Origin: Chloroflexota bacterium
GTDB taxonomy: Bacteria > Chloroflexota > Anaerolineae > UBA2200 > JACIWT01
Assembly (NCBI GenBank): GCA_014360825.1
Contig: JACIWT010000009.1
Coordinates: forward strand, 62,001-126,000
Length of the DNA stretch: 64,000 nucleotides
Direction of reading: 5' to 3'
The translations under genes and the position numbers were made by a program. Below, in pieces: positions 1 through 64,000 of the stretch (positions within the stretch are counted from its first letter, which is position 1; each line of letters opens with the position of its first letter). The notes below the pieces were generated by a model, which was not told the origin of the DNA, ran no database searches, and saw nothing but the letters and a program-made list of their open reading frames with translations.

Positions 1-1205
1 TTCTGAGGAAGTCTTTTGAGAAGTTCGAAACCCAAGCCCCTCAGGTTCTGAAGGAGGATTTCAGCACCTTTTGCCAGCAGAATAGTTTCTGGCTTGAGGA
101 CTTTACCCTCTTCATGTCTCTCAAGGATGCACATGGTGGGGCTGCTTGGGTCACTTGGGCTTCGGACATTGCTTCTCGCCAACCAGAGGCCGTGAGTCGC
201 TGGACCCAACACCTTGCCGATTCTATCCGCGCTCACAAATACTTCCAGTGGCTGTTCTTCAGGCAGTGGTGGGCCCTCAAAAAGTACGCAAATGAACGCG
301 GCGTCCGGATCATTGGTGATGTCCCGATCTTTGTGGCCCATGATAGTGCCGATGTTTGGGCGCATCCTGAATTGTTCTACTTGGACGAACAAGGCAACCC
401 CACAGTAGTAGCCGGTGTTCCGCCAGATTATTTCAGTGCTACCGGGCAATTGTGGGGCAACCCACTCTATCGTTGGGATGTGATGGCCCAGGATGGATAT
501 GCCTGGTGGATCGAACGTGTGCGAGCCACGCTTTCCGTAGTGGATATCATCCGATTAGACCATTTCCGTGGCTTTGAGGCCTATTGGGAGGTGCCGGGCA
601 CGGAAGACACTGCTATTCATGGCCGCTGGGTGAAAGGGCCTGGGGCAGCGCTTTTTGAGGCAATCCAAAAGTCGCTTGGCCAGTTGCCAATCATCGCTGA
701 GGATCTGGGCGTGATCACGCCGCCGGTGGTGGCCCTGCGAGAGAGATTTGGCTTCCCGGGGATGAAAATTCTCCAGTTCGCATTCGCTACGGGTGTGGCC
801 AAAATGGATAAGCCTTACTCATACCCTCGCAACTGCGTGGTTTACACTGGCACACATGACAACGACACGGCAATAGGTTGGTTCACTGGTTCTAGTACTC
901 CTGAGGAAAGAGAAAACGCCTTGAAATACCTGGGCACCGATGGTCGTGAATTCCATTGGGACCTCATTCGCCTGGCATTGAGTTCCGTCGCCGATGTGGC
1001 GATCATTCCGTTGCAGGATGTGCTGGGTCTGGGTACAGAGGCGCGAATGAACTACCCCAGCCGTGCTAGCGGTAACTGGCGGTGGCGTTTTCGCCACCAG
1101 ATGCTGACAGATGAAATTAGGCACCGATTAAAGGAAATGACGGAGATATACGGTCGGGCGCCGGCTGCAGGAAAAGAATCCCTCCCAGCGCAAGGTATCA
1201 GCTGA
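1..1205 (+). CDS. malQ: 4-alpha-glucanotransferase (amylomaltase), 5' end missing
   Basis: Transfers alpha-1,4-glucan segments between oligosaccharides in cytosolic maltodextrin and glycogen metabolism (GH77). The reading frame is open from base 3, so the gene begins outside the window; about 400 of the usual roughly 500 residues are present. The GH77 signatures run in order: FWLEDFTLFMSLKDAHGG, GDVPIFVAHDSADVW, PPDYFSATGQLWGNPLY, then IRLDHFRG (nucleophile Asp, codon near 558), AEDLG (acid/base Glu, near 699) and TGTHDND (third Asp, near 858). All three catalytic carboxylates are intact. The next gene has its own promoter, so malQ probably ends its own transcript. Identification is secure; only the N-terminus is unseen. 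Confidence 0.96.
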   Translation, partial: LRKSFEKFETQAPQVLKEDFSTFCQQNSFWLEDFTLFMSLKDAHGGAAWVTWASDIASRQPEAVSRWTQHLADSIRAHKYFQWLFFRQWWALKKYANERGVRIIGDVPIFVAHDSADVWAHPELFYLDEQGNPTVVAGVPPDYFSATGQLWGNPLYRWDVMAQDGYAWWIERVRATLSVVDIIRLDHFRGFEAYWEVPGTEDTAIHGRWVKGPGAALFEAIQKSLGQLPIIAEDLGVITPPVVALRERFGFPGMKILQFAFATGVAKMDKPYSYPRNCVVYTGTHDNDTAIGWFTGSSTPEERENALKYLGTDGREFHWDLIRLALSSVADVAIIPLQDVLGLGTEARMNYPSRASGNWRWRFRHQMLTDEIRHRLKEMTEIYGRAPAAGKESLPAQGIS

Positions 1206-1260
1206 GACCCCTCGTACCGTCTTCGTCTTGTTTGAGAAAGCATGCCCGATTTTTGTCCCA

Positions 1261-1285
1261 GGGCCAAGGCCCGATCCTTTGGCCC
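1261..1285. other. Strong hairpin after malQ, possible terminator
   Basis: GGGCCAAGG (1261-1269) can pair with CCTTTGGCCC (1276-1285) across a 6-base loop, with one bulged base. A U-tract does not follow on either strand, so this is not a classical intrinsic terminator. It lies between the malQ stop and the ffh promoter, where an end of transcription is expected. Confidence 0.4.
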
Positions 1286-1361
1286 ACTCTCTGGGTGATT
1301 ACATATCGCTCCGCCCTGAAGATGCTGGCTCTCGTGGTCCAGGTGCAAGCGCCGGTCTTGT

Positions 1362-1390
1362 TTGACCATTGCCTTCTTCTCCGCTAAAAT
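1362..1390 (+). promoter_or_regulatory. Sigma-70 type promoter for the ffh operon
   Basis: TTGACC (1362-1367), 17 bp spacer, TAAAAT (1385-1390). Transcription should begin near 1397, about 26 bases before the ffh start chosen here. It also argues against an upstream ATG at 1369, which lies inside the promoter spacer. Confidence 0.8.
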
Positions 1391-1422
1391 ACTTCCACTA
1401 TTTCAACTCAGATGTGAGTCTC

Positions 1423-2745
1423 ATGTTCGATAATCTTTCACGCAGACTGCAAGATATTTTGCGCAATCTCTCCCGAAAGGGCCGATTAACCGAAGCCGAT
1501 GTGGACGCGGTTCTTCGCGAGGTGCGGCTTGCCCTTTTGGAGGCCGACGTCAATTTCAGGGTGGTCAAAGAATTCGTCGCCCGTGTCCGCGAAAGAGCCA
1601 TCGGTGCTGATATATTGCATAGTCTTACTCCCGCCCAACAGGTGGTCAAGATCGTCCATGAGGAGATGGTAAGCATGTTGGGTGCACCAGGCAGGCTCAA
1701 CCTCTCCGGTCGACCGCCCCACGTGGTCATGCTTGTGGGTTTGCAGGGCTCGGGCAAGACTACCACTGCGGCCAAATTGGCTCTTGCCTTGCGTAAGTCG
1801 GGACAGCGACCGCTGCTTGTAGCTGCCGATCCACGTCGTCCTGCTGCGGTTACACAACTTCAAGTGTTAGGGCAGGTCCTTGATATCCCAGTGCATACAG
1901 AGAGTGTGGAGATAGACCCGGCCGAGACTTGTGCCAGGGCGGTAGAGCACGCCCGACAGTCAGCCCATAGCGTTGTCCTCTTGGACACTGGTGGGCGACT
2001 GCATATTGATGACGCGCTGATGGAAGAACTCGTGCGTATCAAGCAGCGCGTCTCGCCCGTGGAAGTAGTACTGGTTGCGGATGCCATGACTGGCCAAGAT
2101 GCAGTGCGAGTAGCGGATGATTTCAACAAGCGTGTGGGCCTGACGGGCCTTATTCTCACGAAAGTGGATGGGGATGCCCGTGGTGGTGCGGCCCTCTCCA
2201 TGCGCGCGGTCACCGGCGTGCCCATCAAATACTTAGGAGTGGGCGAGAAGACCGATGCGCTGGAACCTTTCCAACCTGACCGACTGGCCTCGCGCATCTT
2301 AGGCATGGGGGACATGCTTACACTCATTGAACGCGCCGAGGCTGCCTTCGATGAGGAACAGGCCCGCAGATTGCAGGAGAAACTCGCCACCGCCGATTTC
2401 GACTTGGAGGACTTCCGCGAGCAACTGCGCCAAGTCAAGCAGATGGGGCCGCTGCACCAAGTTTTGGAGATGATCCCAGGCTTTACCCAAATGAGCCGTG
2501 AGTTGCCCCAACATGTGACAGACCAGCAAATGAGACGCATCGAGGCCATCATCAACTCTATGACGCCAGAGGAGCGGAGAAATCCACGCATCATAGGAGG
2601 CAGTCGAAAGAAGCGCATTGCCCGGGGTAGTGGCACCACGATACAGGATGTAAACCAATTGCTGGGGCAGTTTCGCCAAATGCAACGCTTGATGAAGCAG
2701 ATTCGCGACGGTCGCAGCCGCGGCTTTCTATCCCTATTCAGATGA
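1423..2745 (+). CDS. ffh: Signal recognition particle protein Ffh (SRP54)
   Basis: SRP GTPase that binds signal peptides on the ribosome with the 4.5S RNA and docks to FtsY to deliver membrane proteins. The N domain starts at MFDNLSRRLQDILRNL, which fixes the start at 1423 (440 residues, normal size); an in-frame ATG at 1369 would begin inside the promoter. G-domain motifs: GLQGSGKTTTAAK (about 106-118), DPRRPAAVTQL, TKVDGDARGGAALS and GVGEKTDALEPF. The G3 box reads DTGGR where DTAGR is usual. The C-terminal M domain is methionine-rich and ends with the RGSGTTIQDVNQLLGQF signature. First gene of an operon with rpsP, khpA, rimM and dprA. Confidence 0.97.
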   Translation: MFDNLSRRLQDILRNLSRKGRLTEADVDAVLREVRLALLEADVNFRVVKEFVARVRERAIGADILHSLTPAQQVVKIVHEEMVSMLGAPGRLNLSGRPPHVVMLVGLQGSGKTTTAAKLALALRKSGQRPLLVAADPRRPAAVTQLQVLGQVLDIPVHTESVEIDPAETCARAVEHARQSAHSVVLLDTGGRLHIDDALMEELVRIKQRVSPVEVVLVADAMTGQDAVRVADDFNKRVGLTGLILTKVDGDARGGAALSMRAVTGVPIKYLGVGEKTDALEPFQPDRLASRILGMGDMLTLIERAEAAFDEEQARRLQEKLATADFDLEDFREQLRQVKQMGPLHQVLEMIPGFTQMSRELPQHVTDQQMRRIEAIINSMTPEERRNPRIIGGSRKKRIARGSGTTIQDVNQLLGQFRQMQRLMKQIRDGRSRGFLSLFR

Positions 2746-2801
2746 GTTCAGTGAGTAATACATCCACCATCATGGTTTGCATTTACTACTCCATCTATTT
2801 T

Positions 2802-2809
2802 GAGGAGGT
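2802..2809 (+). promoter_or_regulatory. Shine-Dalgarno site that fixes the TTG start of rpsP
   Basis: GAGGAGGT lies 8 bases before the TTG at 2818. The next in-frame start candidate upstream (TTG at 2800) overlaps this site, which excludes it. Confidence 0.8.
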
Positions 2810-2817
2810 ACGCTAAC

Positions 2818-3135
2818 TTGTTAAAGATCCGTCTGAGAAGAACGGGACTCAAGAAACAGCCTAGTTACCGCATAGTTGTGGCAGATTCGCGGTCTCCACG
2901 TGATGGAAGATTCTTGGAGATCGTCGGCCATTACAATCCGCGTACTGAGCCACCGTCTTTCGACCTGGATGCCGAGCGCATCCGGTACTGGCTCTCTCAA
3001 GGGGCCCAACCCACCGATACAGTAGCCCGCCTTCTGGACAAGGAGGGACTACTGACTCGGAAGCAAAAGATGGCTGCTCCTAAAGCCGCAAAGGCCGATA
3101 ACGTACCGACGGAGGGCGAGAAGGAGCCTTCGTGA
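2818..3135 (+). CDS. rpsP: 30S ribosomal protein S16
   Basis: Small-subunit ribosomal protein that binds 16S rRNA during assembly. The family N-terminus [19 protein letters not shown] begins exactly at a TTG codon, followed by [22 protein letters not shown]. Length is 105 residues, somewhat longer than the usual 80-90, with an Ala/Lys-rich charged tail after residue 80. It follows ffh by about 70 bases, and its stop overlaps the khpA start (TGATG), so the two are translationally coupled. The ffh-rpsP-KH-rimM order is the common bacterial arrangement. Confidence 0.97.
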
Positions 3136-3377
3136 TGGAAGAGGATCGCATGAGGGCCCTCATCGAGTATATAGCCCGCTCTCTGGTTGACTACCCTGAC
3201 GCCGTCCATGTGGAGCGGATATCCGGTACCCACACTACTATCTACGAACTGCGCGTTGCTCCGGAGGACATGGGCCGCGTGATTGGCAAGCAAGGCCGAG
3301 TGGTGAACGCCATGCGTACGCTGGTGCGTGTGGCTGGCTCGCGTGAAGGGAAGCGCGCGACGCTTGAAGTCGTCTAG
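3135..3377 (+). CDS. khpA: KH-domain RNA-binding protein KhpA (YlqC family)
   Basis: Small single-KH RNA-binding protein of about 80 residues. The family fold is visible as ALIEYIARSLVDYPDAVHV, then the RNA-binding GxxG loop as GRVIGKQGRVVNAMRTLV, ending in a beta strand KRATLEVV. In other bacteria KhpA pairs with KhpB and influences cell elongation and RNA stability; that role is inferred here. The ATG at 3135 overlaps the rpsP stop; an internal ATG at 3150 is an alternative start. It sits between rpsP and rimM, its conserved place. Confidence 0.93.
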   Translation: MEEDRMRALIEYIARSLVDYPDAVHVERISGTHTTIYELRVAPEDMGRVIGKQGRVVNAMRTLVRVAGSREGKRATLEVV

Positions 3378-3408
3378 GTTCGACGCTACAGGACTAGCAT
3401 GATGTCGC

Positions 3409-3927
3409 ATGGCGGGTCGGGTTGTTCCTGAATATTTGGTCATCGGCCGAGTAGTGGCTCCCTGGGGGAGGAGCGGCGAGATCAAAGTGGCCCTGGAGAC
3501 CGACTTTCCTCACCGTTTTGCGCTGCTTCGCGAGGTGTTCGTTGGCCCAGACCGAACACCCCGGGCATTGCTTTCCAGCCGCCTACACCAAGGTCACGTC
3601 ATTCTTCGATTGGCTGGCTGCGACGATCGCAATGCCGCAGAGGGATTGCGAGGTCTAGAGATACTGATCCCCATTTCGCAGGCCATGCCGTTGGAGGAGG
3701 GGCAATACTATCTGCACCAGATATTCGATTTGCATGTGTACGACGAATCTGAGTGCTATCTAGGCCAAGTTATGGAGATATTGGTGACCGGCAGCAACGA
3801 CGTCTATGTGGTGCGAGATGGCGAGCGAGAACTCCTTATACCCGCCCTTGCTGACGTGATTCTCCGTGTGGATCTGGAACAAGGCCGCATGATTGTCCGT
3901 CTGCCGAAAGGGTTGGACGAACTGTGA
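3409..3927 (+). CDS. rimM: Ribosome maturation factor RimM
   Basis: Assists maturation of the 30S head region and binds protein S19. The N-terminal RimM domain begins with YLVIGRVVAPWGRSGEIKVALETDFP. The C-terminal PRC-barrel is visible as YYLHQIFDLHVYD...LGQVMEILVTGSNDVYVV and ends with the family tail LLIPALADVILRVDLEQGRMIVRLP. At 172 residues it is normal in size. No clear Shine-Dalgarno site precedes the ATG. The stop overlaps the GTG start of dprA by 3 bases. The usual downstream partners trmD and rplS are not here; dprA follows instead. Confidence 0.96.
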   Translation: MAGRVVPEYLVIGRVVAPWGRSGEIKVALETDFPHRFALLREVFVGPDRTPRALLSSRLHQGHVILRLAGCDDRNAAEGLRGLEILIPISQAMPLEEGQYYLHQIFDLHVYDESECYLGQVMEILVTGSNDVYVVRDGERELLIPALADVILRVDLEQGRMIVRLPKGLDEL

Positions 3928-5039
3928 ACGAGAACACCCGCTACTGGGTGGGCTTCAATATCGTGCCTGGTATCGGCCCTGTCAAAGTCCGTGCTTTGGT
4001 AGAGCACTTCGGCAGCGTGAAAGCAGCCTGGCATGCTGATAGTGCTGCACTGCAGGGCAGCGGGCTTGACCGACGCGCTCTGGAAAACTTTCTTGCTGCC
4101 CGCTCTAGCATTTCATTAGACGAGGAAATGGAGCGCATCCGCGAGCAGGGGGTGACCATCATCACATGGGATGACCCAGATTATCCACGCCTTTTGCGCG
4201 AGATTTACGCCCCACCACCGGTGCTTTACGTGAAGGGCTCGCTGACCCCCGCCGACGAATACGCTGTCGCGATTGTCGGTACGCGGCGTGCCACGCACTA
4301 CGGCCGAGAGGTCACATCTCGCCTGGCAGGCGGCTTGGCTGCCAACGGAGTTACTGTGGTTAGCGGTCTGGCGCGCGGGATCGATGCCATAGCCCACCGT
4401 GCCGCTCTGGACGCTGGTGGACGAACGATCGCCATCTTAGGTTGCGGGATAGACATCGTCTACCCACCCGAACACGCTCGCCTCGCACAGGAGATTATCG
4501 CCAACGGCGCACTGATTACTGATTACCCGTTGGGCACAAAGCCCGATGCAGGTAACTTTCCCGCTCGCAACCGCATTATCAGTGGACTATGTCTGGGCAC
4601 CCTCGTCACTGAAGCGGATGAGCAAAGTGGAGCCCTGATTACTGCGCGCTACGCCTTAGAACAGGGACGCGAAGTCTTTGCCGTGCCGGGCAGCATCCTG
4701 ACAAGAAGCAGTGCGGGCACCAACCGCCTGATACAGGCTGGCGAAGCCAAGTTGGTTCACGATGTACAGGATATCCTGGAAGAACTTAACCTCACTATGA
4801 TCGTAGAGCAGACTGAAGTGCGTGAAATAGCGCCCAGCAGCGAAAAGGAAGCGCGTTTGCTCCAGCACCTTTCTGACGAGCCAGTCCACATCGATGATTT
4901 GGGTCGCGTTAGTGGGCTACCGATTGTGGAAGTGAGCAGCACCTTAGCATTGATGGAACTCAAAGGTCTGGTGCGCCGTGTCAGTGGGATGAACTATGTT
5001 CTGGCACGCGAAAGTCGCGTGGATTATGTGATTGATTGA
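3924..5039 (+). CDS. dprA: DNA-processing protein DprA (Smf)
   Basis: Loads RecA on incoming single-stranded DNA during natural transformation. It starts with GTG inside the rimM stop. An N-terminal helix-hairpin-helix/SAM-like region (GFNIVPGIGPVKVRALVEHFGS) is followed by the Rossmann-like DprA core: VAIVGTRRATHYGREV, VSGLARGIDAIAH, AILGCGIDIVYPPEH, NFPARNRIISGLC and TEADEQSGALITARYALEQGR. A winged-helix domain (about residues 300-365) closes the protein. At 371 residues it is full length. It implies possible competence, also suggested by comM further on, although no uptake apparatus is seen in this window. Confidence 0.96.
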   Translation: MNENTRYWVGFNIVPGIGPVKVRALVEHFGSVKAAWHADSAALQGSGLDRRALENFLAARSSISLDEEMERIREQGVTIITWDDPDYPRLLREIYAPPPVLYVKGSLTPADEYAVAIVGTRRATHYGREVTSRLAGGLAANGVTVVSGLARGIDAIAHRAALDAGGRTIAILGCGIDIVYPPEHARLAQEIIANGALITDYPLGTKPDAGNFPARNRIISGLCLGTLVTEADEQSGALITARYALEQGREVFAVPGSILTRSSAGTNRLIQAGEAKLVHDVQDILEELNLTMIVEQTEVREIAPSSEKEARLLQHLSDEPVHIDDLGRVSGLPIVEVSSTLALMELKGLVRRVSGMNYVLARESRVDYVID

Positions 5040-5056
5040 GACGCTGGGGATTTTCA

Positions 5057-6142
5057 ATGGTGCAGAACGAAAGTTTGTATGCTGCAGTCCTGGCGGGTGG
5101 CGGAGGCACTAGGCTATGGCCCCGTAGCCGGCAACGATTGCCGAAACATCTGCTTAGCCTGGTGGGTGAGATGCCTCTGTTGAATCAGACCCTCGAGCGC
5201 ATCCGGCCGCTCGTTGCACCAGAACGCACGTTTGTAGTCACGGTAGCAGACCATGCGGATCTGGTGCGTGAGCAAGTCAGCACTCTACCATCCCAGAATA
5301 TCATCGTTGAACCCGAAGGACACGGTACTGCGCCCTGCATTGGGTTGGCTGCGTTGCACATCCACCGCCGCAATCCAGAGGCAACGATGATCTCGCTCCA
5401 TGCAGACCATACAATTGCCGACGCAGAGAATTTCCGCCGCATCCTAACGGCTACTATCCCCATCGCCCAACAAGGATATTTGGTTACCCTCGGCATCAAG
5501 CCCAGTTATCCAGAGACAGGCTACGGTTATATTCAGCAGGGGGAACACATCGCGAATGTAGATGGGCATCCGATTTACAGGGTAGAACGCTTTACTGAAA
5601 AGCCACGTCTGGAGATTGCCCGCGAATTCTTACGTCGAGGCAATTATTACTGGAATAGCGGCATCTTCGTCTGGAAAGTTTCGACCATTTTGGAACAGAT
5701 GAGTCTTCTCTTACCCGATCTTTACGCGCAGTTAATGGAGATCCAGGCCGTGTTAGGCACTCCGCAAGAGGACGACGTCTTGCGCTCTACCTGGCAAAAA
5801 GTGCGCGATATGACTATTGACGTGGGAATTATGGAGCGGGCCGCGGATGTGGCTGTCATCCCTGCTGCCATTCAATGGAACGATGTAGGGAGTTGGTCGT
5901 CTTTAGCAGAACTCTTGCCAAACGACGCGCAGGGCAACGTCATTCAGGGTGAACATATCGGGTTGGACACTGAGAACTGCTTGATCTACGGCAGTGAGCG
6001 GTTAATTGCTACCATAGGTTTGCATAATCTGATCATCGTAGATGCCGGCGACGTCCTTCTCATCTGCCCGAAAGAGCGGGCGCAGGACGTAAAAAGGATT
6101 GTGGACCAGTTGAAGGCAACTGGGAAAGAGGAGTATCTCTGA
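5057..6142 (+). CDS. manC: Mannose-1-phosphate guanylyltransferase
   Basis: Makes GDP-mannose from mannose-1-phosphate and GTP for glycan and envelope synthesis. The N-terminal nucleotide-binding signature is VLAGGGGTRLWPRSR, with the Lys of LPKHLLSL after it. Further family marks are EPEGHGTAPCIGLAAL, HADHTI, GYGYIQQG, FTEKPRLEIA, NYYWNSGIFVWK and IQWNDVGSWSSL. At about 361 residues it is the short form without the phosphomannose isomerase domain. The ATG at 5057 is chosen because it follows GGGGA; an in-frame TTG at 5036 overlaps the dprA stop. The bifunctional isomerase at 48.4 kb could supply mannose-6-phosphate. Confidence 0.92.
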   Translation: MVQNESLYAAVLAGGGGTRLWPRSRQRLPKHLLSLVGEMPLLNQTLERIRPLVAPERTFVVTVADHADLVREQVSTLPSQNIIVEPEGHGTAPCIGLAALHIHRRNPEATMISLHADHTIADAENFRRILTATIPIAQQGYLVTLGIKPSYPETGYGYIQQGEHIANVDGHPIYRVERFTEKPRLEIAREFLRRGNYYWNSGIFVWKVSTILEQMSLLLPDLYAQLMEIQAVLGTPQEDDVLRSTWQKVRDMTIDVGIMERAADVAVIPAAIQWNDVGSWSSLAELLPNDAQGNVIQGEHIGLDTENCLIYGSERLIATIGLHNLIIVDAGDVLLICPKERAQDVKRIVDQLKATGKEEYL

Positions 6143-6211
6143 ATCATAGCCGGCAATCAGCGGCTCCAGACAAGTGTTTGTTGCTGGCCCGGTATCTTGG
6201 AGTTGATACGC

Positions 6212-7414
6212 TTGCGCGCTGAGATTCTCACGATTGGCACGGAATTACTACTTGGGGAAATTGTGGATACCAATGCCGCCTACATCGCGAAGCACCTGGC
6301 GGACATTGGCATAGATCATTACTACACTGTTACTGTAGGTGACAATGAGGATCGTATCAGCGCTGCTTTGTGCGATGCGCTGGCCCGCGCCGATGTGGTT
6401 ATTGCTACCGGAGGCCTGGGCCCGACGGTAGATGACGTTACCCGCCAGGCTGTAGCCCGGGCCGTAAACCGTCCGTTAGTATTGCACCCCGAATTACTCA
6501 CGCAGATTGAGGCCAGGTTTCGTTCCCTTGGCGTCACCATGACCGAGAACAATCGCCGCCAGGCCTATATTCCCCAAGGGGCCATCGTGATCGAAAATCC
6601 GGTGGGCACTGCCCCAGCCTTCATTGTCGAGCAGGATGAGAAGTCCATTGTTGTTCTCCCCGGCGTGCCTCATGAGATGCGCTATCTGCTGGAAACCCAT
6701 GTGCTACCGCATCTGCAGGCGAAGATGGGTGAATCAATGGTCATTCTCACCCGCGTGTTACACACCGCTGGCCTTGGCGAAAGCCAAGTGGACATGCTCA
6801 TCCAGGATCTCGAAGAGGGCACCAACCCTACTGTCGGTCTTTCCGCCCACCCCGGTCAGACGGATATACGTATTACGGCCAAGGCACCAGACCGAGCGGC
6901 GGCACAGGCACTCATAGCGCCAATAGAAGCACAAGTGCGAGAACGACTGGGCGTTGCAATTTATGGCGCGGATGGAGAGCGACTGGAAGACGTCATAATA
7001 AGGCTGCTTCAAAAGCAGCGGCAGACACTCGTAGTTGTGGAGAGTGTATCTGGCGGAATGGTAGCAAGCCGCCTTTCCTGTGTCGCGGGAGCGAAGGGAT
7101 TTTTCCTCGGTGGGCTGGTAATGCCTGATCTGGCATCTGCCTTGCGCCAATTAGGGATTCCCAACTCCAGTGAGGGGGAATGCGGTGTGGCCGCACATCT
7201 GGTTGCGAGAGCGCGTGAGGCTTACAAAGCAGATTGGGCTCTTGCTGTGCTGGAAAATGGGGATGAGGGCAGTGTGTGTTTGGCATTGGCAACCGTCGTG
7301 GAAACCAGCCACCGCCTGCTGAGGCGTCGAGACGAGCCAGAGATTACAAAATTGTGGTTGGCCAACGTGGCACTGGACTTTCTTCGCCGGAGACTGTTAA
7401 AAGATCACCTGTAA
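6212..7414 (+). CDS. cinA: CinA-like protein with degenerate C-terminal amidase domain
   Basis: The N-terminal MoCF/COG1058 domain is typical: RAEILTIGTELLLGEIVDTN, VGDNEDRI, ATGGLGPTVDDVTRQA and LPGVPHEM. In the family this domain hydrolyses ADP-ribose-type pyrophosphates. The C-terminal region (about residues 265-400) corresponds to nicotinamide-nucleotide amidase PncC, but the ES(C/L)TGG motif is ESVSGG and the conserved AVTGIAGP...KPVG segment is replaced by AVLENGDEGSV, so amidase activity is doubtful. The TTG at 6212 is preferred because GGAG (6199-6202) precedes it and the family N-terminus MxAEI begins there; TTG at 6197 is the alternative. Confidence 0.9.
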   Translation: MRAEILTIGTELLLGEIVDTNAAYIAKHLADIGIDHYYTVTVGDNEDRISAALCDALARADVVIATGGLGPTVDDVTRQAVARAVNRPLVLHPELLTQIEARFRSLGVTMTENNRRQAYIPQGAIVIENPVGTAPAFIVEQDEKSIVVLPGVPHEMRYLLETHVLPHLQAKMGESMVILTRVLHTAGLGESQVDMLIQDLEEGTNPTVGLSAHPGQTDIRITAKAPDRAAAQALIAPIEAQVRERLGVAIYGADGERLEDVIIRLLQKQRQTLVVVESVSGGMVASRLSCVAGAKGFFLGGLVMPDLASALRQLGIPNSSEGECGVAAHLVARAREAYKADWALAVLENGDEGSVCLALATVVETSHRLLRRRDEPEITKLWLANVALDFLRRRLLKDHL

Positions 7415-7468
7415 GGATGCCCTTTCATCCACCCTCTCCCTGCTAAACAAATTACACATCGCGTGTAT

Positions 7469-8581
7469 TCATTCGGTTGGCGGACGGGTTTTCAAACCCG
7501 CACCCGTCAATGGCAGGACGATGATCTTATCTTTATCAAGCAGTGAATTCAACTGCGATAGCGCAGCGAAGGGTGCCGCCGATGTAGGTTCGATGTACAA
7601 GCCCATGTGGGCCAATGCCCTTCGCGCCGCAAGGATGTGATCGTCGTCCACAGTGACAAACGTGCCACTCGTTTCACGTACGACGCGCAGGATTGCTGCC
7701 CCATGCACTGGTTGGACGATACGTATGCCCTCGGCTACGGTCTCGCCTGGCTGAATAGCGGGTGCCTCAGAGAGGCCATTATGGTAGGCCAGGTAAAGCG
7801 GGGCACATGCTGTGGCCTGAACACCGATGAATCGCGGTAATCGGTGAATTAGACCCGCCTCGCGCAAGGCGAGGAAGCCTTGGTACGTTCCTAGAAGCAG
7901 CGTTCCGTGGCCGACCGGAAAGACGATGCTATCCGGCACATTTCCCTCTAACTGTTCCCAGAGTTCGTAGGCGAAGGTGCGCATGCCGAAAAGCGCCAGC
8001 GGGTTATAATAGTGGCTAGCATAGTATGCGCCTTTTGCAGCCGCTTGTTGGGCAGCGCGAGCAGCATTCTCTCGTGGACCGGGCACGCGAACGAGCCTGG
8101 CCCCGTAAATCTCGATCTGCGCAGTCTTCGCTGGTGAGGTGTAGGCTGGGACGTAGATATGTGCCTCTATGCCAGCCCGGCCTGCGTAGGCAGCTAATGC
8201 CGCCCCGGCGTTACCAGACGAATCCTCGACTACAAGCCGAACTCCCATCGCGTTTAGCACTGTCACCAGCACTGATGCCCCGCGGTCTTTAAATGAGCCA
8301 GTGGGATTCACAAACTCTAGTTTGCAGTAGTACTCACGATTCCCCCAGGGAACCGTTATCAGCGGTGTGAGACCCTCGCCCAACGTCACCGGATTGGATC
8401 TGGGGGGCAGGGGCAATGAGGCTCGATAACGCCATAGCCCCCACGTTTCCCTTTCGATTTGGGCAGCGTCGAAGGCGGGAGCACCCTCGAGGTCAAAAAG
8501 GCCACCGCAGGTGCAGACCCACATGCGGGTGCAGAAGTCATATGTTTTGTGGCAACGAGTGCAACGGAAAGTGGTAGTCAC
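7469..8581 (-). CDS. thrC: Threonine synthase-like PLP-dependent enzyme
   Basis: Fold-type II PLP enzyme of 370 residues. A zinc-ribbon-like N-terminus (CTRCHKTYDF...CTCGGLFDL) precedes the catalytic core, as in many bacterial and archaeal threonine synthases. The PLP lysine lies in NPTGSFKDRGA, and the phosphate-binding loop is probably DSSGNAGAALAAYA. GEGLTPL is the usual threonine synthase substrate-side motif. The reaction would be O-phosphohomoserine to threonine; a related beta-elimination activity cannot be excluded. Monocistronic, convergent with cinA, with its own consensus promoter upstream. Confidence 0.8.
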   Translation of the reverse strand: MTTTFRCTRCHKTYDFCTRMWVCTCGGLFDLEGAPAFDAAQIERETWGLWRYRASLPLPPRSNPVTLGEGLTPLITVPWGNREYYCKLEFVNPTGSFKDRGASVLVTVLNAMGVRLVVEDSSGNAGAALAAYAGRAGIEAHIYVPAYTSPAKTAQIEIYGARLVRVPGPRENAARAAQQAAAKGAYYASHYYNPLALFGMRTFAYELWEQLEGNVPDSIVFPVGHGTLLLGTYQGFLALREAGLIHRLPRFIGVQATACAPLYLAYHNGLSEAPAIQPGETVAEGIRIVQPVHGAAILRVVRETSGTFVTVDDDHILAARRALAHMGLYIEPTSAAPFAALSQLNSLLDKDKIIVLPLTGAGLKTRPPTE

Positions 8582-8682
8582 TGGTGCATCTCCGATCCGA
8601 TCTATCTGTTTCGACGTGCTGCCTGGTGTGTATCAACACGCTCCAGCCGAATCTGATGGCCGCCAGGTTCCCGTTGCTCGGC

Positions 8683-8711
8683 AGTGTAGCACAGGCATAC
8701 TATGATGTCAA
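8683..8711 (-). promoter_or_regulatory. Promoter for the threonine synthase-like gene
   Basis: On the reverse strand: TTGACA (8706-8711), 17 bp, TACACT (8683-8688). Initiation near 8676 would give a leader of about 95 bases before the ATG at 8581. No specific leader element was recognised in it. Confidence 0.75.
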
Positions 8712-8807
8712 CTCACCAATACGGTTACAGCGCCGTTTCGGCTGCGGCGTGATGAACATTCGATCGCCTTGCCCAGATCAGGATGGTGATGGAATCAGTC
8801 AGAGGGT

Positions 8808-8835
8808 TTGACAAATTCCAGTAGCAACTTATAAT
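8808..8835 (+). promoter_or_regulatory. Consensus promoter for the riboswitch operon
   Basis: TTGACA (8808-8813), 16 bp, TATAAT (8830-8835). Both hexamers are perfect. Initiation is expected near 8842, just before the riboswitch aptamer. It is divergent from the threonine synthase promoter about 100 bp away. Confidence 0.9.
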
Positions 8836-8860
8836 ATTAACTAAAGTGAATAGAAACTTT

Positions 8861-8985
8861 TGGCTCTGGCGAATCCCCATTGGGGGAACGGGGGAACCGG
8901 TTTTGGTGGGGTGAACTCGCCTCGGCGAGCAGGAGCGTCTTCCCTTCGAACCCGTCAGCTAACCTCGTAGCCTGTGGAAGATAGG
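8861..8985 (+). ncRNA. Cyclic-di-AMP riboswitch (ydaO-yuaA type)
   Basis: The leader carries the conserved blocks of the ydaO class in order: GGCGAATCC near 8868, GGGGGAACGGGGGAACC (8882-8898), GGGGTGAACTC (8908-8918), a hairpin CTCGCCTCGGCGAG, and the highly conserved 3' block CGAACCCGTCAGCTAACC followed by CTCGTAG (8947-8970), closed by GCC that can pair with the 5' GGC. The class binds c-di-AMP and usually turns expression off when c-di-AMP is high. An intrinsic terminator lies about 100 bases downstream, which fits transcriptional control of the two following genes. Confidence 0.93.
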
Positions 8986-9073
8986 GCTGTACAAGCGGTC
9001 AACGACGTCTTTCAGAAAAGCACATGCTTTGTGGGCAGTCCAATGACCGTTTTTTCTTGCTTGAGGTACCATG

Positions 9074-9098
9074 CCGGGCCCAAAGGCCCGGTTTTCTA
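9074..9098 (+). terminator. Intrinsic terminator of the riboswitch expression platform
   Basis: CCGGGCC (9074-9080), loop CAAA, GGCCCGG (9085-9091), then TTTTCTATTT. It lies between the c-di-AMP aptamer and the first gene, so it is the likely regulated terminator. The segment AAAGCA-CA-TGCTTT upstream (about 9016-9032) may take part in alternative pairing. Confidence 0.85.
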
Positions 9099-9144
9099 TT
9101 TCTTTGGGAAGTGAAGTGCCCTCGAGCGGCAACTGGAGGCCATG

Positions 9145-9948
9145 ATGAAGGGAGTTATTTTGGCTGCAGGTTTTGGCGCCCGATTGGATCCCTTAACACG
9201 AGATCGTCCTAAGCCCCTCGTTCCCCTATTGGAACGCCCTTTGATCGATTACACGATCGAGGCCTTTGTTCAATGCGGTTTTACTGAACTCGGGGTTATT
9301 CTGAGTCATAACGGGAGGGTGCTGCAACACTATCTGGGAGATGGCAGTCGATACGGCTTAGCGATCCACTGCCTGCACAACCATCTTTATCCCCGAGGCA
9401 ATGCCACCTCTATTCTGGCTGCACGTGACTTCGTCGGTCAGGAACCCTTTGTCGTCTCTATGAGCGACCATTTAATCTCACCACAAATCTTATCAACGCT
9501 TCTTTCTCATATTCATATTGCTGACCACAGCGTATTATGCGTGGATTTCGAGGCCAAGGCCGCGCCGTTGCTCAACGACGCCACCAAAGTCTGGTTAGCC
9601 CGAGATGGTTACGTCGTGCGCATAGGTAAGGGGTTGAAACGCTGGCATGCTGTTGACGTGGGTGTATTTCTATTCCAGCCCCGTATCCTGGACCACATTG
9701 TTGAGATGCTACATCACTGCGACGGACCCTACACCATCACCCGTGCGGTGCGAAGGATGATCGCCCACGGCGATCGCCTGGGCACCTGCGATGTTTCAGG
9801 TCATTTCTGGTTAGATATAGATACGTGGGAAGATCTGATTTATGCCCGAAAGGTCCTGCGGATTGGATTGTCACGGCTGGATTTGCAGGCCTCGGAATTG
9901 AGCGAGGAAGGCATCTATGCAAACCGTTATTTTGGCCAATCGGCATAG
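9145..9948 (+). CDS. Sugar/inositol-phosphate nucleotidyltransferase, IPCT-like
   Basis: Nucleotidyltransferase of about 267 residues beginning MKGVILAAGFGARLDPLTRDRPKPL, with the G-x-G-x-R loop and the catalytic KP. SMSDHLIS supplies the metal-binding Asp; ATKVWLARDGYVVRIGKGL and FWLDIDTWEDLIYARKVL follow. From memory, these blocks match the cytidylyltransferase half of archaeal IPCT/DIPPS enzymes, which make CDP-inositol from inositol-1-phosphate. A CDP-choline or NDP-sugar role is possible. ATG at 9145 has better spacing from TGGAGG (9134-9139) than ATG at 9142. First gene under the c-di-AMP riboswitch; it overlaps the next gene by 32 bases, so the products probably act together. Confidence 0.8.
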   Translation: MKGVILAAGFGARLDPLTRDRPKPLVPLLERPLIDYTIEAFVQCGFTELGVILSHNGRVLQHYLGDGSRYGLAIHCLHNHLYPRGNATSILAARDFVGQEPFVVSMSDHLISPQILSTLLSHIHIADHSVLCVDFEAKAAPLLNDATKVWLARDGYVVRIGKGLKRWHAVDVGVFLFQPRILDHIVEMLHHCDGPYTITRAVRRMIAHGDRLGTCDVSGHFWLDIDTWEDLIYARKVLRIGLSRLDLQASELSEEGIYANRYFGQSA

Positions 9949-11248
9949 CGATGAGGCCATCTTAGCCTTGCGGCCCGTGTGCGGTGTGCCGCTCATTCGT
10001 CGCCACCTCCAAGTCTTACGGACAACAGAGTGGCGGGATATCATGGTGGTCGTTTCCTCAGGAGACGAGGAGGCGATCAGAGAATCCATTGGCGATCCTG
10101 TGTCGCTGGGCGTGCGCGTGGTGTATCTCCAAGCACCACGAGGAGAACTCCCCACTCGACAACTCCTCGAGGGTACATGCGGTGACATCCTGATACTCGA
10201 AGGTCATTACGTGATCGAGGACATGTTGCTCACCGCACTGGTGACGAGTGGGGTCCCAGCCTTCCTCTGTGATAGCCAGCCCGAAGGATATGCTCCCCTA
10301 GTAGTGGGTGTGCAGAGGGGGAGGGCAGTGATGATCGGGGCTGCGTCTGATGTGCATGCTTGCGCCTATGTTGGTGCGGTTTTCCTGCCCAGGCCCTTCC
10401 TGCTAAAACTTGGTGCTATCGGCGAAAGCCTGGCCTGGCCAGCGGGACTATTAGGTCACGTTCCTCTCAGAGCCCTTGATGTCCGGCAGTTACACCTTTA
10501 CAATGCGGAGGTTCGTAGGCATGCAGAGCCTATCTGGTGGGCAGTGGAGAGTGACGCTGACGCAACACAATGCAAGTATGCCCTAGTGATGGGAGCACAA
10601 AAGCACACGCTGGATGTGTTAGCGTGGTACTTAAATCGTCCACTGGAGAACTGGCTCATCATGCGCATCGCGAACTGGCCCATCACACCTAACCAGGTGA
10701 CGGTATTAACAGACCTGCTCGCCTTCTTGGTCACGGCCCTCTTCCTGACGGGACAATTGTGGCTGGCCTCTCTACTCACCTTTGCGGTGAATATCTTAGA
10801 TGGCGTGGATGGCAAACTGGCTCGGGTAAAGGCAATGGCTACGAAGTTAGGGCAACTGGAACACTCGTTCGACCTCCTTTATGAGCAATCCTGGTACATC
10901 GCTTTCACCTGGGCAGTGTTTAACCGCAGTCAACAGATCATCGTATTGGCAATTGGTTTTGTCATAGTCCTTTTCGATGCCTTTGCCCGTCATGTGTCCA
11001 TGCAATTTCGCCAAGTGATGGGCATTCCTCTGGCAGACTACGCGCCCTTCGATCAACGTTTCCGCCGCTTCGACGGTCGCCGGAATATCTACACCATTTA
11101 CATCCTGGTGGGGGTGATCCTCAATAGGCCCTTTTATGCTCTGCTGGCAATGGCCCTGCACGCATTCGTCACGGGTGTAGTTTACGTTTGGCGCGCCGTA
11201 CTACATCTCCGGGCCGCAGATCGCGGTGTTGGTGGCAAGGCACCCTAG
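9917..11248 (+). CDS. Degenerate nucleotidyltransferase fused to CDP-alcohol phosphatidyltransferase (DIPPS-like)
   Basis: Protein of 443 residues. Residues 1 to about 225 have a nucleotidyltransferase-like pattern (QTVILANRHSDEAILAL, then a second half like the preceding gene) but lack the G-x-G-x-R and KP motifs, so this half is probably inactive. From about 240 a multi-pass membrane domain carries the CDP-alcohol phosphatidyltransferase motif DGVDGKLAR, with ITPNQVT before it. The last two canonical Asp positions are not in register (GQLEHSFDLLYE). Such enzymes join a CDP-activated alcohol to a second alcohol; the archaeal relative makes di-myo-inositol phosphate. ATG 9917 has GAGGAAGG just upstream. 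Substrate is unknown. Confidence 0.8.
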   Translation: MQTVILANRHSDEAILALRPVCGVPLIRRHLQVLRTTEWRDIMVVVSSGDEEAIRESIGDPVSLGVRVVYLQAPRGELPTRQLLEGTCGDILILEGHYVIEDMLLTALVTSGVPAFLCDSQPEGYAPLVVGVQRGRAVMIGAASDVHACAYVGAVFLPRPFLLKLGAIGESLAWPAGLLGHVPLRALDVRQLHLYNAEVRRHAEPIWWAVESDADATQCKYALVMGAQKHTLDVLAWYLNRPLENWLIMRIANWPITPNQVTVLTDLLAFLVTALFLTGQLWLASLLTFAVNILDGVDGKLARVKAMATKLGQLEHSFDLLYEQSWYIAFTWAVFNRSQQIIVLAIGFVIVLFDAFARHVSMQFRQVMGIPLADYAPFDQRFRRFDGRRNIYTIYILVGVILNRPFYALLAMALHAFVTGVVYVWRAVLHLRAADRGVGGKAP

Positions 11249-11262
11249 TCAGGCGAAATTTG

Positions 11263-12333
11263 CTAAACTACCGCCTCATAGACGGCCAGCGTCTCAGTGG
11301 CTGTCTTCGCCCAACTGAACTGTGCTGCCCGAGCCAGTGCTCTGACTGCCAGTTCTGCACGGAGTTGCGGGTTTGCACACAATGCGCCGAGAGCTTCGGC
11401 CAATTGGGCAGCCGATGTGGAATTCACCAAGAGACCTCCATCCCCGATGACCTCGGGCAGCGATGAGGAGTCCGATGCTATGACCGGCGTCCCGCAAGCC
11501 ATTGCCTCTAATGGGGGGAGCCCAAAGCCCTCATAGAGGGAGGGGAAAACGAAGCACCACGCTGCTGTATAAAGGGCGGGCTTGTCTTCTTCTGACACCC
11601 ACCCGATGAATCGCACCTGCCCATCGATCCCCAGGTCCTTGGCCAGCGGCCGGGGGTCGAGCGCCATGGCGCTCCCGCGTTCTGGCAATCGCCCGGCAAT
11701 GACCAGGGGTGGGGCGTCGGCCAACTGTGAGTAGGATCGCAACAATATGTTCACGTTTTTGCGCGGATCGAAGCCGCCGAGGTAAAGGATGTACACATCT
11801 GGCAAGCCATAGCGAACACGGACATCCTCAAGGATCGCCTTATCCTTAACAGGACGGTAACGTTTACCTGCTGCCAGATAGACCACCCGCACTCTTTCAG
11901 AATCTATGCCCAAGGCACGCACGATGTCGCGCTTGGACGCCTCGGAGTCAGTGAGCACCATCTGTGCCTGGTGAGCAGCGGCAGAAACCAGGCGCATGTA
12001 CATCCGAACCAGAGGTGAACCCCGGTACTCAGGCAAGATCAGAGGAATAACGTCGTGGATGGTGACCACGGTGGGTACAGTGGGCCGCAATGGTGGAGCA
12101 AAGTAGGGCACGTGGGCTACATCCACAGCCAGATGGCGGCATTCTCGAGGATAGGACACCTGCTCGAACCACACTTTCTCCAGGTTGCGGCCGCGACGTC
12201 CCTCTGGGGGTGATAGGCAAAGGTACCCGTGCTCAGATGAGATCTGCCGTAAGGCGCACAGGAGTTCGGCCGTATATTGTCCGCTGCCAGTGCCCTCTTG
12301 GCCTAGGAAGAAGGCATTGATTCCCACGCGCAC
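11263..12333 (-). CDS. Glycosyltransferase, GT4 family
   Basis: GT-B fold retaining glycosyltransferase of 356 residues. The N-terminal half starts MRVGINAFFLGQEGTGSGQYT with the glycine-rich acceptor-side loop. The C-terminal half has LYLGGFDPRKN, VRFIGWVSEEDKPALY and the donor-binding FPSLYEGFGLPPLEAMACGTPVI with the family E-x7-E spacing. It starts with GTG, 5 bases after the galT stop, as last gene of the ubiB-galE-galT operon. Association with galE/galT suggests a hexose donor, but neither donor nor acceptor can be read from sequence. No signal peptide or membrane helix, so it acts at the cytosolic face. Confidence 0.9.
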   Translation of the reverse strand: MRVGINAFFLGQEGTGSGQYTAELLCALRQISSEHGYLCLSPPEGRRGRNLEKVWFEQVSYPRECRHLAVDVAHVPYFAPPLRPTVPTVVTIHDVIPLILPEYRGSPLVRMYMRLVSAAAHQAQMVLTDSEASKRDIVRALGIDSERVRVVYLAAGKRYRPVKDKAILEDVRVRYGLPDVYILYLGGFDPRKNVNILLRSYSQLADAPPLVIAGRLPERGSAMALDPRPLAKDLGIDGQVRFIGWVSEEDKPALYTAAWCFVFPSLYEGFGLPPLEAMACGTPVIASDSSSLPEVIGDGGLLVNSTSAAQLAEALGALCANPQLRAELAVRALARAAQFSWAKTATETLAVYEAVV

Positions 12334-12338
12334 CGTGG

Positions 12339-13310
12339 CTATGCTCCTGCTGCCCGCAGTTCAGCAGCCCATTGTTCTGGCAACTCGTCAGTGGAGAAAA
12401 CCCCTGCGCCCGACTCTGAGGAGGCGCGATATTTCAATTTGTCCGCTGTGCGGTGTAGGGTGTAAAACTCAATGTGGAAGTGATAATATGGGTAGCGTTT
12501 GCCATCACTGGGACGCTGGTGCATTACCATCATATAAGGCAGCGGGAAGCCATACAGGGCATCGAAACGGCACACCGTATCTTTGAGGAGGGCAGCCAGG
12601 TCCCAGCACTCGTCATCTCCCAACTCCGCGATGGAGGTCCTGTGAACGCGAGAGACTATGTGCACCTCATGAGGGTAGCGGGCGAAAAAGGGCACAAAGG
12701 CGGTGAAGCCAACGTTCTCTCGCACTACGCGTGTTCCTTCCCTTCTCTCGGCCGCGAGGATATCACAGAGCAAGCAGTGCTTAGAGACCCGTTGATGCCG
12801 ACGACAGGCAGCGAGTTCGCGTTCGAGTACCGGTGGGATGAAGGGGAAGGCGTAGATTTGGCCATGAGGGTGAGTCAAGGTCACGCCGATCTCTCGGCCT
12901 CGGTTTTCGAATATCTGAACATATTGGACGTAGGGCAGCGCTCCTAGTTCGAGCCAGCGATCGGCCCAAACAGCGATCAGTTTCCGGATGTGCTCGACAG
13001 GCAATTCACCCAGGCTACCTTCGTGTTGCGATGTGTACAGCACCACTTCGCACACACCTTGAGCCGGACGCACTGGACACAGTTCTGAACCCTCCACCGC
13101 AGGCTCCGGAGGGTGGCGTTGGAAAGTGGGGAACCGGTTTTCGAACACGGCGATCTCATAATCTCCCGCAGGGATTTCAGTTGCGGTACTCCCAGCCCGC
13201 GTCGGACATAGGGGGCAGTAATCCTGGGGAGGAAGGAAAGTGCGCTCCTGACGGTGAGTCGCCGTGACTACCCATTCCTCAAGCAGTGGATTCCATCGCA
13301 GTTCGGACAT
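12339..13310 (-). CDS. galT: Galactose-1-phosphate uridylyltransferase
   Basis: Leloir-pathway enzyme exchanging UMP between UDP-glucose and galactose-1-phosphate (HIT superfamily). The start MSELRWNPLLEEWVV at 13310 sits 7 bases after the galE stop; an upstream in-frame start would run into galE. Zinc-site cysteines are in DYCPLCP. The nucleotidylated-histidine motif is LTHPHGQIYAFPF (Thr where Ser is common) after FENRGREIGV. The second half has PHEVHIVSRVHRTSI and the C-terminal YYHFHIEF. About 323 residues, normal for the short bacterial and archaeal form. galK lies separately at 23 kb, so the galactose pathway is complete in this window. Confidence 0.93.
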   Translation of the reverse strand: MSELRWNPLLEEWVVTATHRQERTFLPPQDYCPLCPTRAGSTATEIPAGDYEIAVFENRFPTFQRHPPEPAVEGSELCPVRPAQGVCEVVLYTSQHEGSLGELPVEHIRKLIAVWADRWLELGALPYVQYVQIFENRGREIGVTLTHPHGQIYAFPFIPPVLERELAACRRHQRVSKHCLLCDILAAERREGTRVVRENVGFTAFVPFFARYPHEVHIVSRVHRTSIAELGDDECWDLAALLKDTVCRFDALYGFPLPYMMVMHQRPSDGKRYPYYHFHIEFYTLHRTADKLKYRASSESGAGVFSTDELPEQWAAELRAAGA

Positions 13311-13317
13311 CAGTAAC

Positions 13318-14238
13318 TCAAAGTTGCGTTTTGAAAAATTCAATGGTGCGCTGGAGACCAGTGGCCAGGTCTGTCTCAGGAACCCAGCCGAGGAGTTCTC
13401 TGGCGCGGTGAACGGTGAGATAGGTCTTATACACCTCGCCTGGTTTTGGTGGACCGTGCACTTCGCCAAGTCTGTACTGTGTTGCTTCGGCCAGACGGGC
13501 GAAGATCTCGTTGATGGAAGTGCCGATGCCAGTGCCGATGTTCACCATCTGCCCATCGCCCTTGTCCAGCGCCAATACGTTTGCGCGGGCCACGTCACCA
13601 ACGTAGACGAAATCGCGTTCCTGAGTGCCGTCGCCATTGATGACCGCCTGCTTGCCCGTGAGCATCTGCATGATGAAGATGGCTACGACACCAGCCTCGC
13701 CGTAAGGGTCCTGTCGCGGGCCGTAGACGTTGCCGTAGCGGAGCGATACGAACCGAAGCCCGTAATGGGTGTGGTAGAGTTCTAGGTAGTGTTCCACGTG
13801 GTGCTTACTGGCACCGTAAAAGTCCAGTGGCTGGACTGGATGCACTTCATCAGCAGGGAGGTACTGGGGATTCCCATAGATTGCCCCGCCTGTGGAAGCG
13901 TAAATGAACTTGGACACTTCGTACCGGCGGCAAAGTTCCAAAAGGTGCAGTGACCCGAGCACGTTCACATCGGCGTAGAGGATAGGCTCCTCCATGGACT
14001 CTCGAACGCTGGCTAGTGCGGCATGATGGTTTACATAATCTGGGCGCTCGGCGGCGAAAACCGCCGCTAACCGCGGATCTCGGATGTCCATCTCGTAGAA
14101 CTGTGCCTCTGGGTTCACGTTGGCTTTCTTCCCGGTGTGAAGGTTATCTACCACCACTACCTTATGTCCTTCTTCGATGTAGGCATCGACTACGTGGGAG
14201 CCGATGAACCCCGCACCGCCAGTCACCAGTATCTTCAT
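13318..14238 (-). CDS. galE: UDP-glucose 4-epimerase-type NAD(P)-dependent epimerase
   Basis: Extended short-chain dehydrogenase/reductase of 306 residues. NAD-binding loop GGAGFIGSH at the N-terminus, VDNLHTGKKANV after beta strand 2, DIRD, then catalytic Ser/Thr in YASTGGAIYG and the YxxxK pair in DFYGASKHHVE. Sugar-side motifs are LRYGNVYGPRQDP and GDGTQERDFVYV. With galT directly downstream, interconversion of UDP-glucose and UDP-galactose is the best reading; related UDP-hexose epimerases remain possible. A good Shine-Dalgarno site (AAGGAGAAG) lies within the end of the small upstream gene, whose stop overlaps this ATG. Confidence 0.9.
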   Translation of the reverse strand: MKILVTGGAGFIGSHVVDAYIEEGHKVVVVDNLHTGKKANVNPEAQFYEMDIRDPRLAAVFAAERPDYVNHHAALASVRESMEEPILYADVNVLGSLHLLELCRRYEVSKFIYASTGGAIYGNPQYLPADEVHPVQPLDFYGASKHHVEHYLELYHTHYGLRFVSLRYGNVYGPRQDPYGEAGVVAIFIMQMLTGKQAVINGDGTQERDFVYVGDVARANVLALDKGDGQMVNIGTGIGTSINEIFARLAEATQYRLGEVHGPPKPGEVYKTYLTVHRARELLGWVPETDLATGLQRTIEFFKTQL

Positions 14239-14402
14239 GACTTCTCCTTTTTCGATGGAATGGCGTTTTCCTGACAGGTCTCATCACCCTCTGGCTGTGT
14301 GGGTAGAAAACGGTAGTAGATCAGGTAACGCCCATCGTCTTTAATGATGCGCTTTTTCTCCATACGCCAGGCAGGACATCGAATGGCATCTGCTTTTGGC
14401 AT
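14235..14402 (-). CDS. Small conserved-looking protein of 55 residues, unknown function
   Basis: An uninterrupted 55-codon frame fills the space between ubiB and galE. It begins with ATG 4 bases after the ubiB stop and its TGA overlaps the galE ATG (ATGA), which is typical of a real, coupled operon gene. The peptide starts MPKADAIRCPAWRMEKK, then RIIKDDGRYLIYYRF, and ends in a polar lysine-rich tail carrying the galE Shine-Dalgarno site. It has two cysteines, no membrane helix and no signal peptide. I do not recognise a family. The tight packing is the main support. Confidence 0.65.
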   Translation of the reverse strand: MPKADAIRCPAWRMEKKRIIKDDGRYLIYYRFLPTQPEGDETCQENAIPSKKEKS

Positions 14403-14406
14403 AGTC

Positions 14407-16095
14407 TTACAACCCCCGACGGCGGAAGATAGACCAAAGAAGCCATAGGGCCAGTATCCCTGCCACTATGAAACTGATTTGGGCAATGGGAAGAGGCCAA
14501 CCCAAGAGGGGCAACCGCCATACAGCCGCCTGTGCTCCGCCCAATAGAATGAGTGACGAGCCCACAATCAATGCGGCCACGATGATGCTGAAAGATAGCC
14601 GGTTGGCGATGGTGTCCAGACGAGCCAACAACTCTTCCAATCGGCGCATGTCTACGCCCAAGGTCATATTGCCTTGCTCCAATTGTTCAGAGAGAATTTC
14701 GATGCGCTGCGGCAACACCTGCACCAGTTCGTCCAGTTCCTGAAGCGTTTGCAGCGCGCGTGTCCCGGCACGGCGGAGGGAGAGCCGTTGGGCCATGAAT
14801 TCCGTGACGAAGGGCTCCGCTTGTTTCACCAAAATAAAGCCCGGGTCCAGGCTGAGGGCCAGACCTTCCAGGACGAGCACCATGCGCGCCAAAAGTGCTA
14901 GGTCACTGGGGAGATGAACACGGTTGCGGAACGCCACAGTGAGCACGTCCTCCAGGAATCGCCCGATGGGCATCTCTTCGAGAGGGACGCCGTAGTAACG
15001 GAAGAGGAGGCGCTGCACGTCGCGTCGGAGGCTAGAAAGATCGGTGGGTTGCGTCGCGCCTAGGCGCAGCACAGTGCGGACAACGCGGTCAGGATTTTGC
15101 TCCAACAGGCCGAGGAACAGATTCCCCAGGCTCTCCTTCGTATCGGCGGTCAGGTGGCCCATCATGCCGAAGTCCACGAAACCGATTCGGTCGCCGCAGA
15201 CCATGATGTTAGCGGGGTGGGGGTCGGCATGGAAGAAACCGTCCACAAACACTTGCTTGAGATATACCTCCACCACCGTCTCTGCAATAGCGGGGAGGTC
15301 ATAACCCAACTCTGCCAGTCTCGCCGGGTCGGTCAGTTTCACTCCCTCTAGGTACTCCATCGTGATGATGTCGCGGGTGGTGTATTCCCATACTACGGCG
15401 GGGACAATTACCCGTTCATCGCCGGACAGGTTAGCGCGAAGGCGTTCAGCGTTTCGCGCTTCGTTGGTGTAATCCATCTCCTCGCGCAGGGTCTGGCCAA
15501 ACTCTTCGACCAGCCCGACCAAATTGTACTCTCGTACCATGGCAGAGCGGTTGCTGAGGAAACGAACCTGCCGCATGAGGAGATCGAGATCCGCTTCCAC
15601 GACCTGTCGGATGCCAGGGCGAATGACCTTTACTATCACCTCGCGACCATCCTTCAATTGGGCACGGTGAGCCTGGCCGATGGAGGCTGCTGCAATAGGG
15701 TCGCCCTCGAAGCGAGTGAAAATCTCGTCCATTGGGCTCCTCAACTCGGACTCGATGGCAGCGATGATCTGTTCGGTCGGGACAGGTGGGGCGGCGTCGA
15801 GCAATTTGGCGAGTTCCTGGATGTATTCAGGGGGCAAGAGATCCGGACGCGTGCTCAGAATCTGCCCTAATTTTATGAATGTGGGGCCGAGTTCCTCGAT
15901 GGTGCGGCGCACGCGCTGGGGGATGGTCATAGCCTCCACTGCCGCGTCCTGACTGGACCGCCAGGGCAGGATGAATCGTGAGAGCCCTAGTTGCTCGACG
16001 AGGAAGCCCAGCCCATTTCGCAACAGGATCTCGGTTACGTGGCGCAGACGCAATATCTCCTGGTATGGCTGTCCGAACAGAAGCCGACCGACCAT
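14407..16095 (-). CDS. ubiB: UbiB/ABC1 (ADCK) family atypical kinase
   Basis: Protein of 562 residues of the UbiB kinase-like family, linked in other bacteria to isoprenoid quinone synthesis and lipid handling. The family KxGQ motif is FIKLGQILSTRPDLLP, the Ala-rich loop AAASIGQAHRAQL replaces the usual glycine loop, and VIVKVIRPG carries the ATP-site lysine. HADPHPANIMV and VDFGMMG are the catalytic-loop and DFG equivalents. A C-terminal coiled region precedes two membrane helices (last about 60 residues), anchoring it to the membrane. First gene of a five-gene reverse operon with its own promoter; GGGAGAAAG precedes the ATG. Confidence 0.93.
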   Translation of the reverse strand: MVGRLLFGQPYQEILRLRHVTEILLRNGLGFLVEQLGLSRFILPWRSSQDAAVEAMTIPQRVRRTIEELGPTFIKLGQILSTRPDLLPPEYIQELAKLLDAAPPVPTEQIIAAIESELRSPMDEIFTRFEGDPIAAASIGQAHRAQLKDGREVIVKVIRPGIRQVVEADLDLLMRQVRFLSNRSAMVREYNLVGLVEEFGQTLREEMDYTNEARNAERLRANLSGDERVIVPAVVWEYTTRDIITMEYLEGVKLTDPARLAELGYDLPAIAETVVEVYLKQVFVDGFFHADPHPANIMVCGDRIGFVDFGMMGHLTADTKESLGNLFLGLLEQNPDRVVRTVLRLGATQPTDLSSLRRDVQRLLFRYYGVPLEEMPIGRFLEDVLTVAFRNRVHLPSDLALLARMVLVLEGLALSLDPGFILVKQAEPFVTEFMAQRLSLRRAGTRALQTLQELDELVQVLPQRIEILSEQLEQGNMTLGVDMRRLEELLARLDTIANRLSFSIIVAALIVGSSLILLGGAQAAVWRLPLLGWPLPIAQISFIVAGILALWLLWSIFRRRGL

Positions 16096-16119
16096 CGCTT
16101 TCTCCCTCAGGATGGCCCT

Positions 16120-16148
16120 ATTATACTATAGTTTGGGGCTGTTGTCAG
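16120..16148 (-). promoter_or_regulatory. Promoter of the ubiB-gal operon
   Basis: Reverse strand: CTGACA (16143-16148), 17 bp, TATAAT (16120-16125). Initiation is expected near 16113, about 18 bases before the ubiB ATG. Confidence 0.85.
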
Positions 16149-16184
16149 GCCACTGTTCGGGATGGCGTATGTGCCCACAAATAG

Positions 16185-16228
16185 AAGTGCACCGGAGTGA
16201 TCTGGCGAGTTGTCATTCCGGTGCACTT
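16185..16228. repeat. 16-bp inverted repeat overlapping the tRNA-Arg promoter
   Basis: AAGTGCACCGGAGTGA (16185-16200) and TCATTCCGGTGCACTT (16213-16228) are inverted copies with one mismatch, separated by 12 bases. The right arm covers the -35 hexamer of the tRNA promoter. It could be an operator for a dimeric regulator or a hairpin; no U-tract follows. Confidence 0.75.
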
Positions 16229-16238
16229 ATGTTATACT
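16210..16238 (+). promoter_or_regulatory. Promoter of tRNA-Arg
   Basis: TTGTCA (16210-16215), 17 bp, TATACT (16233-16238), ending 15 bases before the mature tRNA. Confidence 0.8.
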
Positions 16239-16253
16239 ATGATTGAGTCTGAT

Positions 16254-16325
16254 GCCCCTGTAGCTCAGAGGATAGAGCGGTGGCCTCCGGAGCCATGTGC
16301 GGGCGTTCGAGTCGCCCCAGGGGCG
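16254..16325 (+). tRNA. tRNA-Arg, anticodon CCG
   Basis: Acceptor GCCCCTG (16254-16260) pairs with CAGGGGC (16318-16324), discriminator G. D arm GCTC...GAGC, anticodon stem GTGGC/GCCAT with loop CTCCGGA (anticodon CCG), T arm GGGCG-TTCGAGT-CGCCC. CCA is not encoded. It reads CGG arginine codons. Confidence 0.96.
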
Positions 16326-16384
16326 CTTATTATAAAAGCCTGGGCTCACCAGGCCAACGAGGCACGGCCACGGGTGCGGGGACA

Positions 16385-16490
16385 CTATCACGGTAGTGGC
16401 TGTAGGTGTCTTAGTGCTTGTCGGACTTGGTTTGTGAGTCGGTGTGGCTGTGAGTGTATGGGTTGATGTGTACGTAGGCGTGTGTCGGGA
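16385..16490 (-). other. Antisense Thr/Pro-rich low-complexity tract, possible gene relic
   Basis: The space between the tRNA and the LysM gene is GT-rich on the forward strand. One reverse frame reads like the Thr/Pro linkers of secreted Chloroflexota proteins ([20 protein letters not shown], then TSTKTPTATT). That frame has a stop directly upstream and no start, so it is not a gene as it stands. Confidence 0.35.
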
Positions 16491-16498
16491 GGTCTACG

Positions 16499-17239
16499 AT
16501 GAATCGACCCTGTTTGATTCTGGTTCGCGTCGTTGTCCTCGTCACCATTGCAGCTGGTATGTCTTCTGCCTGTTTCGAGAGGCCGCTTGCACCCATAGGC
16601 GCCGAGTCGCTGGCAACCCCGAGCTCCACTAGCACGTGGCCCGCAACTCGCGTGCCAACTTCCACACGTACTCCAACATTTACAGCGACGGCCACCCAGC
16701 TCCCAGAGACGACCTATGTGGTACAAGCTGGCGATACACTCAGCGACATTGCCAAGAGGTTCGGGACATCGGTCGATGCTCTTGCGGCAGCCAACGATAT
16801 CGCTAACGTGAGTTTAATATACGTCGGGCAGAAGCTGCTGCTTCTGCCACCCAGTCCTGCGACAGCCACTGCATGGTGGCAGGCTATGGCGACAGCGACA
16901 CAGGTTGCCCAGGCTACTGCCGATGCAAGTCGGTTTGCGGTGCCGACTAGCGAGCCAGCCTCGGTAGCTCCCGCGGCGGCGCAGCCCCCCACAGCGGCGC
17001 AACCTCCCCTTGCCATCTGGGAGGACTTGCTGCAAATACTGCTGCAAGGGCAAGCCGTGTGGAGACAGTTGCATTGCTCAGTGGAAGACCTGTCACAAAC
17101 CGCCCGGATGCGCATGCTGGGGGTGTGGACGCTAGAGTGCGTGGGAGCTTGGCCTATTGCAGAGAATGGTGCATGCGGGCGGTTTGACGCATCGCTTACG
17201 GTGCAGGCCAACTGGTTAGGGAGTAGACCACTGGCATGA
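16499..17239 (+). CDS. Secreted LysM-domain protein with Thr/Pro linker
   Basis: Protein of 246 residues. An N-terminal hydrophobic export signal ([18 protein letters not shown]) ends at a Cys that could be lipidated, although the -3 position is Ser rather than Leu. A Ser/Thr/Pro-rich linker follows (about 40-68), then one LysM domain ([19 protein letters not shown]...[11 protein letters not shown], about 71-116) that should bind peptidoglycan or chitin-like glycan. A second low-complexity Ala/Pro stretch leads to an unrecognised C-terminal region with three cysteines. It starts 173 bases after the tRNA with no clear promoter. Role in the envelope is inferred from the domains. Confidence 0.8.
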
Positions 17240-17324
17240 GTGCCTTGTGCCAAGTCGCTGAGCGGAGTTTTTTGATTAGCGCCTTAGTAAACTAGAGAAT
17301 AGGCTGTAGAAAGGAGAAATTCCA

Positions 17325-17921
17325 ATGAAAAAGGCTTTGCTCTTGATCTTTATTCTTGTTCTGATGGCCTGTGCTAGAACACACCCTGCGCCTACGGCGA
17401 CGCCGCAACCCACTTCGACTGCCACATCCACACCCATGCCCCCGTCTGCCTCAGATTTAGAGCCACTCCTTGTCCAGGCGGGCGACCTCCCGCCGGGACT
17501 CTCAGGTTCTCAAGTAAGCGACATTATACCGGAACCGTTTGACCAAGTTTCTCCACCAATATCAGTAATTTGCCAACAATTTGAGAGAAATGGCAGAAAC
17601 GCTGGAAGAGTTGTGGTTCTTTTATACGAGTCTGAATCTAAAGCCAAAGAAGTATACGAATGGTGGACAATACGCCCGGGCGACGGTAGGCCGAACATGC
17701 TAAAAGAGACAAGAGTTGGAGAACAAGCAGCCTGGGATTGTCCTGAAAAATATTGGATAACCCAATATTGTAGGATAGCATTTCTTCGTTGCCATATGGT
17801 AGTAGATATTTTTATCCTGGGAGGAGAAGAAGGCGGCAGGATGGTATTTGCAAAGCAAGATGAGTTGTTGGCATATGCCAAGCGATTAGACAATAGACTT
17901 AGACCTATAGTCTGCTGGTGA
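17325..17921 (+). CDS. Putative lipoprotein, unknown function
   Basis: Protein of 198 residues with a clear lipoprotein signal (MKKALLLIFILVLMAC, lipobox LMAC), a Thr/Pro linker (about 20-45) and an unrecognised extracellular domain with several cysteines (CQQF, DCPEKY, QYCRIAFLRCH, VCW). The middle resembles small ligand- or stress-associated lipoprotein domains, but no family can be named. AAGGAGAAA precedes the ATG with good spacing. Codon use in the domain is clearly more AT-rich than in neighbouring genes, which together with flanking tRNA and tRNA-fragment sequences suggests acquired DNA. Confidence 0.8.
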   Translation: MKKALLLIFILVLMACARTHPAPTATPQPTSTATSTPMPPSASDLEPLLVQAGDLPPGLSGSQVSDIIPEPFDQVSPPISVICQQFERNGRNAGRVVVLLYESESKAKEVYEWWTIRPGDGRPNMLKETRVGEQAAWDCPEKYWITQYCRIAFLRCHMVVDIFILGGEEGGRMVFAKQDELLAYAKRLDNRLRPIVCW

Positions 17922-18070
17922 AATGATTGCCTAGCCGTCTGGGCGAAATTCTCTCTTAATCTCTAGAAACACAGCAAGGGATTCGACAATAAACAATCGG
18001 TCAAGTCAAGCGAAAAAGACTGCAACAGTAGTGGTTAGTAGATAAATAGGGCCATATATTGGTATAGGTT

Positions 18071-18093
18071 GCTCAGAGGATAGAGCGGTGGCC
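18071..18093 (+). pseudogene. tRNA-Arg fragment (D arm to anticodon stem)
   Basis: These 23 bases are identical to 16263-16285 of the tRNA-Arg gene and in the same orientation. Similarity stops before the anticodon, and the rest of the tRNA is absent. The surrounding 17922-18230 gap has no credible gene; only this fragment and an imperfect ACACCC/GGGTGT hairpin were noted in it. Confidence 0.75.
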
Positions 18094-18230
18094 CTCCATA
18101 ATATCCCAAATGAACAACACCCGCTCGCCCGATGGCAGTGGGTGTAGTGGTTCCTGCAGCCCTTAGCCACAGTACGGCGTGATGGATTTGAGCAGCTGGG
18201 AAACCCATTCCCAAACGGACCAATAAACAA

Positions 18231-18310
18231 TGCCCCCGAGAGGACTCGAACCTCCACGCCCTACGGGCACAGGCCCTCAACCTGCTGTGTATGCCAATTC
18301 CACCACGGGG
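18231..18310 (-). tRNA. tRNA-Leu, anticodon GAG
   Basis: On the reverse strand acceptor GCCCCCG (18304-18310) pairs with CGGGGGC (18232-18238), discriminator A. Anticodon stem GCAGG/CCTGT encloses TTGAGGG, giving anticodon GAG. A long variable arm (GCCCGTAGGGC) marks a class II tRNA, and the T arm contains GGTTCGAGTCC. CCA is not encoded. Confidence 0.95.
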
Positions 18311-18323
18311 GCACTGAACACCT

Positions 18324-18352
18324 CGATTATACTGTGAATTTCCCCTCTTGTC
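18324..18352 (-). promoter_or_regulatory. Perfect consensus promoter of tRNA-Leu
   Basis: Reverse strand: TTGACA (18347-18352), 17 bp, TATAAT (18324-18329). It ends 13 bases before the mature 5' end of the tRNA. Confidence 0.92.
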
Positions 18353-18415
18353 AATTGCACGGAATCCTCGTAGAATAAATCTGCGCGACGAAATCAATGC
18401 GCGTAGGAGGGCCTC

Positions 18416-19444
18416 GTGAAAATCGTTCTGGATGCTATGGGTAGCGATCGGCACCCGGTGCCCGATGTGGAGGGAGGAGTAGCAGCGGCGCGGGAGTACG
18501 GTGCGGAGATCATCTTCGTGGGGCAGCAAGAGGTCGTCGCACCTGAAGTGGCAAAACACGATACTTCTGGCCTGAAGATCTCCCTCGTTCACGCCAGCCA
18601 GGTCATCGAAATGACCGATGAGCCGGCAATGGCGGCGCGAACCAAGAAGGATAGTTCTATGGCCGTCGGCATGCGACTAGTCCAGCAAGGTGAAGCGGAT
18701 GCGTTCGTTACCTGTGGTAACTCGGGCGGTGCATTGGCAGCGGCTCTCTTCTACCTGGGCCGGCTGAAAGGCGTCAAACGCCCCGCTCTGGCCAGTGTTT
18801 TCCCCACTGTCGCCGGTCCCGCCTTCCTCCTCGACCTGGGCGCGAACACCGATTGCAAGCCCGAGTACCTCCTGCAATTCGGCGTCATGGGCAGCGCCTA
18901 TGCAGAGAGGGTACTGGGGATCGCCAACCCGCGCGTGGCCATCGTCTCCACAGGCGAAGAGGAGGGCAAAGGCAGCACCCTGGCCAAGGAAGCGTACAAA
19001 CTGCTCAAAGCGAGTCAACTCAACTTCATTGGCAATGCGGAAGGGAAAGATATTCCTGCCGGCTTCGCCGACGTGATTGTCACCGATGGTTTTACCGGCA
19101 ATGTGATCGTGAAACTATCAGAGGGTGTAGCAAGCCTCATCCTCACCGTCTTGGAGCGGGAGATCAAGGCGCGTCCGTTGGCGGTACTGGGTGCTCTCCT
19201 GGCTCGAAATGCGTTCCGCGCCGTGAAGCGTGCTCTAGATTACAGTGAGTATGGGGGCGGCCCCTTGTTGGGCGTGAATGGCGTGGTCATTGTTGGCCAT
19301 GGGCGCTCCAACGCCAAAGCGGTGAAGAACGCCGTGCGTGTGGCGATGCAGTCTGTCCAGGCCAATTTGATCGGGCACATTCGGTCCGTCATCGAGGCCA
19401 GCCTCACATTAAGCGGCGAGGAAGATCCGCAGCCCGTGCCGTAA
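18416..19444 (+). CDS. plsX: Phosphate acyltransferase PlsX
   Basis: Makes acyl-phosphate from acyl-ACP, the first step of the PlsX/PlsY route to phosphatidic acid. The GTG start at 18416 has TAGGAGG five bases upstream. The start MKIVLDAMGSDRHP is the family signature, followed by SSMAVGMRLVQQGEADAFVTCGNSGG, LDLGANTDCKPEYLLQF, EEEGKGSTLAKEAYKLL and VTDGFTGNVIVKLSEG, ending with LLGVNGVVIVGHGRSNAKAVKNA. At 342 residues it is full length. The usual fabD/fabG/acpP partners are absent; a membrane protein follows. Confidence 0.96.
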   Translation: MKIVLDAMGSDRHPVPDVEGGVAAAREYGAEIIFVGQQEVVAPEVAKHDTSGLKISLVHASQVIEMTDEPAMAARTKKDSSMAVGMRLVQQGEADAFVTCGNSGGALAAALFYLGRLKGVKRPALASVFPTVAGPAFLLDLGANTDCKPEYLLQFGVMGSAYAERVLGIANPRVAIVSTGEEEGKGSTLAKEAYKLLKASQLNFIGNAEGKDIPAGFADVIVTDGFTGNVIVKLSEGVASLILTVLEREIKARPLAVLGALLARNAFRAVKRALDYSEYGGGPLLGVNGVVIVGHGRSNAKAVKNAVRVAMQSVQANLIGHIRSVIEASLTLSGEEDPQPVP

Positions 19445-19474
19445 ACTATCAGATGTCCTTTGGAGTCGAGACAA

Positions 19475-20167
19475 ATGCGCGTCATCGTGAATGAAAAGTT
19501 AGTACAAAACCGTGCCGAATGGGGCAAGCGCCTCACCTTTCTTGGCTTGGGCCTCCTCCTTGCCTCAGTAGTTGCTTCCTTCCGCCCCCAACAGGTGCTT
19601 CCGGCTTATCTCCTGATGGTCATAGGCTTTATTACAGTGAACGCGGGCGCCTTCCTAGGCAGCAAATGGGTGAAGGAACCCCGCGTGGACCAGGTCCTGG
19701 CCAAGGCATTGAAGGGATTAGATAACAAGTATGCCCTCTACAGTTACTACCTGCCCGCCGAACACGTCCTCCTATCCCCAAGCGGCCTTACCGTGCTGCG
19801 TGCCAAGCCACAGGAAGGTCAGATTACCTGTCGGGGTGAGCGATGGCACCGCAAATTCAACGTTCGACGCCTGCTGAGCCGCATGGTGGAAGAGGGGTTG
19901 GGCAACCCCGCCAAAGAAGTGCGTGCGGATGTAGCAAAGATGAAAGCATACTTGCAGAAGGCGCTGCCTGATGTCGAAGTGCCGGTGGACGGAGTGATTG
20001 TGTTCACCAATAGCGAGGCGGAGTTACACTTGGAGTCCCCGACTGAGCCCGTGGTGAGGTTGCCCGAACTTAGGAACTACCTGCGCCAAACGGCAAAAGC
20101 CGCGCCAGACTTGCCCGGCAAAGCGCTCCGTCAAGTAACCGATGCCCTCGACGCCCTCGCATCTTAA
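19475..20167 (+). CDS. Membrane protein with NERD-like domain
   Basis: Protein of about 230 residues. Two membrane helices (about residues 20-60: RLTFLGLGLLLASVVASF and LLMVIGFITVNAGAFLG) are followed by a soluble region whose pattern (YALYSYYLPAEHVLLSPSGLTVLRAK, later EVRADVAKMKAYLQK and VDGVIVFTN) resembles nuclease-related NERD domains. The catalytic residues of that family are not clearly present, so no nuclease activity is claimed. ATG 19475 follows GGAG (19462-19465); TTG at 19460 overlaps that site. It overlaps the next gene by 26 bases, so the two are probably co-translated. Confidence 0.7.
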   Translation: MRVIVNEKLVQNRAEWGKRLTFLGLGLLLASVVASFRPQQVLPAYLLMVIGFITVNAGAFLGSKWVKEPRVDQVLAKALKGLDNKYALYSYYLPAEHVLLSPSGLTVLRAKPQEGQITCRGERWHRKFNVRRLLSRMVEEGLGNPAKEVRADVAKMKAYLQKALPDVEVPVDGVIVFTNSEAELHLESPTEPVVRLPELRNYLRQTAKAAPDLPGKALRQVTDALDALAS

Positions 20168-22559
20168 GCGACGCGAGGGCCTAGCCCTCAGCGCGATATT
20201 GCTCCTCGCCTTCGCCCTCCGCGTGTACTTGCTTGGCAATGCAAACCTGTGGTGGGACGAGGGGCTGGCAGTCTGGGCGGCACGTAAGAGCCTGGCTGGC
20301 ATGACCCTCTGGACAGCGGGCGATGTGCATCCTCCACTCTATTTTTGGTCTTTATGGGTCATGATACGCCTTGCCGGCCCGACGGAATTCGCTGCCCGCT
20401 TCATCTCAGCCGTCTACGGTGTGCTTACTATTGCTGCTATCTACCCTCTAGGCAAGATTCTGGGTGGGCAGAAAGTCGGATTGCTTACCGCCTTTCTCTT
20501 GACCATCTCTCGTTTCCACGTATGGTGGTCGCAAGAGATGCGCATGTATATACTGGCGACGCTGTTTGCCGCGCTCTCCCTGTACACTCTGATCCGCTGG
20601 ATACGATCCGTCGGTTGGCTCGGTGATTCGGAACACCGTGGCCAGCCAACTCGTGAGGTGCTTTTCTACATCACAGCCAGCGTCGCAGGACTGTACACTC
20701 TATACCTTTTCGTCATCGTCCTCTTCGTGGAGAATATCTTCGCCTTGGCTGTGTATGCTCATGTGGACCGCGCTCGGCGTACCCGGTTTCTACTGCATTG
20801 GCTCCTTCTGCAGGCCACCGTTGTGCTCCTATTCGTGCCTTGGCTGGCCCTGGCTTTGGGGCGGATGGCGTCCTGGTCAGTGGCGACGGAGTTCGATTTC
20901 GGCGTTTTCCTGCAACTCTACGCCACGTTGTTGGTGTTGGGTATCTCCACGTATGTGGAGCGATATACCCTGTTCGTGGTACCAGTTCTCCTGATTGCAA
21001 TGGCAGGGCTGGCCCTGATGTGGCGAAGAGACTTGAGACGAGAGGAACTAGGGATTTCACTCCCGCCGCGCCTGGGGGCTATCTTACTTGGGCTGCCGCT
21101 GGCCATACCACCCCTCGTGGTTTATGTCCTCACCCGACCACGGGGCCTGTTCTATGCGCCGAGGGTGGAAGCGCGCTATCTACTCCTCTTCGCCCCGGCG
21201 TTCTACATACTGGTGGCGCGGGCAGTTGTACTCCTCTGGCGTATGCGGAGGATAGTGGGACTGGTGACGTTGGCCGTCGTACTTGCGTTGATGCTTTGGA
21301 CATTGCCCGGCCACTATGAGGGTCGCTATTTGCGTGACGAGTTGCAGACCATGGTGCGATGTATCGCCGCCTACGCCGAGGAAGGTGACGCTGTCCTGCT
21401 CGTCTCCGGTAGCCGTTTCCCAATCTTCCTCTATTACTACGAACGGCTCCCGAAGGACATCCCTCGACTGCCTGTCTATGAGGTACCCCGAACTGCACTC
21501 ACAGTGACGTCCGATAATGTGGCACAGGAACTAGCGCCGATCGCCGCAGCGCACCGCCGAATCTGGCTGGCAAGCGTGAATGCCGCACTCGATGATCCCG
21601 ATGGGCTTGTCGCCAAGTGGCTGGGAGAGCGGTGTGCGATCGCATTGCACCTCCATTTCGCTCACAACGCCTTGACGCTATATAATATAGATGGAGCCCT
21701 GCCACGGCTTTCCGGTACCTTACAGCCATTACACCCGCTGGGTGTAGAGTTCGGCCCAGACTTGCGTTTGTTGGGGTACGATCTGGTCACATCCGAATTT
21801 CGCAGTGGGGACACCATTCGATTGGTATTGTATTGGACTGGCAATACGGAACGCCCGGTGCGTGTTACCGTAGTCGATGATAAAGGGCGTGTGCTAGAGG
21901 CGCAAGAAGCAAGCCTGCACCAGATGGTAGGTGCGCAGCGACAGCAGTTTGACTTTGAGGTGTTCGCCGCCACGCCGCCGGGTGCTTATCATTTCGAGGT
22001 GGATGTGTTAGACGGGGAGGGCGCGCCAGTTCGGGAGCCCCTTCACGTTGGAGAATTTCACATCACTCATACGAAAGCAGTGCTGTTCAAAGGGGCTGTG
22101 GCGCACGCCGCGTCTGCCAATCTGGGTGATGAAATCGAGTTTCTCGGCTATGATCTGCATACTGTTAGCGGGAAAGCGTTGACAGCATGGATGCCGGGTG
22201 AGCAAATTGTGCTCGACCTCTACTGGCGTGCAACCACCAAGACCCGAACGCGTTACACCGTCTTCACCCATCTACTGGGGACCGCCCATAACCCAGCCAC
22301 TCAGGGGCCTGTCTGGGGACAACATGACAGCCAGCCCGCGAACGAGGGCTACCCGACACACCAGTGGTTTGTGGGAGAGACGGTGATGGATCGCCACATT
22401 CTGATCATTGATCCTCACGCGCCTCCTGGTGACTATCAGATCGAGGTGGGGATGTACGTTTTGGAGACAGGGGCACGGCTGCCTGTTCTCGACGCAGATG
22501 GAAATGTGATGGACGATCGCGTAGTACTGGATACGCCCGTGCACGTCGGCATGCCATAA
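20142..22559 (+). CDS. GT-C glycosyltransferase (GT39/ArnT-like) with C-terminal beta domain
   Basis: Large membrane protein of 805 residues. About a dozen hydrophobic helices (residues 15-420) carry GT-C features: the acidic first-loop motif LWWDEGLAVWAARKS, then DVHPPLYFWSLW and the periplasmic WWSQEMRMY. This family uses polyprenyl-phosphate sugars to glycosylate proteins or lipids outside the membrane. The last 300 residues are soluble and probably beta-rich, with two similar segments (VLYWTGN...VTVVDDKGRVL and LDLYWRATTKTRTRYTVFTHLLG), suggesting repeated sandwich domains on the outer face. Acceptor unknown. It overlaps the NERD-like gene upstream. Confidence 0.85.
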   Translation: MPSTPSHLKRREGLALSAILLLAFALRVYLLGNANLWWDEGLAVWAARKSLAGMTLWTAGDVHPPLYFWSLWVMIRLAGPTEFAARFISAVYGVLTIAAIYPLGKILGGQKVGLLTAFLLTISRFHVWWSQEMRMYILATLFAALSLYTLIRWIRSVGWLGDSEHRGQPTREVLFYITASVAGLYTLYLFVIVLFVENIFALAVYAHVDRARRTRFLLHWLLLQATVVLLFVPWLALALGRMASWSVATEFDFGVFLQLYATLLVLGISTYVERYTLFVVPVLLIAMAGLALMWRRDLRREELGISLPPRLGAILLGLPLAIPPLVVYVLTRPRGLFYAPRVEARYLLLFAPAFYILVARAVVLLWRMRRIVGLVTLAVVLALMLWTLPGHYEGRYLRDELQTMVRCIAAYAEEGDAVLLVSGSRFPIFLYYYERLPKDIPRLPVYEVPRTALTVTSDNVAQELAPIAAAHRRIWLASVNAALDDPDGLVAKWLGERCAIALHLHFAHNALTLYNIDGALPRLSGTLQPLHPLGVEFGPDLRLLGYDLVTSEFRSGDTIRLVLYWTGNTERPVRVTVVDDKGRVLEAQEASLHQMVGAQRQQFDFEVFAATPPGAYHFEVDVLDGEGAPVREPLHVGEFHITHTKAVLFKGAVAHAASANLGDEIEFLGYDLHTVSGKALTAWMPGEQIVLDLYWRATTKTRTRYTVFTHLLGTAHNPATQGPVWGQHDSQPANEGYPTHQWFVGETVMDRHILIIDPHAPPGDYQIEVGMYVLETGARLPVLDADGNVMDDRVVLDTPVHVGMP

Positions 22560-22578
22560 GAGAACCGGGGGTACTAAA

Positions 22579-23004
22579 ATGACCACATTTATTGGTCAAA
22601 AATTTGAGGAATTATTAGAAGGGCTCTTTTCTTCCAAAGTGCGAATTAAATTGCTGACCCTGTTTCTCTCAGAACCAGGGCAGCGGTATTATAGCCGTGA
22701 GTTGGCACGTGCTATAGGCGGGCGTCAGAACGCAGTATGGCGTGAATTGAGGAATTTGGAGAACCTGGGGCTTCTGCGTAGCGAAGCGGAAGGCAATTTA
22801 CAATACTATTTGGTCAATACGGGATTTCCGTTGTTCGCAGAATTGCGGAATCTGGTGCTGAAAGCGGCTGGGATAGCGGTAAAGCCAGTAATACGTGCTC
22901 CGCTGAGGCTCGATAAGGTAGCACGCCACGAGTATATTGGTCCTCGACCCTCGGAGCGCCCGGCTGTTTACTCTCCCATTGTGACTATTGGCGAAACCGA
23001 TTGA
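22579..23004 (+). CDS. Winged helix-turn-helix transcriptional regulator
   Basis: Protein of 141 residues. An N-terminal winged helix is visible: SSKVRIKLLTLFLSEPGQRYYSRELARAIG, recognition-helix region GRQNAVWRELRNLENLGLL, and wing RSEAEGNLQYYLVN. The C-terminal part (FAELRNLVLKAAGI then a basic, Pro-rich tail) has no recognised ligand domain. It resembles ArsR-like regulators that stand alone or beside nucleotidyltransferases. GGGGGT lies before the ATG, 19 bases after the glycosyltransferase stop, so it probably shares that transcript. Target genes are unknown. Confidence 0.85.
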   Translation: MTTFIGQKFEELLEGLFSSKVRIKLLTLFLSEPGQRYYSRELARAIGGRQNAVWRELRNLENLGLLRSEAEGNLQYYLVNTGFPLFAELRNLVLKAAGIAVKPVIRAPLRLDKVARHEYIGPRPSERPAVYSPIVTIGETD

Positions 23005-23037
23005 CCCGCAAGCGCGGTCCACACTTCATGATTGGGC

Positions 23038-24192
23038 TCAGCCGAGTTCCCTCACTCCATCTGTTGCCATACAGACGTAAATACTTGCTTCTATGCCGGT
23101 TACTTCCCGGTAAGTCGCGGCTACGCGGCGGCGAAATGCCTCCACTGCCTCCGCCGCCACCAGGTTCACGGTACACCCACCGAATCCCGCACCGGTCATC
23201 CGCGCTCCGTACACGCCTTCCACTGCCCGCGCCGCTGCGACCATTACATCCAACTCTTTGCAACTGACTTCGTAGTCATCGCGTAGGCTCTCATGAGATT
23301 CGTTTATGAGAGCACCGGCGGTCTGCACGTCCCCTCGCTCTAATGCCTCCATGGCCCGCAACACTCGCTCGTTCTCGGAGATGACGTGGCGACATCGCCG
23401 ACGTATTGGTTCGGGCAATCCCCTCTCCTTTTCCTGGAATGTCCTCAAGGAGACATCTCGCAAAGCGCGGACGCCGAGTAATTGTGCGCCTTGCTCACAT
23501 TCCGCCCGCCGGGTATTGTAGGCTGAACTCACCAGATCTCGTGATACATGAGTGTCGCACACTGCAATGGCGACACCTTCCGGCAGCGGTACGTGGCGGA
23601 AATGCAGATCACGGCAGTCAATGAACAGGGCGTGGTCTCGTTGCCCTAACGATGCCACGAATTGGTCCATAATGCCACAGCGCATTCCTACAAACTCGTT
23701 TTCGGCTTGCTGGCACAGACGTGCTCGCTCCGGCCCGGTCAATGAGAATCCGCTTAGCCGCTCGAAGATATACGCAGCCACAGTTTCTATGGCGGCAGAA
23801 GAACTCAGTCCTGCGCCGATGGGTACGTCCCCAACAATGACTGCGTCCATCCCGCGCAGTGGGTAGCCTGCCTTTTGTAACACCCACGCGATGCCACGCA
23901 CGTAGTTGCTCCAGGAGGCCTGAGAGTCGCGGGTAATCTCGTGGAGCGAGAACTCGGCTTCTTGGCCGAAATTCACTGACCACAAACGCACCTGCTGATC
24001 ATCCCGTGGCACGGCTGCCATTACCACAGCGCGGTCAATGGCCATGGGCAGCACGTAGCCATCATTGTAATCAGTGTGCTCGCCAATTAGGTTGACACGA
24101 CCCGGCGCGGCAGCGACCAAGGTCGCCGCTGTGCCATAGACGCGGTTCAGTTCCTGGCGAGCAGTGATGGCTAAGATGTCGAGGTTGCTCAC
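23038..24192 (-). CDS. galK: Galactokinase
   Basis: Phosphorylates galactose to galactose-1-phosphate (GHMP kinase family). The galactokinase signature is AAPGRVNLIGEHTDYNDGYVLPMAI, with the nucleotide loop IVGDVPIGAGLSSSAA and C-terminal motif RMTGAGFGGCTVNL. CGIMDQFVAS contains the catalytic Asp. The GTG start at 24192 overlaps the stop of the upstream gene (GTGA) and gives 384 residues, the usual length; a longer in-frame reading would run back into that gene. It completes the Leloir set with galE and galT about 10 kb away on the same strand. Confidence 0.95.
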   Translation of the reverse strand: MSNLDILAITARQELNRVYGTAATLVAAAPGRVNLIGEHTDYNDGYVLPMAIDRAVVMAAVPRDDQQVRLWSVNFGQEAEFSLHEITRDSQASWSNYVRGIAWVLQKAGYPLRGMDAVIVGDVPIGAGLSSSAAIETVAAYIFERLSGFSLTGPERARLCQQAENEFVGMRCGIMDQFVASLGQRDHALFIDCRDLHFRHVPLPEGVAIAVCDTHVSRDLVSSAYNTRRAECEQGAQLLGVRALRDVSLRTFQEKERGLPEPIRRRCRHVISENERVLRAMEALERGDVQTAGALINESHESLRDDYEVSCKELDVMVAAARAVEGVYGARMTGAGFGGCTVNLVAAEAVEAFRRRVAATYREVTGIEASIYVCMATDGVRELG

Positions 24193-25877
24193 CTGATCCC
24201 CTCCACGTGGGGCCAAAAGCCCATTTCGCGCAATATCTGTACTACCTCCGCTATCTTTCTGGGCTCGATCAACACCTCGGTGGGCGATATCGTCGCCCCC
24301 AGAAGTCGGGCCAGGCGGGGCATGGCTCGCAAGTCGCGCATTACCCCAGCGTCGCGGGTTTGCAGAATGGCCGCTTGCCGGACAGTAACTTGTCTGAACC
24401 CCTCCCCCCATCCATGGACAGCCACATCCACGCTGGGAGGAACCGCGCCGCCACTGGCTCTTCTGAGAAAACCCAGTATCTGCCTTGTTGTGATGCCTTC
24501 GCTCATCGCCTTCCATACAGACTGGCGGGATAACAGGTAACGATGTGCTGCTCCCTCACACCCCACCCAATCGGCGAAACGTTCCAGGCGGTAGCGATCG
24601 ACGAATGTGGTGCCTGGCGACGCAGTGATGGTAAAATCCTCGCCGATAGTCAAAGGCACTGATTGGACGACCTCCTCCGTTTCTGGAACCAGGCCTAGCC
24701 AGGCCGCTCCTCGCGGTGTCAATCGAAAACACTCTGGTCGCTCGTTGTTTTCGGACTGTCTACCCAATGCCACGGCCCCCAGCCAGAACAATGGTTTGCT
24801 CAGGTAGTAGCGGATGAGCGCTCCCTCAACCCGGTCCCAGTTGCTGAAACCCCTGAGGTATTGCCCGCTCTCGGCATCGCGGATGTACCATGACTCGTAA
24901 TCGCCATCGGGCCGCAGGAAGTCTGGGTCCGCCGCCTTGATTGCAGCCACAAAGGAGGCGGTGGAAACCCACTGATCCATTGGGCATCGTGCCAGGTGCT
25001 TCAGAAACCTTTCACGTGTACCCAGAGGATCATTACTCCACCCAGTCTCTTCGCAGTAGATGCTTTTTACTTGCCAGAGATCATTCCAGGTCGGATCCGT
25101 GCGCCAGATCTCAAATAGGTCGTGAAGCCGCATGGTTGGTTCGCTTTCGAGCCATTCGATAGCCCGGCGACTGGGTCTCAGGAAACCATCCTGCACCTTC
25201 AGTAACCCGCCCTGACGGCAGAGGTGCTGGGCAAAAATCAAGCGCTCGGGTTCTTGATTGGTGAGACGGGCTTTTAGGCGTGTCACAGCCTCGCGAAAAA
25301 GGAGGTGACGGCGCGCTCGCACATCCTCACGCCGAGTGTAGGCCAGCATAGCAAATATATCCTCAGCCAAGGCATCGTTGTTCAAATCAAATTGCTTTGG
25401 CTGTTGTACTGTTTCAATCAAAAACGGCGTCTCCGGCAGTTCCATTCGCGGCAGTAGTGTTGCAATTTCAGGGGGAATGAAAAAAATCTCACCACGATAC
25501 TCGCCCACTGTGCCGTATCCTCGGTACACCAGTCCCAGATAGCACAGTCGCTCCAATGGATTGGCTGGATTCTCCCATGGACGCACCCATTCCATTCGCC
25601 CAGGCCCCATCCGTCGCACCGTGCCATATTTGCGCGTGAGCAGGTAGGACTTGATGACGCCGCCCGAAGCCAAGATTTCCTCCAAGGCGGCACGCTCCGG
25701 CTGTCCCAGGGATTCGACCATAACGGACATCTGCTGGGGCGTAGTCATCCTGGAAGCGAGCAGGGCCACACGCTCAGCGCTCGTCTCGTCTGTGAAAGTT
25801 AGCCCCCATCCGGCGGCGATGGCATCGAGCATTACTGTCGGATATCCGGCCAGACAACTCTCAAGGTCTTTCATCAT
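24189..25877 (-). CDS. Helicase-associated domain protein (XPB/Ssl2 N-terminal-like)
   Basis: Protein of 562 residues without P-loop or DEAD-box motifs. The C-terminal third (about 410-560) fits the Helicase_C_3/XPB N-terminal-like domain: FTITASPGTTFVDRYRLERFADW, YLLSRQSVWKAMSEGIT, ILGFLRRASGGAVPPSV, TVRQAAILQTRD and a final EMGFWPHVEG. The rest is alpha-helical with winged-helix-like stretches. In other bacteria such domains accompany helicases; here it stands alone, so function is unknown and it may be a DNA-binding accessory. Two adjacent ATG codons (25877, 25874) are possible starts. It is coupled to galK by a 4-base overlap. Confidence 0.75.
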   Translation of the reverse strand: MMKDLESCLAGYPTVMLDAIAAGWGLTFTDETSAERVALLASRMTTPQQMSVMVESLGQPERAALEEILASGGVIKSYLLTRKYGTVRRMGPGRMEWVRPWENPANPLERLCYLGLVYRGYGTVGEYRGEIFFIPPEIATLLPRMELPETPFLIETVQQPKQFDLNNDALAEDIFAMLAYTRREDVRARRHLLFREAVTRLKARLTNQEPERLIFAQHLCRQGGLLKVQDGFLRPSRRAIEWLESEPTMRLHDLFEIWRTDPTWNDLWQVKSIYCEETGWSNDPLGTRERFLKHLARCPMDQWVSTASFVAAIKAADPDFLRPDGDYESWYIRDAESGQYLRGFSNWDRVEGALIRYYLSKPLFWLGAVALGRQSENNERPECFRLTPRGAAWLGLVPETEEVVQSVPLTIGEDFTITASPGTTFVDRYRLERFADWVGCEGAAHRYLLSRQSVWKAMSEGITTRQILGFLRRASGGAVPPSVDVAVHGWGEGFRQVTVRQAAILQTRDAGVMRDLRAMPRLARLLGATISPTEVLIEPRKIAEVVQILREMGFWPHVEGIR

Positions 25878-25889
25878 GAAATATCGCTA

Positions 25890-26185
25890 AGCCTGCCTTC
25901 GCGGCCGATACTGAATCGCCTCCGCGATGTGCTGCGTCTGAATGGTCTCCACACCCTCCAGGTCGGCGATGGTCCGCGCCAGCTCGAGGCTTGCCCTGAG
26001 CGCAGCGAAAGAATGCAGTGGAAGACACGCTCGTCCCAGTTACGATTGTAGAACATCCCTTCAGGGACATGGCGGCATGCAGCCATGCAGAGCGGGACCT
26101 AAGGGCAGGTTCTTGCCGGCTGCGCTCAGCGGGCAGTGCTCGCGCACCTCGGCGGGGCCCCCATGTCCGCGTTGCACTGCAGAGT
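25890..26185 (-). pseudogene. Duplicated, decayed 3' end of comM
   Basis: Bases 25894-25970 match 26994-27070 of intact comM at an exact 1100-base offset with only two mismatches. In the reverse frame they keep the last codons ([20 protein letters not shown], then [10 protein letters not shown]) and a stop. Similarity then decays; a further weak match (about 26125-26165) resembles comM near 27170-27200. The stretch 25878-26202 holds no other gene. Confidence 0.8.
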
Positions 26186-26202
26186 CAGAGCTGCTGTCAG
26201 TA

Positions 26203-26559
26203 TCATCCCCATGCACCAAGGAATTCTACCTGGTTCCTCATTTCCTCCGCCGATTTTGTGGCGACTAGCTTCAGCAACCGACGCATTTGCTCGCCAACGG
26301 AGTACCGTTGCTGGCGCGCGAGGATGATCCCTGCATGGGTCTTGCCTTGAGCCAGATAGCTCATATGAAGCCGGTAGAAGTCTGCCACGTTAAGCGTATA
26401 CAGCACGCGCCCCTGGGCAGTTGCATAATCGAGGTGTTCCTCGTCAGCGCGCTCAATCATCCCTTCCTCGAGAGCTGTGGTGATATCCACGCCACGTGCT
26501 CGAAGCGCACGCACTAACGCACGATCCATAGAATCCTCATCCATGTAGAGGCGAATCAT
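26203..26559 (-). CDS. DUF5615 PIN-like protein, putative toxin
   Basis: Protein of 118 residues. The DUF5615/Mut7-C-like PIN pattern is visible: MIRLYMDEDSMDRALVRALRARGVDI (first acidic residues), ADEEHLDYATAQGRVLYTLNVADF (second acidic site; Asn where Asp is common in TRDxDF), and a conserved HAGIILARQQ. In the family these residues would bind metal for RNA cleavage. The ATG overlaps the stop of the DUF433 gene (TAATG), so the two are coupled in the classic antitoxin-first order. Toxicity is inferred from this arrangement. No T(R)DxDF consensus is retained, so activity may be changed. Confidence 0.8.
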   Translation of the reverse strand: MIRLYMDEDSMDRALVRALRARGVDITTALEEGMIERADEEHLDYATAQGRVLYTLNVADFYRLHMSYLAQGKTHAGIILARQQRYSVGEQMRRLLKLVATKSAEEMRNQVEFLGAWG

Positions 26560-26858
26560 TATCGGGTGCTACCTTTGGCCTGAATGTACTGCCGCTCTAA
26601 TGCCTCTGCCTCATTTTCCTCAGTTGCCAGATCTGCTTCAATTTCATCCCGATTAGCATGGTAATAGGCCAGGGCCGCGTACACCTGTGCCAAAGTCACG
26701 TGTCCGATCCGGTCTGCAATCTCCTCTGGGCTGATTCCTTGTTTGTACCACCATGCAATGCGTCGCACTGTAACGCCCGTACCGGCGATGTAGGGCCGAG
26801 CACCACGCATTTTAGGCGATCGCACGATTAAGGTTCCTATATCGGTAATTGTGCTCAT
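26559..26858 (-). CDS. DUF433 protein, putative antitoxin
   Basis: DNA-binding DUF433 (VapB45-like) protein of about 99 residues. Characteristic sequence: LIVRSPKMRGARPYIAGTGVTVRRIAWWYKQG, then SPEEIADRIGHVTLAQVYAALAYYHAN and an acidic helical tail EIEADLATEENEAEALE. The ATG at 26858 matches the usual family N-terminus; an upstream GTG at 26912 would add 18 residues lacking family character. Such antitoxins bind their partner and usually repress their own promoter. It lies directly upstream of the DUF5615 gene and within the region bounded by the two comM 3' copies. Confidence 0.82.
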   Translation of the reverse strand: MSTITDIGTLIVRSPKMRGARPYIAGTGVTVRRIAWWYKQGISPEEIADRIGHVTLAQVYAALAYYHANRDEIEADLATEENEAEALERQYIQAKGSTR

Positions 26859-26986
26859 ACTCTCTCTTGACTCCTCTATCTTCAACCTATCTCCACTTTC
26901 ATATTTTACCACGACCGGACTCGTCTGCGTAAATCATCTGTTCAGTGACGATCCGGGCCCAGTGCTAGCCATAGCAGAGACACCGA

Positions 26987-28507
26987 TCATGTTTGCCTTC
27001 GCGGCCGGTACTGAATCGCCTCCGCAATGTGCTGCGTCTGAATGGTCTCCACACCCTCCAGGTCGGCGATAGTGCGCGCGAGTTTGAGGATGCGGTGGAA
27101 AGCCCGCGCGCTCATCCCCAACTGTTGCATCGCGGCGCGCAGGAGTTGCCGTCCCGTCTCTTCCATCACGCAATACTCCCGCACATCCGCCGGCCCCATA
27201 TCGGCGTTAGTCAGCAATCGCGTTCCGGCAAAACGCTGCCGTTGTATCTCCCTCGCCCGCTCCACTCTCTCGCGCACCGCAGAAGAAGGCTCCCCCAAGC
27301 GGTCGTCGGTCAACTTGTCGTACTCCACGCGGGGTACCTCCACGTGGATGTCAATGCGGTCGAGGAGGGGCCCAGAGATACGCTTCTGGTAGCGGTTGAT
27401 TTCGGCGAAGGAGCAGGTGCACTCCTTCACCGGGTCACCGAAGTAGCCGCAGGGGCAAGGGTTCATCGCTGCGACGAGCATGAAATTCGCCGGGAAGGTC
27501 AGCGTGCCTGTGGAGCGGCTGATGGTAACTACTTTGTCCTCCAGGGGTTGCCGCATCACCTCGAGCACCCGTTGGCCGAACTCTGGGAACTCGTCGAGGA
27601 AGAGGACGCCGCGGTGAGCCAGCGAGATCTCGCCTGGCCGGGGCCAATGGCCTCCGCCCACTAAGCCCGCGTGACTGATAGTATGGTGAGGTGCGCGGAA
27701 GGGACGCTGGGTAATGAAAGGTCTATCTGCGGGGAGGAGGCCGGAGATAGAATATATCTTGGTGACTTCTAGTGCCTCGTCAAAGGTCATACTGGGCAGG
27801 ATAGAGGGGAGGGCGCGGGCCAGGAGTGTCTTGCCCGCGCCCGGGGGACCAATCATGAGGACACAGTGGGCCCCGGCTGCTGCCACTTCCAGCGCCCGTT
27901 TGACGTGTTCTTGGCCCTTCACGTCCTGAAATTGCACTGGACAACTCGTCCCCACCAATTCCGACAGGTCAATGTCAGAGTGATGTGGCTGTAGAGCCCG
28001 GAGGCCGTTGAAGTGAACTACGAGGGAGGCCAAATTGGGAACAGGGATGACCTCCATGTCCTGCACGAGGGCTGCCTCAGGTGCATCCGGCTCAGGGACG
28101 TAGACTCTGCGGATGCCGTATTCGCGGGCGACAGCCACCATGGGTAAGATGCCGTCGGTGTGTCGAAGCGTGCCATCTAGGGAGAGTTCGCCAACAAAGA
28201 GGGAGCCGCTGACGTCGGCTGTGATTTGGCCGGAAGCAATCAGGATACCGACAGCAATGGGAAGATCGTAGGCGGGGCCTTCCTTGCGCAGGTCAGCGGG
28301 GGCCAGGTTCACAATGATGCGTCGGTTTGGGAAAATGCAGCCGGAGTTTTTGATCGCCGAACGGACACGCTCTTTTGATTCCTGGATTGCAGTATCGGGG
28401 AGGCCAACAATGACCGGCCCAGGCAGCCCGTGACCGAAATCTACCTCTACCTGCACCAGAGCCCCATCGAGCCCAGTGATCGCACAACTGGTGACCCTGG
28501 CGAGCAT
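26987..28507 (-). CDS. comM: ComM/YifB family AAA+ ATPase (Mg-chelatase-like)
   Basis: AAA+ helicase that promotes branch migration during natural transformation. 506 residues, full length. An N-terminal Lon-protease-like domain ([19 protein letters not shown]...[23 protein letters not shown]) precedes the ATPase core: Walker [34 protein letters not shown], Walker [12 protein letters not shown] and [14 protein letters not shown]. The C-terminal Mg-chelatase lid ends [21 protein letters not shown] precedes the ATG. Together with dprA it suggests that this lineage has, or had, DNA uptake. Its 3' end is duplicated downstream. Confidence 0.95.
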
Positions 28508-28618
28508 GTTTCCCTCCTAAATGGCCCTGCCCTGTGTGGCCAAGTGTAGCACCGCTAATATTCGATAGGCCGAAGAGGCGAATGGAAAAAGGAGCCCTTA
28601 CGAGATGGCTGGGATCGC

Positions 28619-29302
28619 TTAATGGGCGCTGTGCTGGGGCGCGGTGAGCATGTAGCCAAACCCACGTACCGATTGTAGATAAGCACCGTTTTCCTCATGC
28701 CATCCGAACCTTCGGCGGAGGAGATAGATTTGGTTCTTCAACAACTCCCGGGCCTCGCTCTCGCTGCCCTGATAACCCCACACTTCGCGGACCAGTTCGC
28801 GGTAATCCACCACCCGTTCGGCATTCAAGGCCAAATAACTGAGCAGGCGGAACTGTACAGGTGGCAGGGGAACTTTCCGCTGTTGAAATGTTACTTCTTT
28901 GCGAGCCAGATCAATGGAGAGATCGCCGAGATGGATCTTCAGACTGCCTGGGATATTGAATGCCCCCTCCAGACGGAATACGATAGCCTCGATGCGCTGT
29001 AATTCGCGCTCGGCACGCAACGCGCGATACGGCGACTCGTTGCTGCCAGGGCCGAGGGAGGTCGGCAATATAACCGGGGACCAGTCCCCCTCGCGAAGCC
29101 TAGCGATGAGCGACTGACCGCCTATCTCCAGGAATTGCTCCTCAATGACCACAACATCGGGCCATTCCTCGTCTATGAACGCAAGGGCAGCCGTCAAATC
29201 AGCGGCAATGTGCGTTTTGATTCCGGCGCGCTCCAAAATGGCACGCATCTTGTCCAGCCATAACAAGTGTGGGCTCACAATAAGCACTTGGATGGGAACC
29301 AC
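28619..29302 (-). CDS. OmpR-type response regulator with degenerate receiver
   Basis: Protein of 227 residues starting with GTG. The C-terminal OmpR/PhoB winged helix is convincing: LSIDLARKEVTFQQRKVPLPPVQFRLLSYL, VVDYRELVREVWGY, KNQIYLLRRRFGWH, YLQSVRGFGYML. The N-terminal receiver-like domain lacks the DD pair after beta 1 (VLIVSPHLLWLD), has Glu-Glu at the phospho-acceptor position (VVVIEEQF), and lacks the Lys-Pro near its end. It is therefore probably phosphorylation-independent. No sensor kinase is adjacent. It is divergent from the kamA operon, which makes control of that operon or of itself plausible but unproven. Confidence 0.85.
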   Translation of the reverse strand: MVPIQVLIVSPHLLWLDKMRAILERAGIKTHIAADLTAALAFIDEEWPDVVVIEEQFLEIGGQSLIARLREGDWSPVILPTSLGPGSNESPYRALRAERELQRIEAIVFRLEGAFNIPGSLKIHLGDLSIDLARKEVTFQQRKVPLPPVQFRLLSYLALNAERVVDYRELVREVWGYQGSESEARELLKNQIYLLRRRFGWHEENGAYLQSVRGFGYMLTAPQHSAH

Positions 29303-29490
29303 CCCCTAGTGTTACTATATTTTTAACTGGTCACCCGCAACGAAGTGGCCCCGGCGGGGTTTAACCAAAAGAACTAAGACTATGATACTCCTAAACCAAG
29401 CATTGTCAAAAAAACGCTTTACGACCAATCTTATGCCAAACTTCGACCAAAATACGACTTTCTTTTGCATAGATAGCATCGTCTTTTCTG

Positions 29491-29506
29491 TGTATTGTGA
29501 TACAAT
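29491..29506 (+). promoter_or_regulatory. Extended -10 promoter and palindrome before kamA
   Basis: TGATACAAT (29498-29506) is a TGn-extended -10 element with one mismatch to TATAAT; no good -35 is visible. It is part of a short palindrome, TATTGT-GAT-ACAATA (29493-29507), that could bind a regulator. The surrounding 291-bp gap is AT-rich and divergent. Confidence 0.5.
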
Positions 29507-29530
29507 ATTATTGACAACGAAAAAGGATTA

Positions 29531-29568
29531 CAACGCATTTACTTTGCGTTGCAACGCCCTTGGCGTTG
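29531..29568 (+). repeat. Two tandem CAACGC/GCGTTG hairpins in the kamA leader
   Basis: CAACGCA (29531-29537) pairs with TGCGTTG (29545-29551); immediately after, CAACGCC (29552-29558) pairs with GGCGTTG (29562-29568). Four copies of one half-site in 38 bases, just before the kamA ribosome-binding site, look like an operator or an RNA structure controlling translation. Confidence 0.65.
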
Positions 29569-29593
29569 TATCAAGCAAATGGAGGAAAAGTAG

Positions 29594-30976
29594 ATGAGAG
29601 AGAAAGGAGAGTTCGAAGAACCTCCTGGTAGTAACAAGCCGTCCCAATCCGCGCGTTCGCGCCGGGCTTGGGTCTGGCGTGACGTCCCCGACGCACAGTG
29701 GAACGATTGGCGGTGGCAAATGCGCCACCGCATCACGGAACTTGAACAACTCAAGATGGTGATCCGGATGACACCCGAGGAGGAAGAGGGGGTGCGTGCT
29801 GCCCTTCGCCGCTTGCGAATGTCCATCACGCCGTATTTTGCGTCTTTGATGGATCCGGAGGACCCAGAGTGCCCTATCCGTCGGCAAGTGGTCCCCACAG
29901 CGAAGGAACTCGAGTTCAGCGAGGCCGATATGAGCGACCCGCTGAGCGAAGACGCACAGTCGCCAGTCCCAGGGCTGGTGCACCGCTATCCTGACCGGGT
30001 GTTAATTTTGGTCACCGATCAGTGTGCGTCTTACTGCCGGCACTGCACGCGACGTCGCCTGGTGGGAGTGAAGACAGAGCGAATGCGGACTGAGCAAATG
30101 GACCGCGTCATCGCCTATGTGGCCGGTCACGCCGAAGTACGCGATGTGCTCATCTCCGGGGGCGACCCGTTTATCCTGAGCGAGGACGTGCTGGAATACC
30201 TGTTGCGCGGGCTGCGTCGCATCCCCCATGTGGAAATCATCCGCTTGGGGACGCGCACTCCGGTTTTCCTGCCACAGCGCATCACGCCCGAACTCGTGGG
30301 CATGCTGCGAAAATATCATCCGCTGTGGGTCAACATCCATTTCAACCATTCTAAGGAGATCACACCAGAAACAGCCGAAGCATGTGCCCGGCTGGCGGAT
30401 GCAGGCATCCCCTTGGGCAGTCAGACTGTGCTCTTGCGCGGCATCAACGATTGCCCGCATATCATCAAGGACCTGATGCACAATCTGTTGAAAATTCGCG
30501 TGCGGCCTTACTACCTGTACCAGTGCGACTTGTCACAGGGGATCGCACACTTCCGCACCTCGGTCAGCAAAGGCATTGACATTATCGAGCACTTGCGCGG
30601 TCATACCAGTGGCTTGGCTGTCCCGACGTTCGTTCTGGATGCGCCCGGGGGCGCCGGCAAGGTCCCCATTATGCCACAGTACCTGATCTCGATGTCTGAC
30701 CGAGCTGCTGTGGTCCGCAACTACGAGGGCGCTATCAGTGCCTACCCGCAACCCGAAGGTTACATTAGCCAGTGTCCTGCGAACTGTCGGGAGTGTGTTG
30801 GTAGGGTACAGCAGAGGCTTAGCGTGGCCAGCATGCTCGATGGTCAAGCCGTTCTCAAGCGGCCTCAGCCGGATCAGACAGTAGAGCCAAGCAAAACAGA
30901 GGTAACCGAGGCAGGTCAGTTGATAGATTTGCCTGCGCTTGCCGCGGGGGTGCCCACATGCGTGCGCTCCACGTAG
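29594..30976 (+). CDS. kamA: Lysine 2,3-aminomutase
   Basis: Radical-SAM, PLP-dependent enzyme converting L-lysine to beta-lysine. 460 residues, normal size. The cluster motif CxxxCxxC is CASYCRHC (Cys144, 148, 151), the PLP lysine is Lys356 in DAPGGAGKVPIMPQY. The two Asp residues that hold the lysine side-chain amine in the clostridial enzyme are present (Asp312 in QCDLSQG, Asp349 in VLDAPGG); glutamate mutases carry Lys/Asn there. GGAGG lies 8 bases before the ATG. Its 3' end overlaps the following ATP-grasp gene. Beta-lysine is a known precursor of N-acetyl-beta-lysine osmolyte and of antibiotics. Confidence 0.94.
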   Translation: MREKGEFEEPPGSNKPSQSARSRRAWVWRDVPDAQWNDWRWQMRHRITELEQLKMVIRMTPEEEEGVRAALRRLRMSITPYFASLMDPEDPECPIRRQVVPTAKELEFSEADMSDPLSEDAQSPVPGLVHRYPDRVLILVTDQCASYCRHCTRRRLVGVKTERMRTEQMDRVIAYVAGHAEVRDVLISGGDPFILSEDVLEYLLRGLRRIPHVEIIRLGTRTPVFLPQRITPELVGMLRKYHPLWVNIHFNHSKEITPETAEACARLADAGIPLGSQTVLLRGINDCPHIIKDLMHNLLKIRVRPYYLYQCDLSQGIAHFRTSVSKGIDIIEHLRGHTSGLAVPTFVLDAPGGAGKVPIMPQYLISMSDRAAVVRNYEGAISAYPQPEGYISQCPANCRECVGRVQQRLSVASMLDGQAVLKRPQPDQTVEPSKTEVTEAGQLIDLPALAAGVPTCVRST

Positions 30977-32070
30977 CACTGCTTTACAACTTGAAGGAGA
31001 ATGCACCTCATCAGGAAGGTGCGCCGGAAGATGCACTAGCCGAACTCGACTCCGTCGAGACGGTGCAAGCACTCGAGGCAGCGTTGAGGGCCGGAGGGCA
31101 CAAGGTTACCCCACTGGAGGGTAACCTTGACCTCTATCCGACGTTGTACAGGATGCGCGGTGAGATTGATCTGGCCTTCAACATTTGCGAGGGACACCGT
31201 GGGGAGAGCCGAGAATCCCAGGTGCCTGCCATACTGGAGATGCTTGGCATCCCCTACACGGCTTCTAAGGTGCTGGCCAATGCTCTCTCGCTTGACAAGC
31301 CTATGGCCAAGCGCATCTTGAGGGCTTGTGGAGTGCCTACACCCCCGTTCCAGATATTCACCTACGGCACCGAAGAACTGGATCCCGCGCTCTCCTTCCC
31401 ATTGTTTGTGAAGCCAAGCCGCGAGGGCACGGGCATGGGCATCAGCAGTCGCTCCATAGTGGAGGATGAAACATCTCTGCGAGAGCAGGTGGCGTGGGTG
31501 ATTCGTACCTATCGCCAGCCTGCTCTGGTGGAAACCTATCTGCCAGGCCGTGAATTGACGGTGGGTCTGCTGGGTAATGCGTTATCACCGGGCACACGGC
31601 CGTTATCGGATCTCTACGATGCCAACGGTTTCCACATCTTTCCAATCCTGGAAATTGACTTGACGCCGGTGCCTGAATCACAGCGCGGGCTCTACACCAG
31701 TTACGTGAAGTCTAAAATGCCTCTGGCACCTAATTATGTCTGTCCGGCCCGCCTGGAGCCTGCATTGGAACGCGAACTGAAACGATTGGCAGTGGCCGCT
31801 TTCAACGCCTTGGGGTGCCTGGATGTGTCGCGGGTGGATTTCCGTCTGGACGCCGAAGGCCGGCCCTATGTGCTCGAGATCAACACTCTGCCTGGACTCA
31901 ACCCAGAGATCAGTGATTTGTGCATCATGGCCCGCGCCGAAGGGATGGCCTATCACATTCTGATAAACGAGATCGTAAATCTGGCTGCTGTGCGCTATGG
32001 ACTGGATGTAGGCCCGTCTGGTCCTGTTGGCTGCAAGGAGGAAATGTACAGTGAGGCCGGCCGAGCCTAA
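30958..32070 (+). CDS. D-Ala-D-Ala ligase-like ATP-grasp ligase, first copy
   Basis: ATP-grasp carboxylate-amine ligase of 370 residues. N-terminal domain with INLCEG-like FNICEGHRGESRESQVPAILEMLGIPYTAS; ATP-binding region KPMAKRILRACGVPTPPF and LFVKPSREGTGMGISSRS; C-terminal metal and substrate motif DFRLDAEGRPYVLEINTLPGLNP. The EINTLPGL signature is that of Ddl, but true Ddl has HGxxGEDG in the first domain and this does not. Overlap with kamA on the 5' side and with a second ATP-grasp gene on the 3' side suggests a dedicated pathway rather than peptidoglycan synthesis. A ligation involving beta-lysine is an inference. Confidence 0.82.
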   Translation: MRALHVALLYNLKENAPHQEGAPEDALAELDSVETVQALEAALRAGGHKVTPLEGNLDLYPTLYRMRGEIDLAFNICEGHRGESRESQVPAILEMLGIPYTASKVLANALSLDKPMAKRILRACGVPTPPFQIFTYGTEELDPALSFPLFVKPSREGTGMGISSRSIVEDETSLREQVAWVIRTYRQPALVETYLPGRELTVGLLGNALSPGTRPLSDLYDANGFHIFPILEIDLTPVPESQRGLYTSYVKSKMPLAPNYVCPARLEPALERELKRLAVAAFNALGCLDVSRVDFRLDAEGRPYVLEINTLPGLNPEISDLCIMARAEGMAYHILINEIVNLAAVRYGLDVGPSGPVGCKEEMYSEAGRA

Positions 32071-33136
32071 GCGGGTCGTTGTCCTTTATAACGAAACGGA
32101 AGAACTGAACAAGGGCGAGCCGCAGGATCTCATCGCCGACCGAGGTGTCATTGCCTGCGCTCATGCGGTTGCCGAGGCCTTAGAAAGCAAAGGCTTCGGG
32201 GTCCGTTTAGTCACAACCTCGCTGGACCTCCTCGCCGACCTGGCCCCATATCCACCCTCTGAATACGTTGTGTTCAACTTGGCGGAGGGGCTAAATGGGC
32301 GTTTCTTCGAGGAAGCGCGAGTGGCCTTGACATTAGAGGCTATGGGTTACTGTTTTACTGGTGCCGATGGGTACACATTGGCCACAGCCGCCAACAAAGC
32401 GCGAACCAAAACCTTGCTGGAACGAGCAGGTGTCCCAACCCCTCCCTGGCAACTTTTTCGCAGCGCCGATGAAGTGCCTCTGCAGCCAATGTATAACTTG
32501 CCTTTCCCCCTCATCGTCAAGCCTGTATCCGAAGATGCCAGCCTTGGCATTGGACCTGACGCTATCGTTTGCGATCTAGAATCGCTGCGTCGCCGCGTAA
32601 CTTATATCAATACCCGTTACCGTCAAGCAGCGCTGGCCGAATCGTTCATAGATGGGCGAGAGTTCAACGTCTCTTTGTGGGGCAACCCTGTAGAAGCGTT
32701 GCCGTTGGCAGAACTCGACTTCAGTGCCTTCCCGAATCCGCTGGAGCGCATTGTCTCGTTCGCGGCGAAGTGGTTGGATGGGTCGTTCGAATACGAGCAC
32801 ACCCCTGTGATTTGCCCCGCCAAAGTGGACCCAAGACTAGGACACACTATTGCGGAAACCGCGCGTGCGGCCTATGAGGCGTTAGGCTGCAAAGGGTATG
32901 GGCGGGTGGATATGCGAGTGGCAGGTGGGATGCCCTACGTACTCGAAATCAACCCCAACCCGGATATTTCGCCGGACGCAGGCTTCTTCCGCGCCGCCCG
33001 TGCAGGTGGCTATGAGTATGCCGGGATGATCACGCGTATTTTGACTACGGCCCTGCAAGATGAACCTCATCGCCCTGCGTTTGGAACTATACCCCTGGTG
33101 TCGCCGCAGCATCATGCCTACGATCACATCCGCTAA
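32051..33136 (+). CDS. D-Ala-D-Ala ligase-like ATP-grasp ligase, second copy
   Basis: ATP-grasp ligase of 361 residues, diverged from the preceding one. Marks: VVFNLAEGLNGRFFEEARVALTLEAMG, NKARTKTLLERAGVPTPPW, LIVKPVSEDASLGIG and the metal-binding YVLEINPNPDISPDAG, where Ddl-type LPG is replaced by NPD. The GTG at 32051 is preferred because AAGGAGG (32035-32041) precedes it and it overlaps the previous stop; TTG at 32027 would overlap the Shine-Dalgarno site. Two non-identical ligases in series suggest two successive amide bonds, or a heteromeric enzyme. The GNAT gene begins inside its 3' end. Confidence 0.82.
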   Translation: MRPAEPKRVVVLYNETEELNKGEPQDLIADRGVIACAHAVAEALESKGFGVRLVTTSLDLLADLAPYPPSEYVVFNLAEGLNGRFFEEARVALTLEAMGYCFTGADGYTLATAANKARTKTLLERAGVPTPPWQLFRSADEVPLQPMYNLPFPLIVKPVSEDASLGIGPDAIVCDLESLRRRVTYINTRYRQAALAESFIDGREFNVSLWGNPVEALPLAELDFSAFPNPLERIVSFAAKWLDGSFEYEHTPVICPAKVDPRLGHTIAETARAAYEALGCKGYGRVDMRVAGGMPYVLEINPNPDISPDAGFFRAARAGGYEYAGMITRILTTALQDEPHRPAFGTIPLVSPQHHAYDHIR

Positions 33137-33593
33137 ACGCGAGGACAGCGATCGCATTCTCTCCATCGCCACAGAGGTGGGAGTCTTCTCACCCACTGAA
33201 ATCGCCACGGTAGGCGAACTGTTACAGGATTCCCTGACCAAGTCCGATGGCGGCGGATACACATTCCTGGTCTATCGCGACGAGGCGGGACAGGTGCTCG
33301 GTTTTACCGTCTATGGCCCGCATCCGCTGACTGCGGGCACCTACGATTTGTACTGGTTGTGTGTGTCCACAAGTGCACAGGGGCATGGGGTTGGGACGGC
33401 ACTCCTGCGGCGAGTGGAGGAGGATCTTCAGGCCTTGGGTGGTCGATTGCTCATCGCCGAAACGTCCAGCACTCCGGGGTATGGCCCTGCACGGCGTTTT
33501 TATGAGCGACATGGCTTCGCCCGTGAAGCGGTGATCCGCGATTTTTATGCCCCCGGTGACAGTCTGGTTATTTACACAAAGCACATCCAATGA
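33114..33593 (+). CDS. GNAT family N-acetyltransferase
   Basis: Acetyl-CoA dependent acyltransferase of 159 residues. The GNAT core shows YTFLVYRDEAGQVLGFTVYGP, LYWLCVSTSAQGHGVGTALLRRVEE (acetyl-CoA loop Q-x-x-G-x-G/A) and PARRFYERHGFAREAVIRDFY. ATG 33114 gives the usual N-terminus (MPTITSAKREDSDR) and overlaps the upstream ligase. In other organisms kamA is paired with an acetyltransferase (ablB) to form N-epsilon-acetyl-beta-lysine, so this could be the acetylating step here. The gene closes the operon and a hairpin terminator follows. Confidence 0.85.
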   Translation: MPTITSAKREDSDRILSIATEVGVFSPTEIATVGELLQDSLTKSDGGGYTFLVYRDEAGQVLGFTVYGPHPLTAGTYDLYWLCVSTSAQGHGVGTALLRRVEEDLQALGGRLLIAETSSTPGYGPARRFYERHGFAREAVIRDFYAPGDSLVIYTKHIQ

Positions 33594-33619
33594 ATTCAGT
33601 TCTAGTGCGATCATTTGGG

Positions 33620-33650
33620 AGGGGCTGCCTGATATGGAGCAGCCCCTTTG
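33620..33650 (+). terminator. Terminator after the kamA operon
   Basis: AGGGGCTGC (33620-33628) pairs perfectly with GCAGCCCCT (33639-33647) around a 10-base loop, then TTGTGTTGCCTT, a weak U-rich tail. It separates this operon from pdxST. Confidence 0.75.
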
Positions 33651-33678
33651 TGTTGCCTTAGATAACCAGGGTTAGAGT

Positions 33679-33707
33679 TTGGCGGAAGTTCCAAATAGGA
33701 GTATAAT
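33679..33707 (+). promoter_or_regulatory. Promoter of pdxST
   Basis: TTGGCG (33679-33684), 17 bp, TATAAT (33702-33707). Initiation near 33714 leaves a leader of about 60 bases. Confidence 0.8.
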
Positions 33708-33775
33708 TTATGTAATCACGAGAAAAGAAACGCCTCAGTGCGTTTTTGAAAGTTTTCGCTGGAGGAGTAGTGGCG

Positions 33776-34663
33776 ATGGAAAGAGAGACAGGGACCTGGA
33801 CTGTTAAAACTGGGTTAGCACAAATGCTGAAGGGCGGGGTGATCATGGATGTGGTAACGCCTGAACACGCCCGCATTGCTGAGGATGCCGGAGCCTGCGC
33901 GGTCATGGCGTTAGAACGCGTTCCAGCCGACATCCGTGCCCATGGTGGTGTGGCTCGGATGAGTGACCCCGAGTTGATCCTGCAAATCATGGACGCGGTG
34001 ACCATCCCGGTAATGGCGAAGTGTCGCATTGGACACTTTGTTGAGGCCCAGGTACTGGAAGCGTTGGGTGTGGACTTCATTGACGAAAGCGAAGTGCTCA
34101 CCCCGGCTGACGAAGAGCACCACATTAACAAGCATTTGTTCAAAGTGCCTTTCGTCTGCGGATGCCGTAACCTTGGCGAAGCATTACGGCGAATCGGCGA
34201 AGGCGCGGCCATGATCCGTACCAAAGGCGAAGCCGGCACAGGCAATGTAGTGGAAGCCGTGCGCCATGCCCGAGCCGTCTTGGGCGAGATCCGGCGCTTG
34301 CAGGGCATGGCCCCTGAGGAACTGATGGCTGCGGCCAAGGAGATGGGTGCACCATACGACCTAGTAGTGCAGGTGGCGAAGGAGGGCAAATTGCCGGTCG
34401 TGAACTTCGCCGCGGGAGGCATCGCCACGCCTGCTGATGCTGCTCTGATGATGCAATTGGGGATGGACGGTGTTTTCGTTGGCTCCGGCATTTTCAAGTC
34501 GGCAAACCCGGCACGGCGGGCCCGCGCGATCGTGGAGGCCGTTACCCATTACAATGATCCCGCTATCATCGCCGAGGTTTCCAAAGGGCTGGGAGAGGCT
34601 ATGCCCGGGCTGGAAATCTCGGCCATACCGGAACCAGAGCGGCTTGCAGTGCGTGGCTGGTAG
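33776..34663 (+). CDS. pdxS: Pyridoxal 5'-phosphate synthase lyase subunit PdxS
   Basis: Builds pyridoxal phosphate from ribose-5-phosphate, glyceraldehyde-3-phosphate and PdxT-supplied ammonia. 295 residues. Family marks: [51 protein letters not shown] with catalytic Lys, [35 protein letters not shown] with the second Lys, and [30 protein letters not shown]. The ATG at 33776 has GGAGGAG 8 bases upstream; an upstream TTG would add 10 atypical residues. pdxT follows 28 bases later. The product could serve the PLP enzymes here (kamA, selA, thrC-like). Confidence 0.97.
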
Positions 34664-34691
34664 CCAAGTACTATTTTAAAGGGGATAAGAA

Positions 34692-35294
34692 TTGACTACC
34701 ATTGGTGTGCTCGCCCTTCAGGGGGCCTTTGTGGAACACGAAAAAATGTTGCGCCGATTGGGAGTGGAAACGCGACAGGTGCGGCTCCCGGCGCAACTAA
34801 GGGGGCTGGATGGCCTAATTATCCCTGGTGGAGAGAGTACCACTATTGGCCGGCTTGCCACAACCTATGACTTGATCGACCCGCTACGCCATTTGGCAGA
34901 AGAAGGTTTTCCCGTGTGGGGCACGTGCGCGGGTATGATCTTACTCGCTCGGGACATCGGTCGTCGCCAGCCGCTTATTGGCGTAATGGATATGCGAGTG
35001 GAACGAAACGCTTTCGGGCGACAGGTTGACAGTTTTGAAACCGACTTGGTTGTCCCTGCGCTGGACAGCGTGGCAAGTGCAGCGGAAAGAGGGCTTCCTT
35101 TCCACGCCATCTTTATCCGCGCGCCCTCCATCCTAAGCGTGGGGAAGGATGTACAAATCCTGGCGGCCCTGGACGATAATATGATCGTCGCGGCGCAACA
35201 GGGAAACCTGCTGGCAACGGCCTTTCATCCCGAACTAGGCGACGATTCGCGTTTCCACCGCTACTTTCTTCGCCTGGTGGAGTGCCGAAAATAG
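34692..35294 (+). CDS. pdxT: Pyridoxal 5'-phosphate synthase glutaminase subunit PdxT
   Basis: Class I glutaminase that channels ammonia to PdxS. 200 residues with a TTG start. The sequence begins [34 protein letters not shown] forms the oxyanion side, Cys lies in [11 protein letters not shown], and the His/Glu pair in TAFHPEL. All three catalytic residues are present. The C-terminus overlaps the next gene start by 13 bases. Always paired with pdxS in organisms using the DXP-independent PLP route. Confidence 0.96.
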
Positions 35295-36334
35295 CAGAAT
35301 CTGATGGGGTGGGTGATTTGATTCGCGCATTTGGGCTGCGTGACTGCCTACTAATCTGGCACTTGGAGCGACAAGGCACTGCTCTGGATCTCAGAAGTGC
35401 TTTGCTAGGACGGCGTTCACCGCTGCATGCCGCCATTAGTGCTTTGTTGACTCACAGCGTAAACAGCATCTACACTGGTGTATTGGATGAGGTAGAGGGT
35501 GGGCAACATTTTTCCGGTGTCGTGCAGGTTGCCCTACGGCGTGACTTGCCCGAGTGGGACATTGTCTTCCTGGCCCCATCGTTACAGTATTCGGCTGAGG
35601 CAGAGAAGATATGGTATCGCCTACTCTTGCATGTGGCCAGAGCCGCGGGAGAACGAGGAGTGCAGCGCGTTTACGCCAAGTTGGTGGAGGACGGCAGGGC
35701 TGAGGCAATCTTTCGGAAAGCCGGTTACGTGGTCTATGCGACTGAGAGCGTGTTTTGGCACCCTGGCCCCATCTGCGCCGAGGCTACAGAGCCCTTGTTG
35801 CAACCTCGGCGGGCTGCAGATGAATGGGGGATGCAGCAACTCTATCGTCGTACTACGCCGCACATAGTGCAGCAGGCAGAGGAATTTGCATCCCGCGACG
35901 GGGGTTTTTCTCTTACTGGTCTGCCCTGGCACACAAGGGACAGGCACTACGTTTACGAACAAAACGGGGAGATCGTGAGCATGCTTTCCCTCGCTAGCAC
36001 GGGCACCGGGCATTGGTTTCGGTTGACCGTCAGCCCCGAGGTAGCCCATTTAACCGATCGCCTCGTGGGCGATGCCCTGGCTGTCATTGCCGGACTTGGG
36101 AGCAGGCCAGTGTACTGCGCGGTGCGAACTTACGATAGCGGTATCCAAGGCCCTTTGCAAGAGCGAGGATTCCGTTTTCTTGCCGATCAGATCTTGATGG
36201 TAAAACATGCCGTTGTCCCGGTGCGTGAGCCGGCACGCGTGCTTGCGCCGGGTCTGGACCAACGAACAGGCGTGGTCCCCACTGCAACAGTGCTGCACAC
36301 CCACGAACAGCAACGGGCCGGCGTGCCACGATGA
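35282..36334 (+). CDS. GNAT-fold protein, probably tandem acetyltransferase-like domains
   Basis: Protein of 350 residues starting with GTG inside the pdxT stop. Two stretches look GNAT-like: [21 protein letters not shown]...[37 protein letters not shown] in the first half, and [35 protein letters not shown]...[17 protein letters not shown] in the second. Neither has a clear Q-x-x-G-x-G/A acetyl-CoA loop. I cannot name a substrate. Position between pdxT and an R3H ATPase suggests transcription with the pdx genes. Pro-rich C-terminal tail of about 30 residues is probably disordered. Confidence 0.65.
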
Positions 36335-36384
36335 AGAGTTGTGCCGAATAGTGAACTTACAACGGAGGAGTTTTCGAGAAGCAA

Positions 36385-37911
36385 ATGCAACTTGAGATTA
36401 CCGATGATCTGGATGCCTTAGTTAAAGTACTTCCGCCAGAGATCGCCGCGGCACTCATTGCGGCGAACAGGGCGGAAGATCTACTCGAGGTGGTGTTGGA
36501 TCTTGGCCGGGTTCCAGAAGCCCGATTTATTGACAAGGAACTGGCCCTGGGTGAAAAAGAGGTGACACAGGCGGAGATCGACTACGTCGTTTCGCGTATC
36601 GGCGATTTCGGGGACGATAATCGCGCTGGCATTGCGCGCACATTGCACCGCATCTCGGCTATTCGCAACCGCGCAGGCCGTATCGTGGGGCTTACTTGTC
36701 GCGTGGGTCGCGCTGTCTATGGAACCATTGACATCATTCGCGATATTGTCGAGTCAGGCAAGAGCATCATGCTCCTAGGTCGCCCTGGTGTGGGCAAAAC
36801 AACGATGCTGCGCGAGGTCGCCCGTGTCTTAGCAGAGAAGAAGCGGGTGATCATAGTGGATACATCCAACGAAATCGGTGGCGACGGTGATATCCCACAT
36901 CCCGCTATCGGCCGGGCGCGGCGGATGCAAGTGCCTACGCCTGCCTTGCAACATGCGGTTATGATAGAGGCAGTCGAGAACCACATGCCCGAGGTTATCG
37001 TCATTGACGAGATTGGGACAGAGTTAGAGGCCGCAGCGGCGCGTACCATCGCTGAGCGCGGCGTGCAGTTAGTGGGCACTGCCCACGGCAATACCCTCGA
37101 CAACCTGATGATGAATCCGACCCTGTGCGATTTAGTGGGCGGAATCCAAACCGTCACATTGAGCGATGAAGAAGCCCGGCGCCGAGGGACACAGAAATCG
37201 GTGTTGGAGCGCAAGGCTCCCCCCACTTTCGATGTGGTCGTGGAAATACAGGACTGGCAACATGTGGCAGTGCGCCATGACGTAGCAGCGGCAGTGGACG
37301 CCATTTTGCGCGGGCGCGTCCTGCCTCCAGAGATACGCTACCGTGATGTGAACGGTGAAATCCATATCGAGAAGGCTCCTGTGTCGGCTGCTGTTTCGGG
37401 GCGTGAAATGCCCCCATCTGTAACGAGAAAACCAATCGAGCCTGGAAAGCCGGTACGTATCTACCCTTACGGAATCAGCCAGAGCCGGCTGCGCCAGGCC
37501 AGCAAGAACCTCAACTTGCCGACCATCATAGTAGACGAACTGAGTCAAGCCGACGCGTTTATGACTCTTAAGAGCTATTATCGCAAACGCCCGCAGATCA
37601 TCAGCGATGCCGAGCGGCGAGGACTGCCAATTTACGTGTTGCGTAGCAATACAATCACCCAGATGCAAGACTACCTGGCCGATATCTTTGGCGTGGACTC
37701 GGAGGTTGACCCAGTCTCCGCAGCCATGAATGAGACCCGGGAAGCAATTGATAGGATATTGAGTGGGGCCCGTAGCTCAGTGGATCTGTCGCCGCAATCG
37801 GCCTACGTGCGAAGGCTCCAACATGAAATGGCACGCGAGGCCAATTTGCTCTCCCACAGCAAGGGCAAGGAACCACACCGCCGGGTGCGTATTTACCAAA
37901 ACAACGGTTAG
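36385..37911 (+). CDS. R3H-domain AAA ATPase (Ycf45/SpoIIIAA-like)
   Basis: Protein of 508 residues. P-loop LLGRPGVGKTTMLREVARVLAE, then VIIVDTSNEIGGDGDIPHPAIGRARRM, Walker B EVIVIDEIGTELEAAAARTIAERGVQLVGTAHGNTLDNL and LCDLVGGIQTVTLSDEEARRRGTQKSVLERKAPPTF. These are typical of Ycf45-like ATPases related to SpoIIIAA. The C-terminus carries an R3H single-strand nucleic-acid-binding motif (RRLQHEMAREANLLSHSKGKEPHRRVRIY). Function in bacteria is not established. tmk starts one base after its stop, so the pair is co-transcribed. Confidence 0.88.
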   Translation: MQLEITDDLDALVKVLPPEIAAALIAANRAEDLLEVVLDLGRVPEARFIDKELALGEKEVTQAEIDYVVSRIGDFGDDNRAGIARTLHRISAIRNRAGRIVGLTCRVGRAVYGTIDIIRDIVESGKSIMLLGRPGVGKTTMLREVARVLAEKKRVIIVDTSNEIGGDGDIPHPAIGRARRMQVPTPALQHAVMIEAVENHMPEVIVIDEIGTELEAAAARTIAERGVQLVGTAHGNTLDNLMMNPTLCDLVGGIQTVTLSDEEARRRGTQKSVLERKAPPTFDVVVEIQDWQHVAVRHDVAAAVDAILRGRVLPPEIRYRDVNGEIHIEKAPVSAAVSGREMPPSVTRKPIEPGKPVRIYPYGISQSRLRQASKNLNLPTIIVDELSQADAFMTLKSYYRKRPQIISDAERRGLPIYVLRSNTITQMQDYLADIFGVDSEVDPVSAAMNETREAIDRILSGARSSVDLSPQSAYVRRLQHEMAREANLLSHSKGKEPHRRVRIYQNNG

Positions 37912-37912
37912 C

Positions 37913-38569
37913 ATGTTTATCACGTTTGAGGGGCCAGACGGCAGCGGCAAAACCACTCAGATAAAAGCCTTATACAGGCACCTTCGCCGCCGGGGATTCA
38001 GGACTATTCTAACCCGCGAGCCGGGTGGGACGAGCATAGGCGACCAGATACGCGCAGTACTCCACGATGTGAAAAACACCGACATGCAACCAAACACCGA
38101 GATCTTGCTTTACTCCGCCTCTCGCGCTCAGTTGGTTGGCCAAGTCATTAGACCGGCGCTGGAACGGGGCGATATTGTGCTTTGTGACCGCTATGCGGAA
38201 TCCACTTTGGCCTATCAGGGCTATGGACACGGCCTGGATCTGAACGTGCTACGCATCATCACCCATTTCGCTACCGGCGGCCTGCGACCGGATCTCATCG
38301 TCTACTTGGACATCAGCGCTGAGGAGGGTCTGCGCCGTAAACTGGCTGCATTTGAGGCAGGGAAAGGCGAACTAAATCGCATGGATCAACACGAACTGGA
38401 TTTCCATCGCCGGGTGCGAGAAGGCTATCTAAAGATGGCGACTGCCGAGCCGGATCGATGGTTGGTAGTGGACGCCTCCCAACCTATACAGGCTGTGCAA
38501 CGGGTTATACGTGAGAAGGTGGACGCCTTCTTGAGCGGGATAAAGTCAGGTGCGGGGGTTAGAGTGTAG
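37913..38569 (+). CDS. tmk: Thymidylate kinase
   Basis: Phosphorylates dTMP to dTDP. 218 residues. P-loop FITFEGPDGSGKTTQIKAL, LTREPGGTSIGDQIR with the DRX-side Arg, and CDRYAESTLAYQGYGHGLD carrying the DR(Y) motif; PDLIVYLDISAEEGLRR follows and the lid region has RMDQHELDFHRRVREGY. The ATG at 37913 directly follows the R3H ATPase stop; longer in-frame readings overlap that gene and lack family character. tmk followed by darA is an arrangement also known in Firmicutes. Confidence 0.96.
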   Translation: MFITFEGPDGSGKTTQIKALYRHLRRRGFRTILTREPGGTSIGDQIRAVLHDVKNTDMQPNTEILLYSASRAQLVGQVIRPALERGDIVLCDRYAESTLAYQGYGHGLDLNVLRIITHFATGGLRPDLIVYLDISAEEGLRRKLAAFEAGKGELNRMDQHELDFHRRVREGYLKMATAEPDRWLVVDASQPIQAVQRVIREKVDAFLSGIKSGAGVRV

Positions 38570-38591
38570 TGGGCGAGAGGAGGCTCTGAAG

Positions 38592-38921
38592 ATGAAACTG
38601 ATTGTGAGTATTGTGCATAGTGATGATGCAGATGGGCTCATAGCCGCCTTACAAAAATGCGGCTACCGCTCCACGAAAATCAGCACTACTGGCGGATTCC
38701 TGCGCGAAGGCAATGCCACTATCCTGATTGGGGTGGACGACGCAGCCGTAGAACCAGTGTTGGGCATTATCAAGGAGAGTTGCCACACCCGCACCCAACT
38801 CGTGAACCCCCTGCCCCCGGTTATGGAGCCAGGTGAACTATACATACCCAGCCCCATCGAAGTGCAGGTGGGCGGGGCAACTGTTTTCGTACTGGATATT
38901 GAGCGGTGGGAGAAGTTCTAA
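38592..38921 (+). CDS. darA: c-di-AMP-binding PII-like protein DarA (DUF970)
   Basis: PII-like trimeric receptor for cyclic di-AMP, 109 residues. The family pattern is complete: MKLIVSIVHSDDADGLIAAL, YRSTKISTTGGFLREGNATILIGVDD, CHTRTQLVNPLPP and the C-terminal PIEVQVGGATVFVLDIERWEKF. It matches Bacillus YaaQ/DarA closely over these blocks (from memory). Downstream effectors of DarA are not known. Its presence with the c-di-AMP riboswitch at 8.9 kb shows that c-di-AMP is a real signal in this organism. Its stop overlaps the convergent FmdB-type gene by 4 bases. Confidence 0.92.
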   Translation: MKLIVSIVHSDDADGLIAALQKCGYRSTKISTTGGFLREGNATILIGVDDAAVEPVLGIIKESCHTRTQLVNPLPPVMEPGELYIPSPIEVQVGGATVFVLDIERWEKF

Positions 38922-39295
38922 AACTCGGGAGCGGGTTCGCCTCCCAACCCTGGCATTTCAGACTCTATTTCCTCCGGCGACTGTCCAGCTTCCAGGCGTT
39001 CTACCACTTCGTTGAATTCGTCGCCGAGATCTTCGCCCATTTCCGCACTCATGTGCTTCATAAAACGGGCCAGACTCCGAGGGTCATTCTCATCCAAGTC
39101 GGTCAGCACGCTGGAATCAGCCAGCGACTCCAGACGGCTCTCCTCGGATCTGAGTGTGGCGACGCGAGAAACCAAACGGGTCAAGTGCCTTCCACCGCAG
39201 TGGGGGCAACGTGGTTCTGTGATTTCGGAGAAACTGCGCCAGAAGATGGATACCCGTCGCCGACAGTCGTTACAGCGATACTCGTAGATAGGCAC
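38918..39295 (-). CDS. FmdB-type zinc-ribbon protein
   Basis: Small protein of 125 residues. The N-terminal FmdB/CxxC zinc ribbon begins MPIYEYRCNDCRRRVSIFW and continues with RCPHCGGRHLTRLVSRVAT, giving two CxxC pairs. The C-terminal half is acidic and helical (SLARFMKHMSAEMGEDLGDEFNEVVERLE). Function is unknown; the family has been linked to regulation of amide utilisation, without firm proof. The GTG start at 39295 has GAGGTG upstream and restores the family N-terminus. Confidence 0.85.
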   Translation of the reverse strand: MPIYEYRCNDCRRRVSIFWRSFSEITEPRCPHCGGRHLTRLVSRVATLRSEESRLESLADSSVLTDLDENDPRSLARFMKHMSAEMGEDLGDEFNEVVERLEAGQSPEEIESEMPGLGGEPAPEF

Positions 39296-39375
39296 TTGGC
39301 ACCTCAAACATGAGACAAAGTGCAAAAGAAACCTTAGGGGTATTGTCCTCGGCTACGTAAGAGAGCCTGGAAAAA

Positions 39376-39404
39376 ATTATAGCCGATTTAGTCCACTATA
39401 TCAA
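39376..39404 (-). promoter_or_regulatory. Promoter of the FmdB-type gene
   Basis: Reverse strand: TTGATA (39399-39404), 17 bp, TATAAT (39376-39381), giving a leader of about 75 bases. Confidence 0.7.
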
Positions 39405-39433
39405 ATCGTTAGCAAGCCGATGGGGGATCGTGC

Positions 39434-39739
39434 ATGCGCAGCATAGAACTGGTACACGTTGGCTACGGGGGTATTATCGCAGCCAATCGCGTCTTGGCCG
39501 TTCTCAGCCCGGATTCTGCTCCTGTGAAACGCATCATCCGGAACGCCAAAGAAAACGGCATGGCCATTGACATGACCTACGGGCGACGCACTAAGGCTGT
39601 CATCGTCCTGGATAGTGGCCACATTGCCCTGGCGGCGCTGCAACCAGAAACGATTGCCGGGCGTCTCCAAGGCTCTCAGGAGAAGGTCTTCAGAGCACCA
39701 CTTCAGTCCCAGGACGATGAAAGCCTCGGAGAGGAATAA
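39434..39739 (+). CDS. remA: RemA/DUF370 family regulator
   Basis: Small protein of 101 residues. The DUF370 core [70 protein letters not shown] is unmistakable. In Bacillus RemA forms DNA-binding rings that activate biofilm matrix and osmoprotectant genes. A polar tail of about 20 residues follows the core. GGGGA lies upstream of the ATG. gmk begins 2 bases after its stop, the conserved remA-gmk order. Confidence 0.92.
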
Positions 39740-39741
39740 GC

Positions 39742-40389
39742 ATGTCCTGCGAGAAACCAACGCCAGCAGTGGTTGACTTGCGACCTTATGTGGAACGGCC
39801 TAATCCGCTCCTGATTGTGCTCTCCGGCCCTTCGGGGGTGGGAAAAGATGCAGTGATCAAGCGGATGAAAGAACTTGGCTATCCATTCCATTTTGTGGTC
39901 ACCGCCACCACCCGCCCACGAAGGCCACATGAGCGAGACGGTGTGGACTACCATTTCCTTACCAAAGAAGAGTTCGACTCGTTGCTTGAGCGGGGTGAAC
40001 TTATCGAACACGCTGTTGTTTACGGTAACTACATGGGCGTCCCCAAGCAGGAAATCCGGGAGGGTTTGGATAGTGGCCAGGACGTGGTTATGCGCGTCGA
40101 TGTGCAGGGGGCTGCAACTATCCGCAGATTGGTGCCCGAGGCTGTCTTCATCTTTCTTATTGCTCCCTCTGAGGAAGCGCTCTTTGCCCGACTTCGATCC
40201 CGCAAGACGGAATCACCAGAGGCACTGCAGTTGCGGCTCGCCCTGGCGCGTGAAGAGATGAAACGCTTGTACGAATTCGATTACGTGGTGGTCAATCGAG
40301 ATGGGGCGTTGGATGCCACGGTGGAAAAAATAATGGCCATTATCACCGCCGAGAAATGCCGAGTGCGTCAGCGGGTAGTGGCACTTTAG
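39742..40389 (+). CDS. gmk: Guanylate kinase
   Basis: Phosphorylates GMP to GDP. 215 residues, including a roughly 20-residue N-terminal extension before the P-loop LIVLSGPSGVGKDAVIKRM (Asp in the position after GK where Ser, Thr or Gly is more common). GMP-binding residues lie in VTATTRPRRPHERDGVDYHFLTKEEF and LIEHAVVYGNYMGVPKQEI; VVMRVDVQGAATIRR and the lid RKTESPEALQLRL follow. Coupled to remA. rpoZ, which often follows gmk, is absent; a MEMO gene follows. Confidence 0.95.
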   Translation: MSCEKPTPAVVDLRPYVERPNPLLIVLSGPSGVGKDAVIKRMKELGYPFHFVVTATTRPRRPHERDGVDYHFLTKEEFDSLLERGELIEHAVVYGNYMGVPKQEIREGLDSGQDVVMRVDVQGAATIRRLVPEAVFIFLIAPSEEALFARLRSRKTESPEALQLRLALAREEMKRLYEFDYVVVNRDGALDATVEKIMAIITAEKCRVRQRVVAL

Positions 40390-40407
40390 AACGGCCAAGG
40401 AGGATGT

Positions 40408-41247
40408 ATGTCTTCCCAAAATCCCAATCGTGTTCGCCATTCGGTCATCGCTGGGTCTTGGTATCCTGGCAATGAGCGCGCATTGCGCCAGACGATCGAG
40501 CGCTACATACAGGCAGTGCCTCCAACAAAACTGGAGGGGGATCTCATCGGCCTGATTGCCCCTCATGCAGGTTATATGTATTCTGGACAAGTCGCTGCCT
40601 ACGCCTATAAAGCCCTCGAAAATTTGCATTTCGAACGCGTCGTTATTATCTCGCCTATGCACCGCCTCTACGCCGGCCCCTTCGTAACGACAGACCAGGA
40701 TTACTATGAGACTCCGCTAGGCTTAGTGAAAGTGGATAGGGAGATGGTAACGCTCATTGACCAGGCCATCGGGGTCCGCCGAGTGGGTGAGGATGACGAG
40801 CATTCCCTGGAAATTCAGCTCCCGTTCCTCCAGTACATGCTAGGCGATTTCATGCTGACCCCGTTGATGATGGGTGAGCAGGATTACGAACATTGTCGAG
40901 TTCTCGGTGACGCAGTGGGCAAAATCTTCACTGCGAAGAATACGCTTTTGGTTGCCAGCACAGATCTCTCTCATTTCCACAACTATGACACAGCAGTCCG
41001 GATGGATAAAATAGTGCTGGACCAGATCGCAAAATACGATCCAGAAGGTTTGGCCAAAGTGTTGGCAATGGGCCAAGCAGAAGCCTGTGGCGGTGGTCCA
41101 GTCATTGCTGTGATGATTGCAGCTCGGCACTTAGGAGCCAATCACGCGCAGATCTTAAAGTACGCCAACTCTGGCGATGTAACAGGGGACCGCAGTGGTG
41201 TTGTGGGTTACGGGGCTGGTGTGCTTTACCGGATGCTGGCGTCATAG
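40408..41247 (+). CDS. MEMO1-family protein (AmmeMemoRadiSam system protein B)
   Basis: Protein of 279 residues related to extradiol dioxygenases. Metal-ligand-type histidines sit in LIAPHAGYMYSGQVAAYAYK, ISPMHRLYAG and STDLSHFHNYD; DEHSLEIQLPFLQ and ACGGGPVIAVM are family signatures. In many bacteria the gene accompanies AMMECR1 and a radical-SAM gene, but here only MEMO is present. The biochemical role is unknown. AAGGAGG precedes the ATG by a good distance, and the gene follows gmk by 18 bases. Confidence 0.92.
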   Translation: MSSQNPNRVRHSVIAGSWYPGNERALRQTIERYIQAVPPTKLEGDLIGLIAPHAGYMYSGQVAAYAYKALENLHFERVVIISPMHRLYAGPFVTTDQDYYETPLGLVKVDREMVTLIDQAIGVRRVGEDDEHSLEIQLPFLQYMLGDFMLTPLMMGEQDYEHCRVLGDAVGKIFTAKNTLLVASTDLSHFHNYDTAVRMDKIVLDQIAKYDPEGLAKVLAMGQAEACGGGPVIAVMIAARHLGANHAQILKYANSGDVTGDRSGVVGYGAGVLYRMLAS

Positions 41248-41285
41248 ACTGCGAGAATGCCTGAGAAAGCCTAAGGCGCTTACGG

Positions 41286-43856
41286 ATGGTTGATAACAGG
41301 CTATACGCTGAAGTTGTAGTCCACACCCCGTTGGGGCGTCGCGTGGTCCGCTCTGCGCCTGTCCCTCAAGCCGAGGATACAGATAACTTACCTCCACCAG
41401 CCTCTTTTCATTACTCTATCCCAGATGCCCTTCGGAATGAAATTCTGGTTGGGCACCTCGTTTGGGTGCCATTTGGTTCCCGTCAACTGCAGGGTGTAGT
41501 GTTGTCGCTCTCCGACACGTCTCCTGTAGCCGAAACGCGCGATATTTTAGCCCTCCTGGATCCTCAACCTGTTCTCACCCCGTACCAGATCGCCTTGGCG
41601 CGTTGGATCAGCGAGTATTACATGGCTCCACTACACTTAGCGATTTGGAACATGCTACCACCGGGCATTGGCTATCGTGAGAGCGTGATATTAACCTTAG
41701 CAGAAAGCGTGCCAGACCCAACCCGGCTTTCGCCTATGCAGCAGAAGGTTGTAGATCTCCTGCGTTCACGCGGCTCGCTGAACACGCGTCAACTCAGCCG
41801 GTTTCTGCGCGATGAGGATTGGCGCAGTGCTGTGGAAGGATTGGTCCGTCAAGGTGTCCTTCGCAGATCGCGAGAAATCCAGGGTCCACGCGCTAGGCCG
41901 CGGCAAGAAGAAGTAATACGTCTGACAGCAGCGGGTCGGGATTTTTCTCTAGATGATTTGCGAGGGGCGAAACAGCGTGTCCTGCTCGACTACCTGCAAG
42001 GCCGAATGCAGGGTGATTGGGTCCCGGTGGCAGCAGTGCTTACTGAGACTGGCACAACTCGCGCTCAACTGCGTGGTCTGTTGGAGCGGGGGTTGATCGA
42101 GTGGCGATCACAGGAGGTGCGTGCTGCCTTGCAGGTGGGCTGCGAGTTCGCCCCCACCGCCCCGCCCCGCTTCACCCCTGAGCAGGAGATGGCCTGGCGG
42201 GAGATCGCTGGGGCACTGGAAGCACAGAGACATCGGGTCTTCCTTCTCCATGGAGTCACCGGCAGTGGCAAGACGGAAATTTACCTTCGTGCTGTGGGAG
42301 AAGTGTTGGCTAGGGGGTTAGGAGCCATCGTCCTGGTGCCTGAGATTGCGTTGACTCCCCAGACTATCCGGCGCTTCACAGCCCGTTTTCCCGGCCATGT
42401 AGCGACTTTGCACAGCAATTTGACCGTTCACGAGCGTTACAGCCAGTGGTTGCGGGTACGTAGTGGAGAGGCCAGCGTTGTGGTGGGCTCAAGATCAGCG
42501 GTCTTCGCACCAGTCGCCAATCTCGGTCTCATTGTGGTGGATGAGGAACATGAATGGTCTTATAAGCAAGACCAGACTCCATACTATCACGCCCGCGATG
42601 TCGCCATCCAACTTGGCAGGATAGCCAATGTTCCAGTCATTCTCGGGAGCGCCACACCCGACGTAGGATCTTATTACCGCGCTGTGCAGGGTGAATACAC
42701 CCTGCTCGAATTACCACAGCGCATACTGGGACATCGCCGCCAACTGGAAAAGCAGGCTGACCAGCGCCATATCTCGGCTCCTTTTCCTGAACGGATTGGA
42801 GGAGATGATGAGGGTATTCGCTATATGGAGTTGCCGCCAGTTTTGGTAGTGGACTTGCGCCAAGAACTTCGTGCGGGGAACCGCGGTATCTTCAGCCGAG
42901 CGTTGCAGAAGGCCATGAGCGAAGCCCTGAGTGCGGGCGAGCAGGTCATTCTCTTCCTCAACCGCCGGGGGGCCGCTACCTTCGTTATGTGTCGGGACTG
43001 TGGTCACGTGCTACGTTGCCCTCGCTGCAACGTTTCCCTCACTTATCATGGCGAGGGCCATAATCTCATCTGCCATCACTGCAATTACCGGCTGCCGATG
43101 CCCGATGCTTGTCCGCAGTGTATGAGCGCGCGGATCAAGTTCTTTGGCATAGGGACGCAGAAGGTGCAAGAGGTAACAGAAGCAACTTTTCCAGGAGTGC
43201 GGACCTTACGCTGGGATCGGGACGTGACCGGAGCGGCAGGCTCTCATGAGCGCATCCTCGAAAAGTTCATCAACCATGAGGCCGACGTACTCATCGGCAC
43301 ACAGATGATTGCCAAGGGGTTGGATTTGCCGCTGGTTACGTTAGTTGGTGTGGTTAGTGCCGATACTGCCCTCCATCTACCTGATTTCCGCGCCATTGAA
43401 CGCACATTTCAGATTCTCACCCAGGTTGCTGGGCGTGCTGGGCGTAGTGTATTGGGCGGCAAAGTGATCATCCAAACGTATAACCCGCAACATTACTGTA
43501 TCCAGGCCGCAAGTCGCCATGACTATAAAGCCTTTTACCAACAGGAGATGGCGTGCCGCCGCGAACTATGGTATCCTCCTTTCAGTCAACTAGTGAGGCT
43601 TGTCTATGTGCATCGTAGCGCCAGAGCCTGCCGCGAGGAGGCCAAGCGGATGCATCGCATTTTGCTCCACAAAATCAAGCGCCTGGGGTTGCCGGAGACG
43701 GATCTGGTTGGCCCTGCGCCCTGTTTCCTGACCCGATTGCGTGGCCGCTATCGCTGGCAGATCGTGGTATGCAGCAAAGATCCCCACGCGCTCTTGTCTG
43801 GTGTACCACTGCCTCTGGGCTGGCGTGTGGACGTCGACCCGGTGAGCCTGCTATGA
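41286..43856 (+). CDS. priA: Primosomal replication helicase PriA
   Basis: 3'-5' helicase that restarts stalled replication forks. 856 residues. An N-terminal 3'-BD/winged-helix region (residues to about 290) is followed by the helicase core: Walker A HGVTGSGKTEIYLRAV, VPEIALTPQTIRRF, DEEHEWSYKQDQ, GSATPDV. The zinc-binding insert shows CRDCGHVLRCPRCNVSL, CHHCNY and CPQC. Later motifs are IGTQMIAKGLDLPLVTLVGVV and QVAGRAGR. Complete. It ends in a 4-base overlap with the next gene. Confidence 0.96.
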   Translation: MVDNRLYAEVVVHTPLGRRVVRSAPVPQAEDTDNLPPPASFHYSIPDALRNEILVGHLVWVPFGSRQLQGVVLSLSDTSPVAETRDILALLDPQPVLTPYQIALARWISEYYMAPLHLAIWNMLPPGIGYRESVILTLAESVPDPTRLSPMQQKVVDLLRSRGSLNTRQLSRFLRDEDWRSAVEGLVRQGVLRRSREIQGPRARPRQEEVIRLTAAGRDFSLDDLRGAKQRVLLDYLQGRMQGDWVPVAAVLTETGTTRAQLRGLLERGLIEWRSQEVRAALQVGCEFAPTAPPRFTPEQEMAWREIAGALEAQRHRVFLLHGVTGSGKTEIYLRAVGEVLARGLGAIVLVPEIALTPQTIRRFTARFPGHVATLHSNLTVHERYSQWLRVRSGEASVVVGSRSAVFAPVANLGLIVVDEEHEWSYKQDQTPYYHARDVAIQLGRIANVPVILGSATPDVGSYYRAVQGEYTLLELPQRILGHRRQLEKQADQRHISAPFPERIGGDDEGIRYMELPPVLVVDLRQELRAGNRGIFSRALQKAMSEALSAGEQVILFLNRRGAATFVMCRDCGHVLRCPRCNVSLTYHGEGHNLICHHCNYRLPMPDACPQCMSARIKFFGIGTQKVQEVTEATFPGVRTLRWDRDVTGAAGSHERILEKFINHEADVLIGTQMIAKGLDLPLVTLVGVVSADTALHLPDFRAIERTFQILTQVAGRAGRSVLGGKVIIQTYNPQHYCIQAASRHDYKAFYQQEMACRRELWYPPFSQLVRLVYVHRSARACREEAKRMHRILLHKIKRLGLPETDLVGPAPCFLTRLRGRYRWQIVVCSKDPHALLSGVPLPLGWRVDVDPVSLL

Positions 43857-44323
43857 CGGAGAGCACGCAACCGCGCTTCGTGGCTGATGCCATGTTAGGC
43901 ACCCTTGCCAAATGGCTCCGCATTCTCGGTTACGATACACTTTACGATCCTCGCGCGGATGACAATGAACTGGTACGTCTGGCTCGGGCAGAGGATCGAC
44001 TGCTCCTGACCCGGGATGTAAGCCTAGCCCGGCGACGCGGCGTGCGTACCCTCTTCATTACCAGCGAAGATCTGGAAGACCAACTCCGCCAAGTCTGCAG
44101 AGAGGCGCGTCTCAACACCAATAGCCCTTTCTCTCGTTGTCCTGTTTGCAACACACCCCTTGAAGATGTGCCACGAGGCGAAGCATGGGGGCAAGTGCCG
44201 CCCTATGTTTTTCAATCGCATGAGCGCTTTGCCCTATGTCCGCAATGCAATCAATTCTATTGGCAGGGCACCCATTGGGATAATATGCGTGCCCGCTTGC
44301 GCCGCCTAGAGGATTTCGGTTGA
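43853..44323 (+). CDS. Mut7-C family PIN-like RNase domain protein
   Basis: Protein of 156 residues. The N-terminal PIN-like half shows FVADAMLGTLAKWLRILGYDT (first Asp), DDNELVRLARAEDRLLLTRDVSLA (TRD motif) and is followed by a zinc ribbon, RCPVCNTPLEDV...ALCPQCNQFYWQGTHWDNM. This is the Mut7-C architecture, predicted to be an RNase; activity is not shown for most members. ATG 43853 overlaps the priA stop (ATGA), so it is translationally coupled to priA. Confidence 0.88.
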   Translation: MTESTQPRFVADAMLGTLAKWLRILGYDTLYDPRADDNELVRLARAEDRLLLTRDVSLARRRGVRTLFITSEDLEDQLRQVCREARLNTNSPFSRCPVCNTPLEDVPRGEAWGQVPPYVFQSHERFALCPQCNQFYWQGTHWDNMRARLRRLEDFG

Positions 44324-44349
44324 ATTTGTCCACCTATTAATGGTATAAT
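44320..44349 (+). promoter_or_regulatory. Promoter of rsfS
   Basis: TTGAAT (44320-44325), 18 bp, TATAAT (44344-44349). The -35 overlaps the stop codon of the upstream gene. Confidence 0.75.
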
Positions 44350-44397
44350 ATTTTTGGTACGAATATCCGGAAGAGCACATTGCAAGGAGGGCGAACG

Positions 44398-44745
44398 CTG
44401 GATTCAGAACAACTGGCCAGGCTGATTGTGGATGCAATTGCGAGCAAACTCGGCTCGGATATCCTGCTACTGGACATCCGCGACATTTCGATCATTGCTG
44501 ACTACTTCGTCATCTGTTCCGGTGAATCTGAGCGACAGCTCCACGCTATTTTCGAAGAACTCTGTTACGGCTTAGAGGACCGGGAGGGGATTTCTGTGTT
44601 GAGCACGGAGGGGACTGAATCCTCGGGATGGATTTTGATGGACTACGGTGCAGTGATCGTGCATATTTTCTCGCCTGAACGCCGCCGTTATTACAATTTG
44701 GAACGCTTGTGGCGCGATGGAAAAACCGTAGTCCGCCTACAATAA
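44398..44745 (+). CDS. rsfS: Ribosomal silencing factor RsfS, probable CTG start
   Basis: Binds L14 of the 50S subunit and blocks subunit joining. 115 residues. The family N-terminus (x)DSEQLARLIVDAI begins at CTG 44398, which lies 7 bases after a strong AAGGAGG (44384-44390). The only in-frame conventional alternative, TTG 44380, lies before that Shine-Dalgarno site and adds residues not in the family. Core motifs: LLDIRDISIIADYFVICSGESERQLHAI, SSGWILMDYGAVIVHIFSPERRRYYNLERLW. CTG initiation is unusual. Usually neighbours nadD, which is absent here. Confidence 0.9.
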   Translation: MDSEQLARLIVDAIASKLGSDILLLDIRDISIIADYFVICSGESERQLHAIFEELCYGLEDREGISVLSTEGTESSGWILMDYGAVIVHIFSPERRRYYNLERLWRDGKTVVRLQ

Positions 44746-44761
44746 GCCCATTATATCCACA

Positions 44762-44787
44762 AGCCCCACAATGAAAAGTGTGGGGCT
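44762..44787. terminator. Hairpin between convergent rsfS and ndk
   Basis: AGCCCCACA (44762-44770) and TGTGGGGCT (44779-44787) form a perfect 9-bp stem around 8 bases. It could end transcription from both sides, although neither strand shows a clear U-tract. Confidence 0.55.
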
Positions 44788-44800
44788 CCATAGTACTCAT

Positions 44801-45250
44801 CTATTCGAATATCCAGCGGTCGTTGGCCCTAGACCAAGTATATATCTCTTCTGACGAGAAGAACAGCCCGATTTCGAAGGCTGCTGTCTCAGGCCCGTCG
44901 GACCCGTGTACGATATTGCGCCCGATTTCCAGGCCGAAGTCGGCACGAATGGTGCCCGGTGTGGCTTCGGCTGGATTAGTTGCTCCCATGGTGCGCCGGA
45001 CGATCTCGATGGCATCATTACCCTCTACCACCATCACCACAATAGGGCTGGAGGTAATGTAATTCAGGAGACCCTCGTAAAAGGGTTTACCTTTGTGCAC
45101 GCCGTAGAGTCGACTGGCTAGTTCTCGGCTGAGATGCAGCATTTTGAGGGCCACGATTTTCAGGCCACGCCGCTCCAGCCGCTTTACCACCTCTCCGATA
45201 AGGCCGCGCTGTACACCATCAGGTTTGACAATCACCAATGTTCGTTCCAT
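44801..45250 (-). CDS. ndk: Nucleoside diphosphate kinase
   Basis: Equilibrates nucleoside tri- and diphosphates through a phosphohistidine. 149 residues. MERTLVIVKPDGVQRGLIGEV, FYEGLLNYITSSPIVVMVVEG, ATNPAEATPGTIRADFGLEIGRNIVHGSDGPETA with the active-site His in NIVHGSD, and C-terminal FFSSEEI. The ATG at 45250 has AGGAGA upstream and gives the normal N-terminus. It follows the TPR gene by 87 bases and may share its transcript. Confidence 0.96.
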   Translation of the reverse strand: MERTLVIVKPDGVQRGLIGEVVKRLERRGLKIVALKMLHLSRELASRLYGVHKGKPFYEGLLNYITSSPIVVMVVEGNDAIEIVRRTMGATNPAEATPGTIRADFGLEIGRNIVHGSDGPETAAFEIGLFFSSEEIYTWSRANDRWIFE

Positions 45251-45337
45251 ACGGTCTCCTGATCTATCTCCATGGGACATAATTTGAGGAGGGTGCGGGT
45301 GCGAAATGCCCCAGCCCGTTTCCTTCCGTGGTGATAC

Positions 45338-46597
45338 TCAATCTACTCGCGCCTGTAACCACCGATAGAGATCGAGTGCCCGCTGCAGTTGCCCAGCCCG
45401 TGCATAAACATCGGCCAGCAGCTCTTTCACTTCCAGATCCTCGGGATGTGCCTCGGATAGCGCCTCTAGATCGGCAATGACTGCATCCATTTGGCCTGAG
45501 GTAGGATAAGCCACGCTCCTATATTCGGCCAGGGCGTCGGATAACCGACCTTCATCACGGTAGAAGCGAGCCAAGGCCAATCTAGTCTCGTTGTCCTTGG
45601 GATTCTCCTGGAGTTTCAACAGGTAGATATCTGCCAGTGAGGGTGGGGCTTCCTCTTCAATAGGCTCAGTGATCATTGGTGTAACGGCCTCCATTTTATC
45701 CTTGGGCTCTTCAACAACTGGCTCAGCGGCAGTGACTTCGGTCAAGGGGAGTTCTGGGCCTGGGGTCGGGGGTGCCGCCGCTTCGGCCTGGATCCCAAGA
45801 GGTGGAGATGGTTGGGGCACTGGTTCTTTCCACTCCAGCCGCGGGATCTCAATCTCGGTAAGGGGAAGCGGTGATTGTTTGCCAAACAGGGCATTTGCCA
45901 TGCGGTTCTCCGGATCCAGGGGGTGGGCCCGTGCCAACACCGCCTGCGCGGCCGTGAATTCGCCCTTGCTGTGTAGGATCTCGCCTAAAATAAGCAATGC
46001 TTTCAGGCAAAGAGGGTGCTTCTCCAAAATGTCCCGGCATAAATCCGCTGCCCGTTCCCGTGCGTTGTCACGCCATAATGCTTCAGCCAACATCACTTGT
46101 AGATCCAAGCGGTCGGGCTCTTGTTCAACGAGATCCTGGAGTTCCCTCAGTGCGGATTGGTATTGCTCGCTCAGCATATACCGCCTGGCCAGTGCAGCCC
46201 GGTTCAATTTTATCTTTGGGGGAGCCTGTCCATCGCGCTGCTCCAGCAGGCGGCGAAGTTCGTCCCGGATTTCTGGTGTGTTAGGAGCCAGTTCGAAAGC
46301 CCGCTCCATCTGGGAGACTGCTTCATGAATATCGCCTTGCGCTTCGTAACTATGGGCAAGTCCTACGTAAGCAAAAGCGTATTCTGGATCACTGAGGAGC
46401 AGGCGGCGGAAGATCTCTGTGGCGGCTCGGAAATCTCTGGCCTGAAGATAGGCTTCGCCCATCACGCGATAGGTCTCAATGTGCTTGGGGTAGCGTTGGA
46501 GGATGTGGCGGCAGATCGCAATGGCTTGGGCGTGCGCACCAGTCCGCGCCAATTCGCGGGCTTCATTGCAGTAAGAGTGCAGTGGTACCCTGGGCAT
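45338..46597 (-). CDS. TPR-repeat protein
   Basis: Protein of 419 residues without signal peptide or membrane helix. Tetratricopeptide repeats fill residues 1 to about 245 (for example AIAICRHILQRYPKHIETYRVMGEAYLQARDF, then AFAYVGLAHSYEAQGDIHEAV) and about 310-419 (LADIYLLKLQENPKDNETRLALARFYRDEGRLSDALAEY). A Pro/Glu-rich linker separates the two arrays. It is a scaffold for protein contacts; partners are unknown. ATG 46597 has AGGAG upstream; an earlier start is possible but lies before that site. Confidence 0.85.
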   Translation of the reverse strand: MPRVPLHSYCNEARELARTGAHAQAIAICRHILQRYPKHIETYRVMGEAYLQARDFRAATEIFRRLLLSDPEYAFAYVGLAHSYEAQGDIHEAVSQMERAFELAPNTPEIRDELRRLLEQRDGQAPPKIKLNRAALARRYMLSEQYQSALRELQDLVEQEPDRLDLQVMLAEALWRDNARERAADLCRDILEKHPLCLKALLILGEILHSKGEFTAAQAVLARAHPLDPENRMANALFGKQSPLPLTEIEIPRLEWKEPVPQPSPPLGIQAEAAAPPTPGPELPLTEVTAAEPVVEEPKDKMEAVTPMITEPIEEEAPPSLADIYLLKLQENPKDNETRLALARFYRDEGRLSDALAEYRSVAYPTSGQMDAVIADLEALSEAHPEDLEVKELLADVYARAGQLQRALDLYRWLQARVD

Positions 46598-46677
46598 TGG
46601 CCGCTCCTTTTTTCTTATGACTTGCAAAGACATCAAGGGCTATGATCCGGCAATGCAGGCCGCATTCGAACACTTCT

Positions 46678-46706
46678 ATTATGCATTGATTTCAGCGAGA
46701 TGTCAA
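46678..46706 (-). promoter_or_regulatory. Promoter of the TPR-ndk unit
   Basis: Reverse strand: TTGACA (46701-46706), 17 bp, CATAAT (46678-46683). The rest of the 388-bp gap (46598-46985) holds only this and the forward promoter at 46846; no gene is seen. Confidence 0.8.
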
Positions 46707-46845
46707 CACTACGCCACCCTGTCCTTCGAATCGCAGAACCGTTTTTGGATTACCCCCGGATGGCTGAGATCTTACCGATGGTTGCGATGCACTATGGTCG
46801 CGGAATTGGAATATCGAACCCTCACCAATGCCCCTGAGCCCATAC

Positions 46846-46874
46846 TTGCACCGAAGCCAATAAGCGTATATAAT
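46846..46874 (+). promoter_or_regulatory. Promoter of the small KOW-like gene
   Basis: TTGCAC (46846-46851), 17 bp, TATAAT (46869-46874). Initiation near 46881 leaves a leader of about 105 bases. Confidence 0.75.
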
Positions 46875-46985
46875 AATTGGAGAACCGAAAAACACTTCAC
46901 TGGCGAGGGTATCTGATTTTTACACGCATCTCTCCTGGCTTATGCTCATCATTTCTTCTGCTGGTCTGCGAGGGAGAAGGTAAAG

Positions 46986-47177
46986 ATGGCACTGGAGTTG
47001 AAACCCGGCATGAGAGTGAAGGTCAAACCAGGGAGGCCTTTTGCGGGCCGCGAAGCCGAGATCCTGGAAATAGGGGCCTCCAGGATCACAGTGAGATTAT
47101 TGCCAGATGGGATGGAAGTCCGCATGCTACTCTACGACGTGGAAGCAGTGGAAGCATTAGAGAAAAAGTCGCAGTAG
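46986..47177 (+). CDS. Small KOW-like protein of 63 residues, unknown function
   Basis: The peptide MALELKPGMRVKVKPGRPFAG, then REAEILEIGASRITVRLLPDG and MEVRMLLYDVEAVEAL, reads like a small beta-barrel of the KOW/SH3 type: a Gly-Arg-Val-Lys-Val strand, a flexible loop and alternating hydrophobic strands. Such domains bind RNA or ribosomal proteins, but I cannot place this one in a family. It has a good promoter, AGGGAGAAGG before the ATG, and a full frame ending just before the convergent mutY, so it is probably real. Confidence 0.75.
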   Translation: MALELKPGMRVKVKPGRPFAGREAEILEIGASRITVRLLPDGMEVRMLLYDVEAVEALEKKSQ

Positions 47178-47186
47178 CCACAAGCA

Positions 47187-48290
47187 TCATTCCACAATTC
47201 CGGGCAGTTTTGTTGCATCTGGGCAACCGGCCTGGTTTCTTAATGCCTCAATGATAGGCTGGTTTGCCCCAGGAAATGCAAATGCCTCTAACTCTTCCAC
47301 CCGAATCCATTTCCACTCCGCGCACCCGATACATTGGGGTGTGCCGCTGAGATACTGACAATGGAATGCATCTAACGTGATGGAAAAGTGAGTGTATGCA
47401 TGCTTTGTAGTTAGAAGGTGCTGCCTCACTATTACTTCGATGCCCAGTTCCTCCCGCACCTCGCGTGATAGTGCCTCTTCGGGCGTCTCACCAGGTTCCA
47501 ATTTGCCGCCTGGAAATTCCCACAAACTCCCTAATAACCCCTTGGGTGGGCGGCGATCAATCAATATCTGGTCACCTTTCCAGATCACGCCGGCCACAAT
47601 ATCATAGTGGGGCAGTTTCCTGCGTTTACGGCGTAGTGGCACTTCACCCTGCATATTCATTGCTCGTGCACGACAAATGTCAGCCAATGGGCACCCTTCG
47701 CAGCGCGGGGTAGTCGGCGAGCAGATCATGGCACCTAGATCCATAAGTGCCTGGTTGAAGTCACCCGCTCTTCCCAGTGGCAAAAGGGACTGGGCTAATG
47801 TAGTCAATCGCCTTTGCGTTGCCGGAAGCGCAGTGTCCTCTTGGATGAGGAACACTCGACATAACACCCGTCTCGCATTCCCATCCACAGCAGATACGTT
47901 CTGGCCAAAAGCGATGCTAAGTATGGACCCAGCGATATAACCGCCAATGCCCGGCAAAGCGATCCACGTCTCCCGGTCTGCTGGAAATTGCCCGTCATAC
48001 TCGGCGACGAGTTGCTGTGCCGCTAAGTGTAAATTCCGCGCTCGGGCATAGTATCCCAGTCCTTCCCAGTATTTCAAGACATCATCCAACGACGCGCTGG
48101 CGAGAGCGTGCACATCCGGGAAACGAGCCAGGAAGCGTTTGTAGTAGGGGATAACGGTCCTCACCTTCGTTTGCGTCAGCATGACTTCGGCTAACCATAT
48201 GTGGTAGGGATCACGGGTATGCCGCCAAGGAAGATCTCGGGAATGGGTCTCATACCACGCCAGAAGCCTGGCTGCGAAATCGTCATTCAT
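47187..48290 (-). CDS. mutY: A/G-specific adenine glycosylase MutY with intact Nudix box
   Basis: Removes adenine mispaired with 8-oxoguanine. 367 residues. HhH-GPD domain with catalytic Glu35 (WLAEVMLTQTKV), helix-hairpin-helix LPGIGGYIAGSIL and Asp136 (SAVDGNARRVL). The [4Fe-4S] site is Cys190-x6-Cys-x2-Cys-x5-Cys206. The C-terminal MutT-like domain usually lacks catalytic residues, but here a full Nudix box G-x5-E-x7-REVREELGI is present (about 262-284). ATG 48290 matches the family N-terminus. Third gene of the reverse rsmI-isomerase-mutY group. Confidence 0.95.
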   Translation of the reverse strand: MNDDFAARLLAWYETHSRDLPWRHTRDPYHIWLAEVMLTQTKVRTVIPYYKRFLARFPDVHALASASLDDVLKYWEGLGYYARARNLHLAAQQLVAEYDGQFPADRETWIALPGIGGYIAGSILSIAFGQNVSAVDGNARRVLCRVFLIQEDTALPATQRRLTTLAQSLLPLGRAGDFNQALMDLGAMICSPTTPRCEGCPLADICRARAMNMQGEVPLRRKRRKLPHYDIVAGVIWKGDQILIDRRPPKGLLGSLWEFPGGKLEPGETPEEALSREVREELGIEVIVRQHLLTTKHAYTHFSITLDAFHCQYLSGTPQCIGCAEWKWIRVEELEAFAFPGANQPIIEALRNQAGCPDATKLPGIVE

Positions 48291-48371
48291 TTTGGATTCC
48301 TTGCGTGTCCTGGCTTTGCCACCAGCAATGGGCATCTGTGCAAAGGCTTCGGGCCAGGGTTTGTGAAACCA

Positions 48372-49436
48372 TCAACTTGCCCGCAGACGCTTCTTCAGGG
48401 CTGTGATGTTGTCCACAGGACTGGGATGTACGCCGTATAACATTGCCAGATAGTAACTCACGTAATCACCGAAATAGATCGTAGAGAGGATTTGAGCCAA
48501 TATGCTCTTGCCTCGTGCTTTGAGGGAGACACATGGCACCCCGAATTCCGCTAGCATTTCTTGAGTGACCTGAAGACGAACTTGATTCCTGGGGGAGAAC
48601 AGGTCGGAGGCGAACCCGATCACGATGAATTTATCCTGCACCCAATCCGGCCCTCTATACCCAGCCACCGAGTTATGATTAAGTTCTGGGATCACTTCGA
48701 AGAAACTCCACGATTTCGCATTTTCATTCAGTTGGCCTTTCCAGCGCCGTGCGGCAGCAGTCAGGTGTTCCGCCCCGTAGATAATCGGCACTCGTCCATG
48801 TAATTTCAGAGCCAGTTGTTTGGCGGGGTTCGCAGCCGTAGGCACACTCGCATCGATCTTGCTTTGTAGCGCCTCCATCTCCGCCACTGCATCCGCGAAG
48901 TCAGTACCGGGGTCAGGGATCAACTCGGACTTATGCAGGATGCTCAATAGCGGGATGACGAAGTAGCCCAAAGCCGCGCGCGGTTGGGAAACGTATCGGA
49001 TGGGCCACAGTGGAATGCCCAGGTCTACGGCCCGCTTCGATAAAGCGCCTCCTCCTGAGATCACTGCCACCATGGATTGGCGGGCCAGAGCATCTTCGAA
49101 TGCACATAAAGTCTCCTCAGTATCTCCAGAGTAACTGCAGGCGATGGCTAGTGTTTGCTGATCTACGAAGGCCGGTAGGGTGTAATCGCGGTTGACGAGC
49201 ACGGGCACGGGGCAGCAGTTGCGCACGGCATCGCTCAGGACGGAACCGCCTATGGCAGAGCCACCCATACCCAAGACTACTACGTCCTTAGGATAGCGGT
49301 AGCGTGGGGGCAGGGCGAATTCTGCACTGTACGCCCAGGCATCCCGACATTGCTGGGGTAATTCGCGGATGCAGCGTAGCATATCCTCGGGATCCAGGCG
49401 GCGGAAAGCATCGGCATCATCTAAATCGGTGACCAT
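48372..49436 (-). CDS. Bifunctional phosphoglucose/phosphomannose isomerase
   Basis: SIS-domain isomerase of 354 residues interconverting fructose-6-phosphate with glucose- and mannose-6-phosphate. VVVLGMGGSAIGGSVL and ACSYSGDTEETLCAFEDAL form the first SIS sugar-phosphate site. A second SIS half follows, with IIYGAEHLTAAARRWKGQLNENAK and the catalytic-type ELNHNSVAGY. The C-terminal segment QILSTIYFGDYVSYYLAMLYGVHPSPVDNI is typical of this PGI/PMI family. It could feed ManC with mannose-6-phosphate through a phosphomannomutase not in this window. Three bases separate it from rsmI. Confidence 0.92.
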   Translation of the reverse strand: MVTDLDDADAFRRLDPEDMLRCIRELPQQCRDAWAYSAEFALPPRYRYPKDVVVLGMGGSAIGGSVLSDAVRNCCPVPVLVNRDYTLPAFVDQQTLAIACSYSGDTEETLCAFEDALARQSMVAVISGGGALSKRAVDLGIPLWPIRYVSQPRAALGYFVIPLLSILHKSELIPDPGTDFADAVAEMEALQSKIDASVPTAANPAKQLALKLHGRVPIIYGAEHLTAAARRWKGQLNENAKSWSFFEVIPELNHNSVAGYRGPDWVQDKFIVIGFASDLFSPRNQVRLQVTQEMLAEFGVPCVSLKARGKSILAQILSTIYFGDYVSYYLAMLYGVHPSPVDNITALKKRLRAS

Positions 49437-49439
49437 CTC

Positions 49440-50288
49440 TCACTCCCTCCCACGACCGTGTTTTTCTATCAGACCCATTTCCAATGCCATCCGGTAGATG
49501 CGCTGACGAGGCCAACCGGAAAGGGAAGCAACCTCTTTTGCCACCGTGAGCGCAGACTCACCGTGAATAAGAAGACCCGCGATCGCCTGGCGCACTCCCT
49601 CCTCGGTCCATTTCTCTCCCTCTGGTGCACCGGCAATGACGAATGTGAATTCTCCCCTGGGAGCCTCGTTCTGAAAATGCGCGATATGGCTGCTCACCGG
49701 ACCCCGCCGAACCTCCTCGTGAATTTTGGTGAGTTCGCGGCCCACCGCCATGGTGCGGTCACCGAGCACAGTTAACACATCGGTCAGGCTGTCCAACAGA
49801 CGGTGGGGAGCCTCAAAGGCCACTAAGGTATAGGGTTCATAGCGCACGGAGGCAAGTAAGCGCTGCCGATCAACGCGTTTACGAGGCAGGAAACCCAGGT
49901 AGATAAAGCGGTCGGCTGGAAGACCGGAGACGGCGAGGGCAGTGATCAGCGCAGAAGGGCCAGGGACGGGGACCACTGGGAAGCCGCTATCCAGAGCAGC
50001 GCGTATTAAACGGTAGCCTGGGTCGGATATGCCGGGCATCCCTGCCTCGGAGACCAAGGCCAGATTCTTATCGGCCAGTGCATGTATGATCTCATCCAGT
50101 CGACGCAATTCATTATGCTCGAAGAAACTCAACATGGGCGTGTGGATGTCGTACCGCGCCAATAACTTGGCAGTGGTTCGAGTATCCTCGGCGACGATCA
50201 GGTCTGCTTCACGCAAAACGCGCAATGCACGCAAAGTGATGTCTTCCAGATTACCGATGGGTGTGGCTACCACAAACAAAGTCCCCAT
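49440..50288 (-). CDS. rsmI: 16S rRNA (cytidine-1402 2'-O)-methyltransferase RsmI
   Basis: SAM-dependent tetrapyrrole-methylase-fold enzyme of 282 residues. Family signatures: LFVVATPIGNLEDITLRALRVL, VAEDTRTTAKLLARYDI, SFFEHNE, VSEAGMPGISDPGYRL, VPGPSALITALAVSGLPADRF and GFLPRK; the C-terminal part shows YRMALEMG. Modifies C1402 in the ribosome decoding centre with RsmH. Own promoter upstream; first gene of the reverse group with the isomerase and mutY. Confidence 0.95.
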   Translation of the reverse strand: MGTLFVVATPIGNLEDITLRALRVLREADLIVAEDTRTTAKLLARYDIHTPMLSFFEHNELRRLDEIIHALADKNLALVSEAGMPGISDPGYRLIRAALDSGFPVVPVPGPSALITALAVSGLPADRFIYLGFLPRKRVDRQRLLASVRYEPYTLVAFEAPHRLLDSLTDVLTVLGDRTMAVGRELTKIHEEVRRGPVSSHIAHFQNEAPRGEFTFVIAGAPEGEKWTEEGVRQAIAGLLIHGESALTVAKEVASLSGWPRQRIYRMALEMGLIEKHGRGRE

Positions 50289-50355
50289 GCTTTCTCCTGG
50301 CGCGGACGTGGCTTACGCCATCTATCCTGGCGTGCCATCGAGGCTCGCGGTGAGA

Positions 50356-50384
50356 ATTATAATAGAGGGCATCTTTCCAGCCAA
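50356..50384 (-). promoter_or_regulatory. Promoter of rsmI
   Basis: Reverse strand: TTGGCT (50379-50384), 17 bp, TATAAT (50356-50361). Confidence 0.75.
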
Positions 50385-50466
50385 GTGGCAAGTGGAGCCT
50401 ATCAAGAAGCGCAGCCAGGTTGGGGATGAGGTCACGGTATACCCCCTGCACAAGCGCCTGCGTCGC

Positions 50467-50495
50467 TTGTTGCTCACCTGGATCAGCAGTATAAT
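50467..50495 (+). promoter_or_regulatory. Promoter of xpt-guaA
   Basis: TTGTTG (50467-50472), 17 bp, TATAAT (50490-50495). Initiation near 50502 leaves under 20 bases before the xpt ATG, too short for a purine riboswitch. Confidence 0.75.
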
Positions 50496-50519
50496 TTGTA
50501 AAAGTCTGGGAGGAGCCAC

Positions 50520-51101
50520 ATGCGTTTGCTCAGGGAGCGGATTGAGAGCGAAGGCAAGAATCTCGGACAAGGTATCCTGAAAGTAGACAGTTTCATCAAC
50601 CATCAGGTGGACGCCAGCCTGATGATGCACGCCGGGCGTGAGATAGCCCTGCGCTTTCGGACAGCGAGGGTAACAAAGGTGCTAACGGCGGAGATCTCTG
50701 GCATTGCCCCGGCCTTTACCACGGCCTTGGCACTGAATGTGCCCCTTGTTTACGCCCGTAAAAGTAAGCCCATTACTATGCCGGCCGAGGTCTATGAGGA
50801 GAGTGCCCCCTCACACACAAAAGGCGTTTTTGTCAGACTTATGGTTTCTCCTGAAGTACTTGGCTCGGGTGACCGCGTGCTCATCGTAGACGATTTCCTG
50901 GCCACAGGCCAGACTATTGCCGCGTTGGCCCGCCTCGTACAGAAAAGCGGGGCACAACTGGTGGGCATCGGCACGGTCATTGAGAAGACTTTCGAGAAGG
51001 GCCGGGAGTTATTGGCCCCGCTGGGGGTGCCTATCGAATCACTCGTAGTGATCACCAACATGGATGACGGGCGCATCGTCTTCGAAGAACAACATTATTG
51101 A
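50520..51101 (+). CDS. xpt: Xanthine phosphoribosyltransferase
   Basis: Converts xanthine and PRPP to XMP in purine salvage. 193 residues, family length. MRLLRERIESEGKNLGQGILKVDSFINHQVD is the Xpt N-terminus, TAEISGIAPAFTTALALNVPLVYARKSKP the substrate side, and VLIVDDFLATGQTIAALARL the PRPP-binding loop. GGGAGGAG precedes the ATG. guaA follows by 16 bases, so XMP is made next to the enzyme that aminates it to GMP. Confidence 0.95.
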   Translation: MRLLRERIESEGKNLGQGILKVDSFINHQVDASLMMHAGREIALRFRTARVTKVLTAEISGIAPAFTTALALNVPLVYARKSKPITMPAEVYEESAPSHTKGVFVRLMVSPEVLGSGDRVLIVDDFLATGQTIAALARLVQKSGAQLVGIGTVIEKTFEKGRELLAPLGVPIESLVVITNMDDGRIVFEEQHY

Positions 51102-51117
51102 TGGGGTGGAATAGGCG

Positions 51118-52674
51118 GTGGCGAGCAAAACGCCTGTCGAGGAGACCATCGTCATTCTAGACTTTGGGTCCCAATATACGCAACTCATTGCCCGCCGGGT
51201 ACGCGAGTGCGGCGTGTTCAGTTGTTTGGCGCGCTATGACGCCTCGGAGGCAGACATCCGTGCTCTGCGGCCAAAGGGCATCATACTCTCCGGGGGGCCA
51301 GCCAGTGTCTATGATGAGAACGCGCCAAGACTCCCCGACTATGTGGAGTGTCTGGGTATACCGGTGCTGGGCATCTGCTACGGGATGCAATTGATGGCTT
51401 ACCATTGGGGCGGCAGGGTGGAGAGCGCAGAATATCGCGAATATGGTTTGTCCCAGATCGAACTGGAGGTGTGCAATCCGCTTTTCCGTAGTTTGCCTCC
51501 GACAATGCCCGTTTGGATGAGCCATGGCGACAAAGTGACTGCGTTGCCGCCAGGTTTCTTGGCCTTAGCCCACACGCCCAATTCCCCGATCGCTGTCATG
51601 GGAAACTTGGAGCGAGGCTTCTACGGACTCCAATTCCATCCCGAGGTGGCGCACACACCGCGTGGCGTGGACATCGTACGAAACTTTTTGTATGAGGTCT
51701 GCGGATGCACCGGCAAATGGAAACCGGCCTCATTTGTGCAGGAGACGATAGCCGCCATCCGCGCACAGGTAGGCGAGGGGCATGCCATTTGCGCGCTCTC
51801 AGGAGGCGTGGACTCGGCAGTCGCAGCGACACTAGTACATCGCGCCATCGGAGACCAACTCACTTGCGTCTTTGTGAATCACGGGCTTCTGCGAGCCAAT
51901 GAAGCCGAGCAGATCCTCGCGCTCGCTAGCGACCATCTGAACTTGCGGGTGCGTTATGTAGATGCAACTGATCGCTTCCTCGGTGCCCTACGCGGCATCA
52001 CCGACCCGGAGGAAAAGCGGCGCATCATTGGGCGCGAGTTCATTCGAGTTTTCGAGAGTGAAGCCCGCTCGCTGGGCGGAGTGCGCTTCCTGGTGCAAGG
52101 GACGCTCTACCCAGATGTAATTGAGAGTAGCGGTGCGCGGACGCAAATGGCTGCTCTTATCAAAACCCATCACAACGTCGGTGGCCTCCCGCCGGATATG
52201 GAACTGGAACTCATTGAGCCCCTGCGCTGGCTGTTCAAAGATGAAGTGCGGGCTGTCGGTAAGGAACTCGGCCTGCCAGATGAATTGTTGCATCGCCAAC
52301 CCTTTCCCGGCCCCGGCCTCGCTGTGCGGATCATTGGCGAGATCACGCCAGAACGCCTGGATACACTGCGCCGCGCCGATGCGATCGTGTGCCAAGAAGT
52401 AGCAGCGGCAGGTTTGGCCCAAGATGTATGGCAATATTTCGCCGTACTCACACCAGTCAAGAGTGTTGGTGTGATGGGTGATGCACGGTCCTATGGCAAT
52501 TTAGTCGCCGTCCGCGCTGTTACCAGTGCGGATGGTATGACCGCCGATTGGGCTCGACTACCTTACGATCTCCTGGGGCGTATTGCCAACCGCATCGTCA
52601 ATGAGGTACCGGGTGTTAACCGCGTGGTTTATGATATCTCCAGCAAGCCGCCTTCGACTATTGAGTGGGAATGA
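51118..52674 (+). CDS. guaA: GMP synthase (glutamine-hydrolysing)
   Basis: Aminates XMP to GMP. 518 residues, GTG start. Glutaminase domain: [18 protein letters not shown], Cys in [11 protein letters not shown], His-Glu in [14 protein letters not shown] pyrophosphatase domain: P-loop [21 protein letters not shown]-terminal dimerisation domain: [18 protein letters not shown] and the terminal [18 protein letters not shown]. All catalytic residues are present. The stop overlaps the start of the next gene. Confidence 0.97.
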
Positions 52675-53894
52675 TGATCAAGATAGTTCACTTTTCTGAC
52701 CTGCATCTGGGGGTGGAGAATTACGGCCATATCAACCCAGTGACGGGCTTGCATACAAGGCTGGAGGATTTTCTGCGCGCCTTCGATGCCGTAGTCGAAT
52801 ACGCGCTGGACAAAGACGTGGATTTGATCCTTTTCACTGGCGACGCCTATAAATCGCGTGACCCCAACCCCACTCATCAGCGAGAGTTTGCCAAACGAAT
52901 CCAACGTTTGTCGACAGCAGGGATCCCCGTTGTCTTACTGGTGGGCAATCACGATGTGCCCAGTACTGCCGGGCGCGCAAACACTGTGGATATCTTCGCT
53001 ACTCTGGAGGTCGAGCACGTTTACGTGGCGCGTACAGCGGATACACGGCGTATTGAGACCGCCTCTGGCCCCATTCAGATCGTGACGCTACCCTGGATTG
53101 TGCGCAGTCACATCCTGACTCGCGACGAGCACCGAAACCGCACCCTGCAGGAAGTCAACCTGGCCATTATTGAGAGGGTGGAGAATATTCTGAATCAACA
53201 GGTCGAGAAATTAGACCCCAATATACCCGCGGTGCTCGCTGCCCATGTCTCCGTCCAAGGCGCGGTGTTCGGCTCAGAGGCAAGTGTAATGCTAGGACAA
53301 GATGTTGTCCTACCGCCTAGCATGGTGAACAACCCCGCTTTTGATTATGTGGCTTTAGGTCATCTGCACCGGCACCAGGTTATTAACGAAGCCCAGCCAC
53401 TGGTAGTCTACGCAGGCAGCATTGAACGCATTGACTTCGGTGAGGAAAGGGAACAAAAAGGATTTGTGGTCGTCCATTTGGAACGCGGACAGGCGAAGTA
53501 TGAGTTTATAACTACTCCAACAAGGCCTTTTGTAACCATCGAAGCGCACGCTCGCAGCGAAGATCCTACCACGGAGGTGTTGGAGGCTATTCGCGCGAAG
53601 CCTATCGAAAACGCCATTGTTCGTCTAATTATTCACCTTTCCGTAGAGAAAGAGCCCTCCTTGCGCGAAAATGATGTAAGACGCGCACTCACTCCAGCCC
53701 ACCACATCGCGGCCATTATTAAAGACGTGAGGCGGCCAGTACGTCTGCGCCTGGGTAGTGGGGGCACAGTAGAGGAGATGACCACGCTGGAGTTATTGCG
53801 CCGCTATTTCGAAGCCAAGCAGGTTGATCCAGAGCGATGCAAGGAGTTGTTGAGTTACGCAGCGGAAATCTTGGCCGATGAAGATACTATGTAG
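52671..53894 (+). CDS. sbcD: SbcD/Mre11-type exonuclease
   Basis: Metallophosphoesterase nuclease subunit acting with the SbcC ATPase on DNA ends and hairpins. About 407 residues. Metal-binding motifs in order: [40 protein letters not shown] and [12 protein letters not shown] capping domain follows. ATG 52671 (or 52674) overlaps the guaA stop. sbcC is not the next gene, which is unusual; it must lie elsewhere if present. Confidence 0.93.
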
Positions 53895-53983
53895 GCCTTT
53901 TTTCCCAGTGATGTACCTTGTTTATAATACGTAGAGTTTATTTCGATATGTCAGTTCTCATAACCGCCCAGGAGACATGGTGA

Positions 53984-56110
53984 ATGGACCAGACATTGAA
54001 CACTGAAATAGAATATCTAAATGTGGTCGGAGGTAGGTGGTGCGAATCTGCCGACCCTATCGGCATCTTTGAAGAGGAAGCGCGTGGACGGGGTAACCTC
54101 TACGTACTGGTTGAGACCTTTGGGCCATTTCCCGACACCCCGCTTGTCCAGCGGACCATTGTGGAGGCTGCACGGAACGAGTACTTTCGCCGAACCGGCA
54201 GCGTCACGGCTGGTCTCCGCGCAGCGGTAAAGGCAGCCAATCAGTCTCTTTTTGAACATAATTTGAATGCCCCGAGGGAAGAACGTGGTATCGCTGGCAT
54301 CAGCTGTTTGGTCCTGACAGGCGAGGACGCCTACATGGCATTGGCAGGACCATCCCTCATCTGCTTAGCAAGGGAAGGGCGTCTCCAATTTTTCCCGATG
54401 GAATCACCGTGGCACCGGGCAGCTAAGTACACTGACGTTGATCCTGCCATCTCTCCGCCCTTAGGTTTACGTCGCGAGATTGAGCCTGACCTCTACCACG
54501 TGACCGTTGGCTCCGGCGATGTGATCGTGATGGCCTCCACACCGCTCGTCCGGGTTGCGGAGCCCGAGCAGATCGGGGATGCGGTGGCAGGACGCAGTGC
54601 CCAGGTGATCGGGCAGAACCTGGAAGCACTCACCAAGGGAGAAGATCTGTCCGCTTTGATCATCCGAGTTGCTGCCGAGGAGGCTGTTATTGCCCCTCGT
54701 GGGGAATATCCCGAGAAATTGGGCGAGGTTCCAGAAGAGGAGATCGCCGTTCCTGGTTGGCGAGAGTCGTTGCAAGGGATAGGGCAGACGATAGAGGGCC
54801 TTCTGAAGCGGGCTTCCCGGTTAGCATTCACCTTGTTGAGCCGTACTCTCCCTGATCGGGGGGCCACGGCTGCAGAGCGACGCGGCGTGCGAAAGCCTCT
54901 GCCAGAGGCGCGCCCGGCAGGAAGTAATCGGATGTTGCTTTGGATCGCGCTGGCAATCCCGTTACTGGTGGCCTTTCTTTTCTTCGTGAGTCGCATCCAA
55001 TACGACCGCTCGCGCCAAGCCCACTTGACCAAACTCGTACAGGATGCCCAAGCAGCGATTGAGAGTGCTGACACCGCCACCCAGCGGGATCAAAAAAAAG
55101 CCGAACTTGAGAGAGCGGGACAGTTACTCGCCGAGGCAGCCATTATCCAGCCCGATGATCAGACTTTGTTGACCTTGCAACAAGAGCTGCAGGAGCGGCT
55201 CGATGTAGTGAACCAGGTTACCCGCCTCCGCTATTTCCTTAAACTGCGAGAGTTTCCTGATGAGGGCCAAATCGCTGGCTATCCTGTGCAAGTGATTGTG
55301 CACGCTAATGAGGTTTTTGTGCTGGATACAGGCCTGAACCGTGTTTACAAGTATTTGCTCACAGAACTGGGGGATGCAATTCAAGAACCGCCTGGGCAAG
55401 ATCCTATACTCTTGCGAGCGGGCGATCAGGTTGGCAACGCCGTCCTAGGTGATTTGGCAGGGATTGTATGGGCGGAGCCAGGAGATGCGAGGGCGGCTGG
55501 CAATCTGTTGGTCCTCGACAAAAACGGAAATCTCGTAGAATACGATCCGAGTACAGGATTACATCTCCTTTCACTAGACCGTAGTGTCACGTGGCGGAGA
55601 GCGCAGGCCTTAGGCAGTTTCATGGGTAGATTTTACCTATTGGACCCTTTAGACAACCGTATTTTGAGGTTCACCCCCACCGTGGATGGCTATAGCCGGC
55701 CGCCAGAATCCTACCTTTCCTCAAATGTCAATATAGACCTAAATGGCGCTGTGGATATGGCAATTGATGGGCACATCTATGTCTTGATCGCCGATGGTCG
55801 AATCTACAAATTTCTGTCTGGGGAACTCGAAACCTTCACGCTATCCAATTTAGATGAGCCACTGCAAGACCCATCGGCGATTTTCTCCTCTGCCATGGGA
55901 GACGAAGGCTATATTTATGTAGCAGATGCAGGCAACCAGCGTATTGTCCAGTTCACGAAAGAAGGGCGTTTCGTCCGCCAGTTCCGTAGCGATCCCCCGT
56001 ATTTCCAAGATTTGCGCGATTTGATCGTGGATGAAGCAGAGCGCAAGCTCTACGTGCTTGACGGCCGAGCCCTATACTTGGTGAACATACCTCCTGTGGA
56101 AACCGAGTGA
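53984..56110 (+). CDS. PP2C-like pseudophosphatase with membrane helix and beta-propeller
   Basis: Protein of 708 residues. Residues 1 to about 230 keep the PP2C fold pattern (TAGLRAAVKAANQSLFEHN, RGIAGISCLVLTGEDAYMAL), but metal ligands are missing: ETFG (44-47) replaces DGMG, LAGPSL (120-125) replaces the VGDSR site, and SGDVIVMASTPL replaces the SDGL site. One membrane helix lies at about 317-336, then a coiled coil (340-410), then repeated strands of an NHL-like propeller (for example EVFVLDTGLNRVYKY, GYIYVADAGNQRIVQFTKEGRF). TATAAT at 53923-53928 may be its -10. Function unknown; sensing or scaffolding at the membrane is plausible. Confidence 0.8.
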   Translation: MDQTLNTEIEYLNVVGGRWCESADPIGIFEEEARGRGNLYVLVETFGPFPDTPLVQRTIVEAARNEYFRRTGSVTAGLRAAVKAANQSLFEHNLNAPREERGIAGISCLVLTGEDAYMALAGPSLICLAREGRLQFFPMESPWHRAAKYTDVDPAISPPLGLRREIEPDLYHVTVGSGDVIVMASTPLVRVAEPEQIGDAVAGRSAQVIGQNLEALTKGEDLSALIIRVAAEEAVIAPRGEYPEKLGEVPEEEIAVPGWRESLQGIGQTIEGLLKRASRLAFTLLSRTLPDRGATAAERRGVRKPLPEARPAGSNRMLLWIALAIPLLVAFLFFVSRIQYDRSRQAHLTKLVQDAQAAIESADTATQRDQKKAELERAGQLLAEAAIIQPDDQTLLTLQQELQERLDVVNQVTRLRYFLKLREFPDEGQIAGYPVQVIVHANEVFVLDTGLNRVYKYLLTELGDAIQEPPGQDPILLRAGDQVGNAVLGDLAGIVWAEPGDARAAGNLLVLDKNGNLVEYDPSTGLHLLSLDRSVTWRRAQALGSFMGRFYLLDPLDNRILRFTPTVDGYSRPPESYLSSNVNIDLNGAVDMAIDGHIYVLIADGRIYKFLSGELETFTLSNLDEPLQDPSAIFSSAMGDEGYIYVADAGNQRIVQFTKEGRFVRQFRSDPPYFQDLRDLIVDEAERKLYVLDGRALYLVNIPPVETE

Positions 56111-56124
56111 GGAGCGGCTTGTAG

Positions 56125-57216
56125 ATGACGTTAGTACTAGGCATAGAAACGTCGTGTGACGAAACGGCTGCTGCTGTAGTGGAAGATGGGCGACTCATAC
56201 GATCGAACGTGGTCGCTTCTCAGGTAGACCTTCACCGCCGCTACGGAGGGGTATTCCCTGAAGTTGCCGCGCGCCAACACATATTGTCTATTGTGCCCAT
56301 CGTACAGGATGCGCTCGAGGGCGCCAAGTGTTCCTGGACCGACTTGGATGCCGTCGCCGTAACTTATGGACCCGGTTTGGTAGGCTCTCTGCTCGTTGGT
56401 GTGAATTTGGGGAAGGCAGTCGCCTGGGCCCACCGGTTGCCCTTGATCGGGATCAATCATTTGGAAGCGCATGTCTATGCGAACTGGTTGGCTCCCTTGC
56501 CAGAGGACGCAAGCGAGTCAACGAGCCTGCCCCCAGAACCTCGGTTTCCCTTCCTGTGTCTGATCGTATCCGGTGGGCATTCTGATCTGGTGCTCGTCTC
56601 TGGGCATGGCGATTACCGGTTATTGGGTCGAACGTTGGACGACGCGGCCGGTGAGGCGTTCGACAAAGTAGCGCGTTTGCTCGGCCTGGGCTACCCTGGC
56701 GGTCCTGCTATCCAGGAGGCGGCCCGAAGCGGCAACCCTCGCATGTTCGATCTACCCCGTGCTTGGCTCAAGGGCAGTTACGATTTCAGCTTCAGCGGGT
56801 TGAAGACCGCGGTGCTGCTGATTATCCAGGGATACGAGGGGTTGGGCCAGAAGCCGCTCAAACAGCGGTCACGGCAAACCGGATCGAGTGCAGGGCCACA
56901 GGAGTCTTCTTTGCCAGTCGCCGATTTAGCAGCGAGTTTCCAAGCCGCTGTGGTAGAGGTGTTGGTGACCAAAGTGGTTCAGGCAGCACAGGAGTTCCGC
57001 GTACGTCACGTTCTTTTGGCTGGTGGTGTGGCCAGCAATGAGCACTTACGCCGCGAGATGTCAGCGCAACTTAAGATCCCGGTCTCTTTCCCGCCGCCAT
57101 CTCTGTGTGTGGACAATGCGGCGATGGTAGCCTCTGCAGGCTATTTCCGGTTCATGGCCGGTGAACGCGCCGGTTGGGACCTGGATGTAGCACCGAATCT
57201 GCGCCTGGCATATTGA
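56125..57216 (+). CDS. tsaD: tRNA threonylcarbamoyladenosine transferase TsaD
   Basis: Transfers the threonylcarbamoyl group to A37 of ANN-decoding tRNAs with TsaB and TsaE. 363 residues. [56 protein letters not shown], metal-binding [58 protein letters not shown] and [13 protein letters not shown]. Complete. It starts 14 bases after the propeller-protein stop, so the two are co-transcribed. Confidence 0.96.
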
Positions 57217-57258
57217 TAGGCGGGTCACGGTTAGAGAGGAATCAGTTTGAGGGTGAAG

Positions 57259-58632
57259 ATGCGGTCGGAATTGCGCAAATTGCCATCAGTTGATCATCTA
57301 TTAGGGCATGAGAGCATCCGCCTTGCCGAGGCGGAGAGTGGTCATGCTTTGACTCTGGCAGCCGCGCGGGAGGTACTTGATGAAGCCAGGCGCGATATCA
57401 CAAGCGGAGGTTCCTGCCCACCCATAGACGAACTGGTGTCACGGGTGTTGGCCCGCCTCGCTGCATTGCAGCGTCCTACCCTCCGGCCAGTCATCAATGC
57501 TACGGGTGTTATTGTGCACACGAATCTTGGTCGAGCCCCTCTCAGCCGTGCTGCCATACAGGCTATGGTAGAGGCTGCTGCCTATTCTAACCTGGAGTTT
57601 GATCTGGAGGCCGGGGAGCGTGGCTCGCGTTACGTTCATGCTGAGGAGTTGCTGGTGGCGCTCACTGGAGCTGAAGCGGCGCTCCTGGTCAACAACGATG
57701 CTGCAGCGGTACTCCTTGTCTTGACCACAGTCGCGCGCGGACGCGAGGTCGTCATCTCCCGAGGACAGTTGGTGGAGATAGGGGGAGGGTTTCGCATTCC
57801 CGAAGTCATGGCCCAGAGCGGTGCACAATTGGTCGAAGTGGGCACGACAAACCGTACTTATGTGCGAGATTATGAAGATGCTATTACAGAACGAACCGCT
57901 GCCCTGCTACATGTCCACGCGAGCAATTTCCGGCTCATTGGCTTTACTCATGAGGTTAGCCTGAACGAATTGGTAACGCTGGGTCACAAACAGGGATTGC
58001 TCGTGTTAGAGGACTTGGGCAGCGGCGCGTTATTGGACACAGCGACCTATGGCTTGGTCCATGAGCCTACGGTGCAGGAATGTGTGGCTTCGGGCGCAGA
58101 CCTGGTCTGTTTCAGCGGCGATAAGTTGCTGGGCGGTCCCCAAGCGGGCGTTATTGTGGGTCGGCGAGAACTGATCGCAAAGCTGAGAAACCATCCGATG
58201 ACCAGGGCGGTGCGGGTAAGCAAGGTGACGATTGCGGGTCTTCAGGCCACGCTTCTACATTATCGGCGCGGCGAGGCAGAACGAGAAGTGCCAGTCTGGC
58301 GTATGATTGCCATGCCGGCGGAAGCCATACAGCGACGGGCACAGCGACTGGTGCGCCGATTAAAGGGTATCGGGGTGAATGCTTCGGTCGTAGAGGGGCG
58401 CTCTGCAGTTGGTGGAGGGGCATTGCCAGGCGATACATTACCCACTTGGCTAGTGGCAGTCACTGTGCGTTCGCCGGATGATTTTGCACGGGCGCTGCGC
58501 CTCGGTGAGCCAGCCGTGGTCGGGCGCATAGAGGAGGGTCGCTTTCTGCTCGATTTGCGCACGGTGTTAGAGACGCAGGATGAAGCGCTTTGGATAGCGT
58601 TACGTGCAGCATTGGGCTCTTCGCATCAATAG
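57259..58632 (+). CDS. selA: L-seryl-tRNA(Sec) selenium transferase
   Basis: PLP enzyme converting Ser-tRNA(Sec) to Sec-tRNA(Sec). About 457 residues. RKLPSVDHLL at the N-terminus, VINATGVIVHTNLGRAPLS, LEFDLEAGERGSRY, NNDAAAVLLVL, ISRGQLVEIGGGFRIPEVM, LEDLGSGAL and the PLP lysine in LVCFSGDKLLGGPQAG. ATG 57259 follows GAGGG; TTG 57247 is an alternative. It predicts selenoprotein synthesis, but selB, selD and tRNA-Sec are not in this window, and no selenoprotein gene was recognised. Confidence 0.93.
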   Translation: MRSELRKLPSVDHLLGHESIRLAEAESGHALTLAAAREVLDEARRDITSGGSCPPIDELVSRVLARLAALQRPTLRPVINATGVIVHTNLGRAPLSRAAIQAMVEAAAYSNLEFDLEAGERGSRYVHAEELLVALTGAEAALLVNNDAAAVLLVLTTVARGREVVISRGQLVEIGGGFRIPEVMAQSGAQLVEVGTTNRTYVRDYEDAITERTAALLHVHASNFRLIGFTHEVSLNELVTLGHKQGLLVLEDLGSGALLDTATYGLVHEPTVQECVASGADLVCFSGDKLLGGPQAGVIVGRRELIAKLRNHPMTRAVRVSKVTIAGLQATLLHYRRGEAEREVPVWRMIAMPAEAIQRRAQRLVRRLKGIGVNASVVEGRSAVGGGALPGDTLPTWLVAVTVRSPDDFARALRLGEPAVVGRIEEGRFLLDLRTVLETQDEALWIALRAALGSSHQ

Positions 58633-58877
58633 GCACATACTACCCCTGCACAAGTGGCATGGAATTCATGTTGCCTCATGCAATTATCTTACCCCGGGGG
58701 CATCGTTGCCTCAGTCGGGCATCCATTCAGTCGGCGAAGGTGCAAACGGAAATAGCCCTTTTAACGAGCTGGCTTGGTAGTGCCCAGGCATCGTCTTTTG
58801 GAGCCCCAACGATAGAAACACAAGAGGCGTGATCTGGGGGTGATGGAAAAAAGATGGAGTACTTGCGGTGATAGCCG

Positions 58878-59018
58878 GTGCTGGCCACAAACTATCTAAG
58901 ATGCGTTTTTGGCCCGTTCTATTGGCCGCGAAGCACCTGGGTGTCACTGCCGCTAATAGTTCTCGTCTTGCTTTGGATGCTCATTATGCCTCATTTCCTC
59001 CAGTCGCTTCAACTATGA
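58878..59018 (+). CDS. Possible 46-residue single-helix membrane peptide
   Basis: In the 717-bp gap between selA and rpoC one short frame starting at GTG 58878 ends with a convincing membrane helix (WVSLPLIVLVLLWMLIMPHF) after a Trp/Arg-rich start. There is no good ribosome-binding site, and no promoter was found for it. It may be a real small protein or chance hydrophobic sequence. The rest of 58633-59094 shows nothing recognisable. Confidence 0.3.
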   Translation: MLATNYLRCVFGPFYWPRSTWVSLPLIVLVLLWMLIMPHFLQSLQL

Positions 59019-59094
59019 AACGCGGCAGGTAAGAATTCTGTGTGAGTCAACGATTCCTCCAGAGTAAGGTTTTTTAGTGAGGCAATTCGGCAAT

Positions 59095-59123
59095 TTGACT
59101 AATTGAGTTCAAGATATTATAAT
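59095..59123 (+). promoter_or_regulatory. Promoter of rpoC
   Basis: TTGACT (59095-59100), 17 bp, TATAAT (59118-59123). Initiation near 59130 gives a leader of about 220 bases, long for a gene of this kind. Confidence 0.85.
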
Positions 59124-59172
59124 TATCAGATGCAAAATTTTCGATAAGAGAGTTCGTGCGGGGACGGCTGTT

Positions 59173-59194
59173 CTGACTTTAGTCAGCATTTTTC
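59173..59194 (+). terminator. Attenuator-like hairpin 1 in the rpoC leader
   Basis: CTGAC (59173-59177), loop TTTA, GTCAG (59182-59186), then CATTTTT. Short stem with a U-tract; it may act as an early terminator. Confidence 0.45.
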
Positions 59195-59271
59195 TGTCAT
59201 CAACTTATCCAAAACTTGCTAACTGAGTAGCGTCAACACCTGGCCACAATTCATCCTCGTCTCGATCGCGT

Positions 59272-59308
59272 GGGCGGGAGTAGGCTCTTGCCGCCAGTCC
59301 GCCCTTTT
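59272..59308 (+). terminator. Attenuator-like hairpin 2 in the rpoC leader
   Basis: GGGCGG (59272-59277) can pair with CCGCCC (59299-59304), followed by TTTT. An alternative partner CCGCC lies at 59291-59295, so two exclusive structures are possible just before the ribosome-binding site. Confidence 0.4.
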
Positions 59309-59349
59309 GGTTATCCGCCCCTGCATTGGCAATTCCACAGGAGGCACAC

Positions 59350-62300
59350 TTGGAAATTCGAGATATTCGTGCATTGCGCATCAGCCTTGCTTCCCCGGAA
59401 CAAATCCGAGGATGGTCCTACGGTGAAGTGACCAAGCCAGAGACCATTAACTACCGGCGCCTGCGGCCGGAGAAGGATGGTCTTTTTTGCGAAGCGATCT
59501 TTGGTCCCACTAAGGACTGGCAATGCTATTGCGGCAAATATAAAAAGATCCGCTATCGTGGCATTGTCTGCGATAAATGCGGAGTTGAAGTAACGCATTC
59601 GCGAGTGCGCCGTGAACGCATGGGGCATATCGAACTTGCAACCCCCATTGCTCATATCTGGTATACACGTCGTTCGCCCAGTTACCTCGGGCTGCTTCTC
59701 AATATCTCGCAGCGTAACCTTGAACGCATTCTCTATTTCGCTCAATATATTATCACCGAGATTGACGAAGATGCTCGCGCTAGAGCCCTGCGCAAGTTAG
59801 ATGAGGAAGTCAGCAAGGCCATTGCCGAGCGCACAAAGGAGATCCAAGAGCGCATCGATGCCGTTGAGGCTGAGTACCAAGAGAAAACCAAAGATTTATT
59901 TGCCCAAATCGAGAGCCTGGAAAAAGAATATCAGGCCAACCTAGATGCTTCTACAAATAGCCTCATGAATGAGGCGGCGACGTTGCAAGCGGTTCTGGAA
60001 AAATACAAGGGCAAAGCAGTGCCACATTCCATCATTTTCACGCCAACAGAGACGCCCCTTCTTGAAGAGGGCGAGATGGTGACAAGTAAGACTTTCTCTC
60101 AGTTGCGTGAGTTGACTCAGGAGGCCCTGGGGCAACTTGAGGAGGCCTCGCGCACAGCGAAAGAGGCTGCCTTGGCAGTTCTCCAGGCGCAGATAGATCT
60201 GCACCGCGGTCAGGCGGATGAGGTTATCCAGCAATTGCAGGAGCAACTGAATACAATTGTTGAAAGTATCCACAACGAATTCGAACCCCAGCGTGAAGAA
60301 TTACGCAATCTGCGTGTGAGAATGCTACTCAATGAAAGCCGCTACCGCGAACTACAGGAGAAGTGGGGCAAAGTCTTTAAAGCCGGTATGGGCGCAGAGG
60401 CTATCTACGAGATTGTAAAGGCCATAGACCTAAATGTGATGGCCCAGGCCCTCCGCGCCGAAATCCGTAAGACGCGCTCTAAGCAGGTCGCCAAAAAGGC
60501 AGCCAAACGCTTGCGCCTCGTCGAAGCGCTGCGGATGTCCGGAAATCGGCCAGAGTGGATGATCCTCACCGTGTTACCGGTTATCCCGCCCGACCTGCGC
60601 CCTATGGTACAGTTGGACGGCGGGCGCTTCGCCACCAGTGATCTCAACGACCTCTACAGGCGGGTCGTGAACCGAAACAATCGCCTCAAGCACCTGATCA
60701 GACTCCAGGCTCCGGAGGTCATTGTCCGCAATGAGAAACGCATGTTGCAGGAGGCCGTAGACTCACTGATTGACAATAGCCGCCGGGGCAAGGCGATCTC
60801 GTTGCGCGGGCGGCGCCAACTTAAGTCGCTCTCGGATATATTGAAAGGCAAGCAGGGCCGCTTCCGCCGCAATCTGCTGGGCAAACGCGTGGACTATTCT
60901 GGCCGCTCGGTCATTGTGGTGGGTCCGCAACTCAAATTGCATCAGTGTGGATTGCCGAAACGCATGGCGCTCGAGTTGTTCCGACCTTTCGTGATGCACA
61001 AACTAGTGGAGTATAACTATGCCATCAATGTCAAGGGAGCCAAGCGGCTTATCGAAAGAGAAGTGCCTGAAGTCTGGGAGGTGTTAGAGGAGGTCATCAA
61101 AACCCGCCCCGTCCTACTAAACCGAGCGCCTACCCTTCACCGGCTGGGCATTCAAGCCTTTGAGCCGGTGCTGGTCGAGGGAAATGCTATTCAAATCCAC
61201 CCTCTGGTATGCGCGGCTTTCAATGCAGACTTCGACGGCGACCAGATGGCCGTGCACGTGCCTCTGTCTGCGATGGCGGTCGAAGAGGCGCGACGACTCA
61301 TGCTCTCCTCCAAGAATCTGCTTAAGCCGGCCAACGCTGAGCCTCTGGTGAGCCCAACTAAGGATATCGTTCTCGGCTGTTATTATCTGACGATGGAGAG
61401 AGACGGCGAGGAGGGCGAGGGCAAGATTTTTAGCACTTATGATGAAGTCTCGCTCGCCTACAGCCTGGGCAAAGTTGGGTTGCACGCTAAGATAAAGTTC
61501 TACACTGCACCGGGCCCACGGCGTAAACCGCGCCTCATTGATACCACGGTGGGCCGCGTCTTGTTCAACGAGATCCTGCCGCCCGAACTGCGCTTTGTGA
61601 ACACAGTCATGGACAAGGGAGCATTAAAGAACTTAGTTGCAGATGCTTATCAGAACCTCGGTATCGAAGCCACAGCTGAACTGGTAGACAGGATCAAAGA
61701 CATCGGGTTTCACTATGCCACTCAATCGGGCATCACCATTGGCATCCATGATATTACTGTCCCTGCGGATAAGCAGAAAATCCTCGAGTCCATCGGCGAG
61801 AAAGTAGCGGAGGTAGAGCGGCAATATCGGCGTGGCCTCATCACGGAGAACGAGCAATACCTCAAGACGGTCGAGTTGTGGACCCAGGCTACTGAGGATG
61901 TGACGGCAGCGGTGGCTCGTGAATTGGATCCTCAGGGCAATATTGGCGTGATGGCCAATTCCGGCGCGACCAAGGGCGGGCTCCAGCCTGTACGCCAGTT
62001 GGCGGGTATGCGCGGTTTGATGGCCGACCCATCGGGTCGCATTATCGCCCTTCCCATTCGCAGCAATTTCCGCGAGGGCCTCACTGCCTTGGAGTATTTT
62101 ATCAGCACTCACGGCGCACGGAAAGGTTTGGCGGATACTGCTCTGCGAACGGCCGATGCGGGCTACCTGACCCGGCGTCTGGTAGATGTGGCGCAAGACA
62201 TCATTGTGAACGCGGTGGACTGCGAGACGAAAGGCGGTATTTGGATTGACCGTGAGAGTAGTGTAGCCATTGGCGAAGGCTTTGATGAGCGTATCGTGGG

Positions 62301-63600
62301 TCGTTATGCGGCCCAAGACATTGTCAACCCTCAGACTGGCGAGGTGATCGTTGCTACCAACGAGGTGATCACTGAGGAGAAAATGAAGCTTATTGACGCG
62401 GCCGGTATTAACGCCGTGCGCGTGCGCTCCCCGCTCACCTGCCAGTTGCGCTATGGTGTATGCGCCAAGTGCTATGGGCGCGATTTGGCGCGGGGTGGTG
62501 ACGTGCAGGTGGGGGAAGCGGTCGGCATTATCGCGGCCCAGTCTATTGGCGAGCCTGGCACCCAGCTCACTTTGCGGACGTTCCATACTGGAGGCGTCGT
62601 AGGAGCAGAAGATATCACCCAAGGTCTGCCGCGCGTGCAGGAACTCTTTGAGGCGCGGATCCCTAAGGGTCAAGCCATCATCTCTGATATAGCGGGGACT
62701 GTGGAACTACGGCGTGAAGGCGACCAGCGATGGATCCGCGTCATCTCCAGTCAGGTTATTGAGCGCACGTATTCTATACCCCGAAACTACTCTCTGTTAG
62801 TGAAAGATGGGGATATGGTCAATGAGGGTGATCCTTTAGCCAAGCGTGGGCAAAAAATCATCTTGGCAGAAATCAGCGGGCAGGTGTTTATCGAGGATCG
62901 CGAGATTACCGTTCACCGTGATGATATCCAAATGCGGGAGTATGAAGTGCCCGCAGCGGCGCGCCTCTGTGTGGAGGATGGCCAACAAGTCAATGCTGGT
63001 GACTCCCTCACAGAAGGGGCGATTAACCCGCACGAGATGCTGGCGATCAAGGGTTTAGATGCTGTCCGGAAATATTTGCTAGAAGAGATCCAGAAAGTGT
63101 ATCGCTCCCAAGGTGTGGCTATCAACGACAAGCACATCGAGATCATCATTCGTCAGATGCTGCGCCGTGTCCGCGTCACTTCGGCCGGTGACACCAACCT
63201 ATTGCCTGGCGATTTCATCGATCGTTTGGACTTCGAAGAAAGGAACGCCGAGGTGATCGCCGAAGGTGGTGAACCAGCGACCGCCCAGCCTGTACTCTTG
63301 GGTATTACCAAAGCAGCTCTGAACACCGAGAGTTTCCTTTCGGCTGCCTCGTTCCAGCACACCATCACCGTATTGGCAAGTGCCGCCATAGAAGGCAAGC
63401 GCGATGATTTGCACGGCCTGAAGGAAAGCGTAATCATTGGCAAACTGATCCCTGCCGGCACCGGATTTAGACATCGTGTCGAGGAGGCCGAGGTAGTGGA
63501 AACTACTGAAGCGAAGGTGCGTCCGACCGAGGAGCAAATCTCGATGGAGAGACTCTCGGTGATGTCGCCGCGGGCAGAACCCGTCGGTGGGACGGAATAG
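59350..63600 (+). CDS. rpoC: DNA-directed RNA polymerase subunit beta'
   Basis: Largest polymerase subunit, 1416 residues. TTG 59350 is chosen because AGGAGG (59339-59344) precedes it and the family start follows ([31 protein letters not shown]); TTG 59326 lies before that site. N-terminal zinc site CYCGKYKK...CDKCG, switch and clamp region [15 protein letters not shown], catalytic NADFDGDQM (61221-61247), bridge and trigger regions, second zinc site [11 protein letters not shown]. Residues about 140-330 are an extra coiled-coil insertion compared with E. coli. Neither rpoB nor other operon partners precede it. Confidence 0.97.
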
Positions 63601-63619
63601 TTCTGGGGGTGTAACCTCT

Positions 63620-64000
63620 TTGGACGCGGCAAGGATACATTACCTTCGGCGCCGTAATCGCACCAATCGTACCTCTACAAGCCCAGCAAGTCGCCTGCTT
63701 ATAGGTGGGTTGCTGGGCATTCTGCTTATCCTTGTTAGCGTTTTCGTTATGTCCGCAATTGTGGCGGGTGGCGTATACGCCTACTATGCAAAAGACCTTC
63801 CCTCGGCCGAAGAGATCGGGCAGCGGACTATGGCTTCGTTTGAGAGCACGAAAATCTACGATCGCACTGGCCAGCACCTCTTGTTTGAGTTCCTGCCTCC
63901 AGAAGGCGGCGCCCGCACGATGGTTCCCCTATCCAAAATCCCTGCCCACATGCGTTTAGCAACTATCGCCATTGAGGATAAAACGTTTTACGAGAACCCT
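63620..64000 (+). CDS. Class A penicillin-binding protein (transglycosylase), 3' end outside window
   Basis: Only the first 127 codons are present. TTG 63620 follows GGGGGTG. A basic cytosolic tail leads to one membrane helix (about residues 31-58, LLIGGLLGILLILVSVFVMS), then AKDLPSAEEIGQRTMASFESTKIYDRTGQHLL and PLSKIPAHMRLATIAIEDKTFYENP. The last segment is the start of GT51 peptidoglycan transglycosylase motif 1, with the catalytic Glu in IEDKTFY. A transpeptidase domain is expected beyond the window. Confidence 0.9.
   Translation, partial: MDAARIHYLRRRNRTNRTSTSPASRLLIGGLLGILLILVSVFVMSAIVAGGVYAYYAKDLPSAEEIGQRTMASFESTKIYDRTGQHLLFEFLPPEGGARTMVPLSKIPAHMRLATIAIEDKTFYENP

Follow-up and report, generated by a model that had tools for sequence, protein, structure and literature searches.

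Bacterial phosphatases of the PP2C (PPM) type carry conserved Asp residues in motifs 1, 2, 5, 8, and 11, as described in PMC12088040. The residues of motifs 2, 8, and 11 hold the two core metals, and the motif 5 Asp holds the third (PMC12088040; PMC4524716). According to PMC5468089, RssB works as an adapter with no need of phosphatase activity and other pseudo-PP2Cs exist, so a bacterial pseudo-PP2C is not new in itself. In PHLPP2, a single zinc is retained at M2 (PMC12002173). PknD of Mycobacterium tuberculosis consists of a cytosolic signalling domain, one transmembrane helix, and an outer C-terminal NHL propeller (PMC1262709). A literature search, made mostly without subscription papers, found no description of an architecture combining a PP2C domain, a transmembrane helix, and an NHL propeller.

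Such a protein is encoded in the window, the stretch of 64,000 nucleotides of Chloroflexota DNA that was analyzed. The first-pass annotation had delimited the gene exactly, and both its start and its ribosome-binding site are plausible (Table 1). The full-length AF2 model had a mean pLDDT of 88.0 and a pTM of 0.63; pLDDT fell below 50 at linker residues 234-267 and 289-313, and the placement of the PP2C half relative to the propeller half is unreliable in this model.

Table 1. Features of the pseudo-PP2C/propeller gene; positions are those of the window
Feature	Residues	Positions	Strand	Evidence or remarks
Complete ORF, 708 aa, ATG start		53984..56110	+	Pseudo-PP2C / transmembrane helix / helical hairpin / NHL propeller
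Shine-Dalgarno-like AGGAG		53970..53974	+	9 nt upstream of ATG; read from sequence
PP2C/PPM-fold domain without metal-ligand set	6-232	53999..54679	+	Profile homology, AF2, structure comparison, alignment
Low-confidence linker; predicted helix 266-287 ahead of membrane	233-314	54680..54925	+	AF2
Transmembrane helix	317-335	54932..54988	+	Kyte-Doolittle 2.81; K+R 6 before, 4 after
Long helix and helical hairpin	340-409	55001..55210	+	Full-length AF2 model
NHL-type propeller, predicted outside	412-705	55217..56098	+	Pfam, profile, AF2, fold comparison

Searched as a single sequence, the protein matched NHL in Pfam (E = 0.0098) and no PP2C family of that database, and NCBIfam reported a weak, short Stp1 stretch (E = 5.7e-5). 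Since the single-sequence scores were weak, relatives were gathered for profiles: 50 picked from the fetched loci were aligned with the window protein (51 sequences) over the N-domain (alignment A1) and over the full length (A2). The A1 profile revealed homology of the N-domain to PP2Cs among PDB sequences, matching tPphA (1.1e-14), PstP (8e-9), and Streptococcus agalactiae Stp1 (1.1e-5). The AF2 model of the N-domain (pLDDT 93.7, pTM 0.90) has the alpha-beta-beta-alpha fold of PP2Cs. PP2Cs were its best Foldseek matches (tPphA, 2.4e-14), and the best solved match in VIA-align was tPphA 5d2u (Z 24.5, rmsd 2.9 A, 210 residues). The RssB chain was absent among the 50 fold-comparison matches listed, which tells nothing either way. 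The first-pass annotation, made from the sequence and recommending structure prediction as a check, had claimed that the PP2C fold is kept. The profile and the models bear this out, and the full-length prediction also contains a helix at the transmembrane segment, a helical hairpin, and a propeller. Pfam family PF13672, from which a recent bacterial PP2C survey starts (PMC12088040), matches only 1 of the 51 members at E 0.01, so the family is easily missed by PF13672-based surveys.

In the window protein, the ligand columns are occupied by D24 (motif 1), E44 (motif 2), P123 (motif 5), and T186 (motif 8), and the motif 11 Asp column is a gap beside E220/D221. The three core metal Asp of motifs 2, 8, and 11 are therefore replaced, as had been claimed earlier, with another acid, E44, at motif 2. 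For comparison, 91 family domains were aligned, 52 from the class (window protein included) and 39 from the phylum search, the latter remaining from 49 full-profile rows after removal of 8 duplicates and 2 rows without an N-domain. The controls were 20 PP2Cs of the same class, chosen for their PP2C motifs and serving as a positive control, not as a sample; 18 of them had acids at all five ligand columns and 2 at four. The family domains had an acid at none of these columns in 18 cases, at one in 58, and at two in 15, some of the 39 phylum domains having been cut by the match envelope and scored as lacking ligands. At least three acids, let alone the five Asp of PPM phosphatases (motifs 1, 2, 5, 8, and 11), were found in 0 of 91; if a slip of two columns was allowed, 24 domains reached three or four. 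Asp or Glu occurred in 13 domains at motif 1, 67 at motif 2 (mostly Glu), 3 at motif 5, 2 at motif 8, and 3 at motif 11, and only 4 domains had at least two acids at motifs 2, 8, and 11. By structure comparison and the 91-domain alignment, the N-domain is a pseudophosphatase, that is, a PPM fold with missing metal ligands. Decay of the window copy alone is ruled out, since the ligands are missing across the whole family. This family-wide loss suggests that the N-domain is catalytically inactive.

The lost positions carry residues of their own. Pro takes the place of the motif 5 Asp in 77 of 91 domains, Gln stands three residues before this position in 73 (Leu in the window protein), and N93 is conserved in 74. 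The flap-holding segment between motif 5 and the LG motif has become shorter (medians of 33 and 30 residues versus 49; 38 in the window protein). The conserved Pro and the family-specific residues around it point to a site that was rebuilt and not merely decayed; the metal site of the family has the appearance of a surface reshaped under selection. Another reading is an altered metalloenzyme or a metal sensor, in which E44, D221, and other groups would bind one metal, with weak or different activity. The metal site may be partial or altered, because the motif 2 acid is kept in 67 domains and three or four acids are reached in 24 when slip is allowed; in addition, the motif 11 Asn column is acidic in 52 of 91 domains, and the single zinc of PHLPP2 provides a precedent (PMC12002173). 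Nevertheless, the Asp columns of motifs 5, 8, and 11 are nearly free of acids and paired acids at the core motifs are rare, and judged by conservation a complete alternative set of metal-binding acids appears to be absent. We regard the altered metal site as improbable.

The C-terminal part is a propeller, as the first-pass annotation had supposed, and it is of the NHL type. Its fold matches NHL structures (e.g., 6d69, 6.9e-11), the family profile matches the PknD propeller 1rwi in PDB (E 6.5e-11), and fold comparison also indicated similarity to Drp35-type enzymes. Conservation is highest in the propeller, where 109 of 288 columns lie below 2 bits; for the PP2C region the count is 54 of 215. 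The single transmembrane helix proposed earlier was likewise recovered, with a transmembrane peak in 91 of 91 family members. The helical region following it, previously described as a coiled coil, does exist, although a long helix that prolongs the transmembrane segment, plus a hairpin (residues 315-364, 368-388, and 393-409), describes it more accurately. An excess of Lys and Arg lies on the N side of the membrane helix in 72 of 91 members, on the C side in 11, and on neither side in 8; the Cys content in the same topology statistics was 7.15 versus 1.24 per 1,000 residues. The charge bias and the Cys contrast suggest a cytosolic PP2C part and a propeller on the outer side of the membrane, an orientation that is statistical and against which 11 of the 91 members point.

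The full protein matched 139 of 150 genomes of the class and 203 of 301 genomes of the phylum (E 0.001), the weakest of these matches being possible cross-hits to other NHL propellers. A second match in the genome of the window was a 1028-aa protein (L075:6580-9666, G000:C5) with a PMT_2 glycosyltransferase-like membrane part and a clear NHL propeller, and it is this propeller that explains the weak match. To look beyond the phylum, named genomes were scanned with exact short peptides, which reach close relatives only; the sole match, a Phycisphaerae contig, was due to chance, since none of its ORFs is matched by either family profile. The survey across Chloroflexota recommended in the first-pass annotation showed that the fusion of pseudo-PP2C, transmembrane helix, and propeller recurs across the phylum. 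The family is uncharacterized and phylum-wide.

The receptor-like anatomy suggested earlier, namely a PP2C fold without the ligand set, a single transmembrane helix, and a propeller across the membrane, is kept across much of the phylum. With a probability of about 0.62, we interpret the protein as a single-pass receptor or scaffold with a cytosolic pseudo-PP2C, an outer NHL propeller, and protein binding as its output. The propeller would bind an extracytoplasmic ligand or an envelope component, and the resulting change would pass via the helical hairpin and the transmembrane helix to the pseudo-PP2C, which would show or hide a protein-binding surface instead of removing phosphate. Both the direction of signalling and protein binding as the output are inferred. 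RssB and SpoIIE use PP2C switch helices to present or hide a protein-binding surface.

The position of the gene before tsaD had been noted as curious. Analysis of 61 loci did not support it as a clue: tsaD follows as the next same-strand gene in only 10 of them and an LCP-family (LytR-CpsA-Psr) gene in 8, so adjacency to tsaD represents minority local synteny and is ruled out as a functional clue. The previous gene is sbcD-like in 11 loci, guaA in 4, and ligA in 4. No constant neighbor of the family was found in the 61 loci, and the analysis revealed no partner or ligand of the protein. A NurA-type nuclease gene is located upstream on the opposite strand at four loci (L040, L050, L068, and L070), and an SbcD/Mre11-like gene lies directly upstream elsewhere; two kinds of repair nucleases thus occur near the family gene in different lineages. 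In three genomes outside the class, the family gene is followed by a short exported lipoprotein-like ORF (L109:6943-7488, L110:7058-7579, and L113:10622-11149) at distances of 21, -4, and -4 bases, respectively. The N-terminal sequences of these ORFs are alike, and the one tested (L109) had no Pfam match.

An LCP gene is present nearby in 11 of the 61 loci, and this linkage, together with the propeller being the most conserved domain, would suit an envelope scaffold. Here the propeller would be the working part, assembling or holding an envelope complex, and the pseudo-PP2C a cytosolic docking tether that transmits no signal. However, the LCP linkage concerns a minority of loci, and the pseudo-PP2C fold and the Pro replacing the motif 5 Asp are kept in distant lineages, beyond what a tether needs. 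We therefore consider a purely structural role rather unlikely and prefer the receptor or scaffold with a protein-binding output.

The genome of the window encodes one Hanks kinase and one SpoIIE-type phosphatase, and no PP2C_2 phosphatase was detected in it. This kinase, the only Hanks kinase detected there, has a long Pro/Thr-rich tail (L074:9605-11437, G000:C4); its gene adjoins one for a YfhO-type membrane protein and one that by eye resembles miaA. PP2C_2 was found in 110 of 150 genomes of the class, and a family match was present in 19 of the 20 genomes listed out of the 40 without it. In the kinase survey, which covered Hanks kinases only, no such kinase was detected in 61 of 301 genomes of the phylum, and 10 of the 20 of these that were listed have a family match. 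Seven of the latter, more than 90% complete and with a strong match, were kept (G170, G187, G211, G219, G227, G234, and G242); G162 and G191 were dropped because of completeness and G239 because of a weak match. PP2C_2 was found in 0 of the 7, and each contained exactly one match to a SpoIIE-type phosphatase, so partner switching is possible. The N-domain and the propeller occur in one ORF in four of them (G170, G187, G234, and G242; the G170 assembly is a single contig), and only the propeller part was seen in the other three.

These data bear on the possibility that the protein modulates phosphosignalling by Hanks kinases and PP2Cs, with the pseudophosphatase binding the kinase or shielding phosphoproteins. 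TAB1, which modulates TAK1, is the model for such a role. The presence of one Hanks kinase without PP2C_2 in the genome of the window agrees with it, as does the fact that NHL receptors elsewhere carry kinases (PknD). On the other hand, family matches occur in the seven genomes with neither a detected Hanks kinase nor PP2C_2; a role that always requires a Hanks kinase is therefore unlikely, which weakens such a partnership as the universal role, and we consider kinase modulation very improbable.

Returning to the receptor reading, its extension to the whole family is tentative: the phylum may possess receptor pseudophosphatases in which the NHL propeller gates, via the one transmembrane helix, a PP2C turned into a protein adapter, and which would work without Hanks kinases or Stp-type phosphatases. 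This is conceivable rather than probable. A role independent of kinases can be tested directly in the genomes where no kinase was detected. Matches to this easily missed family occur in most of the genomes sampled from the class. If its members are receptors, they would represent, beside RssB, another bacterial case in which a PP2C fold serves binding instead of catalysis. To our knowledge, no earlier pseudo-PP2C is known behind a membrane sensor, and the family would be the first.

Compared with the described systems, the family resembles the bacterial PP2C/PPM phosphatases tPphA, PstP, PppA, and Stp1 in fold, motif order, GD and LG landmarks, and profile homology; unlike them, it has lost the metal Asp, has a shortened flap region, and is fused via a transmembrane helix to a propeller predicted outside. 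RssB delivers sigma-S to ClpXP, whereas the family has a transmembrane helix and a propeller instead. RssB is also soluble and carries a response-regulator receiver. No receiver domain was found among the Pfam families matched by the 51 members, so the receiver plus PP2C-like layout of RssB is absent here. What RssB and the family have in common is a bacterial PP2C-related domain with a role independent of phosphatase activity, as PMC5468089 describes for RssB and as is predicted for the family. With PHLPP2 and TAB1, the family shares the PPM fold, the loss of metal ligands, and a multidomain organization (PMC12002173). Those proteins are eukaryotic and have other partner domains, and the inactivity of PHLPP2 was measured, whereas that of the family is predicted. 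No kinase family was found among the Pfam matches of the 51 members, which distinguishes them from PknD with its cytosolic kinase. Like PknD, the family has a single transmembrane helix followed by an NHL propeller, placed outside by topology statistics; where PknD has a kinase, the family has a pseudo-PP2C.
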